Source: Tilletiaria anomala UBC 951 (lineage: Eukaryota > Basidiomycota > Exobasidiomycetes > Georgefischeriales > Tilletiariaceae). Taken from it: a stretch of DNA of 64,000 nucleotides. The DNA lies in the NCBI RefSeq assembly GCF_000711695.1, contig NW_013547011.1:62001-126000 (forward strand), given 5' to 3'. The translations under genes and the position numbers were made by a program. Below the pieces are notes generated by a model. It searched no databases. It saw nothing but the letters and a program-made list of their open reading frames with translations, and was not told the origin of the DNA. Below, piece by piece: positions 1 through 64,000 of this stretch. Each line of letters begins with the position of its first letter. Position 1 is the stretch's first letter.

Positions 1-3000
1 CCGGGGCCGGCATCGCCGCGGGTAGCCGCCGCGAAATCGACAGCGAGGCCGAAGGCGAAGAAGGAGAGGGCACCTACATGTCAAGCGGGACAATTCATGC
101 GTCCGATGCCGCCATTGCCGCGGCTCAATACGCTTACATGAACAGGGAGCAGGATCCGGGGCTGATGAGTGGGTGGGATGACGGGAATAACTTCCGTGAG
201 TATTCTCTCAAAGTGATATGAGCTATATGCACCGGCCTTTCCAGAGAATGAGTGAAGGAGTGCCAGTGCACACTGACGCCTTCGCTACGATCCTACAGGA
301 TACGAGTCCTTTGAGCCAAAGTCAAGCGCATCATCAGTGTATGACGGCATATCGAAACGGCGAGACTCATTCGAATCGGATAGGCAGTCGATCGCGAACT
401 CTGTCTACACCGTCTCCGGCGCTGCCTCTGGCTCCGGGCGCAGTGTCTATGGCGCAAGCGGTACAGGGATGCACTCATCCAGCGGCTTCTTTGCTCCTGG
501 AGCTGCTAGTGGCGTCACCTCTCTCACCCCCTATCAGCAGCAAGCGCAGCCACAGACAGCAAGCAATGGCGCTTACGCCGGCCAAACGAGACATCGGACA
601 GTATCGAGCGCAACGCAAGCTGCGACCAGTGCGTATGCGCCTGGTTCGACATTCAGCAACTCGGAATGGCGACAGAGCATGGAGTCTATGCGTTTGACGG
701 ACGCGCGGAACGGTGCGCCTGGCGATTCTCTCCGGACAGTCTCAGGATCAGGAGTTCCAAGCCAGTTGACTGTCCCGCAGAACGGAGGCTCGACGACAAC
801 GCAGCAAGCAGGATTGAGGCCCCGGAAAGGGCCGCTCGTCTACCCGGCCCTGCTGTCGCTTGTGGCAAGGTCATTCAAAGAGCGCGTCGCCGTGGCGGAG
901 CGGACGAAAGATGGGTTGTCGTACAAAGATGCGTTCGACGGGCGAGAGGCCGTAGATCGGATAGCGTCCATCATCAAGACGACCGATCGCAATTTGGCAC
1001 TGTTGCTCGGTCGAGCGCTTGATGCGCAAAAGTTCTTCCATGATGTCACGTACGACCATCGACTACGCGATTCACCCAACGAACTCTACCAATTCCGAGT
1101 GCGGCTCACCACGCCTTTTGGATCCGAAGACGAGGGTCCTTTCCATGATGCACAGAGATTCTTTGACGCATCACCTAATAACAATGCGCTCGTGCCGGGA
1201 TCCAAAATCATACCTGGGAGCAGTGCGCCTTCCATGTCGGCTGCATCGTCGAAATCCGTGACTAATTCCCCCGGAATGTCGGACGGGCTCTCTCCAGCCC
1301 CATCACGTCTTGACACAGTGGCCAGCGGTAAGACCAGCGCCGCTCACGCCTCATACGCTGAAAAGGACGAGGACGAGTACCCAACGAGTGTGTTTACGCT
1401 GCTGACCGACTGCTACAGTCCGACATGTACGCGCGACAGACTATGCTACAGTATCGCGTGTCCCCGTCGCCTCGAGCAGCAGGCACGGCTCAACCTGAAG
1501 CCGCAGCCTGGTCTCAAGCGCAGTATCTCGAAAGAGTCGCTCGGCGAGACCAAGGAGCCAGGCGCGCTTTGGGCGGAGAGCGTGTCGAAGGAAGTGCTGG
1601 AAAGCGTCTCAGAAAATGAGCGCAAACGCCAAGAACTGATCAACGAGGTCATCTCAACCGAGCGCGACTTCGTCCGCGACCTCGAGTACCTGCGCGATCA
1701 ATGGATGAAGCCGCTGCGCACGAAGGTCATCGTGCCTGAAGACAGGCGGGAAGATTTCGTAACCCAAGTGTTCTGGAATGTTTTGGAGATCCATGCAGTC
1801 AATTCGAAGCTATGCGAGCTGCTGTTAAAACGGCAGAAACAGCAGGATGTCGTCGAAAAAGTCGGAGACATTTTCCTCGAGATGGTTCCGCTGTTCCAGC
1901 CATTTGTCAAGTATGGTGCGCACCAGCTCTACGGCAAGTACGAGTTTGAGAAGGAGAAGGCATCAAATTTGGCATTTGCCAAATTCGTGGACGTGAGTTC
2001 TTTGCCCGCTTTTTATTTTGGAAGGGAAGCCAATCATCTCATCTCATATTTCTCTCATTCGCCACGCAGGAAACGGAGCGCCTACCAGAGTCACGGAAGC
2101 TAGAACTGAATGGCTACTTGACCAAGCCAACAACGCGTCTGGCTAGATACCCGCTTTTAATAGAGCAAGTCACTAAGTACACAGCCGACGATAACTCCGA
2201 CAAGCAAGCACTGCCAAAGGTCATCAAGATCATCAAGGAATTCCTCACAAAGGTCAATGCAGAGACAGGAAAAAGCGAGAACCGTTTCAACCTTGCCCAG
2301 CTGGATCAGCAGATCGTTTTCAAGCAGGGCGAAGCTGTTGATTTGCGATTGCGAGACGAGGCGCGAGAGCTCGTTTTCAAGGGTCCGCTCAAGAGGCGAG
2401 GCGGAACGCAAAGCGAAAGTGCAGAATTGCAAGTCTTTCTCTTCGATCATGCTTTGTTAATGGCCAAAGCGAAGACTGTGCAGAAGAGCGAGCTATACAA
2501 GGTGTACCGGAAGGTGAGTCTCATGCACTTGCAGTTCTATATCTGGCAGTGCTGTATACTGATTCCCTACTGTTCATAGCCGATACCTTTGGAGCTGCTC
2601 ATTGTGACGGTCTACGATGACGTGCCGACCGGCAAAGGCTCGACAGCGCGGCCAAAGTCCGTAAGCTCAAAGATGAGCACTGGCAATCGACTAGGTGGCA
2701 TGATCGCTGCAGGAGCACCGAAGCAAGATCCAAAGACTGGCTATGCTCTCACTTTCACGTATCTCGGCCGGAAAGGCTACTCAATGACGCTGTGGGCGAG
2801 CACGTATGTCAGCAGGCAAAAGTGGTTCCAGCACATTGAAACCCGTCAAGAGATTCTGCGTCAACGTAGCAACATCTTTGACGCTATCACCCTCTCGGAT
2901 GGCTTCTTCAGAGGCGTCAACAAGGTCAATTGCTCGGTGCCTTTCGACTTTGGTCGCAGGATCATCTACGGCACTGACGAAGGCGTTTTTCTGTCGGAGC

Positions 3001-4276
3001 TTCGCGAGAAAGCGAGACCGCCCGTCAAGGTGCTACCGCTGCCAGGTGTGACTCAGATGGATGTCCTGGAGGAGTACCAGGTGCTCATTGTCCTAGCCGA
3101 CAAGACGCTACATACGTTCACACTAGATGCCCTCGATCCATCCGACCCAATGGGCTCACTCAAGCGAGGCAGACGGATCTCCGGGACAGTCTCGTTCTTC
3201 CGCGCGGGCATCTGCCTCAAGCGAACGCTTGTCTGCGTCGTCAAGTCCAGCTCCCTATCTTCCACTATCAAGACCCTCGAGCCCATCGATCAGAGCATGC
3301 GCGGAAAGAAGCGTCCGACGTTCCAGAAGTTGCTGCAGGGACCAGGCCAGGAGTCTCTCCGCGTCTTCAAGGAGTTCTACATTCCAACCGAGTCGAGCTC
3401 CGTCCATTTCCTCAAAACCAGACTCTGCGTTGGTTGCAACAAGGGTTTCGAGATCATCGATCTCGAAACGCTCGACACGCAGGGCCTACTAGACCCCGCA
3501 GACAACAATCTCGACTTCGTGCAGCGCAAAGAGAACGTCAAGCCCATTGCGATATACCGCATCAATGGAGAGTTCCTTCTCTGCTACGATGGTGAGCCTG
3601 TGCGCCCCTCAACGACTTCTCAGGATAGATTGAGACTGATTCTTTTCCTATATTTCAAAATCTTTTCCCAGAATTCGCCTTCTACGTCAACAAGATTGGC
3701 TGGCGCTCGAAGGGCAACTGGATTATCCATTGGGAAGGACATCCGACAGCATTCGCCCTCCACTACCCCTACGTGCTCGCCTTCGAGCCGTCCTTCATCG
3801 AAGTGCGCCACGTCGAGACTGGAGCTCTTCATCAGGTCATCACGGGCTCCGCGCTGCGCTGCCTTTTCGCCGATGTTCCGCCGCCAGCGCCGCCAGCACA
3901 AGCTGCAGCGATGCATGCGATGAATTCGTTCGGACGCATGCCAATGTACAACAACAGCAGCAACATGGCGCTGCAGCGGGCGCACTCTCTCAACATGCTG
4001 CCTGGATACCAGCGCCCGCCCCCGCAGATGATGGGTGGTACGGGCTTCAACAGCATGCCACCGCAGCAAGCGATGATGTACGGCGGCCCCCGCCCTCCTC
4101 CAGGTGCCCCACCGATGCCATATGCATTCTCGCAAGCGACACCTGTTCCACGCCCGCCACCTGCCCCGATCAGCCCCATGTGGGAGAGCGCGCACGCCTC
4201 GCGCAGCCACATCGTCTTCCAGGGCGATGGCACTGTCTTTTGCGTCAAGTTGGCTGGACCAAAAGACCCGAGTTGA
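1..4276 (+). CDS. ROM2: Rho1 guanine nucleotide exchange factor, Rom1/Rom2 type (5' partial)
   Basis: Exchange factor predicted to load GTP on Rho1 at the plasma membrane in the cell-wall integrity pathway. The frame is open from base 3 and enters from outside the window, so the N-terminus is missing; 1315 codons are visible. Exons: 3-195, 299-1992, 2070-2513, 2580-3591, 3672-4276, all with GT..AG junctions that keep frame. Domain order: Ser/Gly-rich leader; DEP domain about 831-1110; Dbl-homology (DH) domain from about 1618 (ELINEVISTERDFVRDLEYL) crossing the intron at 1993; PH domain about 2330-2870; citron-homology (CNH) domain about 2900-4230. A Pro/Met/Gln-rich insert (PPPAPPAQAA and following) interrupts the very end of CNH before the closing motif FQGDGTVFCVKL. 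DEP-DH-PH-CNH is the fungal Rom2 arrangement. Ends 207 bp from the convergent CAF-1 gene. Confidence 0.9.
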
Positions 4277-4483
4277 AAGATAACTACAGCAAGCACTTTC
4301 TAACTTGTTTCCCACAAAGCATAGCATCGTATTACCCCAGCAAACTGCCAATTCTCTTCCATGTCATCTTTGTACCTGTACCATTTAGCACCTGGAGCGA
4401 ATGCATCCTTTGCAAGAGAGAAAGCATGACATGCGTCGAGAGCAAGCTAGAGTTGCTGTTGTTTCGGGTTATGTAGATACTGA

Positions 4484-7400
4484 TCATTGTGAAATAAGTG
4501 TCGGTGCGATTCGTCGCTTCTTGGGTTTCGGCTCCTCTCCCGGGGTGCCCTCTATCGCTGGCTTTTTGGAAGCCCTTTCTTCAACCCTCGATGGCGCCGC
4601 GCCATCGCGAGCCGCCGTGCTGCTACTTAGCTGCAAACCCAGCGCTGCTGGTGCTGGTGCGGTGTCCGAGTCGCCCGGCGCGAGACCTTGAGCGGAAGCA
4701 GGTAGGGATGGGGAAATCTTCACGCGCGGAGACGCAGCGGCGGCGGTAGCTGGCCTTGCTACGGCCGCAGTCGCAGTCGCGCTCAGTGTGGGGTTGAGCG
4801 TGGCTTGCATGGATGGCTGCGCGCTATACTGATATGGTGATCCCAATTCGCCATAGTCGAACACGACGACGGAACAGTAGCCGTCCGTGGATGACATGAT
4901 GAGCGTTTGGCCATCTGGCGACCTGCAAGCAAAGCGGATTTAGTTGAAGGGGTTACGGCAAGGGGAAAGTGTCAGCGTTAATCGTTCAATCCCAAGTTGC
5001 GCAGCCGAATCGACTCACCAGCTGAGATCTGTAAACGAAGCATAGTGCATGTTGCTGAAACAGCAGATCGGCCCGCCTTGCTGCGTGTCGTAGATCCAGA
5101 CGCTGTCCTGCGTCGCCACGGCGAATATCATGCGGTACGGCAGATTGAACATGCCGATGCTGCTGCCGAGCGGCCCTGCATCATCCTCCGCAGCTTGCGA
5201 AGCACACATGGCGCCATTTCCGCTTGTCGATGCATGTTGCAGCTGCTGCAGCTGCACGACTTCTTGCTTGCCTGCTTCGAGCGGGATCGTCGGATGCGGC
5301 GCTCTGCCCATCCCAACTGGTGCCGAGACAGCGCCAGGCGACGAGGCAGGAGTAGGACGGGAGCCAGAGAAAGAGCCGCGGCACCGGTCGGTCGATGCGG
5401 CTACGGTAGTCGGTCGCAGCTCATAGAGAATAGGCGAGAAGCGCACAACGAGTGTGGCAGCCTTGTGGCCGGGCAGATGCGCGATGGGCGCATTGCTGCG
5501 ATGCAGCGCGCCTCGTGCGTACATGTACACTGTGCTCTTGGAAGAGGTCGCTGGCGCATTCGCCGCAGCTGCTGCTGCGCACGTACTGGCTGTCGCTGTT
5601 GATGAACCAGCTGCGTTCGGCGGACGCGACGAAGAGCTAGGCAGCGAGCCGCTGGTGCCCAAATCATTTGGGTTGATGCTGCTGCTGCTGTTGATGCCGG
5701 CTGCGGTGGTGTTGCCAGCCGCTGCGAGAGAGTAGGCGAGGCTGGCCGGCTGCGGTGGCGCGTCGAACAGGCCGCTGGGTGTGACGAGCAGGGCGCCATC
5801 AGGGGAGAAGGCGAGGCGGCGAAAGAAGCCGCTGAAGTTCTCATCGCCGTACAAGCGCAGGTTGGCCGCCTTGGCGAGCTGACCCGCGCCGCCATACAGC
5901 GTCGCTTGCATCCGCTCGCGCGGCGATGGCGGCGCCCGGATCGCGGGCAACGGCGGGAAAGGAGACGGCGAGCGTCCGTGGGAGGCGGGGCTCGCTGAGA
6001 TGCTGCCGGTCGGTATCGCTGACATCGGCACGGAGGGGAGTGTCGGCGTTGTTGTCGCCGCCGGCGTCCCCGCCACGGTTACGGCCGATGGACCGGAGGC
6101 AAATGCGGAAGAGTGCGCATTCTCCGCCCCTCCCCTCACCGCGCCCGATTTGCCCGAACTCGGCACCTGCCTTGAAGGAAAGAGAGAACCTGCACCGCCA
6201 CCACCGCCACTCTGCGAAACGCTCGGTGCGAGCGACGTGATGCTTGTCTGCGGGGACCCGGGTTCGATGACGCTTCCGCTGAAGCTCGATCGCCGACTGG
6301 GCGTCTGCTGAGGTGGCTGCATCGTCTGATGCTGCTGCTGCTGATGATGATGCGGGTGGTGCTGGTGATGTGGCGTTGCAGCACCCGCTGGGATGCTGAT
6401 GGAGGAAGAAAAGGGACTCATGGGCACCGCTGTCGTTGTGTTTGCCCCGGACGACGACGACGATGAAGAGGAGCAGCCAAATGGAATCACCAATTCGCTT
6501 GGCGTTGCACTTCTCGCGCTGTCGGCCCTCCTGCCTGCCGCATGCCCACCAGCTGCAGTCGGTTGCTGTTGCTGCTGCAGCGGTGGCTCCTTTTTCTCGT
6601 CCCGCTCCGACGCGCTCGCATGGCTACTCCCGCGCCGCTGCAGCGGCAGCTTGGCGCTTCGGTCCCAGACGAACTGCCCGCTGCCCGAACGGCGATGGAG
6701 GTCCATGCGGCTGTTGCGGCTTACAATCTGCGTGCCCGTGATGCCGCTGGTGGTGGCGGTGGGTTCGTTTCCTGCGATCGCGCCGCCGTTGTTCCGGAGG
6801 AGGCTGTACACGTGTACGGTCCGGTCGGCGCTCTGTGTCGCGATGTACTCATTCAAAGGGTCCCACGACACACCTTGAATGTGGTGGCTGTGCTCTGAGA
6901 TCTCGCGGAGGACGCTGCCTGCGAAAAAAGGAATGATCGAGCGTCAACTACCGCGCACCTCCCTGGACGTGAGAATAAATAAATAAAATGCGTCGTCCCC
7001 GCCCACGCATCCACACGGCACGCACCATCCTGCCCGTTAAGGATCCGCGCGACAAAGTCGGTCCCGCCGACGACGAGCGATTCTCCGGACGGGCTCCACG
7101 CGCAATCATAGATCTCCGACGTGGTCGGGCGTGATGTGAACCGCATGCGCCAGTGCTCCTTGTCCATATGCGCGTCATCGCCCTGGTCGGCAGCGGCGGC
7201 GAAGGCGCTCTGCCGCTGGTTGGAAAGGACCCAGAACATGACAAAGCCGTCTGCGCATGAAGGGGGTACCAGAAGTGGAAGAGAGAGAAGGGGTGGGAGA
7301 ACAGTAAATAGAGACGGTAAGCTGGGAGAAGATGGAGCGATACTGTGACCTGGCCGGTACGTACCATCGCCAGCAGTGACCAGGACTTCTCCTTTTGGAT

Positions 7401-8045
7401 CGAAGCGGACGACATTGACGACGTTCGTGTGCCTTGACAGCGTCGCCATATATTCGACGCGCGGCGGGTGCGGTGAGAGTGGCTGTACTGCTGCTACTGT
7501 CCTGTCATTGCTGCTGCTGGTGGAGGATGCGGCCTCGCTTGCTTTGAGGGCAGAGGGTGATGGGATGTTCGGGTGCACAATCCAGATCTTCCGGGTGTAC
7601 GCGCACACACGATCGATTTGCAAGCGTCAGCAGCAGTGCTTTTTCTTGAATTCAGACGGCGACGCAACCGGCGACGCTTGCGGTCCATTTCAGAAGCAGC
7701 GTCCCCACTCACCCTTGCATTATTGTCCCCGCCGGCCGTGGCAACCCGCCAGCACTGCCCTCCGGCAAGCATGGGGAGCACAGCAGCAGCTGCTTCTTTC
7801 CCCATTGCATCGGCCACCGCCCCAGCACTAGCATTGCCGCTATGGCCTCCGGACAACGCAGTGCTCGTGCTCGCTTCATTTGCAGAAGCGGCAGCGAGGA
7901 GACGCTCTGCACTGTGGCCGGCGGCCTGGCCTGCGTTGTGGTCGAGGACGCGCCGGAGGTGAAGCGGTGAGAGGGGCTGGAAGGAACACGAGTAGATGGG
8001 CTGCGTGTCGTGCCATCTGATCTCGAACGTTACGGAGCGCACCAT
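4484..8045 (-). CDS. CAC2: Chromatin assembly factor 1 subunit B (p60/Cac2), WD40 protein
   Basis: WD40 subunit of CAF-1, which deposits H3-H4 onto newly replicated DNA in the nucleus. The start (complement of 8043-8045) gives MVRSVTFEIRWHDTQPIYSC, the classic CAF1B opening. Exons on the minus strand: 8045-7713, 7587-7365, 7250-7026, 6918-5019, 4922-4484; 1039 residues. WD units are recognisable at HTNVVNVVRFDPKGEVLVTA, EIYDCAWSPSGESLVVGGTD, HHIQGVSWDPLNEYIATQSA, FFRRLAFSPDGALLVTPSG and, across the last intron, DLSWSPDGQTLIMSSTDG. The protein is far longer than usual because a low-complexity tract (His/Gln, Ser and Gly/Pro runs, about 5900-6650) sits inside the propeller, with another Ala/Ser-rich insert about 5560-5760. 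The C-terminus is basic (PKPKKRRIAP), a likely nuclear signal. Exon 1 also carries an Ala-rich insert inside the first repeat. Confidence 0.9.
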
Positions 8046-8091
8046 GGTGGTGGTGATGATGACGGGTGGGTACGAGGCAAGCAAGGGGGTT

Positions 8092-8125
8092 GGATGGATA
8101 GATGAATGGATGGATAGATGAATGG
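8092..8125. repeat. Two-copy 16-bp tandem repeat, GGAT-rich
   Basis: Two exact copies of GGATGGATAGATGAAT in direct succession, just upstream of the CAF-1 start codon. Probably a simple-sequence expansion in the 5' leader or promoter. Confidence 0.85.
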
Positions 8126-9321
8126 GATGCGCCCGCCAGCCCCCCGTCTTGTGCGTGGGTCTTGCTGGCCGTGCTGGATGGGAGACGGTGGACGTACTTG
8201 GCAGTGCTGGATCCGAACCCCCAAGGGCGGGGTGGTTGTGCGGGAGGTGTGAGCGGGCAAAGAGTTGATGCTCCGTTCCTCCCCTTGACCGTCATAGCGC
8301 GATGCTGACTGCTCTGTTGTCCTTTACTAAGCGCATAAAATGCATTCCATATTCAGTCCCGCCTATCAGTCTCTGAGTCAAGCCGCGCTCAGGCGATAAT
8401 CCTTTCATTCCATTCCGCCCGCGGGCACACACTTTTTACACGCGCCACAGCCTGCACAAAAGCCATGCTGTCCTGGACGCGTGTACATCAGTCGCGACGC
8501 GTATGTGTGTGTTGGTCAGCGCGTCGCGCTCTGTTGCGAGCGTTGGCGTCCAGAATAGACCAATGTGCAGAGATGCGGAGGGCCCTCTACAAAGATTGGA
8601 TCATGGCTAGACTTCATACAAGCGAGAGCAGCATTCAGCAGCAGCAGTGATAACAGGGGAGAGGGGGGCGCCGATGAATGTGCCGAGAGTGAGGCGCATG
8701 CTGCGGCAGCGCTGAATGGTATCGTCACGTGTTCCTTTATGTCCTTTACAACAATTCCGCTCTCCTAAAGCGGGACCTTGCTAGGCAACAGGGTGTAACC
8801 AGCATGAGTGCGTGGAATCCAAGAAAATAGTCCCGTTCCCATCGGCAGGAGCCTATCCGATGTCGCGCACGTGCTTGGCAACAGTGAAGGGACCCTCCGT
8901 GCAGAGCAGATTCTGTTCCAGTGGCCCTGTTCGCCAGCTTGCCTTCATGACCTGCGCCCTGACGAGGAACACACGAGCTGGTGCAACTCCGTGTGCTGGT
9001 CCCTGTGCCGCATCGCAGAATAGGGTTGTGCTGTGCAGCGGTGTGAGAGGATTCACGGAATGTGCGTGCAGAAGAGGAAGAGTGTGGGCAGGCGTGCGAG
9101 GCGCACGTGCAAAGAACAGGGTCGCAGGTCGTGCTCCTTGCTGCCTCCGAGTGGGGTAGTATTCAACACATGCACGACCACGTCACGCAGTCGCAGCCAG
9201 CCGCCTTCCGACAACAGTGCCGTGAAGCGCGGGGTCCGCTATGCAGACCCACATGCCCTCCTTCACCTTTGTAACAGTCGTCTCAGCGATATTCGCGGAC
9301 GCATTGTCAGGGGGAGGAGGG

Positions 9322-9377
9322 CATGAGCGTGCAGTCATGAGCGTGCAGTCATGAGTGTGCGGCCGTGAGCGTGCAGA
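9322..9377. repeat. Four-copy 14-bp tandem repeat
   Basis: Four units of CATGAGCGTGCAGT; the first two are identical and the last two carry a few substitutions. Minisatellite in non-coding DNA. Confidence 0.85.
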
Positions 9378-9849
9378 TAGTCAGTGTTGACCTTGCTCTT
9401 GAACTCCAACGCAATATCGAAATTCAATGCCGCAGGCTGACCATATGGTTGGGATTAAAGAGTGTGTAGCGCAGCAGCCATGTGTGTCACCAGCCGACCG
9501 TCGGCATTCAGTAGGAGCGACTGTCGGAGCGTTCGGCCACAGAGGCAAGTGTAGCAAATACAAATCGGGTTCAGCTTCAACCCATCACTGTGTTCGACCC
9601 GCGCAGCACATTCTGTGTGCAACACCCGTCTCGCATCGCATAAATAGTAATCACGCGCGCATCATCGCATTCCCTCGATGTATCTAGTTCCCAACGAATT
9701 CATTGCTAAGCCTATCAATAAAGCGATTCGCGCCTGATCCCACTGCTTCCGGCACTGTTCCGGATGTTCCAACCTGCTTGCCCAAGCGTGAGCCACGGTG
9801 ACGTGGTGAATTCGTTCCATCAGGGCCTGACCTCCTAACTCTGATGCCT

Positions 9850-10965
9850 GCCAAGTTCATGTCCAAGGACATTGAACACGTCATCCAAGAGCATGTCTGC
9901 CAACCAGCAATGCTGATGCCAACAGGAACCTCGCCGCACTTGTAGCCGCCGCAGATCGCGAGATACTTGCCAATGTCCCAACGCGAGACAAGTCCCTACT
10001 GTGGCCGCTGCAATCTGATCGCTTCGACGGGTACCAACGCTCGCACGAGAAAGTAGAAGAGTATATTTGCACGTGCGAGGATTACGACAGGGTGCTGGCA
10101 TACGGACTCGTCACCCATTACCGGCGGGGCAAGGGCAACACGAAGGCTGATGAGATGTCTCGCTGCGTCGACCTCGTGGAAGGGATGGCAAGCATCGCAG
10201 AGCCAGCGGCGTTGCTCAAACCTGTTGTGAGTGAAGCGGTCAAGGTCTCGGCGGCGTGACTGGAAAATTCCGAGAATTCCAAAAGCCCCGAGAATTTTGA
10301 CGCCATCGAACCTATCAGCTCAGCTATGTCAGGACACTTGCTGTAACAGCACCGTATCTTGCATGCTCTCTGAACCATTTAGGCTCGAAGGCGGCCTGCT
10401 CTACATCGTAGACAAGGTCTACGTTCCTTCAACTGCTCGTCCAATTCTCCTGTACTCAGCTCACGACTCTCCGCTCTCGCGTCACCAGGGAAAGATCGCG
10501 CCACGTCCCGGCTCACTCGGTACTACTGGTGGCCAAGCCGGTGGAGCTCCATCGGAGATTATGTCTCGATGTGCGATCTTTGCCAAAAGCCGAAGATTCC
10601 ACGACATTGCCTCTATAGCCTTCTGGATCCTCTTAGGACACTATTGCGACGATGGGAGAACCTGTCCGTCGATCACATCACCGTACTCCTTTCGAGCAAT
10701 GGATGGAACGCAGCCTTTGTCATCGGGGAATGGTTTGGCAAGATGGGCAGATTCAGCCAGTCCTGGAGCACCGACGACTCTCACGAGCTAGCCAGGCAGT
10801 TCGTGCGACGCGTCTTCGTCGACCATGGTTTCCTCAAGTCCATCGTTTCGACCCCCCCCCTTCCCCCCTTCCCCCGACTCGAAGTCATTTCCAAGCTTTC
10901 GGTTACTTATCATGCCGCTAGCAACAGGTAACCCGAAGAGCCAATCAGACCTTGGAAGCGCATAT
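9850..10965 (+). mobile_element. Ty3/gypsy LTR retrotransposon fossil, plus-oriented fragment (RNase H end and integrase)
   Basis: Decayed piece of a Ty3/gypsy pol gene. In plus-strand order it shows the end of the RNase H region near 10090-10160 (the gypsy-type signature around GKGNTKADEMSR), the zinc-binding integrase N-terminus near 10380-10600 (with a CDLCQKPK-like segment) and part of the integrase catalytic core to about 10850. It is broken, with several interruptions, and no LTR, gag, protease or reverse transcriptase was recognised. It is clearly old. It meets an oppositely oriented fragment of the same family at about 10965. Confidence 0.75.
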
Positions 10966-11101
10966 GAGCATGTCATTGGGAGCCAGCTAGCCCAGTCGCT
11001 CTGGAGATACTCCACGTAACATCTAACGCACGCTTCCATGGTCTGATTGGCACTTTCAGTTTGCCTATCGGTAGTGGCATGATAGGCAGACGAAAGCTTT
11101 G
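10893..11101. repeat. Imperfect inverted repeat formed by the two integrase fossils
   Basis: The arm at 10893-10959 matches the reverse complement of 11031-11101, around a spacer of about 70 bp. Shared blocks include AAGCTTTCG, TATCATGCC, CCAATCAGACC and TGGAAG. By eye the arms are roughly three-quarters identical. They are the same part of the gypsy integrase in opposite orientation. Confidence 0.75.
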
Positions 11102-11420
11102 ATGTGAACTTGAGTTATCGTAGGATGTCGCGTAAGAAATGCAACGCAAAGGTAGGCTCCCGGTCCGAAACGATGAGCTTGTCTGTCTGCTTCTGGCGCT
11201 CTGTTCTCTGGACGATCCGACCTGCCCGCGCAAGAGTGAGCCATGGTGGCAGTATCGTGCCCTCTGCAGGAATTGACCGCACCGGCGGCCATGTACCCCG
11301 ACGCCTGACCTACCATGTCTGTGATCCACGTAAACGTGTTGGCCCATACCCGCCGGCGCACAAGTTCCCGTGGTTGCCCGTGGCGGTGCCACGCCCCCCT
11401 CCCCCTTTCGATCGTCCAGT
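10965..11420 (-). mobile_element. Ty3/gypsy LTR retrotransposon fossil, minus-oriented integrase fragment
   Basis: On the minus strand this stretch resembles the integrase core and the start of the integrase C-terminal region of Ty3/gypsy elements (segments such as TFTWITDMVG and QTMEACVRCYVEYLQSDWAS). It is broken in a few places and has no LTR. It faces the plus-oriented fragment tail to tail. The shared integrase segment in the two pieces is similar but clearly diverged, which suggests separate old insertions or an old rearrangement rather than a recent duplication. Confidence 0.7.
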
Positions 11421-11912
11421 CCCTTTTCCGCTGGCTGCCCTGGCCTGCATCAAAGCGCGCCTACCTCATATCATACAAGGACCATGGAGAGGACCATCAG
11501 CCGCGCGTCCATCCATCCCTTTGAGCGGCAGAACGAAGCGGCCTGGGTTCACAACCCTCGTCGATGCAAGTAAATACACCTTCTCGTCGTCAGCGCAGAA
11601 AGCGGCGGCAATGAACAATGCGTGCGAATAGGCGCAGCTGCTAACACCGCTGCCGTATGCAGCAAACACGCACATTTGCTGGCCGCCCGACCACCAGTCA
11701 CGCCGAGCCAAGGGTTCCCCTGCCCAGGAAGTGAGATGCGCCCGCAACGCTGCGCACCTCGTTGGGCACTTGGTCATAGTCGTCGGCAGTCCGAGTCGTC
11801 CGGTCGCTCCGAGCTCCCGCATCGCGACGGAGAGGACACAGCACAGTATATGCCGACAGACGGCAGATCACCATGTATGTCGCCTTTGCGTGAGCTACCT
11901 GGGTACGTACAT

Positions 11913-11932
11913 GCATACATACATACATACAT
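11913..11932. repeat. (ATAC)n microsatellite
   Basis: Five tetranucleotide units of CATA/ATAC type just beyond the 3' end of the CCT6 gene. Confidence 0.85.
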
Positions 11933-11946
11933 CGCGGGCTGCGCGC

Positions 11947-14038
11947 CTAGCCCATACCAGGCGCCTCGCTTTTCAGCGAACTCCGGCCCGCGCGCAGCAC
12001 CTCGTCGACCGACAGCAGGTTGGTTGCAATGACCGAGCTGGACACAGATCAGCAAGTGAGGGCAAGTGAGGGCAAGTGAGGGGATGCATCAGTGCCTCGG
12101 CTCTGCATGCACACGCGCACACACAGAAAAAATCGATCGTATGGGAAAATCGGCTCACCAGCTGTGCAACATATGCCTCTTGACTCGGTAGTTATCCCAC
12201 ACACCCTCGCCAACAACATCGAACGGCTCGCCGCTCGTGAGGTCGAGTCCGACAATGTGACCCTCGGCGTACTCGTCCTGCAGGGCGACGATCGCGTCCT
12301 GCACGTCGAACCCGCCGTTCTGCGCGAGCGTCTTGGGGATTACGAGCATCGCGTCGGCAAACGCCTGCACGCCCAGCTTCGCGCGCCCTTTGGCCAGCTT
12401 CTTGGTCGACTCGCTCAAGTGCGCCGCGCACGCCACCTCAAACGCCCCGCCGCCGGGGACAAGGGTCGCGTCCTCAACCGCGTTCTTGACGGACCGCAAG
12501 CCGTCGCGGATCGCGTCCTGGATCTGGTTGATGGTGTGTGCATTTGGGCCTGTTGCGGGTCCAGGAGGGGAGAGAACCACATCAGTCAGTCAGCCAGGCA
12601 TGCCACCGCCCCTGCCGCAAGCTATGTTTGCTTGTACGCACCTTTGATCAGCAGCGTGACACTCTTCGGGTCCTTGACCTCCTCAACAAAAGTGAACTTC
12701 TCTTCGCCGAGAGTGTGTTCGTACACCAGGCCCGCGTGCCCGAGGATCTCTGGCGTGAGGTCGTCGACGCTGTTCTGCGCAACTCCGCCACAACAAAGCT
12801 GCAGGCGCTCCATGTTCCTCCGCTTCGCCCTGCGCAGCGCGAGAATGCCATTCTTGGCGAGCACGTCCAGCGAGAGCGGGTCGATCCCCTTTTGGTTGAA
12901 TATGACAAAGTTCTTTGGCTTCTCTTTCGAGCTGCCGTCCGTCGGCGCGTCGCACACTGCGTTCTTAAAGTCGACAATCTTCTTCAGCTTGGCGTCCACG
13001 AATCTCCGTTCCGACTCGACCAGCTTCTCTCGTTGATCGGCAGAAGAGTAGAAGAAGCCCGAGTTGACCTCTCTGGCGAGGATTTGCATGCCAGAGCGAT
13101 GTGAGCCTAGAAAGAAAGGAGAATAAGGAACTATCTCGTCGGCACTCACGTCTTTTCGTACTCCAAGCTGACGTTCAGCGTGAGCACATATGCATTCTCC
13201 ACCCGCTTCGGCATATCCGCATGTCTCGCTCCGTGATCGAGGACCAGGCCACGCACGAGCTGCGTGTCGGTCTCGGTCTTGTGCTGCATCTTCATGATCT
13301 CTACCATGAACAGGTCGATCGGATCCTTGATCTTCCATTCTGAAATATCTTCCGATTCCGGGGTCTCGCCGGTTGGCGCAGGTGCCTCCATCTCCGTTGA
13401 GACAGACGGCCGGATAGCGAGAACGGCGTCGACGACGTCGGCTGCCAGTTGTGAGGCAAGCTTCGAGTGGAGCTTGGTGCTGAGAGAGGTCTTAGCGACC
13501 GAGATGAGGGTTGTACGGTCCATCTTGGGCGCCTGTTTAAACTTCTCGAGAAACTGTGGGAGCACAAGGATGCAGGGAAATGCCAGAGATTCAATGTCAA
13601 ACACATCGAGGAACTGGTGATCAGCACCTTGCCCGCACCTACCTCCAACGCTCCCTTCTTTGCCACGTCGAAACCCTCGCCAAGCACTCGCGGATGTACC
13701 CCCTCCTGAATGTATCGCTCGGCCTGCTTGAGTAGCTCTCCCACGAGCAGCACGACGCTGGTCGTCCCATCGCCGCACTGGTCATCTTGTGCGACAGCCG
13801 TTTTGGCGATCATCGCAGCGGTGGGATTCTGAATCTGCATCTCCGTCAACAAGACCTTGCCGTCCTTGGTCATCTTGAGGTTCCCTGAGCCGTCGACAAG
13901 CATCTTGATTGTCCCACGCGGCCCGAGGTTGGACTTGACCACGTTGGCCAAACCGACTGCGCCAGCAGTGTTGACCTGCAGCGCCTGCGTGCGCCGGACG
14001 GACTCTGCGCGCGGGTTGATCAGCTCGATCGCACTCAT
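11947..14038 (-). CDS. CCT6: T-complex protein 1 subunit zeta (CCT6)
   Basis: Subunit of the cytosolic CCT/TRiC chaperonin that folds actin, tubulin and other proteins with ATP. Begins [20 protein letters not shown]; minus-strand exons 14038-13643, 13553-13150, 13072-12642, 12549-12159, 12037-11947; 570 residues, near the usual 540-560. Group II chaperonin motifs are present: [34 protein letters not shown] and the ATP-binding GDGTTS in exon 1, PGGGAFE in exon 4. The zeta-type sequence [18 protein letters not shown] and the ending [20 protein letters not shown] separate it from the other seven CCT paralogues. The fourth intron holds a short tandem repeat. The gene is divergent from the DUF3253 gene, with about 740 bp between their start codons. 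Confidence 0.95.
12052..12082. repeat. Three-copy 10-bp repeat inside the last CCT6 intron
   Basis: Direct repeats of GGCAAGTGAG lying wholly within intron 4 of CCT6 (12038-12158). Confidence 0.8.
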
Positions 14039-14303
14039 GGTTGCTGATGGGCCTTTTTCGTGCTCCTTGCTGATAGGTGTTTTTGCGCGAGGACCGATCC
14101 AGTCTGCAGCCAAGGCGCCGAGATGTGCTTGTGAGCTGCGTGGCCAATCCGCATATGCTGCAAGAAGAAGGGCCAAGAAGAAAGGTCCCTGGACTCGGAG
14201 GTGGAGAGAGAGCAAGCGCGCAGTGAAAAGAAGCCCCAAGCGCAGTGCACACCTGCACCGGGCACCACTCTAGTCTCTAGTCGTGGAGATCCGCGTTCCG
14301 CCG

Positions 14304-14321
14304 CTCTCTCTCTCTCTCTCC
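14304..14321. repeat. (CT)n dinucleotide run
   Basis: Nine CT units in the divergent region between CCT6 and the DUF3253 gene. A homopolymer C run follows at about 14442. Confidence 0.85.
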
Positions 14322-14774
14322 GTGTGCTGGCGCGAGGGGAGAGCGACTCGGACTTTCCCTGGTAGGATTGGATTGGTGAGCTCGCTTCCTCAGGGGAGTG
14401 CCTTTGGTTGGTTGGATGCGTTTCGTGTTAATTACCCACCCCCCCCCCAGTCCTTCTAGCTCCCACCATCGTCCGACATATACTATAGACACCTTTCTGT
14501 CTTCTCTGAGACGCCGGATCGAAGACCTCCCCGCTACGCCGCGTAGCCTACTCACCCTCCTCCTGCAAACCGCGTAAGCGGCGCGCCCACGGGACATCCC
14601 TCGCATCGTCCCCCACAGGGCCTGGAACGCACACGGGTCGCAGCCATCGCTCTCGAATAGTTCATAGTGCACCACTCTGCACACCGCTCGTGACGAGTCC
14701 TGGCTTTTCGACCGATTGGCAGTGGTCGATCGTATCACTATCTGTTGAATAGGTTGGTCGCCGGCAGCAGCCAT

Positions 14775-16161
14775 ATGATAGCAACACCAAGCTCGCCAAC
14801 TTTCACTGCTGCCAATACATCATTCTCTGCAAAGGCACGAGCACCAAGCGCAGCATCAGCTCTTCACAGGGAATTACCGCAACCCCATTTATCCGCCCAG
14901 TCCTACCATTCTAGGAACATCTGGGCTCCGCAGCGCGACAACCCAAGCCTCCATTGCAATTTCAGACCTGCGAATTCACATCAGCATTTCCAGCATCAGA
15001 ATCGGACGCAGAGTCAGCATCAACATCAAACGCTTCAGACTCCTGCCCATCAGCAACGCCTTCCTCGATCTGTAAGCAACCACAGGGACAACGCCGCCTT
15101 CAAGCCGTCTCGGGCTCCATTCTTTACAGGCTCTACGATCGGAGGTGTAGGCTTTACTCAGTCTACTCCTCACTGGCAGCAACAGCAGCAATTCCCGCCG
15201 TCGTCCAAATGTCAATCTAGTTCCCCAGGCCCTGGCTCCGCCCAGAACCCCTATAGTGTCTCCAAGTCTGACCACTTCGATTCGAACCGCGGCAACTCCA
15301 CCTTCTCCTTTGGCACCAACGTGATGCCTGGATCGCAAGGAGGACCTCTCACCACCTTTGCGGCAGCGGATCCTATTTATACCACCTCCCAGCCTTTTGG
15401 CAACTTCAGCTGCAACCCTTTGATGCCATCCTCTGGACCACACACGGGACAGCGCAGTCTAGGGGGCGGTGCCACCGCTACTGCTTCCAACGCGATGGTG
15501 GTACTCGGTCCAGTTGGTGCAGTGTACGAATCTGCGTCCGCTGCGACCAAAGCGCTCCCGGAGGAATCGATCTCCTCGCGCAGTGCCTCGAGCACGCCGG
15601 TCGGCAAGCAGCTAGCTGAGACGATCATCTTCCTGCTCTCGACGCGCGACGAGGGCCTTTCGATCTGTCCTTCGGAAGTCGCGCACAAGATGGCCACCAC
15701 GCCCTCGGCGACCGCGGCGTTGCGCCCCAGCCCCTTTTCTTCGCGTATTCCGTCCAGATCCGGCAGCTCGGGCGGTGCCAGCATCCCCGCCACGTTCAAC
15801 TCACACGACGACCTGCGCGAGGACCAGCTCGAAGTCCCGCCTGGGACGGCGCTGTTGGCGTCTGGGGTTGCAATCGCGCCTGTGCAAAACGCCGGCATCG
15901 CGTGGAGGGATCTGCTGCCGCAGATTCGCACGTGCGCCATTGAGCTCGCCAAAAGCGGCGTCATCTGCGTCACGCAGGGGCACAGCGACCGCTGGCACGA
16001 GGTGGATCTTTCGAATGAGCAGGTTCTGGGGCCGATCCGGCTGCGTAGAGGTGAATCGTGTTCGAGTCATGCATGCAGGTCCACTATCGCCGTTGATGCA
16101 GATGCTGACGTCTGCCTACATCTTACCAGGTCCTAATTTCGAGCCGGTGCCAGCTGAATGA
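14775..16161 (+). CDS. DUF3253-domain protein with long low-complexity N-terminus
   Basis: The first ATG of the frame is 14775 (MIATPSSPTFTAANTSFS). Exons 14775-16050 and 16130-16161; 435 residues. Roughly the first 280 residues are Ser/Gln/His/Pro-rich and disordered. The C-terminal part matches DUF3253, a small winged-helix-like family known mainly from bacteria: LAETIIFLLSTRDEGLSICP-SEVAHKM, then IAWRDLLPQIRTCAIELAKS, VICVTQG and GPIRLRRGP; the intron falls inside this last motif and splicing restores it. About 75 residues of Ser/Pro-rich sequence are inserted between SEVAHKM and the WRDLLPQIR helix, which are adjacent in typical members. The function of the family is not established; the fold suggests nucleic-acid binding, which is inference. 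The disordered leader might mediate regulation or partner binding. Confidence 0.75.
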
Positions 16162-16678
16162 GGTGCGGCACGTCTTGCCCCTCGTTCTCGGTACTCGCTC
16201 ACCCTATTCATCCAAGATCCTAAATTTTCTTTGGCATTCACCACCTTACTACGCGAACCTCCATCTTTCCATCCATCCTCTACACGCAATTATCGCATAT
16301 ATCATACCTCGCAACAGCAATTCCCTCGAAAATGACCATTTCAACAAGCCCATCATGCATCAGCGCCTCTTTTTCCTTTGATATCCATACATTAGCCCGG
16401 CTTTGTGTGGGTAGAATGTCGCTGAAGACGAGAAAGAATGAGGAAGGAGCGAATTGGATGTAAGGCTACCAACATGAAACCCTCCGGAAAACGTCACGTA
16501 TATATATATATGTCTCTTGCAGAACATGAACGTGGAATGCATACTACGTTTTCTACGCTTCTCCCCTCGCCAGTAGGCAGAGAATATCCCGCGAGAGGGC
16601 TGCATAGCCGTGGACCCAACAGCCTGCTGCAATTTTCTTTTGCTGTAGGTCTATCGGCAATACATGCTACATGCTTCG
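16162..16678. other. Convergent intergenic region, 3' ends only
   Basis: Between the DUF3253 gene and the paraoxonase-like gene. Contains an alternating (TA)n run at 16498-16512 and no recognisable gene. Confidence 0.6.
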
Positions 16679-18525
16679 TCACAGTTCTGCCCAGTTACCG
16701 GGGATGCTACACTTGGCGATGCCGCGCTCGTCGTACGCGCCCGTCACGTAAAGTGTCTTCCCTACGCGGTCGACGGCCATGCCGGTCGGAAGCGTTGGCA
16801 GGAATCCGAGCTGGATGCTGCTGCCATCGCGCGACGAGGAGGAGGACAGGCTGATTGGTTGCCACTCATCGGCTGCAGGGCGCGCATGTGCACGGTAGAT
16901 GTTCGTGCCGATGAACTCCTTGGGGATGAAGATGCCCCGGTCGCGGACAAGCTTCATGCGCTCCATCTCCCATGGGTGCGCCGTGACGCTACCCTGGCGG
17001 AAGACGTGTGTGGTCTGCTCGATAAGCGTGCTGGGTCTGCGCACGCTCGCGGCGCCGACGCCCTTGTGCGCCGGCAGGCCCCGCGCGAGTGTGTGGCGCA
17101 GGTAGGCGATCCACGCGTCTGTGAGCCCCGTCTCCTGTGTACCAGCCGTCCAGGCTCGCCCCCAGTCGTCGATCGCCAGCGCGAAGCTCGGCGACTTGAG
17201 CGGGCGCGTCCAGAAGTTGACAAACTGTGGGCGGTAGTTATGGATGTAGCGCTCGGGTGGCTTGATCCCGCTCTCCTCCTCCGTCGGGATGCTCTCCTGG
17301 CGGTCCTTGAATTCAGCGTACGGATCCTGCTCCACCTCCAGGCCCGCCTCCACGCCGTGTACCCAGTGCTGGTCCCACTGGTGCAGACTCGAGACCTCGG
17401 CGCCTGTGTTGACGCTCATTAGCATCGCGGCAGACGAGTTGAATCCTGCGCGCTTTCCGCCGCCGTCCCACGCGTGCACTTGTGGCACGAAGCCAGGCCA
17501 CGAGCTCAGCTCGGCGATCGGCACCGACTTGGCCGCCTTGGCAATGTAGAAGTAGAGATACCGCGGCGGCGAAGGTTGGCGCTTGGGAAAGAGCATGTGC
17601 TTTGCGAAGTCCGGGTAGTTATCGATGCCCAACTTGACGCTCTTCCCGTCCTTGCTGGCGAACGCGCTCGGGTCCGGCGTGGCGGAGAAGAAAAAGGATG
17701 GCATCACGATTTTCCGTCTGCTGCTGGGGTTGTGCTGCGGCGGCAGCGCCGGGCTGTACTGCTCGTGGAAGATGGTGAGGCGATGAGGCGAGACAGGTGG
17801 AGTCTGTGCTTTTGCATCCGGGGTAAAGTGATCGGGTCCAAGACGGAGGTGGTGTTGCAGCTCTGTGTTCTGCCGGCCGCCTTGGGCAGCGTCGTTGATG
17901 TCGTGCACAAAGACATCGACAATGCTCGACCGCGCTGGTTCTGGCTGGTTGGACACGAGCAACAGCAGCGAGCCGGGGTCACTGGCGTTGAGGTTCTGGT
18001 TGTCAGCATTGACGACGGCGATGCCATATGGGTGGAACCCGCCTCTTCTCGGTAGGTGTGCAAGCTTGAGCTTTTTGGGCAAGCTGCCTTCTTGCCGCGT
18101 ATCCCACGACCAGATGCCGGCGACCTCGGCGCTGCCTTCTGCCGGCTCTCTCAGCTCGCGCGGAGCCGACGCGGGCACCGACTCCCAAATGCCGCGCACT
18201 GGGTCCCACCACAGCCTGCTTGGGTCGCAGGAGACATATGCCATGCCGGATGGTTGGTGCAGGACGACATCATCGCAGAACTTGAGGCCGGGTGCGGTGA
18301 TGCGAGCGCACGAGTCTAGGTTCAGGTCGGTCCGCTTGATCAGGTCTGCCTTGGGGAAGTGCAGGTTGTGGTGCTTATGAACTGCATCACGGTCGCAAAC
18401 GGCGATGTCAGAAGCGGCCCGTGCGCTGCCCGGCTGCAGCGGAGTGCGACACGCTCACATGGCAAGTAGGTCGAGATGGCAAAGAGCGCCGCAAAGACTG
18501 CCGAGATGGTGACGGGGATGAGCAT
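16679..18525 (-). CDS. Paraoxonase/arylesterase-like six-bladed propeller protein, N-terminally anchored
   Basis: Exon 1 (18525-18459) encodes MLIPVTISAVFAALFAIS and following, a hydrophobic segment that could be a signal anchor or signal peptide. A 77-bp intron follows, then one long exon 18381-16679; 589 residues. The mature part starts HKHHNLHFPKADLIKRTDLN and resembles fungal members of the serum paraoxonase/arylesterase and SMP-30 superfamily: CARITAPGLKFCDDVVLHQP, GFHPYGIAVV, VFVHDIND and PTGMAVDRVGKTLYVTGAYD near the C-terminus. The mammalian enzymes (about 355 residues) are calcium-dependent lactonases; the fungal substrate is unknown. Large loops, for example about residues 160-330, make it longer. 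It probably works in the secretory pathway or outside the cell. An in-frame ATG 45 bp further upstream is an alternative start. Confidence 0.7.
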
Positions 18526-18607
18526 GGTGGGAAGCTCGTTCGATGCCAGGGCCAAGCGTGGACAAAGCAAAGGCGCTTCCTCGTCAGCCCTGCTTGCCTC
18601 TGCAGCC

Positions 18608-18621
18608 TATATACGATATAA
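18608..18621 (-). promoter_or_regulatory. TATA-like element of the paraoxonase-like gene
   Basis: TATATACGATATA about 85-95 bp upstream of the start codon at 18525. Position and composition fit a TATA box; no other support. Confidence 0.35.
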
Positions 18622-19693
18622 GCACATTACATTCGCCCCCTGCTGATCAAAGCAAGATGTCGTTCTTGAACGGAGCCGACTGTCTGGAAACTCTGGGCCT
18701 GTGGGCGTGAGAGAGCGATACACAGAGCACATTCCTATTTCATGCACCACTGCATTCAACCGCGAGGTATTCATTCAAACAAGCACAGCGCCGCAGTGTT
18801 TCGCAGCCGCGTGGTGTGGCGGATCCGCGTGTGCGCTGCGCCAAAGATACGCACCCATGCGACCTCCCTCCCCCCCCCCAATCCATCCACCGCACTTTAC
18901 TAGTCAAAAAGTATTGCCACTCCTCGGTCGCTCTGGCTCGGCTCGGGCCCATGCGGCCGCCGGGACGACTGAGTATCTCCAAGAGGCCACAGCACCACCG
19001 GTTGGCCACCAGACCAGGGGCAAACGGCCATGGACACTACGTACACATGCCCAGTCCATTCTCACACTGGGTCCACGCCGCGACAAGCGCGCCGTCATCC
19101 TTCCTTCATCACCCAGCCATCACGAGAAGCGCGACTGGAGGGGCTGCGGCGTCTGCGACTGCGACTGTGGGCTTGCTCTGTACATGAGGCCCATCACTCG
19201 TCCAGCAGGGATGGACGAGTGCCACACCCGATCCAAGATGTGGGAGTAGAGATGGACATTGAGATAGACTACTGCATCACAATATATCCTCCTATCGCGT
19301 CCACCAGAGCCGGAGTGGTATGCTGAATGGTGAAGAGATACGGTACATTCTACAGTACATTTCATGCCTTTTGCAGAAATCAGGGAAAGGAGTCGAGACG
19401 GGGTTGAAAATGTAGTAGGACGGTGCTGTGCCTTTATGGTGATGAGGTCTAATGGGTCTAGAGAGAACGATGGGTTGTCGTCGCCGGCTTCGCTCGGGAA
19501 TTGACCGACATCTCTTGCGGCGGGGGGCCGAGGATACGACGGAGCATGTAGCCTTGCCGCTAAGCTTGCATCTATGGCGGCGTAGCCTCCAGAGCGACAG
19601 GATCGCGCAGATCGTGTGGTGCACGAGATCAGCGCAGCTACCGCCCGATCGACTCCTTAACCAAGGAAACTGGTCCCGTGCTCCCGAGCCAAT
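18622..19693. other. Intergenic, no gene recognised
   Basis: About 1.07 kb with short frames only and no family motif on either strand. A C-run lies near 18870. Confidence 0.5.
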
Positions 19694-19948
19694 TCATGCC
19701 TGCGGCCCCACCCCAGCGGCTGTCGTCCCCACATAGCTCCGGACAAAGTACCGGCTCGCGCGTGCCGCTGCGATGCTGCTATCGAAGACCAATTCGCCCA
19801 GGCCAAAGTACTTTTCTGCGATTCCCTTCGCCGTCGGGTCGCTGATTTGCGAAAGGTCCGGTTGCAGACCTGTGGAGCGCTTGATGCCCGCTGCCACCGA
19901 CGCGATCAGCAGCGCGTCGATCCCGTAGTGCATCAGTCGACCCAACAT
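19694..19948 (-). CDS. DUF1748 family small membrane protein
   Basis: An 84-residue protein starting MLGRLMHYGIDALLIASVAA at 19948. It matches the fungal DUF1748 family (yeast YKL065W-A type): conserved G-x2-x-H-x3-DA-L near the N-terminus, the AG(I/V)KRSTG motif, a conserved proline-aspartate segment (ISDPTAKGIAEKYFGLGE) and a Tyr/Phe-Val-rich end. One hydrophobic segment covers residues 8-23. The function is not established; mitochondrial association is plausible, by inference. No intron is needed. The frame stays open upstream of this ATG, but the chosen start agrees with the family N-terminus. Divergent from the nucleoporin gene. Confidence 0.7.
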   Translation of the reverse strand: MLGRLMHYGIDALLIASVAAGIKRSTGLQPDLSQISDPTAKGIAEKYFGLGELVFDSSIAAARASRYFVRSYVGTTAAGVGPQA

Positions 19949-20541
19949 CGTCGCGAGCTCGCCTCTTCGTGCTTGGACTCTCAGTGGTAACGTGCGACTG
20001 AAGGCTTCACTAGGCTTGAACAGACCCTGCTCTACTCGTTGCAACAGCCAAGGGCGTGTAGATGATCAGCAACGCGGACAGGATGGTGGGCTTGTCGGCA
20101 GGCGCGCCTGTACCAGGACCTAGAGCTGACTCACCTGGCAAGTGCTGCTTGTCATGGGTCACACGGACGGGGTTATGCACTCAACGAGCACTGGGCTTGA
20201 TGGGCACAAAGAGCAGCTCAATCTGCAGTTTGAAGAGTTTTATGAGAGAGAGCGACGCTGAGGAGAGACTTTGTTTGCCCAATGTGCCGCCTATGACCCT
20301 TTTTGGCTAGAATCAGAGAGAGGAGTCGCAACCGGAAAAGATGTTGCGAGCGTGTACTTTCTGTCTCACTCACATTTCTACGACACATCACCTGTTGCTG
20401 CCACACTTCTTCCAGCATTGCCTCTTGGGGCGAGCAACCAAACCAACCAACCAACCCAATGCTGGCTAGGCGGTTGATCCAAGAGGCTGACGACGAAAAC
20501 AGACTCGTGGGAAGCTGGCGAAATAAGCTGCGGCATTGAGC

Positions 20542-22300
20542 ATGGCGTTCTCCTTTGGCCAGCCGGCCGCATCATCCAGCGCTCCGAACACGGCAGGCGG
20601 CACGACAGGTGCCGGCACCTTCTCGTTCGGCCAACCTGCCACCACTACAGCCTCCGCCGCCAATGCTACCCCAGCAACCGGAGCACAGGCAGTGACACAA
20701 AGTGGTGGTGGCGGCGCATTCTCTTTCGGAAAGCCGGCGGTTACGTCGGCTGCACCTAGTGCAGTCGGCACATCGACTTTTTCTTTTGGAGCGCCTGCTG
20801 CCCAGCAACAGCAACAGCAAGCACAACCAGGGCAGCAGCAACAGCAGCCGAGCCAGCAGCCAGCGACGACAGGAGGGTCTCTCTTCTCGTTTGGAGGGTC
20901 CCAACCGGCTGGTGGGACCCTAGGCGGCGGGCTGCTCGGGCAGCCCCAACCGCAGCAAAATCAAGCGTCACAGCCGCCAGCGTCGGGAGGTCTATTTGGC
21001 TCATCTAAAACAAGTGCTGCTCCAACAACAGGATCGCTCTTTGGGCAGACGTCTACCAACAGTGCCGGGACATCTCTCTTTGGGCAGAATCAGCAGCTTC
21101 AGCAGTCAGGTGCTCTGCAACCACAGCAACTGCAACAACCACAGCAGCAGACAGTGCAGACGCAACAAGCTGGCCTCGGCGCCTCTACATCCTCCGCTGC
21201 TGTAGATCCGAGGAAGCTTGGACAGCCTCTCAATGCGCAACTAGAGGCGGTTTACAAAGCATGGGACACGAGTGATATTGCGTCATGCAAGTTTCGAGTG
21301 AGTTTTTTGACCTTGCCGATCATAGGGCAGCCGCTCCCTGACACAGAAACACTCTCGCGCTGCCAGCATTATTTTTACAACAACGTCGGCGAGCAGGCGA
21401 TCGAATCGCTAGCAGGCAACCCCTACGCGGGGCGTCGGCCCGACGCTGTCGGCAGGGAGCACGATGCGCTTTGGAATGCGGCGGTATCGCAGAACTCGGA
21501 CCCTAAACGGCTTCTCCCCGTCCTGGCTGTCGGCTTTGGTGACGTAAAGAAGCGGCATCAGGCGCAGCAAGGCGAGGCGACGCGGCAGCTGCAACACCTT
21601 AGCGTCTGCTCGGAGCGCCTAAAAGCGCTCGAGCGCAAGCATTCACTTAGCAACGCCGTGCGACACAGTGCCGCAGCGGCCAAGCAAACCGACATCCACC
21701 ATCGCCTCATGGCGCTGGTCCGAAAGTGTCACCTGCTCATCCCGTCTTTGCGCGGCACAAGCATCGAGCCGGAAGAGGAGAAGCTTCGCGCGCAGCTCGA
21801 AGCCCTCGAGGCGGAGATTGAAGGCACGGGGTATGACAGCGAAGGCGCAGGAACAGCAGCATATTCTATCTTGAGCCGTCCAGTCGGAGCGACGCGCATA
21901 CGGGCTAGCATTAATGAGCTGTGGGCGCAGATCGGGGCGCTGCGAGCAAAGCGGGACGCCATCGTACGCGCCACGAGCGGTAGCGCTGCCCCTGGCGCGG
22001 TCGAGTGGGCGGTCGTTGACCAGGAGACCCTCGACCAAGTCGTAAAGGTACGCCATCTGCATTGGATGGGAGCGACCCAGTGGCTTGAACGCTGACAATT
22101 CTTCTTCCACACCTGCACTTTTATCTTTTCTGTTTCCGTGCCGACAGATCCTTGGACAGCAACAGAAAGGATTGAATCACTTGAGCGATACGCTCACCTC
22201 GGACTCGTCGGCTCTTGATACCATCTTCCAAGGGCTGCAAGGAGTCAAGCTCGTAGGTGTCAAAGGCACACTAGGCGCCCGGCCGCAAGAATCCCTTTAG
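20542..22300 (+). CDS. NUP57: FG-repeat nucleoporin Nup54/Nup57
   Basis: Central-channel nucleoporin of the Nsp1/Nup62 subcomplex, important for nuclear transport. Exons 20542-21297, 21367-22047 and 22148-22300; 529 residues. Residues 1 to about 230 carry FSFG, SLFG and GLFG repeats (AFSFGQPA, FSFGKPAV, SLFGQTS) in Gln/Ala/Gly-rich linkers. The structured part begins KLGQPLNAQLEAVYKAWDTS; removing the 69-bp first intron rebuilds the family motif SCKFRHYFYNNVG. The segment GFGDVKKRHQAQQGEATRQL and the following heptads form the Nup54 alpha/beta and coiled-coil region. If the first intron is not removed the frame stays open and would give 23 extra residues in the middle of a conserved motif, so the spliced form is preferred. 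Divergent from the DUF1748 gene; convergent with the repeat-precursor gene. Confidence 0.9.
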
Positions 22301-23010
22301 CACGCAGAGGTCAGCTTGGAGTTCACCTGCACTCGCTGCAATAACATGTCGCTGCGCTGCTTGTGATTGCTTTGCCAGTTCTGAGTGGAGAAGGGCACAT
22401 CACCTCAGACACACGCGTGTGATCCCGAGATCCTCTCAGCTCTGACGAATCAGGGACCAAAGACCAACAGTAGACTGTCCTGTTCCCCATGTTTGCGCGC
22501 CCTTGAAAAAAAGACGGATAAGGCACCAAGATACTAGCAATGCACGCAGTGTGAAGGAGAAACATAACGATGAGCCTAGATGATGCTACAAGTGACCGTG
22601 TGTCTTTCCATTTCGGGGGCACGGCGAGAGAATGCAGGCGCGGGCCTCAAGTGCTGATGAGCAAGAGCTCGCAGAGCGCCTTGGCACAGCACAAAGACCC
22701 GGCGGCTGAGCCAGACCGGTGCCCGATGAGAAAGACGACAACAATGAGGGATGCGAAAACCTGAGAGACCGGGAGACCGTGCGGTGGAGAACCATACGAC
22801 GAGGCGAATGGGGATAGCTCTAAAACGGGGGGAGCCGGACTGGGTGAAAAGATGAAAGGCTGGGGGAAGGATGCATGCATGCCGCTGCCGCTGCTGACGC
22901 CCTCGAGGCTAGGTTGGGGGGAAATGCTGGGTATAAGCGCCGACGAAAACGCGTGGCACTGCGAGCGATGGAGAGGGGAGCTGGGCGGCGGCGATACAGT
23001 CTTTGGCTTC
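22301..23010. other. Convergent intergenic region
   Basis: Between the 3' ends of the nucleoporin gene and the repeat-precursor gene; probably both 3' UTRs. No gene seen. Confidence 0.6.
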
Positions 23011-25103
23011 TCAGAGGTTGAGCAGCCCGACGCCGAGGTTGAGGCCCGAAGCATTGACGAGTGAGTTTTCGTTCTTGTTCACAGTGTTGTGCCCACCGTT
23101 GTAGGTCTTGGTGCTAACGCAGCAGCCCCACTGGGAGGAGCAGGTGGAGGAGCCCTTCACCTTCTTGCTATCCCGGTCGCCGCCGAGGTTGAGGACGTCG
23201 AGGTCGACGGTGATGTTGCTGAGGTCAAGGAGGCTGTTCTTGTTCGAGTTGACAACGTTGTGGCCCTTGTTAACGTAGGTGTAGCCCGAGCCACATGAAG
23301 GAGCCTGGTGTCCGCAGCAGCCGTACTCGGAGTTGCACTTGTAGTTACCATTGACGGACTTCCTCTGCTTGCCACCGTCAACGCCGAGGATGTCGATGTC
23401 GACCGTCAGGTTCGAGAGGTCGATGAGCGAGTTCTTGTTCGAGTTGATGACGTTGTGCCCCTTGTTGATGTATGTGTAGCCCGATGAGCACGAGCCGTGA
23501 CCCCTGGTGGGCGCGACACAGCATCCCCATTTGCTCTGGCACTTGTAGTTGGGGTTGGACTCTTTGCGGCTCTGGCGGTCTGAGCCGAGTCCGAGGATGT
23601 CGATATTGAGCGAGAGGTTGGAAAGGTCAACGCCGGTGTTCTTGTTCGAGTTGTAGACGTTGTGGCCTTCGTTGACGTAGGTGTAGCCCGAGCCACATGA
23701 AGGAGCCTGGTATCCGCAGCAGCCGTACTCGGAGTCGCACTTGTAGTTACCATTGACGGACTTCCTCTGCTTGCCACCGTCGACGCCGAGGATGTCGATG
23801 TCGATCGTCAGGCTCGAGAGGTCGATGAGCGAGTTCTTGTTCGAGTTGATGACGTTGTGACCCTTGTTGATGTACGTGTAACCAGATCTGCATTGACCAC
23901 GGCCGGGTCTCGCGCTGGGACGGTGGTGATGAGATGAAGTCGGGGACGGCGTGTGGGTCGGGACGTGGCGGGAAGGGCTGGGAAACTGGAGGCGAGGAGG
24001 CGTGTAGCCGTTGGATCCACAACTGGAGGCCTTGGGCTTAGGGCGGCAAATGCAGTCCTGGTCGTTGTAGCTGCGCTTGAGGACGTCAGCAAACACGTCG
24101 AGGTTCTTAAGGTCGATCAGAGAGTTCTCGTTAGATTTGAATGTGTTGTGACCACCGTTCCACTCGCGGACTGAACGCTTGAGAATGTCGGCAAAGACAC
24201 CGAGATTCGACAAATCAACGACCTTGTTGCTGTTTTCGTTGATGGTGTCGTAGCCACCGTCATAAGTGTGGACAGAGCGCTTGAGCACGTCGGCAAAGAC
24301 ATCCAGGTCGCTAAGATCGATGAGGCCGTTCTTGTTCTCGTTGACCGTGTTGTAGCCACCGTTGTAGGACTTGTACGAACGAGCATTACGACGGACAATG
24401 TCACCGTCGAGGGCGTCGACATCGACATCGATGCCACTCGCGTCGATGAGGCCGTTCTTGTTCTCGTTGAATGTGTTGTGGCCACCATTGTAAGACTGGT
24501 ACGAGTGAGCGTTGCGACGCAGAGCATCCACGCCAACGTTCAAGCCGCTGGCATCGATGAGCGAGTTTTCGTTGGAGTTGAAGGCTAAAAGACGTAAAAG
24601 ATTAAGGTCAGCATGAATGCATCAAGGTCACCCACGACAAGATCCTCCGAAACACGTACTGTTGTGGCCACCGTTGTACGATTTCACATATGTGTGGCAT
24701 TCCTGCGGAATGCGGTAGCGCCTGTACTTGTTGGTGTCAAGGTCTAGAACGTCCGCGTCAATGGTGAGACCGCTCAGGTCGACTAGACTATTCTTGTTCT
24801 CGTTGACAGCTGCAAAACAGCAAAGGTCAGGCCAAAATTGAACATTGCATGAACCCATAGGTGCAGTAGAAGCTCACTGTTGTGTCCACCGTTGTACGAG
24901 TGGAAGTAGCGGTAGCAGGACTTCTGGTTCCATCGGTTGCGCTTGAGCACGTCAACGTCAACGTCCAGTCCGCTTGCATCAACGAGATTGTTGGTGTTCT
25001 GGTTAACCGTGTTGTGCCCCTCGTTGTATTGCGACCAAGGAGCGGCAGCGGCCATTTGCATGGCTACGCTGAGGAGCGAGAAGGTGACACCGAGAGAAGG
25101 CAT
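23011..25103 (-). CDS. Secreted repeat precursor with Kex2-type sites, repellent (Rep1)-like
   Basis: Exons 25103-24878, 24809-24660 and 24584-23011; 649 residues. Residues 1-22 (MPSLGVTFSLLSVAMQMAAA and AP) are a signal peptide. The rest is twelve modules with a core of about 25 residues: YNGGHNTVNENKNSLIDLSG, then an acidic/valine stretch such as LDVFADVL. Modules 1-7 end in dibasic sites: KR 54-55, RR 105-106, RR 148-149, RR 190-191, KR 227-228, KR 261-262, KR 295-296. A Pro/His-rich linker (about 306-356) follows. Modules 8-11 start GYTYxNxGHN, carry RK or KK (399-400, 465-466, 533-534, 599-600) and alternate with a C-x6-CC spacer (e.g. CNSEYGCC). Module 12 ends the protein. Ustilago Rep1 is remembered as a 652-residue precursor with 12 repeats cut by Kex2 into wall peptides that make aerial hyphae hydrophobic; size and layout match. 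Both introns interrupt the same point of a module (GHN-T), so exon boundaries track the repeat. Confidence 0.8.
23279..23877. repeat. Long near-identical direct repeat within the precursor gene
   Basis: The block 23279 to about 23475 recurs at 23681 to about 23877 (offset 402 bp) with only scattered mismatches. It encodes a full cysteine spacer plus module (modules 8 and 10 with their spacers). This is more similar at DNA level than the other modules, indicating recent duplication or gene conversion. Confidence 0.8.
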
Positions 25104-25370
25104 CGTGGCTGTTGGTGTTACGCGAATGTGTGAAAGAGTGTCTTTTGCGATTTCGTTGTGGTAGGACCTGCAAGCGGCAGGAGACCTAGAGCTGCAAGAG
25201 CTGAGAGTGTGCGAAGGTGATAAAAGAATGTGGTACTTTCGGGAGCGAAAGACAGGAGACCGAGTCCAGAGGGGAGGGAGCGCCACAAACACAGGGCGGT
25301 AGAAGGACACACGAGAGACAATGAGAGATGTAGGAAGAAGGGAGACAATATCTGATCGAGGCTGGTCACT

Positions 25371-25378
25371 CTTTATAG
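25371..25378 (-). promoter_or_regulatory. TATA-like element of the repeat-precursor gene
   Basis: On the minus strand CTATAAAG, about 270 bp upstream of the start codon at 25103. It is followed downstream by a pyrimidine-rich stretch on the coding strand, as in many highly expressed fungal genes. Confidence 0.4.
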
Positions 25379-26943
25379 GCCGTATTTGGGGATGCTGTGT
25401 TTTCTGTGAGTCAAGCGTGATGCCAGAGCATGAAGAGATGATCGCCGTCGATATTCCTTGTTTACCAGTCTACCTGGAACGGTCATAGTCTCTTGTTTTC
25501 CAGGTACCAGCAGGATCCACACTCTTGGACCGTCGGCAGGTTTCCTCCTCCCGTGTCCATGACCTGCTCTGCAAAGCCTCTCAACTCTATCATGGCTGAC
25601 GGCGCGGAGGCCGCGGGCTGCATGAGGATTGAGATATTCGAGACCTTAGGATTAGGACCGTACACCGGTCAGGCAATACGAGATAGTGACCGAGATTGCC
25701 AAGACGGCGGACAGATGCATCTGATCAGTCCTGATTTCTCCCGTCTTCGAGCATGGAGGCCGCAGCTTTGGGCAACGCGTCTGCGAGTTTACTGCTCGGA
25801 GGCAAGCTTGTACCTTCCGTGCTTAGAGCGCGTCGGCAGCGGATCCGCCCTGCAGATCTCCAAGACAGCAAAAGGGCCAAAGGGAAGCCAGCAATGTTGT
25901 TTCCATGCGCATACTAGACACGAAGGGGTGGACAGCATTCGGCAGCAGGGAAGGAATGCATGGCTCACCGATGCCTCCTGCCGCATAGGATGGTAGAGGC
26001 AAGGAGTCTGCAAACAAGGAGGCGGGTGAAGTGGCCGCGAGGAAAGATGTAGGTACCGTCCTGTTGCAAACGCGTGCCAGACATCAAGGGGGCGCCTTGC
26101 ATGAATCACTGTTCCGCCCCTACTTTGGCTGTTCCGCCCTCCCCTCCCCATTATGGAGTCTCATTAGCACCCTGCTTCCGAATTCCGAAATGATCAGCAT
26201 GCAGCAGGTGCAGCTGGAACGCGTCACTCACCCACGTCTTCCCCACCGACGCGATGCGCACGGGTGCGCTGCTGTGCACACAATTAATGCGAGACGCAAA
26301 TATATCCCTCACTTGCTCAAGAATGCACCTTGAATCGGTTCAACATGATTTACGTGAAATATGGCAACTTGCAATAAGGCTTCCAGGCTCCAAGAGCTGT
26401 ACGCAATGTCAGACACTCTACAGAGACACGCTCTCGTCGTGCTTCATGTTCCATGTGCTTCATATTTCTTGATTTTGTTTCTCGCCGTTTCAATGATCCG
26501 ATGTCACCTGGCTACCATTCACCGTCCACACTTCGTTGAAGATTTGTTGCCTTTTGGAAGCTCGAGGATTTTGACACTTCACAGCTCCTCCGTGCTTGTC
26601 GGTCATCAGGTCATCGGCATTTGCACATCAGCGATCAGCGGACCAGAGTCCGCACCTGTTTGCGCTGATGGCGGTTGGCGGACATACATATGTAGCTGCT
26701 GGAGCCAGATGAACTGTTCCGTTGGATTGGGTTTTCTGCACTGCGCAAGCAAGTCCAGGATTCAGGAAGGCCCTGGACAACCTACTGCAGAATTGCTAAT
26801 GTGCCTTGGATTCATCAATTGACTATTCAAGCTTCGCGCGTCACGGGCCAGGGCGTGTCAGAATCAGAATCCATATATAAGTACAGTCATTTTTGCGCTC
26901 ACCGAAGCGCAACCTGCTGGGTCAGGCAACGGCCAAGCTGAGT
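25379..26943. other. Intergenic, no gene recognised
   Basis: About 1.56 kb between the repeat-precursor promoter and the 3' end of the TatD gene. Frames up to about 165 codons occur but lack family motifs and plausible introns. It may hold upstream control elements for the precursor gene. Confidence 0.5.
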
Positions 26944-28100
26944 CTATATTCCGAAGACTCTGCGTGTATTTTCGCGGGCATGGTGGGCAACCTCTTCCCA
27001 CGACTTGCCCTGCACGGCCGCAACGACAGCAGCGATACCGCCGATGGCGCACGGTTCGTTTCGCCCTTTAACTGCCGTCGGGCTTTCCGCGCTCCATCGT
27101 TCCTTCTTGACCTGTGCCGGAAAGTACGCATCTGCTCTTGCACCCGCAGTTTTCTTGAAGGCGTCCAGGTGTACCTGAGATGCGTGAGATGGGCGTGGCT
27201 CGCACCACGGTGCATCCGTTTCCAGCATCAGTCGCTCCAATGGGACTTGCGCTGCAACAGCAAGGTTACTTTCCGTCTTTAGGCTGCAGCCATTTAGTCC
27301 TATGTATAGACCCATTTCTACCAGCTCTTCCATTTCCTTCAGGCTGCCATCGAAAGAATGCACAACCCCAACTCGGCCGCCGCCGATAGCGTGCTTTAGC
27401 GCTTGCATGCGCGGTCGCAGGATGGACACGAGATCATCGTGGGCGTTGCGCGAATGTAGAAAGAGTGGAAGCCGACAGTCCTCAGCCAGCTTAAGCTGCC
27501 GATCAAAGTACTTTCGTTGAAGGTCTGCCGGAGCAAAGTGAAGTCGATCGTAGTCCAGCCCGCACTCTCCTATGGCAACTACGGTACCTTTCCTTTTTGA
27601 TGACTCGGCCGAACGTTCATAGCGGTGCTGGTCGATGAGTTCTTTTAACCCTTGGATGTACTTCTCCGAGCCTTCCGTAAACGCTTCGATCTCAGACACC
27701 CGAGTCGGGTGACAACCGACGGTGCAGAACAGATCTTCTGTTGGAGAGAGATGCAGTGAGTGGGTCAAGTAGCGTTGCATGCCCTTTGATTGTGGATTTT
27801 AGGCGTACCTTCGGAGTCTGACATGGCGATCGCCTCCTTTGATTCTTTCAGAGACCCGCTGGTGACCATTTGCGCCTCCACACCTGCGGCACGAGCTCTC
27901 GTGAGGACGTGCCGCAGATCTGCCTCGTGGGCTTGTTTCCCATTGTAGTGGCCCGAGAACATGCCATCGAGCAGATTGCTCCCAATATCTGGTACAATAC
28001 CATCACAGCGGACGGTCGATTAGACTATAGATCTTCCTCATCGCATGAAACATCCCAGCTTGCACGCACCAACAAATCGAGGTGCGCTTGGCGGGGTCAT
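26944..28100 (-). CDS. TatD-type metal-dependent deoxyribonuclease
   Basis: Member of the TatD/TATDN1 hydrolase family, 3'-5' exonuclease/endonuclease enzymes with a TIM barrel and two metal ions. Exons 28100-28070, 27988-27809 and 27737-26944; 334 residues. The tiny first exon (MTPPSAPRFV plus one base) joins to DIGSNLLDGMFSGHYNGKQA, restoring the family N-terminus. Family motifs follow: CTVGCHPTR, AIGECGLDYDRL (metal ligand Glu and Asp), FLHSRNAHDDL (metal His), GVVHSFDGSLKEMEELV, YIGLNG, and LMLETDAPWCEPRPSH (catalytic Asp). The C-terminus ENTRRVFGI is typical. It likely acts in DNA fragmentation or repair, by family inference. Divergent from the acyltransferase gene, with start codons 466 bp apart. 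Confidence 0.9.
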
Positions 28101-28130
28101 GGTAGGCGAAGCCCGGACGGCGCGAGCGAC

Positions 28131-28435
28131 ATGACACCCAAGTTGCGGCAAGAGGCGGAGCTGTGCGCCGATGGAAAGCGTTACTACAAAGCCCACCGGC
28201 ACGCTGATCCTAGCCGAAAAATTTGTATCCTTCAATTGCAATGCCCAGTCCCTTGGCGAGCGAACAACCTGAGAAAAAGATGAGCTTCCCACTTGACTTG
28301 ACTCTGGCCACTCATCTCGAGGCCACGACCAAATTTTTGGCCGATGACTGTGGTCCAGTGGTGGTGGAGGGTGTGGCCTCTGCGGCGGTTTTGCGGAACA
28401 CAACCTCTCGTGCTCACAGCCTGCAGTGGGTTTAG
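28131..28435 (+). other. Two overlapping small ORFs in the TatD/Loa1 divergent region
   Basis: An ATG at 28131 opens 50 codons ending at 28283. A second ATG at 28280 overlaps its stop as ATGA and opens 51 codons to 28435. Both lie upstream of the acyltransferase start (28567) on the same strand. They could be upstream ORFs in its leader or chance frames. No family similarity is recognised. Confidence 0.25.
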
Positions 28436-28566
28436 AGCTGGACCGCTTCAATATGTCGTCACATCATCTTCTGTCAGGCAAGGAACACCTTACACGTCGA
28501 TGCTGGTCGCGGCGTCACTGTCAGCCATCCGCGCGACAAGAAGGCAGGAGAGTAGAAAAAGCAGGC

Positions 28567-30202
28567 ATGGAAAAGTTTTCGAGGTTCAGGGATCCAGGGA
28601 CAGGCATCCAGGTTCGTCAAGCAACGGCACACCGTCGACATTGGCTTCGGGTGTGCAACTTCTTACACTTTCATCGTTTCACTGCAGGTCTTCCTGACTC
28701 CGGTACCAGTACGTTGTAGGAGCGAATCATATACGGTCGGAAGGACCGAAATTGACGCACACAATCTGTTCGTCTTTCTTAGCCAGTTGGCGCAGGCAAG
28801 GTCTTTGCGCAGATCCTCACACCGGTAGCCCTCATTGTCGGCGTCATCCGGGCGGCCCTCGTCCTGGTTACTTTCGTAATATGGATAGTCCTCAATACAC
28901 TTCTAGGGTCGATCAATGTGAGGAAAATCTCTTTCGCCCCTCATTCCTGGAGCATCATCTGACTCGGACGCTTTGTGCAGAGAGGTGTCAAGGCTTTCCT
29001 GATATCTGTATTCGGACGAGCGACATTATTCTGGCTCGGATTCGCCTGGTTAAATGCTGAAGTTATATCACTTCAGAAGCGAGGGTAAGGATGCTCACCT
29101 GGCAGCGTTCGTCCGGGCAGGAACTGACCATAATCGTCGCGCAGGCGTGCTGCCTCATCTGTACGACCACTTTCGAGTATCAAGCCCACAAAGGGCTCCA
29201 TCATCGTGTCGAACTGGTCCAGTTGGGTCGATGTGCTCTACATTTCCATCCTGTTCAATCCACTTTTTCTAGCCCCTGTCGTGGCTCCATCTCCCACATC
29301 GGCGCAGAGTTCGCCTGCCCGCAGCCGCGAAAACAGCAGGTCAGCGTCCAACTCGCCCACGACCGCTCGTCGAAGAAATGCAGGTGCCGAGGTCGTCACC
29401 GAGGCGAACAACGCTCCCGCCAGCTTAGGTCCATCTTCGCGACTGCTGGGCTTCCGCAAAGTGTCCATGTGGGATATGATCACTGCGTCTGGTGAGACGC
29501 CGATGATTCGCGGGGACAAGAACGGTAAGCAAGATTTCAAGGATATCGAGACGCTCGCAAGGAAAGCAGACAGACCTGTGTGCATTTTCCCCGAACTTGT
29601 CACATCAAACAATCGAGGGCTGCTCCGAATGAATCCGATTTTTCCTGCATCATGGCGTGCCATGTTCCGAGCGACTGGCGCTCTGCGCCTCGGAGCCGGC
29701 CAACCGGACATTTACATCATCTCCATCAAGTGAGTAATCTACCTGCGAGTCGTTGATTCCATCATTCTGACACGATGGTATTCCCAGACACACCCCACCG
29801 AGCACGCAATCACCTTCTTCGGTGCTCAGCGTCCCTGGACAGCGCTTCAATCCACTCACTCACGTCTGGTCGCTCTGTGCTTCTCTCAACTTTTCGAGGT
29901 CGCTCCAGGTGCGGGTGCTCAACCCTGAGGAGTCACCCTCCTCTGAGGCTTTCGTCGCAGACGCTCTCGTGGCGACAACCAGTGCTGCAGATCCGATCAG
30001 CGAGCTCTGTGGAAACCTTATATCGCAATTGTAAGCTCGTCTCCTCGCGCTGCCTTTCTTCGCAGACTATGTGGACACCCTACGATGGATCCCTAACACC
30101 TGCGTCCCTCACCTTTGCAGATCGCGACTCAAGAGAACAGGCTTAGGCTGGGAGGACAAAGAATCATTCTTGGCCCTGTACCGTGAGAGACGGAAGCCAT
30201 GA
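28567..30202 (+). CDS. LOA1: Lysophosphatidic acid acyltransferase, Loa1/Vps66 type
   Basis: Membrane acyltransferase of the ER/lipid-droplet surface related to yeast Loa1 (Vps66, YPR139C). Seven exons: 28567-28611, 28688-28708, 28783-28917, 28981-29084, 29145-29729, 29788-30030, 30121-30202; 404 residues. It starts MEKFSRFRDPGTGIQVFLTP, the fungal family opening. One long hydrophobic stretch (ILTPVALIVGVIRAALVLVT) crosses the membrane. The acyltransferase region has KGSIIVSNWSSWVDVLYISI, where the usual NHxSxxD box is N-W-x-S-W-V-D, and FPELVTSNNRGLLRM, the FPEGTTSNG-like phosphate-binding motif. A Ser/Pro-rich insert (about 29290-29430) separates them. The C-terminus GLGWEDKESFLALYRERRKP is conserved. 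Exon 2 is only 21 bp, and the acceptor of exon 5 is the least certain junction. Confidence 0.8.
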
Positions 30203-30584
30203 GAGGCACCAGAACAGTACCAAGATCTCATATTCTCATGGCAGTCTGCATTCATTGCTTTCATGTGACAGTGGGCTATGACTATGAAGCGTGAACTGAC
30301 TGCATCGAGGCGAGAGCAGCTGCGGCCGTGAACGCTGCCTAAGCGCGGCGCTTGCAATGCTGCAGACAGGGGATGTGCGTCTTGATTGTGAGTTGTTTTG
30401 GCCTCGTTGGCCGTTCGCGTGTGAGATTTATGGGGTTGGTGGTGATACAAATGGAGTCAAACGAAAGGGGAGGCTGTAGCTGAGTGAAGGTCCATCGTTG
30501 ATCATCAAGTCGACGCTAACGGTGCTTTTTGAGGAAAGCATAGCGATTGTTCAAGTTGAGCGTCTGTGTTGCAAGGGGCCACGC

Positions 30585-31288
30585 CTAGTAAATGGAGACG
30601 TTCTTGCTGAGCAGCCCCTCTGCGTCAGCTGGCACGCCGTCGTCGCTTGCCTTCGCGATCCTTGGCATTGCTGCCGGAGTCGCGTTGATGGTGAAATGTG
30701 GGCTTGCGTTGCCAGAGTCGCCGAAGAGCACGACAATGTAGTCGTTTCGTGTCTCGAGGTCAGTTGGCAGGGTGAAGCTGACGGTGCCGGCCCGCGTTGG
30801 GAAATCGTCTGCCAGTGTCCATTTCTCGTTGAGGCCGCCACTGCCGTCCGCAGGTTCGAAGCCAAGCTTGAGCATCGAAGTTGCATGTTCGAGCTCCGCA
30901 GGGAGGTCGCTCGTGTCCCTAGAAGCATGCACCAGAAGCACAGCTCAGCCACCACCTTCACAGGGCATGACAATGGGACTAGTCTGACTTACCATGTGAC
31001 TGTTTGCTGTGAGCCAGCGGTCCAGACCTCCCCTCCAGCGGGCGAGGTGATGTGCGGGTTGTAGACAATACGCTCTGCGAGCGTCTGCTTTTCGTCGCGT
31101 TTGGCGTTCTCAGGATCCGCCGGGCTGCGCTGCAGCTGAATGCTGTCCCAAGCGCCAGCGTGCTGTGCGCTCAGTCCGCGAGCTACAAAACCATCGATGC
31201 CAGCGGTGCTGATGCGATCAGGCAGCGGGCTGGCGGTGACAGCTGTGGCTGCAAAGCTTGTGAACGCGAGAAGCGTGGCGAGCTGCAT
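30585..31288 (-). CDS. Secreted KRE9/KNH-type cell-wall protein
   Basis: Exons 31288-30993 and 30918-30585; 209 residues. Signal peptide MQLATLLAFTSFAATAVTAS. The domain begins near residue 80 (IVYNPHITSPAGGEVWTAGS, then QQTVTWDTSDLP) and ends in NDYIVVLFGDSGNASPHFTI, the hallmark of the KRE9/KNH N-terminal domain (PF10342) common in basidiomycete surface proteins. A dibasic site (AKRDEKQ) before the domain suggests Kex2 removal of a propeptide. Unlike many relatives there is no Ser/Thr-rich tail or hydrophobic GPI signal after the domain, so the product is likely soluble or loosely wall-bound. In yeast, Kre9 and Knh1 are needed for beta-1,6-glucan; the role of this short form is not known. 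Convergent with the acyltransferase gene (382 bp). Confidence 0.85.
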
Positions 31289-31416
31289 GATAATTTGTGT
31301 GTACTGCTTCTCTGGAATTTGGAAACGTGGTGCCAATGGCAAAAGTGGTGCCCTGTCGATTCTCAATGGATTGGTAGAGAGCCATGAATGGATGTGACAT
31401 AAGAGGATGTCTTGGC

Positions 31417-31424
31417 TTTATATT
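31417..31424 (-). promoter_or_regulatory. TATA-like element of the KRE9/KNH gene
   Basis: AATATAAA on the minus strand, about 130 bp upstream of the start codon at 31288. Confidence 0.4.
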
Positions 31425-33655
31425 GGGGAAGAGACGATCAAGCGGGAGCGGAGACGAGACGCGGGGTGCCGGAGGTGGGGCGGGGTGCCCGATGTGGTGC
31501 CAAACCCTCGTGCTGTGCCTTGTGGGCGCTACTGTGAGGACGGGCCCTGGACGAGCTAGGGAATCGCGCCCAGAATAGATATAACGGCTGCAGAAGACTG
31601 CTCTTTCTTCGATAAATGAAGAACACAGACACGGCAGCGAACATCCAGAAAGAAGCTGAACAGGCGAGACATGAATGGGAAATGCGGTTCGAGGCTCATA
31701 TAAGAATGGGACGCGCACAGCACAGTAATAAGCCGAAAGGTCCATCATTGCACTATCCCACTATCGCATCGTCCATATCCCATCCCCATCCGCGTGGGCC
31801 AGCCTGCGCCAGTCCTTGATTCCTTAGTCAACATGGTGTATTGCTATTCCACTCGTCTGGCTGCGTAGTGGCAAGGGGTATTCGCTTTTTAGTCGGCTGA
31901 ATTCTGCAACTCTGCACATGGACGCTAGGGGCTCCAGGCGCTTGACTGCCTTGAGAATGACTTGTCAGAAGCAGCATCCGCGGAGAACCTGAGAGCCAAC
32001 CCCTCAATCCAGCGTCTTGCATTCGTGCGGCCCATGCTCGTTTCTGGTTGCCCCCCTCTCTTCCAAATGTATCACAGGCTCCAAGAACTCCCTCTGTCAG
32101 AGCAAGCGAAAGCCAAAAAAGGTGTGGTTGTGATGTTTTGGCCAGCCTTCGCCCACATTTTAGCGCGGTCTTGGAGATCCACACATTCCCATATTAGGCA
32201 TGCGGGGTTCCGCTGTTGCAGGCCAGGTTGCTCCGGTCGCGTTCGTACGCTCTACCGCGCCACAGTTGGCGCGATGGTACCAAAGCAGTCAATTGTCTTC
32301 GACATTTGCCCGCTGCCGAGGCTCCAAGTCCTCAGGCCCCACAGGCATGCCGCGGACAGCACGCAGCCATCTCCAGCCAGCATGTGCACTGAATCGCTGA
32401 TTTGCAGCGGAATGTGTGCGTGCATGTACCAATGCAACTTGACTATGTATGACTGTGTCGGGCCGCGTGCATAGTGGGTACTTTACAGTGATACATGGGT
32501 CTGCATGTGACGCGGTTTGACGCAGGCTAACGCGCTCCGATGAGTACAAGTCGAACAGCACCACCCATCAGGGCGCTGGTGCTTGGACATTGCTCAAAGA
32601 CGCATGCTTCTCGTCCGCATCATCGCCACAAATATCCTCGAACTAGAGCATTTACTGAGCACGTCGAAGGCCCCTGCAGCTGGCAGCGTCATCAATATAA
32701 GCTGATGCGTTGGTATGGAGGGTGCGTGCAGGGGCGTGCTGCGTGCTATGTATGTCAGGCTATATCCTCGCCCAGACCGGATTGACCTGGGTGCTCAAAT
32801 TCGAAGGCCTCGGAATAAAAGGATTCGGTCATTGTGTTCGTTCGCAAAGTGGGAACAAGCAGGTACATGGACTTCAACGTTGAGCCCATCAGGGCATCAG
32901 GTCCTATCCAGTCAGCTCCAACCCCATCGCAGATCGCTGGACTTGCTGCTAGGTGCACAAATTGCTGTATACTCGCACGTTGCACCTGTTGTGTACATTG
33001 GTAAGCATTTCCGGAATAGGGAGATGGAATGCGCCACGCGCTTGGCGATACTTCGCTGTCTGACACTTACTACGTACATAACATATGCAATCAGCTAAAC
33101 ACGATAGTTGCTTCAACAAGCATTGCTCACCTCTCCCCGCTCGGCGCCCAATGAAGCGTGAGCGCGTGAGCTTCTAGCTATAACGTGAAGCAGTCATATA
33201 GCATGTATGCATCATTCTTACACCCATGAATCATACATTCATCGATAATCGTTCACCGTTCACCCATCATGCGTCACGGTTGTAAGGGTTTCGTCGAGTT
33301 ATCCTGCATCGTCCATCATTGATTGATTCATCGTTCTATAGAAGACGCTGCAGTAAGATGGGATCATATGGGTCGCGACGGCGGCGATGAACCATCGAAA
33401 GCTGTTCAATGCAATCTTAACTCTTGGGGCTAGAGGCTTGTGGCATTGATCACAATGAATCTCATGTTGACCAATGGTGTGAAATGCGAATGGCGATTGT
33501 GTTGATACTGTACTTGGAAGCTTGCAGCATGCGATCCAAAATGCTGAAGTTAATATCAAGCATTACTATATACGTCTGCGACTATGGTCTATTCAGCAAT
33601 TGTTGCACATGGTATGAACGAACCAAATGCAAGAGAGAGCATTGGTGGTACTTTT
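31425..33655. other. Intergenic, no gene recognised
   Basis: 2.2 kb without a supportable gene. Frames are short and none carries a family motif. Around 33180-33300 the sequence is AT-richer with short CATTCAT-like repeats. Confidence 0.5.
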
Positions 33656-35310
33656 TCAAACGAGTAGGAGGGAGAGGAGGAGGCCGCCGTATTGGAGGCC
33701 CGATTTGTCGAACATCTGCGTCGTGTACAGCGGGAACGATGTAGCCATTTCATTACGGACAAAGCCTTCGGCCGAAGTAGCAGATGATGCGTATTCCCCG
33801 TCACCTTCCAACAAGTACTGTTGGGAGCAGGTACAAGTCAGGAGGGTGTAAGAAGCATGCAGATTTTGGCCGTAAATCCGTCACTTACGTCCTGCACCGA
33901 GTTGAAGATGAAGCTGACGCCGATTAAGTCGAGGGAGAGGCCGATTACCGGCGCGATCCAATGAACCCAAGCGTACCCTTCCGTGAATGTGAACTGAGGA
34001 AGGGCAAATTGAATGTGAATTTTGTACGTGGAAGGTCTGCTCACATACTTAGTGTGCTCACAACGAGCATTCCAACTGTGCAGATGACGCCGTCTGCAAC
34101 GCCATAGAAGAGCCTGGCTTTCGGCTCAGCAACGCCATTGTTCTTCCTCTGTGTCTCCGCATAAAGATGGGCATCGTGGAAGAGGAAAGCCAAACGCGAT
34201 GAAGGAGCCGATGATGGGTCCGATGTGCGCCACGCCGCCATTACTGACGCTCCAGCCACCGATCTTTTCCAAGGCAATCGGATTGGTGCGGAAAAGGGGA
34301 AGATCAGAGACCACACGTAGGCGAGTCTGTGAAAATGGTGAAGTTCAGCGTCAGTGCCAGTACAGGTCTACAATCTTGGCGACCTCTCACTAAAGACTGA
34401 ATACCAGGACTGTGGGCTTGCTGACGACAGCATTGCAGCCCTGACCGTGCTGGCGTGCAGCATACTATTTGCGCTAGACGTTTCCAGCTCCGCCGGTGAG
34501 CGGTATCTGTTGGATCCCATCTCCTTGCGAAGCTTCTTGGCTTTGCGAGTAAGCAGCACCGAGCTGCGCGTCTCGCACAGAAAGATGAGATCCAGAATAA
34601 AGATATCGCCGTTGATTATAAGCTGGGTGTACTCGATCCCATACCAGCCTCTCGACTGGACAATGTAGCCTGCATACAGAGGTGACTATAGGCAGTTCTT
34701 CAGTATCTTGTGCTCGTCGTTGTGGCAGGCTCGATACTCGCAGAACACTCACAGCAACAGTACCAACGACAGCAACAAGCGTGAAGGTTGCAGCTGGGAG
34801 GCCCAGCTCCTTGGAACTCCAGATGGATGCGAGCATGCCTGGGGCGATGGTGACGCTGCCGCACCAGTGATCCCGGATAGCACTTTGCCAGTGAAGGCAG
34901 TGCTATTGTTCCGTGCAAAGGCAACAGGAACGAAGAACACGACGAACAGGCCGTAGCAAACGAGGTAAACGGGTTGCGCGCCGATGAACTGAATTCCACG
35001 CACGGTGAAAACGTTCAGTGGCTCTGTGAATAGCTCTCCAGCACCGAACACGCGGCTCACCTCGCTCAACGGCCCATAACCACCGGCGCGAAAGCAAAGG
35101 CAACATTGAACAGCGAGAGACCCAGCTGACCGAGCTCCTGCACGGCACTGAGCTCTTGACAATTCTGCGCAACATCCGACCCGAAACAACAATCGCCAAT
35201 CAGACAGAGGCACGTGAGGCAGATAAGCCCCGTATTGGCCCATTTCTCCAGTCAGACCAATCAATCGTAATCTCGGGATCATCGGCCTCCGAAGTGCCAC
35301 CGCAGTCTGA
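33656..35310 (-). pseudogene. Broken MFS drug/polyamine-type transporter gene
   Basis: Minus-strand remains of a 12-helix major facilitator transporter of the fungal polyamine/multidrug group. In order: DDPEITIDW near 35300; ELGQLGLSLFNVAFAFAPVV (helix 2) near 35110; after an intact-looking intron, QPVYLVCYGLFVVFFVPVAF; then APGMLASIW-ELGLPAATFT; YAGYIVQSRGW; FLCETRSSVLLTRKAKKLRK (the RET...VLL..RAKKLRK motif ending the first half); GGVAHIGPIIGSFIAFGF; NNGVAEPKARLFYG; VHWIAPVIGLSL; and SFPLYTTQM near the end. Introns with good GT..AG sites remain (e.g. 35046-34970 and 34754-34684). Neighbouring segments are in different frames at about 35240, 35070, 34855, 34285 and 34190, with no intron there. 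Five shifts make a pseudogene far likelier than sequencing error, though that could explain one or two. Confidence 0.75.
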
Positions 35311-37223
35311 ACCAGGACTCGTTGCTCGTGTTATACAAGCAAAGGAAAGGTCACCCAAGCAGACTCACGCCATACAAATCGACGAGAATTACCTTCCCTC
35401 CTTCGCTCTGGTCGTACGCCTGCGACAAAGGACCAGCAGCACCACTATTACGGCGGGTCGAGCCGCTTTAGGGAGCAGCGGTATTCCGGTCAGCGCATGG
35501 ATAGATATACGAATAGCGCCAAGCAGGTTGCTTAGCTGGCGGCGAATGCTACACTTGTAGAAGGGCGCGAAGCGCAAGCGCCAGTCGTCGCACCTGTGAA
35601 GGCATTTGTAGAGGCATTCTGTGACTTGACATTGTCATCGTCGACGTCAGCGGTTGCGTATTGCTTGCCGTTGAGGAAGAAGTCGGCACGAATATTGGGT
35701 TGCTTCCTTTGAACCATGTTTGTTAGCTTGCTCGCTTTGATCAACAAAACCCCGACCTGAGAGCGTTCCGACCGGATGAAGCGGGCCTAGTACTTCTATG
35801 CGAACATTCTCGATCCTTGAAATGCGGTCAGTCCAGGAAAACGAACTCATACGACCAGCTGGGATGCCGATAAAAAGGGTAAGAAGCCAACAAGACAAAA
35901 AGCGAGAAAGAGAATGAAGGTTCCTTCTCGAGCGAAGGGACTCGTTCGCATCTCTTATGTCAGAGCCCCGGTACTTGGTGACAGCCCGGACAGGGTATGT
36001 AGGGTGACTGGCCACAGACAGTTGGCGAAGCCGAGGCAGGTGGGATTTCTCGACGAGATTCGGGAGGCACGAGAAGCTTCATTACGCGAAAGTCGAATGT
36101 CTGACGAGCCGAGTCATTTGTTGGTCATCGTTTGGTGACGATTCGTCTGGGGGACTTTTTGACGGTCCATAAGTTCTTCTTTCATCATGGTTCATTATCC
36201 AGGATCCTCACCGACTGAGAGAGATTCTGTTTTGTTTTGGACCATGACAAGCCGCCATCGGCCGATACTTTCATCAGTGTGCATGTAGTAAAGACAACAA
36301 GACAACGGTAAGCTCTCCGCAATCCGCTGCTGCTCAAGGCCCGATGAAAGCCTCAATTCGGCGGCTATCGCGGCGCGGGAGATGGTATGCACTCTTGCAG
36401 GTGAACGCATCGTCGACCGATCAGCAGGGCCTAACGCCGAGCAGTGAGCGGAAGACCAAGCAAGATTACACAGCCGTTTTCAACAGAAAAGCCTCAGCGG
36501 ACCCTGCTGGCCCCGAGCCGATCTGATGAGCCAACCAACCACATCCCGGGTATATATAATACATACATACCGAGAACTGAGCTGAGACCAACTCGAAATA
36601 GCCTGAAATGGCTGACGACGCTCCATGATAATCTCGCCTCATTTTAATTCCTACGCTATGTCGCCTCTTCAGACCCTAGATCAAGGAGGTCCGACCAAGA
36701 AAGCTAGGCCACAAAGAGAAAGTACCACAAAACTGGCGATCTCGCTGCACTTTCATGCCCGGACGAACATGGTCTACTTTGCAATATAGCAGTGGAACAT
36801 ACTGATCTTCTTTGACGGTGGGGGATGGAGATTTCATCAGGCGGATAGTATAAAGAGCCTACACACTTCAACAGGTCATATGTTGTACGAGGCCCGAGCT
36901 TTGTCGTTGTACGGGGAGGGTCCGACATATCTGAGTTCACCTGGTTGTTCGTGACACTAAGCGCAAAGGCTGAGCTCTTCTCAATGCATATCGCGCTGGC
37001 TGCACGCCTTCGATAGTCTGCCCAAACCAGGCATGTTTGGCCGCATCGAGCCAATCTGGTGCGCTATGACAGCTTTCTAATTCCAACCTCGACGCACACA
37101 TCACTTGATCGCGACGATCGAAGAATATGTGTATTACTTATTTAGTACGTTTACATACGTTGATTACGAGTGCATGTTCGGACGTCGGTACGACAGTCCT
37201 CAGTTGCTCATCTATCGCACATT
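35311..37223. other. Intergenic, no gene recognised
   Basis: 1.9 kb between the transporter pseudogene and the Pol I factor. It may include the lost 5' region of the transporter. A TATATATAATACATACATAC stretch at about 36550 looks promoter-like, but no gene follows it on the plus strand. Confidence 0.5.
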
Positions 37224-39190
37224 CTAGCCCGGCTGACGCCGTCGTCGGGACTGAATGTACAGCGCACTCTGTGACGAGCTATGCCCGACGGCAGAGGCGG
37301 CGCTGCTAGCGCGCGTCCCCAAGCGGGCAGTTTCCTCTTCTTTGATCTGAAACGACAGGACAAGGGAGGAGACCTCAGTGTCAACATTGCTCGTCCAGTC
37401 AGCAACACCCGCGAGAACAATGGGCAGCTCACCAGGTCCACATATACACGCGCCAGCTCGACAGCCCAGGCACGCTGTGCTGCAAAGTACATCTGCGCAC
37501 CGTCACTAGCGTGTTGCTCCTCATTTATATCTTGGTTTCCAGCAGCTTCTTTCTCGTCTTCATCCGAGAAATCGGGTTGCGAGTACGACCTGCGGCGTTT
37601 GCTTACGCGTGGAGGATATTCTTGCCCGAGTAATTGCTGTTGCTCTCGATAAAGGTGCATCTCTTCGTCTTCATCCTCAGAGCTATCTTCGTCTTCCTCG
37701 TCCTCGGAGGCCGCGCTAAGACGCTCATCCCTTTGATCATCATCGTCACCGTCGCCGTCCAGCGTGGACGTCTTAGACGCTGTTCCAAGCAGCGCATCAA
37801 CCTCAGCAACGTCAAGCTGAAAGTGAAGCCTTTCCGTCTGCCGCATCGCCAGCGTGCGTTGGCGCTTCCGCATGCGCACCTCGTGCATCTGCGCGCGATC
37901 GTCGATGCGCTGATCGGTGTTCCAGCCATTGTAGCCGCTGAACGCGCGCGCGACAGCCGTCTCAAAATGCGCTTTTGCCGCGGAGAGCGTGCGCGTCGGG
38001 ACGAGGAGCAATGAAGCGAGGGACGGGCTGAGCGTAATGCCGTGCGCTGATGGAACGCGCCGTTGCCCGCGGTGTTCGCCTTGGTCTTGATCGCGTTCGT
38101 CATTGCGACTGTGGCGGCCAACGGGCCGGGCAGGGGTATCACCGGCCTCACATTCACCTTCGTCGTCGTCGTCATCATCGTCATCCAATTCTTTGTCGAG
38201 TATGGACGTAAGAGTGCCCATGGCCCATAGCTCGGCGCGCTCGTCTGACGCATGTGCAGAGATGAGCGTCAAGAGGCCCGCATAATGGTGCAGCTCTGGG
38301 TTGGCATTGTACGGGAACTTGTGCAGGGCTCTGCATGTGAAAGGTGCGGATAGCCCTCAGTATTGTGCGTTGGGTGCCGACAGATGGCAAGAGCATCACG
38401 CGGCAGCTAGCAAAGCAGAGCACTTACGCGTCCAGTTCTTCTTGCGCTTCAGAGTATCTGCCCAGTTTGCAGAGGTCCGGGACTAAGCGAGGCAAGATGA
38501 GAGGGCGCTTGAAAAGCGAGAAGCGATTCAGCACCTTCCCTTTTAAAATTGCACATTTCCCGCCGAAAGGGCACTCACGAAGGAAAGAACGCGTAGCCAT
38601 ATGACCTTCATATACCTTACTCTCGCTTCCGCTGCAGCTTGATTCGACGCCTCTTCGACTGCCTCTGAAGGCATCTGCTCGACACCATTCACTTGCTCTT
38701 CCTCCAGCCGCTGCCGCTCCGTCTCCGCGGCGATGTGAGAGCATAGCTTTAGTGCGTCTGCGAACCAAAAATTCGGTGGGAACTCGTGCGAGCGCATGAA
38801 CACGCGCAGGGCGCGCGTCGCACGCTCATGGTCGCGCCGGAGCGTGCAGAGGCGGAAGAGGTCGTACAGTCTGCGCATCTGCGCTTCGCGCGTCGGCGAG
38901 TTGCGCGGCAGGCCGTCCAGGCGTCGAGCAGTGACGATCGGCCGTGCGAGCGCGCTGCGCGGTGGTACGATGCTCCCGCTCGGTCGCAGTGCGCGCGAGC
39001 TGGCTAGTGAGAGCGAGAGCGGGAGCGCAGACGACGCGGACTTCGCTGGGGCTCTGGAAGTGGAGGATAGCGACACATACGGGTGCGTGATGGAGAACGA
39101 GTCCGGGTCGAACGCGTCAGGTGGATTCAAATGGCTGAAGCGGAGCGTGCTAGTTTCTAGGTCGTGCGGAGGCGGCCCTGCAAAGTGCAT
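37224..39190 (-). CDS. RNA polymerase I initiation factor Rrn11/TAF1A-like protein
   Basis: Exons 39190-38579, 38534-38428, 38330-37433 and 37346-37224; 579 residues. The core shows a helical, TPR-like pattern known from Rrn11/TAF1A: REAQMRRLYDLFRLCTLRRD then HERATRALRVFMRS; after the first intron FKRPLILPRLVPDLCKLGRY then SEAQEELDAALHKFPYNANP and ELHHYAGLL. These would bridge SL1/core factor to Pol I at rDNA promoters. The second half is highly acidic (runs of D and E with Ser) plus a basic KRRRS patch. The first intron is only 44 bp, and its acceptor (AAG) was chosen because it is the one that keeps frame. The 3' intron (37432-37347) is also inferred: without it the frame continues 5 codons further to a different C-terminus. 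The family assignment rests on pattern and is moderately certain. Confidence 0.6.
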
Positions 39191-39305
39191 GTTGCTGATT
39201 GTGCTGGCTGCAGGCTACACGCTGTAAAAGGTCATACACGTTCTTTCTGCCTTGCGAATGCTGCAGCGAGTGATTGAGCGGGAGACTTCTCGTTCGAGGA
39301 TACTT

Positions 39306-39723
39306 TTAAAACACGGGATGTATCAGTGCGAATGTTTTCCAACCACAAGAGGGAAGTCCTTTGACGGCATACCAACCTTTCCTCTGGGACTGCTGCTGCG
39401 CGATCTGCTGTAGCTCGGCATCTGATACTGTCCCCGACTGTTGGGCCTGCTCAATGCGGGCCTTGCGTAGGAAGTCGTGCGCTTTGGCCGTGTTACGCGC
39501 CTTGGCAATGTAGTATCCGAATCCGGCGCTGAAGACCAGGGCGGTCCAACTGCAGGGCAGAGGCGCAAGCATGTATCGTAGTATCAGTGTCTAGACGCAG
39601 GTGAGCCCAAAAGAGGGAGACTGACGAGAGGAATATGAAACGGGGCGTATTGTAGAACGAGCGTAGAGCAGGGGGCCGACTGGCGGCGGTCCTGGATGTG
39701 CTGAATGCTACGCTACCACGCAT
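39306..39723 (-). CDS. Small putative mitochondrial membrane protein
   Basis: Exons 39723-39626 and 39549-39306; 113 residues. The N-terminus MRGSVAFSTSRTAASRPPAL is rich in Arg and Ser with no acidic residue, as in mitochondrial presequences. A hydrophobic stretch spanning the splice junction (FIFLSWTALVFSAGFGYYIA) is a likely membrane helix, followed by a charged helix (NTAKAHDFLRKARIEQAQQS). The spliced frame is continuous and joins the two halves of the helix, which supports the model. I do not recognise the family. The last 20 or so residues may belong to an unmodelled 3' exon/intron change, because a GT lies just after QSQRK. Starts 116 bp downstream in the direction away from the Pol I factor gene. 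Confidence 0.55.
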
Positions 39724-40502
39724 GCCGGGGGTTTCGGAGCGTTTATGAATGAGTTAGAACAGCGGCCGCGATGCTGTTCCCCCAGGCTCCCTTCGTTACG
39801 CTCACTCCGAGAGCTGTCGACCGCTGGACCGCGCTAAACGGACTTGGAAGACACGTTTTTGTAAGAAGTCAGCTCCGGATGTAGCAGTTGCGTCGATGCC
39901 GTCGGACACTGTGCTGTTTCCCAGCCACAAGACCGACAATGATGGATGAGTGGGATTGACCACGGCATCATGAAGAGATAGTGCCAAACCAACACCTTGG
40001 GAGTTTGGTGTTTGTGAAGGGAGGTTGGCGGAACGAATGTCACTTAACCCTAACTTGTGATCAACAGAAAGGTCGCAACTATTATGAACCAGAGACGTCG
40101 CGTTCCTGATCAGGGAGTTGAGTCGTGCCTGGCGTATCACTTGACTGGTGGCAGGCATGGGGTGTGTGTATGTGTCCATACAGGCACTTCCGGTGCCACC
40201 CACCCACCCACAACTTCAGAGGCTCTGGTGCGTGTGTGTGGTAAGAAGTATATCCATCATGCAAAAGTCCCCTATGCAATTACACACAGTAGCTAGCAAC
40301 CCCAACAAGAGTGACCCTCATCATCATCAACCAAGACATAACCCCTTCACTTGCATTCGACCGCGGGGAAGGCAAGGGCTAATATTTATGAGAGACGCAG
40401 GCAGCAGGGAACAGCACTTTCCATCTCTCCCCCCTCTATCTTGCACCTTGGCCTCGGCTACGTCGCAAACCTCTGCACCTGCAAGTCCATCCGTCGTTCA
40501 CT
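39724..40502. other. Divergent intergenic region before the CLC gene
   Basis: About 780 bp. The last 80 bp before the CLC start are pyrimidine-rich (CCATCTCTCCCCCCTCTATC), typical of a fungal 5' leader. No gene seen. Confidence 0.6.
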
Positions 40503-43500
40503 ATGACTGAGCACGCCTGGAACGTCGAGACTGATGCCTCTGTCCAAGTCAATGTCAACGCCGAAGAGACGCGCGGCCGCAGCGTCAGCCGTAACGAGGA
40601 GAACGGCACGCATGGAGATCACGCCGAGCAAGAGGTGACCGAGACATCTGCGTTGCTTGGATCGAATCACGTGGAGAGCGCGAGTCGGCATCGTCTGAAC
40701 AGAAGCAGGTAAGTGGCCTTGTTCGCACACGTGCTCTCCTCTTCCTTTCTTGACTTGGAGTTAGCTGACGCCAGTGTCACCTGTCGAATGGACTCCCCTC
40801 TTGCGAACACAGATCGTATATGGAGCAGACCGAATCAATCGGGCGGAGCCTCCTGCGAAGCAGCGGTCGCCCCTTGAGCTTCCTGGGCGAGCGTATCAGT
40901 CAGCAGCTGTCACCCGCCCGACCCAGCTTCCCGTCCAGCATCAGCGCCTGGCCGCAGCCGCGACAGCGCAGTCACCGCAGTGCTTCCGCATACGACGAGC
41001 AGACGTTCCAGGACGACCTCGTCGCACGCGATATTGGCAACGGTGTGCGCGTCTGGTACGAGTCGTACACCACCATCGACTGGATCCACGACGCCATCAA
41101 GGAGTCTTCCCGCCTGCGCAGGCTGCGCGAATTCAAGGGCATCCGTGGCGCCGCGCGCAACGCGTGGGACCGCTTCCAGGGCTGGCTCGTCGTCTCCATC
41201 ATTGGCGTCCTCACCGCCTTCATCGCAGGCGGCGTCGTGCAGTCCGAAGCGGTCCTCTTCGACTTCAAGGAGGGCTACTGCGAGCGAGATTGGCGCCTCG
41301 CAAAGCGCTTCTGCTGCCCGTACGCCAACCATCCCGACTACGACAAGGGAAGCGTGGCATTGGCTGCGGCAGGCGCACCAGGCCTGCAGACGCCTCGTTG
41401 GAGTTACAAGAGCGCATTCGCCGGAACGCGCATCAATCCTTCCGGCAGCGGTATGGCGAGCTTGATGTCGAACGGCATCGGCACCGGCTTTGGAGGAAGC
41501 ATGTTGGCTGGTTGGGCTGGTCCAGTCGCGGGAAGTCCGGCGTGGAAGAAAGTCGCTGTTGGCGCCGGCGCGGGTGCCGTCAATGCCTCTCGCTCAGCTG
41601 CTACCACCATGCTTGGCGCGCTCAGGATAGACCCGAGCAGCGAGAATGAATCCTGCCCGGGATGGGTCACCTGGTCTCACGCCTTCAAAATAGACGGAAA
41701 GGAGGGTTGGATCTTCGAGCACGGAATATACCTCGTCATCGCCGTAAGCTCTGCAGCTACACACGAAGCATCCGTCCCCGGGTTTGATGCTGACTTCCCC
41801 TATCCAATCCTTGCACCGGTCACCTAGATTTTATGGGCCACCATCGCCTCTCTCCTCACTATCTATTTGACGTCTTCTGAGTTGTACCTTGCACCCAAGT
41901 CCCCTGCCGTCGACGCGTCGAAACCCTCGACCCGGTCCGGCACGCATGGCGCGCAAGGAGACCACGCGCGAGACGACACGGGAAACGGACATTCTGCAGC
42001 CGCCTACAGCATCAACGGGTACGGAGCCATCGATGACGCTCCTGCTCGCGACTTGGCAGATGTCGGAAACACCACTGCACTCCCGCCAAAACTGCTGTCG
42101 CAAATCGCACAGGAACAACGCGCCGCGGGTGCGTTGCCGCCTAGAAAGGTGCTGTACTTCGGCAGCGGCAGCGGGATCAGCGAAATCAAGGTCATCCTCA
42201 GCGGCTTTGTTATTCATGGCTATCTGTGAGTGTCGCACCACGTGCACACACCCTCCCAATCTGTCCCACGGGATCCTGCTGATTTCAATCACCACTGTGA
42301 TTCTCGGGCATCCATTCACAGTGGGTTTTGGACTCTGTTCACCAAAGCGGTCGGCCTCACGCTCTCGGTCGCCTCTGGTCTGAGTCTGGGTAAGGAGGGT
42401 CCGTTCGTGCACATGGCCTCTTGCGTAGGGAACATCGTCTGCCGCATGTTTGACAAGTTCCACAAGAACGAGGGCAAACGTCGCGAGATGCTTTCGTGCG
42501 CCTGTGCCGCTGGTGTCGCCGTCGCATTCGGCGCGCCCGTCGGTGGTGTCCTATTCTCGCTCGAAGAAGTGTCGTCGTACTTCCCCGCCAAGGTCATGTT
42601 TCGCTCCTTCTTCTGCGCCATGGTCGCCGCAGCGACGCTAAGGGCCATCGACCCGTTCGGCACGGGCAAGATCGTCCTGTTCCAGGTGACATACGACAAG
42701 GACTGGCACTCGCACGAGCTCGTCTTCTTTGTCCTCATTGGCATCTTTGGCGGTCTTTACGGCGCAGTCTTCACGAAGCTCAACATGATGTGGACCAAGA
42801 ATGTCCGTGCCAAGTCGTGGATGGCACGCAGGCCTGTGCTCGAGATCGTCTTGATCACAATCATCACGCTGATTGCCTCGTTTTTCAACGGGTACATGAA
42901 GATGGGAGGCGCAGAGCTGATCGCGGACCTGTTCAGCGAATGCCATGAACACGAGTCGCTCGATGGTCTCTGCGTCGCGACGCCGTCCCAGATCAGGCCA
43001 TTAATCGGTTCTCTCGCATATGCCATGGTTGCCAAAGGCTTGCTGACTGTCATTACCTTCGGCATCAAACTCCCGGCTGGCATCTTCATCCCCACCCTGG
43101 CAGTCGGGGCTGCCTTCGGGCGCATCGTCGGCCTGCTCCTGCAGTACACCCAGTGGACGCAGCCCGATCTGCCCTTCTTTGACTTTTGCTCTTCAACCGA
43201 CAGCGCGTGCATCGTACCCGGCGTGTATGCCATGATCGGCGCAGCGGCTGCCCTCTCCGGCGTCACACGCACCACCGTCTCGCTCGTCGTCATCATGTTC
43301 GAGCTGACCGGCACGCTGACGTACAGCATCCCCGTCATGCTCAGCATTCTGATTGCTCGCACAATTGCCGACGCACTGGAGCACAAGGGCATCTACGACC
43401 TCGTTATCGACTTTAGTGGCCTCCCGTACCTTGATGCAAAGGCGGAGTACATCTGGTCAAACGTTTCCGTCTCCGACGCGATGGACACCAACGTGGAGGT

Positions 43501-44131
43501 GATCCGCCTCGATCAGGACAACACCGTCAGCACGCTCGAGCGCAAGCTCGCCCGTCTTGCACTCGGTCTAGGCTACACCGACGGAGGCTTTCCCATCGTC
43601 ATCCCCAAGGCGGGTGGCAAGCTCAAGATGGTCGGCTACATCGCCGCGCCGGAGCTGGAGCACGCGTTGCAAAAGTTGCACCAGGAGGCCGCGGGTCTCG
43701 ACGCCGAAACGGTCGAGTGCACGTTTAACAATCTGGCCTACCTTAACGTGCGGCAGTCTGATGCGGTTTCGCCTGGCGGCGAGGGCGCTGATGCTGATGG
43801 CGAAGTGGGACGTATGCGTGATTCGATGGTGTTCTCTCCGACCTTTGTTCAGGATCCGAACGACTTGAGCAGGTTCGTTGACAAGGCGCCGATATCGGTG
43901 CAGACACATTCGCCGCTCGAATTAGTGCATCAGTACTTTACCAAACTCGGCGTCAGGTACCTCGTTGTCAATGATGACCAGGGCAGCTACAAGGGTGTCA
44001 TTTTCAAGAAGCGGTACGTGCTCTGTGAGCGTCTGGCAGTTGGAGATCTAGATGGCCACTGACAACGCATGTTTCCGCTACATAACAGCTATCTCAAGTT
44101 CTTGGAGGAAGTACAGGCCCAAGCTCACTGA
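40503..44131 (+). CDS. CLC-family chloride channel/transporter (Gef1-like)
   Basis: Exons 40503-40708, 40813-41743, 41828-42225, 42322-44013, 44089-44131; 1089 residues. After a long hydrophilic N-terminus, the first membrane helix is WLVVSIIGVLTAFIAGGVVQ. CLC signatures follow: the selectivity-filter segment GSGISEIKVILSGFVIHGYL (Ser in place of the animal GSGIPE proline, as recalled for fungal Gef1), GKEGPFVHMAS with the gating glutamate, GAPVGGVLFSLEEVSSYF, and KLPAGIFIPTLAVGAAFGRI. The C-terminal cytoplasmic part has two CBS-type units (VSDAMDTNVEVIRLDQDNTV and APISVQTHSPLELVHQYFTK with KLGVRYLVVNDDQGSYKGVI). Likely a Cl-/H+ exchanger of Golgi, endosome or vacuole involved in pH and copper/iron homeostasis, by analogy with Gef1. 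The extracellular loop (about 41330-41640) is Gly/Ala-rich and unusually long. Confidence 0.92.
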
Positions 44132-44444
44132 TTTACGCAGCAGCAGCTCCGTAGCCACATGTACGATATCCATGCATACCACATATCGAGTCCGAGCGAG
44201 CCCATTGTTAAGGTCAAACATTGTACCATATCATCTAAGCGTTATCGCGGGCAAGCGGTAAATTCAAGCTCGGCCGAAGCCGACTAGAGCATGCAGCTTT
44301 GTCCGCGCTGTCATCTCCCAGACAACATAAGTTCGCACATGGCCAGCGAGGGGTGCGAGCATGATATTGTACAACCGCTGACACATGCTGCAAGTGGATG
44401 AGACGTTCTCTCGGTTTCCAGGCCCATACGCTCCATCTCGTCAG

Positions 44445-45122
44445 TTAATCGCTCTTAGGCGGAGAGTTGGGCCCGCCAGCCACAGGCTGGCCCCCACCAC
44501 CGACGGAGGCCTCCACGCCTGCTCTACCACCGCCGACGATCAAGCGTGGCCGCTCGACTACGAGCCGCTCGCCTTCGTACATACGGTTGATGAGCGCGCT
44601 GCGTCGCAGCACCTGCAGGTCCTTCAGCGCTGTGTGGTAGAACGCTGTCACGCGCTCCACATCGCTGTGCGCCGCGGATGGCTGCGGCTGGTGGGCGCCT
44701 GTTGCTTCGCGCGATGCTGCTGCTGCGGAAGATGATGATGACCCTGGCGAAGATGATGATGACGCTGTATTTGACGTGAGGATAGATGGTGGCGCACTGG
44801 TAAGTGCCGCGGGTGATGCAGGCGTTGTCGTGTCGCCCGCCTTGGAGTGGGGGGACGAGGATGCAGCTTGTGAAGGAGGAAGCAGATTGGACCGGAAAAG
44901 ATCCCGCGACCGCCGCAGAAAGTATGTTCGGAAGTTGTAGGAGGACTGCAAGGATAACAATACAATCGGAGCGGTCACCTTTGCGTCAGTGTTCATTCCT
45001 TGGGGGGTGAGGAGTCGATGCCTTTGGGCTTGTGACCAACTCACGAATGACTGCGCGGTGCTCAAATACTGCCGGTAGAGCTTGAGGACTTGCGCCCGTG
45101 AGGGGGCTGCCGGGCTACTCAT
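44445..45122 (-). CDS. ISD11: Isd11/LYRM4, LYR-motif iron-sulfur assembly factor with Ser-rich insert
   Basis: LYR protein that stabilises the cysteine desulfurase Nfs1 in the mitochondrial matrix. Exons 45122-45045 and 44945-44445; 192 residues. It starts MSSPAAPSRAQVLKLYRQYL, with the LYR at residues 15-17; across the 99-bp intron AQSF joins SSYNFRTYFLRRSRDLFR, the Isd11 second-helix motif. The last helix is AFYHTALKDLQVLRRSALIN, followed by EGERLVVE. Known Isd11 proteins are about 90-110 residues; here about 75 residues of Ser/Ala/Thr/Pro-rich sequence (about 44915-44690) separate the RDLFR helix from the last helix, and a Gly-rich tail follows. I found no GT..AG pair that would remove the insert, so it is taken as coding. 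Convergent with CLC, divergent from CDC48 (638 bp). Confidence 0.85.
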   Translation of the reverse strand: MSSPAAPSRAQVLKLYRQYLSTAQSFVSWSQAQRHRLLTPQGMNTDAKVTAPIVLLSLQSSYNFRTYFLRRSRDLFRSNLLPPSQAASSSPHSKAGDTTTPASPAALTSAPPSILTSNTASSSSSPGSSSSSAAAASREATGAHQPQPSAAHSDVERVTAFYHTALKDLQVLRRSALINRMYEGERLVVERPRLIVGGGRAGVEASVGGGGQPVAGGPNSPPKSD

Positions 45123-45760
45123 TTTCAATTGAAACTGCGTGGATGCTGGCTGGGTTCGACGAGCCAGTATGCATTCGTTTACACTTGTCTAGATATAGGC
45201 AAAGCTTGAAGAATGGTTACCACACAAGGCTCACTCCACGAATCGATGCCTACAATCAAGGAACTGTTCCAGCTTTGACGAAAGTGCGTCCTCTGCAAAA
45301 ACGCGATGATGAGATACTGACAACCGCCCAAAGGTTTGAGATGCACCAGAACTAACTCGTTGAACTAGGCTAAAGGGAGGTCGGGCGGAAGCCGTTGAAA
45401 GGTGAGCGCGGCGCGGTGCCACTCAACGCCAGGACTTGACTTGCGTGGCCTGTGCAACGTACAAGCGGGACACCGCATAACACTGGGAGGCTTCGACCAC
45501 GTCACCACCTTTCCAGGACTCCAGGCAACGTTGCTTCCAGTGCACATTCTGATGGCACAACAACATTTTGCCAAACCACCTGCTATCGCTTGCAAGCTCT
45601 CTTCCACCACAGCCCAAGAATCCAAGAGAGGACTGTGCACATATACGAAGGAACGCAGCTGGTATCGACTCGTGCATTTATAGAGCGCGCAACCCACATT
45701 TTTCCAAGAGGCCATTCAACGAAGCGAGTGGACTCGACCCTTCGAGCGCTAATCACCACC

Positions 45761-48665
<2,905 letters not shown>

Positions 48666-50108
48666 GCGTTAAGCCGTGTCTGTCCCTGTCTGGCGCTGGC
48701 GTGTACGCATGCCGTTGCGAACACGACCCCGACTTGACGTTGGCACGAGCGCGATGAAATGTAAAGAAATTGATACGAGCCCATTCTACAACCATATCGT
48801 TGATCTCCTATCCACCTTGCTTACGTATCCGTGTACCAAACCCGAACCCTGCGCAAGGCAGGCTCGCGTCGAAACGAATCTGAGCATGAATCCTGGGAGG
48901 CCCTCACCGCATCTGGGCTTGGCCACCTCTTTAGACACTGTCTGATCACGGCTACTGGCGATCTGAACATCGTGTGTACATACTGTATCATGATATGAGC
49001 ACGTCTTTTTCGAATATGGACACAGGATTGTACCTCTTGTTGGCCAACTGCAACCTTGCGCCCTCGCGGGGAAAAGGTGGTGTTGCGACCGCCGGTGCTC
49101 ACCGTAGGGCAATCCCCAGAGGTGCCGAGGCACTCTACGAAGGCAGAGATGATAGCTAGATTCATACAAGTCAGAGGAGCATGCAGGCACATATACTACG
49201 ATAGTCCACCAGCAGTGATCACAGGGGAGAGATGCCATGCCGTGGCGGGGCTGTACAAATATGATCACGTGACCATTCCCGACAATTCACAACCTTGACG
49301 GGTGTACTGCATGTGAGAGTGTGGATGACGGTGGGGCGGCATGGGTTCAACTCTGAAAAGATGGGTGTGTGTTGTACTGCCTTCTGCAGTGCTGTCAGTT
49401 CCTGATGTTCTACCCGTTGTCTAACCCGTTCCCAGCACTTCCAGTAGGCTCCCCCAGTGCTAGCGCTACGACTGTGAGAGATCAAGAGGGTGCCTGTAGG
49501 CTGCAGCCGCGCGCTTTGGGGCCTAGAGAATCCACCAGAAACGATCGACATGAGCTTTCCGCAATTCACACACACCAGATACACCGATGTATAGCCCAAC
49601 GTATAGATCCAGACGCTTTTTTTCTCATCCTTAGGAGTTAGAGTGGACCACTAGCGCACCCCTGCTGGAACAGCGGTTAAGAGAAGTGGTGCGCAGTGCG
49701 CCCTCTCAGCTCTCTTCCCGAAGCTCGTCCGACTGCGCTTGTTCGCTCCGCAACAAGTATTCGTGTGGGCGCGTGCACTTTGCACCGGAGACTCCGTGAG
49801 GCTACTTCCTCTTGCTTTTCGCTGGGCGCTGATGGCCAGGGCTATGCTGACCACGACAAGAGCTGCTGCTTGCGCCTGGCGCCAGACCTGCAAGTTGCGA
49901 CGCCATGCTGGCTCCAGAGTGTATAGAGGGTTAGGGGCGGGCTGCATGCGCATAGACTCCCACCTTCCCGTGTACGTACCGGTGGTATTGCATAGTCATA
50001 CCCGTGAGAGGCAGGCGTATGGCATGCAGTTAGCGTGCCTCATCATCAGGCGAGTTCGTTTAAAAGGCGTCCTGCTACCTGTATATGCACTCTTGCAAGC
50101 CAATGCGG
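48666..50108. other. Intergenic, no gene recognised
   Basis: 1.4 kb between CDC48 and the GH1 gene. Only short frames; no tRNA-like or gene-like structure found by eye. Confidence 0.5.
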
Positions 50109-50118
50109 TATATATATT
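50109..50118 (+). promoter_or_regulatory. TATA box of the GH1 gene
   Basis: TATATATATT about 75-85 bp upstream of the start codon at 50192, a typical position. Confidence 0.5.
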
Positions 50119-50191
50119 CGACCATAGGTCGAATCGCGAGCGTTGCAACCTCGCCTCCTTGATAGTATCGACCGCCGTCCTGCTTTCGTGA

Positions 50192-51955
50192 ATGGTACCT
50201 TGCGAGATGGTTGCGCGGCTCGGCCAGTTAGCTGGCGCGCTGGCGCTTCTGGCGACGCGCGTCGCAGCAAACTATGTCATTGACGGTCACGATCTCCCAG
50301 ACGACTTTGTCTTTGGTTGCGGAAGTGAGTGGCTTTGGCAGACATGTGGACGAGAGGAGCGCAACAAGAAGTACGACACTGGACTGACGACAGTACCTCT
50401 TACCACGCTTTCGCCCTTGCAGCCTCCGCGTACCAAATCGAGGGTGCCACAGGGACCCAAGCAAAAGACGGTAAGGGGGTTAGCATCTGGGACACGTTTG
50501 CGCACGGAAAAGGTCTCGGTCACATCGCACTGGACGCGGACGGTGATGTCGCCGTTGACTTTTACCACACGTACCCCAAGGACCTGCCGCTCTTCAAGGA
50601 GGCGTTCGGCATGAACCAGTACGACTTCACCATCTCCTGGACGCGCATCCTGCCCAACGGCACCGGCCACACGGCCAACGAGCACGGTGTGGATTTCTAC
50701 CGCAACGTCGTCAAGACCGCGCACGACAACGGCATGACGGCTGCGTGCACGATCTACCACTGGGACCTGCCGCAAGCACTGCAGGACAAGTACGGCGGCT
50801 GGGTCGACAAGCGGGTCGTGGCTGACTTCAAGAACTACGCGGATGTCCTCATGGGCAGCCTCGGAGACCTGTGCGATGACTGGATCTCGATGAACGAGCC
50901 GCGCACATTCTGCACCGAGGGATACGGCCCGGACCCAGTTTCTGCGCCGGCGCTCGCGAACGCGACATACGAGACGCAGTACAAGTGCTACCACAATGCG
51001 CTGCTTGCGCACTCGGAAGCACATGACGTCTTCAAGAAGAAAAAGAAGGAAGGCAAGGTCAAGGGCAGGTTCGGCATCAAGATCGACGGCCAGCCCGGCG
51101 TGCCGATGGACCCGAGAAGCGAGGCGGACAGGCTGGCGCTCGACCAGCACCACGCATTCGAATTCTGGGAGGTACCCCCGTTGGTGAACGGCTCGTACGG
51201 CGAAATCTTTGCAAACTACCTTGGCGACGCACTGCCCAAGTTCACGGCGGAGGAGAGCAAGAAGCTCGCGGGCTCGTATGACTTTGTTGCGTTCGATGCG
51301 TACACCTCTATCTGGGTCGGCGCGCTGGATAGCCAAGACGAGCATGACTGCAAGAGGAACCAGATGTCGAACTTCTACCCGTCGTGCGTCAACGCGTCTA
51401 ACTACAACAATGACGGCTACCTCATTGGCGTGCCCACTGAGAGCAACTGGAACTTCCGCGCCAACGACACGATTTTCACCGGCCTGAAGTACATGCACGA
51501 GCACGGCATCAAGGCCTACACCGTTGGCGAGAACGGCATGGGCAGGCGCAACGAGAGCCAGCTCTACCTCGCCGAGCGCATCGTCGACCCGGAGCGCGTG
51601 GACTGGTACAGGTCCACGTTCAAGAACATGAAGTGGGCGCTCGAGGCCAAATTGCCTCTCATTGGCTTTACTCCGTGAGTTTTAATCTTCACGCATGCAT
51701 CTTGAATTTGTGCTCATGTCACACGAACTTTCTCCTTTGCCTCTCTCCCTGCATCGGCGCTTGGGCTGTGCTAGCTGGAGCTGCCTGGACAACCTCGAGT
51801 GGAGCGAAGGCTACGGTATCAAGTTTGGCCTTATCGACTCACCGTCCGGTTACAACCAGACGCGCACGCCCAAGATGTCGGCAGCGTACATCAAGGCTGT
51901 CATGAGCGGCCAACAGCACTCGCAGTATCCATATTTCCCCATGTCCGGCGTTTGA
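50192..51955 (+). CDS. Secreted family GH1 beta-glucosidase
   Basis: Retaining glycoside hydrolase, GH1 (beta-glucosidase or a related activity). Exons 50192-50324, 50423-51674 and 51775-51955; 521 residues. The N-terminus (MVPCEMVARLGQLAGALALL then ATRVAA) is a signal peptide; an alternative start at the second Met (50207) gives a more compact one. The spliced junction FGCG-TSAYQIEGA rebuilds the family's N-terminal signature. Acid/base Glu203 lies in SMNEPRTF and nucleophile Glu414 in TVGENGMG, where most members read ITENG. The C-terminal WSCLDNLEWSEGYGIKFGLI binds the sugar (W and E conserved). Several NxS/T sites suggest glycosylation. Secreted fungal GH1 enzymes are less common than cytosolic ones; the substrate (cellobiose, plant glucosides or others) cannot be told. 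A TATA box lies upstream. Confidence 0.92.
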
Positions 51956-52354
51956 TGAGGCCGCGCGGATAGACGGACTCTCACGATCGAGGGCGAATGG
52001 ATGATCATGAGCACGATGGAGCAGATCCTTTCTCAGGCACCAGGTACCATTCATACCTCTCCACGAACCTTGTTCGAATGTGGAGGATTGTATCGTTGCC
52101 GGAAATCCACCCCCATATGAGTGGCACAAACCAAATCTTTCATTTCTCGTTGAAACATCTTTAATGTATAGTAATGCTGGCCATGTTACATGCGGAGATA
52201 CGCGGAGCACATGCACACTGCAAAGGCGAGCGGGGAGGCACAGACCGTGTACGAAAGTTAGATCTTGTGCTTCGACGCGCATTGAACCACACTCGAACGA
52301 CACTCACTAAGTGATTTGTGGTGATATAATGCATCATTGGCAGAACGATGCCGT
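51956..52354. other. Intergenic, 3' region of the GH1 gene
   Basis: Nothing recognised beyond a probable 3' UTR. Confidence 0.5.
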
Positions 52355-52846
52355 TTACCATTGCAGCTCGGTAGTGATAGCAGCCGCGACAACAGCTGCG
52401 CAGACGGCCCCCGCAGCGCTCGCTTGCGATCTGCTTTGTCCGGAGGCTGCGACGGCGCCGCCGCGGCGGAGTGGGTTTTGCCGGTGCCTTGTTTGTGTCA
52501 GCGAATCGTGCCCCGCGACGGTGTTGTTGGCGCGGCTGACGAGCGCAGAGAAGCTCGGCGCGTGCGTGATGCGGTGTGCAGATACGGGCGCGGTGATCGA
52601 GTGCACCGGTTTTGGGCGCAGGTTGAGGAGCGACGTCGCTGCCGTCGATGCCGATGCGGACGCTGATGCCGGACCTTTCGAGGTCGGCATCATGAATGAC
52701 GATGGGCGATAACGGCGCGCTGCGGCTGCAATAGCGATCAGAGAAGCGGAGGTGTTCGTTGTTCGGCGCTGGGCTCTCGCGCTTGTGCCTGCTCCGAGCT
52801 GCGAGGAGAGAGCCAGGCGCTTACTGAGGGTTGTGGCTGCCTGCAT
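52355..52846 (-). CDS. Doubtful ORF, Ala/Ser/Arg-rich, possible mitochondrial presequence
   Basis: Uninterrupted 163-codon frame from the first ATG (52846): MQAATTLSKRLALSSQLGAG. It is rich in Ala, Ser, Thr and Arg with almost no acidic residues in the first 60 positions, like a mitochondrial targeting sequence, but the same bias arises from GC-rich non-coding DNA. No family is recognised and no intron is needed. It could be real, or a chance frame beside the GH1 gene. Confidence 0.3.
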   Translation of the reverse strand: MQAATTLSKRLALSSQLGAGTSARAQRRTTNTSASLIAIAAAARRYRPSSFMMPTSKGPASASASASTAATSLLNLRPKPVHSITAPVSAHRITHAPSFSALVSRANNTVAGHDSLTQTRHRQNPLRRGGAVAASGQSRSQASAAGAVCAAVVAAAITTELQW

Positions 52847-54044
52847 TGTCGAAATTGAATGCGTGCAGAGCTGTGTGCTACTTGCTTGCTTGCGTATGAG
52901 TTGAGCGATATGCACTTATGTGTATTGCAGGATTGGATTGTGCAGTTGCAGCCGAGGTGTGTGGCAGGGAGGTAAGGCAACGAAACCGGACAGATGCTGG
53001 GGTTGGTCACCTTAAATACAGGCAGTCTCGCGTCTCTGGCTTGGATGAGCTTGCGAGGAGGATTACAATGTCCGGTCTATGGGAGAGCTTCGATACCGGC
53101 ACCGTCTGAATAGGGATCGTCGGCGACGAGTGATCTGAAACGGAAGGAAAGGAGAGCATTGGCCTTGGTTGCCTGAGACGGCGAGCTCACTGTTTGTTAG
53201 TATTCGGCGATGACGGACATGGCATTTCTCCAAATGACTCGTCAACTGTTTATTTTTAATTTTTGATTTAGACTGCTTCTGCTCTGCGTCAGCCAGTCCG
53301 CCAGTCTCCAAAAAGTGCGGGGGAGAATGACGTAATGTTAGAACGGGTGGAAATCAACAATGTCATTACGTAAGCAAGTAGGGTTGCTTTACATGCGGTG
53401 GCGGACAGAACCTTGTTTGACGGATGGGTTTTACAAATCCATGCCAAGTTGGACACTTGTTTCTTTTATTCGCTTTTTATTCCATTTCCTTTCTTTTTAT
53501 TTTACTGGGGGAGGAGAATGCGAGGATCTCTTTTGATCGGGGTAGGATGTGGCCTCCCTAAAAATCTGGCCGTGCGGCCCGCACAAGAGAACTCTCGTCT
53601 GACTTTGCCTTTCTCTTCCCCACTCCCCACTTCTCTTCTACAATGCTAGCGTAGGCGCCCAAAGGGCCGCAGAGAGTCGTCTCTCCGCGGCCCTGACCCA
53701 CCCGGCACTTCTGCACTCGGCATTCTGTCGGCTTGTAGCACCTCGCCTTCTCCAGTCCTACCAATCGCACAACACATCATTTGGGCAAGCAAATGATCTT
53801 ACATCCTGATTCCATCGGCGTGAGAGCCTCTTTCGAAGCCGCTCTACCAGGCACCGTCAACGAAATCGCATATCCATTCCTGCTGCTCCTCCTGCCCGGT
53901 CACCTCTCCCTCTCCGCCCTTCTTATACTCTCCGCATTCACTGGCCGCAACGGCGACGTCCCTCTCGCTTCTCCACTGGACCTTCGCTCGGGGCCCGCAT
54001 ACCCACCACCTGACCGCTCCCCTGACTCCGACTAGTCGTTCAAC
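52847..54044. other. Intergenic and probable 5' leader, no gene recognised
   Basis: 1.2 kb. An AT-rich, pyrimidine-rich stretch lies at about 53455-53520, and the last 250 bp before 54045 are rich in CTC/TCC, as expected of a leader. An 84-codon frame at 53781 has no supporting features and ends just before the next gene's ATG. Confidence 0.5.
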
Positions 54045-54904
54045 ATGGGTGACGTCCCCGCTCATCTCCTCGAGCTGCCGCTCCATCTCGGCACGATGTC
54101 CTTTGGCGCCATCGTCATGGGCATGGCCGGCCACGACATCCGCCTCTTTCACATGATCCGCCATAACCTCGCTGGTTCTTCCATCGGCGGGCAGTTCAGC
54201 CTTGAGGACAATGGGTTAGGTCGGGTCGATTTGTGAGTCTTGACGAAAGGGATGGCTCATTTCAGAGAGCTCAACTGCCGCTTTGCATGTCGTGAACGCG
54301 CAGCGCTGCGCTCGTCATCGGTGCCATCACGTTCGTATGGGGGATCATTTGCATCCGCCTGTGCGTTGGGCAGTTTAAAGGCCGGCGCGGCAACTACACG
54401 GGCGAGGGCACAAAAGCCTGGCTTCCTGTCACCTTAATCTACCTCATCATCCTCGGCGCCTGGACCGGTATCACCTCTGCCTACACGGCGTACGCCAACA
54501 CGCGCCGATGGTCGCTGAGCCCCGGTCCCGCGTACAGCACGCCTTTCAGTGAAGGTGTCCAGTACGCGCTGTACCAGATCGCGCAGAGTTTCTACTCGAG
54601 CTCGGCGGCCTCATTCTATATTCCTGACGGCGGCTTCGCCGCCCTCGGCATCCAGGCGGACACCATCAGCCCTTGGAACTCAGCGACGACGGCCGAGCAA
54701 GCCAACGCGCTTGTCAACAAGTACCTTCGCAACGGAAACTTCTACCGCGCCCTCGTCATCGTTCTCTGGCTCACTCTCGCTACCGTTTTTACCGCGACCG
54801 TTGTCCACTTCTTCATGCCCATCGTGCTCAAGTACTTCGGACTCACCCGCGAGGACAAGCGCAAGAAGGAAATGCGCGGGCTCGAGTCTCGCGACTACGC
54901 TTGA
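54045..54904 (+). CDS. Multi-pass membrane protein, fungal, family not recognised
   Basis: Exons 54045-54232 and 54304-54904; 262 residues. The start MGDVPAHLLELPLHLGTMSF follows a pyrimidine-rich leader. Hydrophobic segments: FGAIVMGMAG (weak, about residues 20-29), FAALVIGAITFVWGIICIRL (rebuilt across the intron, about 63-82), WLPVTLIYLIILGAWTGITS, and FYRALVIVLWLTLATVFTAT continuing to FFMPIVLKYF. Between the last two lies a loop with Tyr/Ser-rich sequence (SFYSSSAASFYIPDGGFAAL). The C-terminus is charged (LTREDKRKKEMRGLESRDYA), so it probably faces the cytosol. The clean splice inside a membrane helix supports a real gene. Function unknown. Confidence 0.65.
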
Positions 54905-55243
54905 AAGTGGGCCCATCAGCTGCTCCTGCTCGATTGCTTTGCTCGCGACTTGATGATATCCGCTCGACGCACACACGCCACACGCACATACATAGTCCAA
55001 CCTCCCAATCTGATACAAAGCCACTCAGTCACCACCCCACCCGCTCACACATACACTTTCGCTTTGCCTCACACATCCTTATCAGTACTGTTTTCTCCAG
55101 ACACCTTTCCAGCTTCGCCTTTTCTATGTATTATCATTATCGCCTGCCTGCCCGTGTTCCTGTGTCAAATTTCGAAGAATCTAGTCCACCTAGCTAGGGT
55201 ACAGGCTTTCTACTATTTTGCACACAGTATATATCCCAACTGC
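54905..55243. other. Convergent 3' regions
   Basis: Short region between the membrane-protein gene and the signal peptide peptidase gene; a run of CACACA/ACACGC near 54966. No gene. Confidence 0.6.
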
Positions 55244-56840
55244 TCAGATATCGGCCTCTAGAGTCTTGACGCTCTGCCTGCGCTTTCGCGAGGAGCGGCG
55301 CTCCAATCCGCCGTCTGTCGCGGTTCCAGCATCGCCATTGCTGCTCTTGGTCGCTGCTTTAAGGCTCTTGCCCCTGCTGTCTTTTGATTGTATTTCCTTG
55401 GACCCATGCGCTTGTTCCTGCTCTTGCCCCTCTGAGTCCTCCTCCGTGTCTTTCCAGCTCCACACCTGTTTCCATTCTCCGCGCTTGAAGCTCTGCAGCG
55501 CGACAGCCGAGACGCATGCAGGACTGAGGTACAGCAACGCGGGTTGCGCCGCCTTGAACACGTGCATAACCGCCATGGTCGTCGCGAGGCCCGCGACGTA
55601 CGCGATGAGCGTCGCGGTGAAGTACGGCTTGGGGAATGACGTGTAGCGTCTCGTGAAGTGTACGCTCGGCGCGGCGACGGATGCAACGTGCTGGTCGTAA
55701 CGCAGCGCCAGCGCGACGAAGATGCCCGGTATCACAATGTCACCGAGCCCGAGCATGGTGAATTGCCAGTGCAGCTTTGACCAAGCCTCGCAGAGGGAGC
55801 TCATTCTGCCGTCACGAGCAGCAGCAGCGAGCAAGCCCGCGAGGCCATCCAGCAGGTTCTTTGGCCATACGATCTTAATCGGCGCGTCAAAGTTGCGTGC
55901 GACGCTGACCATGACGTCCGTGCCGAAGACCCAGAAGACGTCGTACACGAACAGACCGCCAAGCATGATGCTTCCCGTGAGGAAACTGTCAATCTCCATC
56001 AGCGCGATCGCGTTCAAAGCGAGAGATAGCGCGAGCAGGTTCGAGACGATCCAGTGTCTCGTGATGATGTAGAAGACGACGAGGAAGAGCGAAAGTGGGA
56101 CAAGAACGACAAGGTCCAGGTAGCTGCATGTGAATATGAGCAGCTCTGCGTGGTATCAAGGTATCAGCATGGCTGCCGGCTTTAGGGAAGTCACTCTTGC
56201 TTCTTCCAACGAGACGCACCTCTCCCAGCTTTGCTTACTTCCACTTTGATCTTTTCAAACCTCGAGACGATCTTGCGACCTAGGACCGCATGCAGCACGT
56301 CTCGGAAAGCCTTGCGTGCCAGGACAGAGTGAAGGCGATGCGTCAGCATTTACTGTGGCTGCGACGGCAGCGGAGACCCGCCAGGGTAACGCGTACCTTG
56401 CTTAGGCTAAAGAAGCCCAGGACACCAAAGTAGAAACTCAGAAGTAGGTTGACATATTGTTTATCGAGGTACCGGAACACGAGGTACATGCCGAACAGCA
56501 CGGCAGAACCAAAGACCGGGAACAGCCAGGCATCCTCCGACGTGACCTTTTCGCCGACGCGTAGTCCATCGTCTTCGTCTTCGTCCTCCGCCTCGTCAGC
56601 GGCATCGTCCTTCTTGCGCTTGCGCAGCTGCTTGCGGAGCTCGCGCGTCGTCTTGGGCGTCTTGAGCGACGCGAGCGAGCCGTAGTAGATGGGCACTATG
56701 GCGCCAATCATCAGCGCACCTGTGCCGATGTCCATGCGATGCGACGGTCAGTCACAAGGGACACACTTGTTGCGGTTGACGGACAAACTCATTCGATACG
56801 CACCATACGCGGTGAAGAGACCCACATCATGTTGGCTCAT
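55244..56840 (-). CDS. Signal peptide peptidase-type intramembrane aspartyl protease
   Basis: GxGD aspartyl protease of the presenilin/SPP family that cuts membrane helices, usually in the ER, after signal peptidase. Exons 56840-56804, 56719-56397, 56310-56220 and 56145-55244; 450 residues. It starts MSQHDVGLFTAYGALMIGAI and continues VPIYYGSLASLK; an acidic, Lys-rich linker (KDDAADEAEDEDEDDG) follows. Catalytic motifs: YDVFWVFGTDVMVSVA (first Asp), MLGLGDIVIPGIFVAL (GLGD, second Asp) and QPALLYL (the PAL motif). The segment VEVSKAGRELLIFTCSYLDL is restored only if the third intron uses the donor at 56219; an earlier GTAAGC breaks the frame. The C-terminal tail (RRSSRKRRQSVKTLEADI) is basic and lacks the KKxx ER-retrieval signal of animal SPP. 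Confidence 0.92.
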
Positions 56841-58772
56841 GTTTGCCACAACCCTCGCCTTTTCTTGAACCTGTGTGAACGTCTCGGCCGTGCCGCGCCG
56901 CTCGTTGTATCGCTCACTCTGGTATGCTGCAAGCTCTGCCTCAACCCCTGTTGGATGTCTTACAAGAGCTTATGAAAGCCTGGCACTGACGGATGCTGAT
57001 GTTGATGAGGTCGAGCAGTGATGCTGTGCTTCCGCAGGGAGACTTCAATTGCCCAAACGCTGCGAGCAAGACCTTCTCATCAACTTCGCGTTACATGTAC
57101 AGCAAGTGGTTGAATGACGCACGCACCACACACAGTGAAGAATGGAAAGCAATCTTCTTTCTGCAAGTATCCATCTTGGTGGAGGACGAGCCTCAAAGAG
57201 AGCGCGAAAGCAGGGTTGCATTTTTGGCGCAACACAGTACAGGCGGAGCGCAAGTTCAGATCAGAGGAACTAGGTTGGAGGGTGACAACATTGCGTCAAC
57301 AGTGTGTGTGCCGTGGTGGGCGAGGACTGGATCAGGAGGCAGGCAGTGGGTAGGCTGCACATGCTGCATGACGCAGGCACGCACGGAGACCCCCAACAAA
57401 GTCCGTGCAGATTCTCGCAAGTGGTCCTCTGAGAGAGGTACTAGCATCGAAGCCAAAAGCGGCGCCAGAGCAACGCACATGAGCGCATGCACTGTGCTGC
57501 TGATGCGCTGCGTATGTAGTTTTGCATCTTCCCCCACTTTCGCAGAGAACTTGCGATGATTTGCTGGCCCTCTGCTCGCTTGCCTCTTCTCAGCTAGTCT
57601 ATCTGCTGCTGCCCATGCTCGGGAGGGTACATACACTGGTACATACAGAGAGGTATGTATGAACAAAGTTACATATACATTGCTTGGGTCTGCTGCAATT
57701 ATGCAGGAGCAGCACTACGATCTGGCTTTGGTTGCTGTTGATGAGTTACAAGTGTACGTACAAATCGCTTGACTTGAACAGGGCAGCAGAGGGCAGAGGA
57801 AAGCCTTCTGAGCAATTGATGAATATCCCAAGCGCTGCACGTTGTCGGCAACTCAGGTCTGCCGTGCTGGAGCCCTAGGTTGATCCGCAATAACTTCTAC
57901 AAGTGCTCATTCCAAGCCCACTGTCGAAGTGCCGCCTCTCCGATCCGAGCAAAGATGTTCATCAATCAATCACCACAAGGGGGATTTCTAATTCCGCATC
58001 AGCCCGCTCGGGACCCGCAACAGAGTCGCAGTGCTGAATGTATGAGGCTGTTAAAGACTTTCGGCTGGGGGGCGCAGCAGTTATGAGACTTGTGATGGAA
58101 CTCATCAGGTGCCTGCAATCAGCTTGCGCGGGGTCTAGGTACGAGACCCCGTGAGACGGTACTGAGGCAGGCTCAGGGCTTCAGGCCAAAAAAAGTGAAA
58201 GTAGGCACGGGCTACTCTTGGGACTTTGTTAGTCTCGAATTTCGGCTAATGTACGTATGGTGTGCCCCTGCATATCCCTCCCAGAACTCGCTGAAAGGGA
58301 GAAAGAAATTGGCCCAACCTGTTCTTACCCTCCAGGCTATGTGTCCGCTTCCCCCGCTCACCATCACCCTTTCTCGCCAACCCGTCTCTCCGCATGATCG
58401 TCCTCCTCTCTCTATCGCTCGACCTCGTCGCCACTCCTTCACAACATCCCCTTCCGCCTACTTCCCTTTAATTCCATCCGATCTCATCTTTTGCCGTGCC
58501 TGAGGCCCGGTCCTTATTCCTGCTCTTTCCGACTCGACCTACTTCGACTTCGACACGACTTTCGCCTCTTTTTGCCTTCACATACCCGCTTTTTCGCTGC
58601 CTCTTAGAAACGACGCTTGTAGCCCCACAAAACGGGCTCGCTCGCCAGCTGCTACCAAGGTCCTCGCGTTCAAGAGCTGAAGGACTTGGTTTGGGGAACG
58701 GGGGGGGGGGGTGTAGGATCACCGAAGGGGAAGAAACGCAGTGGTGGTAGCCACGTGTAATGCATACCCAAG
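56841..58772. other. Intergenic, no gene recognised
   Basis: 1.9 kb between divergent genes. A 188-codon frame at 56993 has no family motif. The last 450 bp before 58773 are strongly pyrimidine-rich (leader-like), with a 12-G run at 58700-58711. Confidence 0.5.
58700..58711. repeat. Poly-G run (12 G)
   Basis: Uninterrupted G homopolymer about 60 bp upstream of the next start codon. Length is likely variable and prone to sequencing error. Confidence 0.85.
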
Positions 58773-59836
58773 ATGGCTTTCCCAGAGAGATACGCGCTCA
58801 GCACCAAGGCTCCGGACAGGAGCAAAGAGCCAAAGGCCATTCACCCCAACATCATCCTGGTCTTTCGCTTCCTCATCACTGCCCTTCTCTGCTGCCTCTC
58901 TCTCATCACGTTGGTGATCAGTATCCTGGTCGTTAAGGTAAGAGTCTCGCCGTGGAAGGATGTGGGGATATGGACGCGTACTGACTGGCGATCACGTTCC
59001 CTAGTACTACGAGGATCACAAACCGATCGTGTTCCCATCATGGGGCTCGCTCATTTACTTGATCATCCTCAGCGTTCTCACGCCAATCATCTACTTTGGT
59101 TACAACATTGCCATGCCACTCGCGCCCTTCATCAACTATGGCGACTTCCTCTATGGCCTCTTCAGGGTCAAGGTTGAGCTCCTCCTTCAGTTCACCATGT
59201 GTGTGCTCTGGGTTTCAGGCGCGATGGCCTACTATGAAGACCTGGGTGGCTACCAGAACTGCCAATGTGGGTTTGATGCAGCACTGCTCGCAATTGTGAC
59301 CGTTGCGACGGCCTGCTTACATGCCATGCTGCTCTTCACCAGTCGATGGATACTTCCACTACCCCAAGCCGATGGATTTTCAACACGTTTGCTACCTTCG
59401 ACAGCTCATCGTAGCCCTCGCCTTTGCCACCTTTGGCGTTCAGGTTTTCCTTTGGGCGAGCGAGATGCTCATCGCGCTCTACATCTTCCTCTTCCTGGAC
59501 CAAGAGTCACTCTCGGAACCACACTTTTCCTGGGGCCGTCGAGCGTACGACTTCCAGCAGGGACGCCACGTGTCGCAGCAGCAGGGCAACTCACGATCAG
59601 CACGCGTAGCACGAGCCAGCGTCGTCAACAGCGAGGACGACCCAGAGCGCATCTCGCAGACGGGCCGACGGTCCGGCGGAGGGCGACGAGGTGTGGCGTA
59701 CAGCAATGCAGATATGGCCGAGAGCCAGACCAGCTTGCCGGCTAGCCTCGGCTCACGAGGACTGCAAGCATACACCGACGGCGAAATACAAGGGCGGGCA
59801 GGCGACGAGGAAGGCGGCTGGCATTTGCGCGAATGA
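58773..59836 (+). CDS. Four-helix membrane protein (MARVEL-like topology)
   Basis: Exons 58773-58937, 59005-59266 and 59343-59836; 306 residues. Start MAFPERYALSTKAPDRSKEP. Four hydrophobic helices: IILVFRFLITALLCCLSLIT; SLIYLIILSVLTPIIYFGYN; VELLLQFTMCVLWVSGAMAY; LIVALAFATFGVQVFLWASE continuing to MLIALYIFLFL. The C-terminal about 120 residues are hydrophilic with Ser/Arg/Gln-rich sequence. The second intron (GTGGGT donor, 76 bp) is required to join NCQ to FDGYFHYPKPMDF; without it the frame runs out of the fourth helix. The four-helix layout with a conserved charged residue near helix 1 resembles fungal MARVEL-domain proteins that organise plasma-membrane domains, but this is topology only. 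Confidence 0.7.
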
Positions 59837-61883
59837 GTGCGCCCCCCCGGCCAGCCGCCAGAGCTTGCCAACATCGCATCATCACCGCTACCGGGCCGCC
59901 GACAATCGGGCGGCCACGGCTGCTTGTTTCTCTAATCTATACAGCTTTGGCTCTCCTTGATCCTTGCTAGGACGGCCGCCCTGCTCTGCACGAATACCCA
60001 AATGAGCGACGGACGGTACGTCTTGATCGCAACTGCAGCAGCTGCTGCTGCTTGCCAGTGTCACCCATCTACCTGCAGCACCATACAAAAACGATGTATC
60101 CGACAACCCTATTTCTACTTCTTGACGCCAGCTGTTTTTGACCTTCGTGCGCGTCCTTTGTTCTCTTCGTCTTCGCTGACCGGCATCGGACACCCTTGTC
60201 TGTTTCTTTTTTCACCTCTCCGCTCTCGGACTTCGGTCCTGTATCGAGCAACGAGCCCGAAGGGACATGGCTCACCATTACCTTTCTTCATTTAGATGCC
60301 AAATAGTCGGCATTTCTCATCGTCGTTGTCGGAGTAGTAGCACGTTCCTCTCATCGCGCTTTCCACCCCTTTGTATTCATACGGTCGTCTCAATAGCAAT
60401 TCCAGCAGCACAAACATCCGTGCTCTGCGCGTCATTTGGCCCATGACGTGGACAGATCCATTTGCTGACTCTTTCGGTTGGCAGTCGTCGAGCTACATAT
60501 TCGATACATGCACGAATGTGTGCCCTCAAGACTCTATAGCCCCTATGATAGCCAGCCTCCACTGCTGTCTCCAAAGCAGACGGCAATCGACACGGAAAGA
60601 GCCACGCGGTGGAGTCGCACAGTCACACTCTCCCTTCTCTGTTCGTGAGCGGTGAGAGAGTTTGAGAATTTGCCGCCTCACAGTCACTCGCAGCCGCCCG
60701 CTCTTCAGTTTCGGCTCTCTCATCCTCCGCACATATCACACCATCCAAGGCAGAGAGGCGCAGTGGCGTAGCGTGGAGGGATAGATCGAGAACGAGAGAA
60801 AAAAGAGCCGCGCGGTGCGTTTTCGCCCGTCCGCCTCTGGCTGCCCTGCCCGAAGCACGCGGCACGAGAACGGTCTCCAGGCTACACCAGGAGCCAATTC
60901 GCGCAGCACAGCCTCTCTTCCAGTCCCAGGCTGCAGCCTGCTGCCGCTGGAATCAAATGGAATTTCCACCACACACACCGCCCGCTCTCCCCCTCCTGAT
61001 GTCTGTCGCCCTCGCGCTTTTCTCCCTCGCCCTCATCCTCTCTTCTTCAACGCCACCATCCCAACCCTTCTAACCACTTCCTTCTCCATCGAACACATCC
61101 ACGTTTTGGGCTCCCGGACTCGAAACACAGCTCGTTCGTCACTTCTGGCTTTCTGCACTCGGACTCGGAGACTGTCGTCTGTCTGTCTTTCTGTCTGTCT
61201 GTTCTGGATTGTCGCGTCGGGCTCATCCTGTCGATACATACCGATACCAAGACCCGCTTCGCTTTCGTCGGTGTGATTGCGTTCCATCATCTCGCCCGCG
61301 TCTCGCTCGCTCGTCTCGTCTTGTCTTTCCGTCCGTTGCGCTCGGTTCAGACTCTGCTCTCGGTGTGTACCTACCATCCTTCCTCTCTTTTTCTTTTTCT
61401 CTCTCTTGCACCCTGCCGACCATGTCCGTCTCTTTGACGAGACGGATGGCTTGGGCTTGTGCACGCATGCGTGCACGCGTGCATGGATCAATGCTCTCGC
61501 TTTTCGGTGCTTGCACTTGCGTCCTTTCGATCTTTGGGTCTGGATCGCGTCGAGAATATCTTCCATTCCTCTTTGCTTGTTCTGTTGAGAGATGATGGGC
61601 CGTCGCTGATTACGAGATGCTGTGTCTTGGTTCCTTCTTCCCTCGCTGCATCCGCTGCCCTGGTTCTATCTTCATCGCAAATGTGGCTCTGGTGCCGTCT
61701 CCCTCTCCGGTCTTCCCGTCCCTGCGTCAACAGTCAATTGTAGCCTTACAACTCGTTTGTCTCGTATCTCTCAGTGAGTGCCAGCCGCGAGACAGCATTA
61801 GCATACATTTTTCTTTTCGAAAGGTCCACATGCTGACCGCCATTCTGCACACCGCACAACGATCTTTTGCTCAGATTTCCAAG
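59837..61883. other. Long pyrimidine-rich region upstream of the RRM gene
   Basis: 2 kb with no recognised gene. From about 60100 to 61700 the plus strand is dominated by C and T (e.g. TTTCTTTTTCTCTCTCTTGC). It likely includes promoter, a long 5' leader and perhaps a leader intron ending with the CAG just before 61876. Confidence 0.5.
61178..61202. repeat. (CTGT)n microsatellite
   Basis: Imperfect run of CTGT units (GTCTGTCTGTCTTTCTGTCTG) within the pyrimidine-rich leader region. Confidence 0.8.
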
Positions 61884-63047
61884 ATGGCGGCCAAGGTGTA
61901 CGTTGGTAACCTCAGCTGGAACACGACCGATGATGGTCTTGCCCACGCTTTCTCTCAATACGGTCAGCTGACTGACTACGTGGGTAAAGGGTTAGCGTAT
62001 GGCATATTTTGTTTGATCTTCTCACCTCGAATTCGTCCGCATTGCAGATCGTCATGAAGGACCGCGAGACGGGCCGCTCGCGTGGCTTTGGTTTCGTCAC
62101 CTACGGCACGCAAGAGGAGGCTGATGCTGCCATTGCCGGCCTCAACGAGAAGCAACTTGACGGCCGGACCATTCGCGTCAACATGGCTCAGTCCCGCGGC
62201 ACTGGCGCCGGCGCAGGTGGTAGCTACGGCGGCGGATACGGCGGCAGCGCTGGCGGCTACGGCGGCGGTGCTGGCGGCTACGGTGCTGGCTACGGCGGCG
62301 CTGGCGGCTACGCCGGTGGTGCTCCCCAAGGCTTCGGCGGCCAGGGCGGCTACGGTGACGCTGGCGCTGGCGGCTATGGTCAGCCCGCCGGCGGCTACGG
62401 CGCCCCGCAAGGCTTTGGCGGCCAGCAGGCCGGCTACGGTGCCCCGCAGGCTGGGTACGGTGCTCCCCAGCCCGGTTATGGTCAGCAAGGCTCCTTTGCC
62501 GGCGCGCCCCAAGGCGGCTACGGCGGTGCGCAGCAGGGCGGCTACGGAGGTCAACAGGCCGGGTACGGTGGTCAGAGCTACGGGTGAGTTCATTCCATGC
62601 ATTCAAGCCAAAGGTTCTGTGTGCACGTGCAGTTGTGTCCTCGCGTCCTTCTTCCGGCTCCTGGTGCCCCGTCTTCTCTCTTTTTCTCATTGCCCCGTCC
62701 CGAGGAAAGCAGGAGGGAACAGAAGAAACGCAGATGCAAACGTGCCGCACCAGACACCTTCCCAAGAGGGGGTTTGGTGGCGCGATTGTCCTGTTGCTTC
62801 AGAATGTGTGTCTTACGATTGTTGGTTTCCATTCCGAATCCCCGCCCGCGCTTCGCTTTGTCGGGTCCATCTACATTTCTCGGGTCGCTCCGACTCTTCC
62901 CGGCGGCTACTCTTGCTTCCCATTTGGCTGTCTCTTGGCGCCCCCTTTCATTGACAACATCGTCACAGCAACACGTACGATCAGCAGAACAGCGCCTACT
63001 CTGGCGCCGAAAATGGATTCGGTTCCAGTGGCTACAGCGGCTATTGA
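61884..63047 (+). CDS. Glycine-rich RNA-binding protein with one RRM
   Basis: Exons 61884-61979, 62048-62583 and 62969-63047; 236 residues. One RRM at the N-terminus: KVYVGNLSWNTTDDGLAHAF is RNP2 and helix 1, then (after the first intron) RSRGFGFVTYG is RNP1, ending LDGRTIRVNMAQS. From about residue 90 the protein is tandem GGYG, GAPQ, GFGGQ and GYG repeats, Tyr/Gln/Gly-rich and prone to phase separation. The layout matches stress-regulated GRP proteins of plants and fungi, thought to act in mRNA processing or stability. The last intron (385 bp) is much longer than any other here; if it is retained, translation stops directly after SYG and the last 25 residues (NTYDQQNSAYSG and so on) are lost. 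An in-frame upstream ATG at 61830 would add MLTAILHTAQRSFAQISK. Confidence 0.88.
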
Positions 63048-63765
63048 ATAGCCCAGTCTGCGCCATGTTTCCATTTTCCTCGTCTCCATTCCTTTCTCTC
63101 GTGCGGATACTTTGGCCAGCCGTGGACAAGATATACATGACTAGGAACGCTTTCGAGCTGACACTATGCCGCCTTGTTCGCTTTTGTCTGCTCCACAGCC
63201 AATAAGCGTCTCGACGCTCACCGCCCTGTAACGCAAAGCAAAATGTCTAGGGACCTCCTTGGCTGCTTACCAATGCTGGGTGCCCAAAACCTCCCTCCAG
63301 CCTGATCAGAAAACATCACTTCCCCGCACATTTCCATCCATCCAATATCTCGCTTCGTTCTTGCTCGTCTCTGGTTCCCATTGACATAGCCATGCGCTGG
63401 GGGTAACACGGTGTACTAGTGGAAGGAGGCAACGACAAGCGGCGCGCACCGGCGCCTGCGCTGCTCCCCTTCTCATACCTCGATCACCCAAAAATAGGCA
63501 AGCCGTCACAGCTTGAAGTGGAGCACGTAAAACGTTTGGCGTCTCTTGTACTTTACAGCGCACGATTGGGTTCCAACGCTAGACCGGGTGTCATCTTCTC
63601 TCGGTCCTCCTATCCTCCATCGTCAAAGTGCAAATTCCCACGAATGCGGAAAATGTCCATATATTAAATGCAGGTATGAATACGAGCCGATAAGACAACA
63701 TGCGATGCGTCTGCTACTAAAATCTACATGCTATATGCCAATGAACTAAACGCAATTCAGATCCA
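63048..63765. other. Convergent intergenic region
   Basis: 3' ends of the RRM gene and of the gene entering from the right edge. No gene recognised. Confidence 0.55.
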
Positions 63766-63999
63766 TCACAAGGCATAGGAGCTTTGGGACTGTGCTGCTT
63801 GCTCAAACGTTTGCGATCCGGTAGAAGACGAATGTGCATCGTGCTGCCCGTGCTGCTGGGCAGGAATTGCGGTGCGCATTGCCGTTGGCGATACCGGCGA
63901 AAGGAATGTGGCGTGTCGAGGAGCCGGGGAGCCTGGCACCGCGCCGTACGGCTGCGATGAAACGCCAGAGAAGTTTGAGCGCCGCGGCGATTGGTACGG
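63766..63999 (-). CDS. C-terminal end of an unknown Gln/Ser/Pro-rich protein (partial)
   Basis: The minus-strand frame is open from the window edge and ends in TGA (complement of 63766-63768); 77 codons seen, upstream part outside the window. The composition is Ser, Pro, Gln and His-rich (QQHGQHDAHSSSTGSQ), as in disordered tails of fungal regulators. Not recognisable to family. It may be the last exon of a larger gene. Confidence 0.5.
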   Translation of the reverse strand, partial: PYQSPRRSNFSGVSSQPYGAVPGSPAPRHATFLSPVSPTAMRTAIPAQQHGQHDAHSSSTGSQTFEQAAQSQSSYAL

Positions 64000-64000
64000 G

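Follow-up and report, generated by a model that had tools for sequence, protein, structure and literature searches.

A twelve-module precursor of Tilletiaria anomala with the layout of the repellent Rep1 and a cysteine-rich C-terminal half free of KR/RR sites

Repellents are the hydrophobin substitutes of Ustilago maydis, and most of what is known of them comes, to our knowledge, from a single gene in a single species. U. maydis Rep1 has 652 amino acids with twelve amphipathic imperfect repeats of 34–55 residues, and Kex2 cuts it into ten peptides of 35–53 residues and one fragment of 228 residues (PMC4617103); a longer terminal fragment is also mentioned in PMC2515848. The peptides form surface-active amyloid-like fibrils on hyphae that serve attachment and aerial hyphae, and virulence is independent of Rep1 (PMC4617103). 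Filaments on hydrophobic surfaces strongly upregulate rep1 (PMC4102580), and the gene is induced once more at sporogenesis (PMC4917244). Several smuts reportedly have Rep1 counterparts (PMC7409079), as do the wheat bunt fungi (Tilletia) by a loose tBLASTn criterion (PMC9172201). Hum3 of U. maydis joins Rep1-like Kex2 repeats of 31–36 residues to a C-terminal cysteine-rich hydrophobin domain (PMC4617103). Kex2-processed repeat proteins (KEPs) more generally are laid out as a secretion signal followed by repeats separated by KR or RR (PMC6339444, PMC7329392); 7878 of them, comprising 838 types and 2560 stand-alone proteins, were counted in 1461 fungal strains (PMC7329392).

We analyzed a stretch of 64,000 nucleotides of T. 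anomala UBC 951 DNA (the window) that contains a gene for a precursor with a similar layout. The original prediction had likened this gene to Rep1 and had given a size of 652 residues and 12 repeats for the latter, figures that agree with the published ones (PMC4617103). The Rep1-like layout is indeed seen in the sequence, Rep1 being represented in this comparison by its published description rather than by an alignment.

Gene structure and the twelve-module array

The precursor gene is on the minus strand with its ATG at 25103 and the end of its stop codon at 23011, which is exactly the interval of the original prediction (23011–25103). It has three exons, and the spliced coding sequence of 1950 nt encodes 649 amino acids plus a stop codon. 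A mechanical list of open reading frames splits the gene in two at its two short introns, whose splice sites we inferred by consensus and because splicing restores the module pattern. Both introns have GT..AG ends and a CTGAC branch-point-like site. Since intron 1 at 68 nt is not a multiple of three, so that read-through would shift the frame, and intron 2 at 75 nt holds an in-frame stop codon, both must be spliced out. The features of the gene are as follows.

25373..25378, minus strand: TATAAA box identified by eye, about 270 nt upstream of the ATG and followed by a CT-rich leader
24878..25103, minus strand: exon 1, with the start codon, signal-peptide-like segment, module 1, first dibasic site and start of module 2 (translation and hydropathy)
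24810..24877, minus strand: intron 1, 68 nt, phase 1, GTGAGC..CTGAC..TTGCAG, in the Thr codon that follows GGHN of module 2
24660..24809, minus strand: exon 2, 150 nt, symmetric (phase 1-1) and as long as one module period
24585..24659, minus strand: intron 2, 75 nt, phase 1, GTACGT..CTGAC..TTTTAG, at the equivalent site in module 3
23011..24584, minus strand: exon 3, with the rest of module 3, modules 4–12 and the stop codon

The N-terminus begins with a hydrophobic segment (residues 1–21, about 25103–25041) that ends in AAAA and is signal-peptide-like by its hydropathy profile, in keeping with the signal peptide anticipated for this protein. The precursor is predicted to be secreted. It contains twelve modules of about 30 residues with the core GGHNTxNxNxNSLxDLSxL, which start at residues 25, 69, 119, 156, 198, 232, 266, 363, 428, 497, 562 and 619. 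Module positions G5, N12, N14 and L29 are invariant, and N3, N7, N10, D18, S20 and D27 are nearly so. The module count of the original prediction was borne out by the 12 matches to the core motif; 20,000 residue shuffles averaged 0.05 matches and never gave more than 3. No further module copies were found by motif search within the 64-kb window. The pairwise dN/dS between modules, which is approximate given the small modules and several saturated pairs, had a median of 0.41 and was below 1 in 55 of the 58 computable pairs. As the median is about 0.4, the amino-acid pattern of the protein is under selection, and the protein sequence of the modules is under purifying selection.

Both introns interrupt their modules at the identical position, splitting the Thr codon of GGHNT behind its first base (phase 1). 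This shared site and the symmetric 150-nt exon suggest a past duplication in which a module was copied along with its intron. Such a duplication would be old because the sequences of introns 1 and 2 are barely alike (alignment score of 5.5 versus 1.6 ± 2.9 for shuffles); alternatively, modules 2 and 3 may have gained introns independently at one site. Skipping of exon 2 (150 nt) would delete one module with the frame kept. Farther along the array, in the cysteine-containing units formed by modules 8–11, the DNA identity is 94% between units 8 and 10, 75% between units 9 and 11 and 68–72% between the two kinds. Since the identities within each pair exceed those between kinds, a two-unit block was duplicated, and the similarity of units 8 and 10 was perhaps refreshed later by conversion. 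These units carry a tandem repeat with a period of 195 bp at 23236–23880; its length is likely to vary from strain to strain, given the 94% identity of two of its units. The symmetric one-module exon, the same-site introns in adjacent modules and the recent duplication of a two-unit block together outline a possible route of array growth.

The neighbors are conserved eukaryotic genes unrelated to the peptide. They encode a RhoGEF/DEP protein, a CAF-1/HIR1 propeller, a chaperonin subunit (CCT) and Nup54, as well as a TatD nuclease, a CLC chloride channel, a GH1 glycosidase and a signal peptide peptidase. The Nup54-type FG nucleoporin gene (20536–22095) adjoins the precursor gene, has FG and poly-Gln stretches and continues past an intron near 22095. 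A Gln/Ser-rich protein at 14745–16136 matches DUF3253 (E 4e-14), a domain of unknown function, and glycine/tyrosine-rich coding-like repeats of the GGYGG type at 62223–62574 possibly belong to another low-complexity protein. Gene structure and the type of the precursor gene mark the window as fungal. Gene-number synteny with U. maydis was not found in the literature.

An acidic half with dibasic sites and a basic cysteine-rich half

Seven KR/RR sites are present at residues 54, 105, 148, 190, 227, 261 and 295. Their spacing of 34–51 residues is nearly that of the seven pairs originally predicted (34–52). All of them are within the first 296 of the 649 residues, one per module at the ends of modules 1–7, and at least seven KR/RR pairs occurred in 0.9% of residue shuffles. 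The parts of the precursor defined by these sites are listed below.

24073..25040 (introns included), minus strand: seven predicted Kex2-released peptides, acidic, placed by the KR/RR positions
23875..24072, minus strand: Pro/Ser/His-rich linker, residues 297–362, whose four cysteines precede the first Cys unit (sequence)
23107..23892, minus strand: four Cys-containing units, modules 8–11, with a C-x50-C-x5-CC pattern and no KR/RR
23014..23106, minus strand: module 12, terminal, Cys-free and of the N-terminal type

After entry of the precursor into the secretory pathway, Kex2 would cut behind the seven pairs and Kex1-type trimming would leave seven related acidic amphipathic peptides of 32–49 residues. 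The predicted peptides correspond to residues 22–55, 56–106, 107–149, 150–191, 192–228, 229–262 and 263–296, where the start of the first presumes signal-peptide cleavage near residue 21. Their lengths are 34, 51, 43, 42, 37, 34 and 34 residues, or 32–49 when the two basic residues are subtracted. Each is acidic with a net charge of −1 to −6, and two of the seven carry one cysteine each. Two begin with NA, and a repeated STE13 XA/XP leader is absent. The family of Kex2-released peptides foreseen in the original prediction would accordingly be limited to modules 1–7, with modules 8–12 staying in one uncut piece.

This piece (residues 297–649, 353 amino acids) is without KR or RR, and single RK and KK pairs are present. 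Its net charge is +12 and it contains 19 of the 21 cysteines of the precursor. The Cys units are 65–69 residues each and have the form C-module-x-C-x5-CC. The division of the precursor into an acidic half with cleavage sites and a basic Cys-rich half lacking them was absent from the original prediction. An S-x-[YW]-G-C-C-G motif looks hevein-like by eye; the Pfam profile of the hevein-type domain Chitin_bind_1 gave a best E of 4.3 at 8.1 bits, compared with a cut-off of 27.8, and so did not support this assignment.

Possible functions of the precursor

We propose that this protein is most likely a Rep1-type repellent precursor whose peptides would cover hyphae with amphipathic fibrils that are probably amyloid-like. 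By analogy with Rep1, the peptides would assemble at the hyphal surface, probably as β-rich amyloid-like fibrils, and render the hyphae hydrophobic and adhesive. The 353-residue fragment would likely co-assemble with the peptides or anchor them through disulfides or wall contact.

The fold evidence for the precursor is weak. The β moment exceeded the helical moment in all twelve modules, narrowly in some, and the β-amphipathic moment of single modules gave P values of 0.06–0.87 versus composition shuffles, with none above the shuffles. An AlphaFold model of exon 3, built without relatives, showed four short strands per module at a mean pLDDT of 45, and the model for a pair of Cys units collapsed with no structure at a pLDDT of 35. 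A search of PDB folds with the exon 3 model found no solved counterpart, the best match having an E of 0.45. Since regular repeats draw spurious solenoids from structure predictions without relatives, the solenoid model is given little weight. Of the assembly suggested earlier, the β-solenoid reading has the support of a low-confidence strand model, and the β-amphipathic pattern is stronger than the helical one without exceeding shuffles in single modules.

Neither the whole protein nor the module profile had a significant match in sequence searches of Pfam, NCBIfam and PDB; weak matches to DUF6322 and RNasePH were at chance level and were discarded. Prokaryotic genome contigs and IMG/VR contained no relatives, as one would expect of a fungal gene, and this result has no bearing on Rep1. 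The module letters retrieved only unrelated matches from the literature, mostly polygalacturonase papers. The likeness to Rep1 described here is one of layout. KEPs occur in fungi in large numbers and great variety (7878 in 1461 strains, PMC7329392). The precursor could be an independent KEP that is Rep1-like in layout only and that releases secreted signals or effectors instead of a structural coat. We regard this as unlikely, since the precursor agrees with Rep1 in size, module count and peptide lengths and in having an uncut C-terminal fragment; moreover, the peptides are long and varied, unlike identical short signaling peptides, and are not preceded by a repeated STE13 leader.

The Cys-rich half with its CC doublets, located after the Kex2 repeats, is also reminiscent of a Hum3-type protein, in which such repeats are followed by a Cys-rich hydrophobin part. 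This explanation is very improbable, because the precursor had no hydrophobin match in Pfam even at E 10, its cysteines did not match the eight-Cys hydrophobin spacing, and they sit inside repeated modules; as far as the hydrophobin domain is concerned, Pfam and the Cys spacing refute it. It is similarly improbable that the precursor stays uncut and functions at full length as a β-solenoid adhesin of the wall, as the four strands repeated in each module of the exon 3 model and the five modules without a dibasic site might indicate, since seven KR/RR pairs occur once per module at module ends and the two models are of low confidence (pLDDT of 45 and 35) with no fold match better than E 0.45.

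The Rep1-type repellent precursor remains the preferred explanation, and its division into two unlike halves leads to a testable idea of the role of the long C-terminal fragment. We tentatively suggest, as a possibility that we hold to be rather doubtful, a two-part surface material in which seven acidic fibril peptides are made for each uncut, basic and disulfide-rich strand built from the same modules (a fixed 7:1 ratio), with the strand linking the fibrils to one another or to the wall. If Rep1-11 lacks such cysteines, a two-part material would represent a design new to the repellents.

Comparison with Rep1, Hum3 and KEPs

According to its published layout, Rep1 (UMAG_03924) resembles the precursor in being a secreted protein, as is predicted here, of nearly the same size (652 versus 649 residues) with the same number of modules (12 versus 12). 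Peptides of similar length, dibasic Kex2 sites between them and a long uncut C-terminal fragment are further likenesses. The twelve imperfect repeats of 34–55 residues in Rep1 have their equivalent in twelve modules here, of which the first seven, in Kex2-bounded units of 34–51 residues, are within that range and the Cys units, at 65–69 residues, exceed it. The two differ in the number of small peptides, which is ten in Rep1 and seven here (34–51 residues each), and in the uncut fragment, which is 228 residues in Rep1 and 353 residues with four Cys units here.

Hum3 similarly has Kex2-separated repeats followed by a Cys-containing C-terminal part; it differs in size (828 versus 649 residues), in repeat number (17 versus 12) and in its hydrophobin domain, which the precursor lacks. 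With KEPs in general, the precursor shares repeats separated by KR/RR, at seven sites over modules 1–7; its hydrophobic start is signal-like by hydropathy. Most described KEPs release short near-identical peptides, whereas those predicted here are long, imperfect repeats, and about half of the protein would stay uncut. The precursor is probably a relative of a known kind and not a new system, and what looks new in it is the Cys-rich uncut half and the pair of introns that interrupt consecutive modules at a common position.
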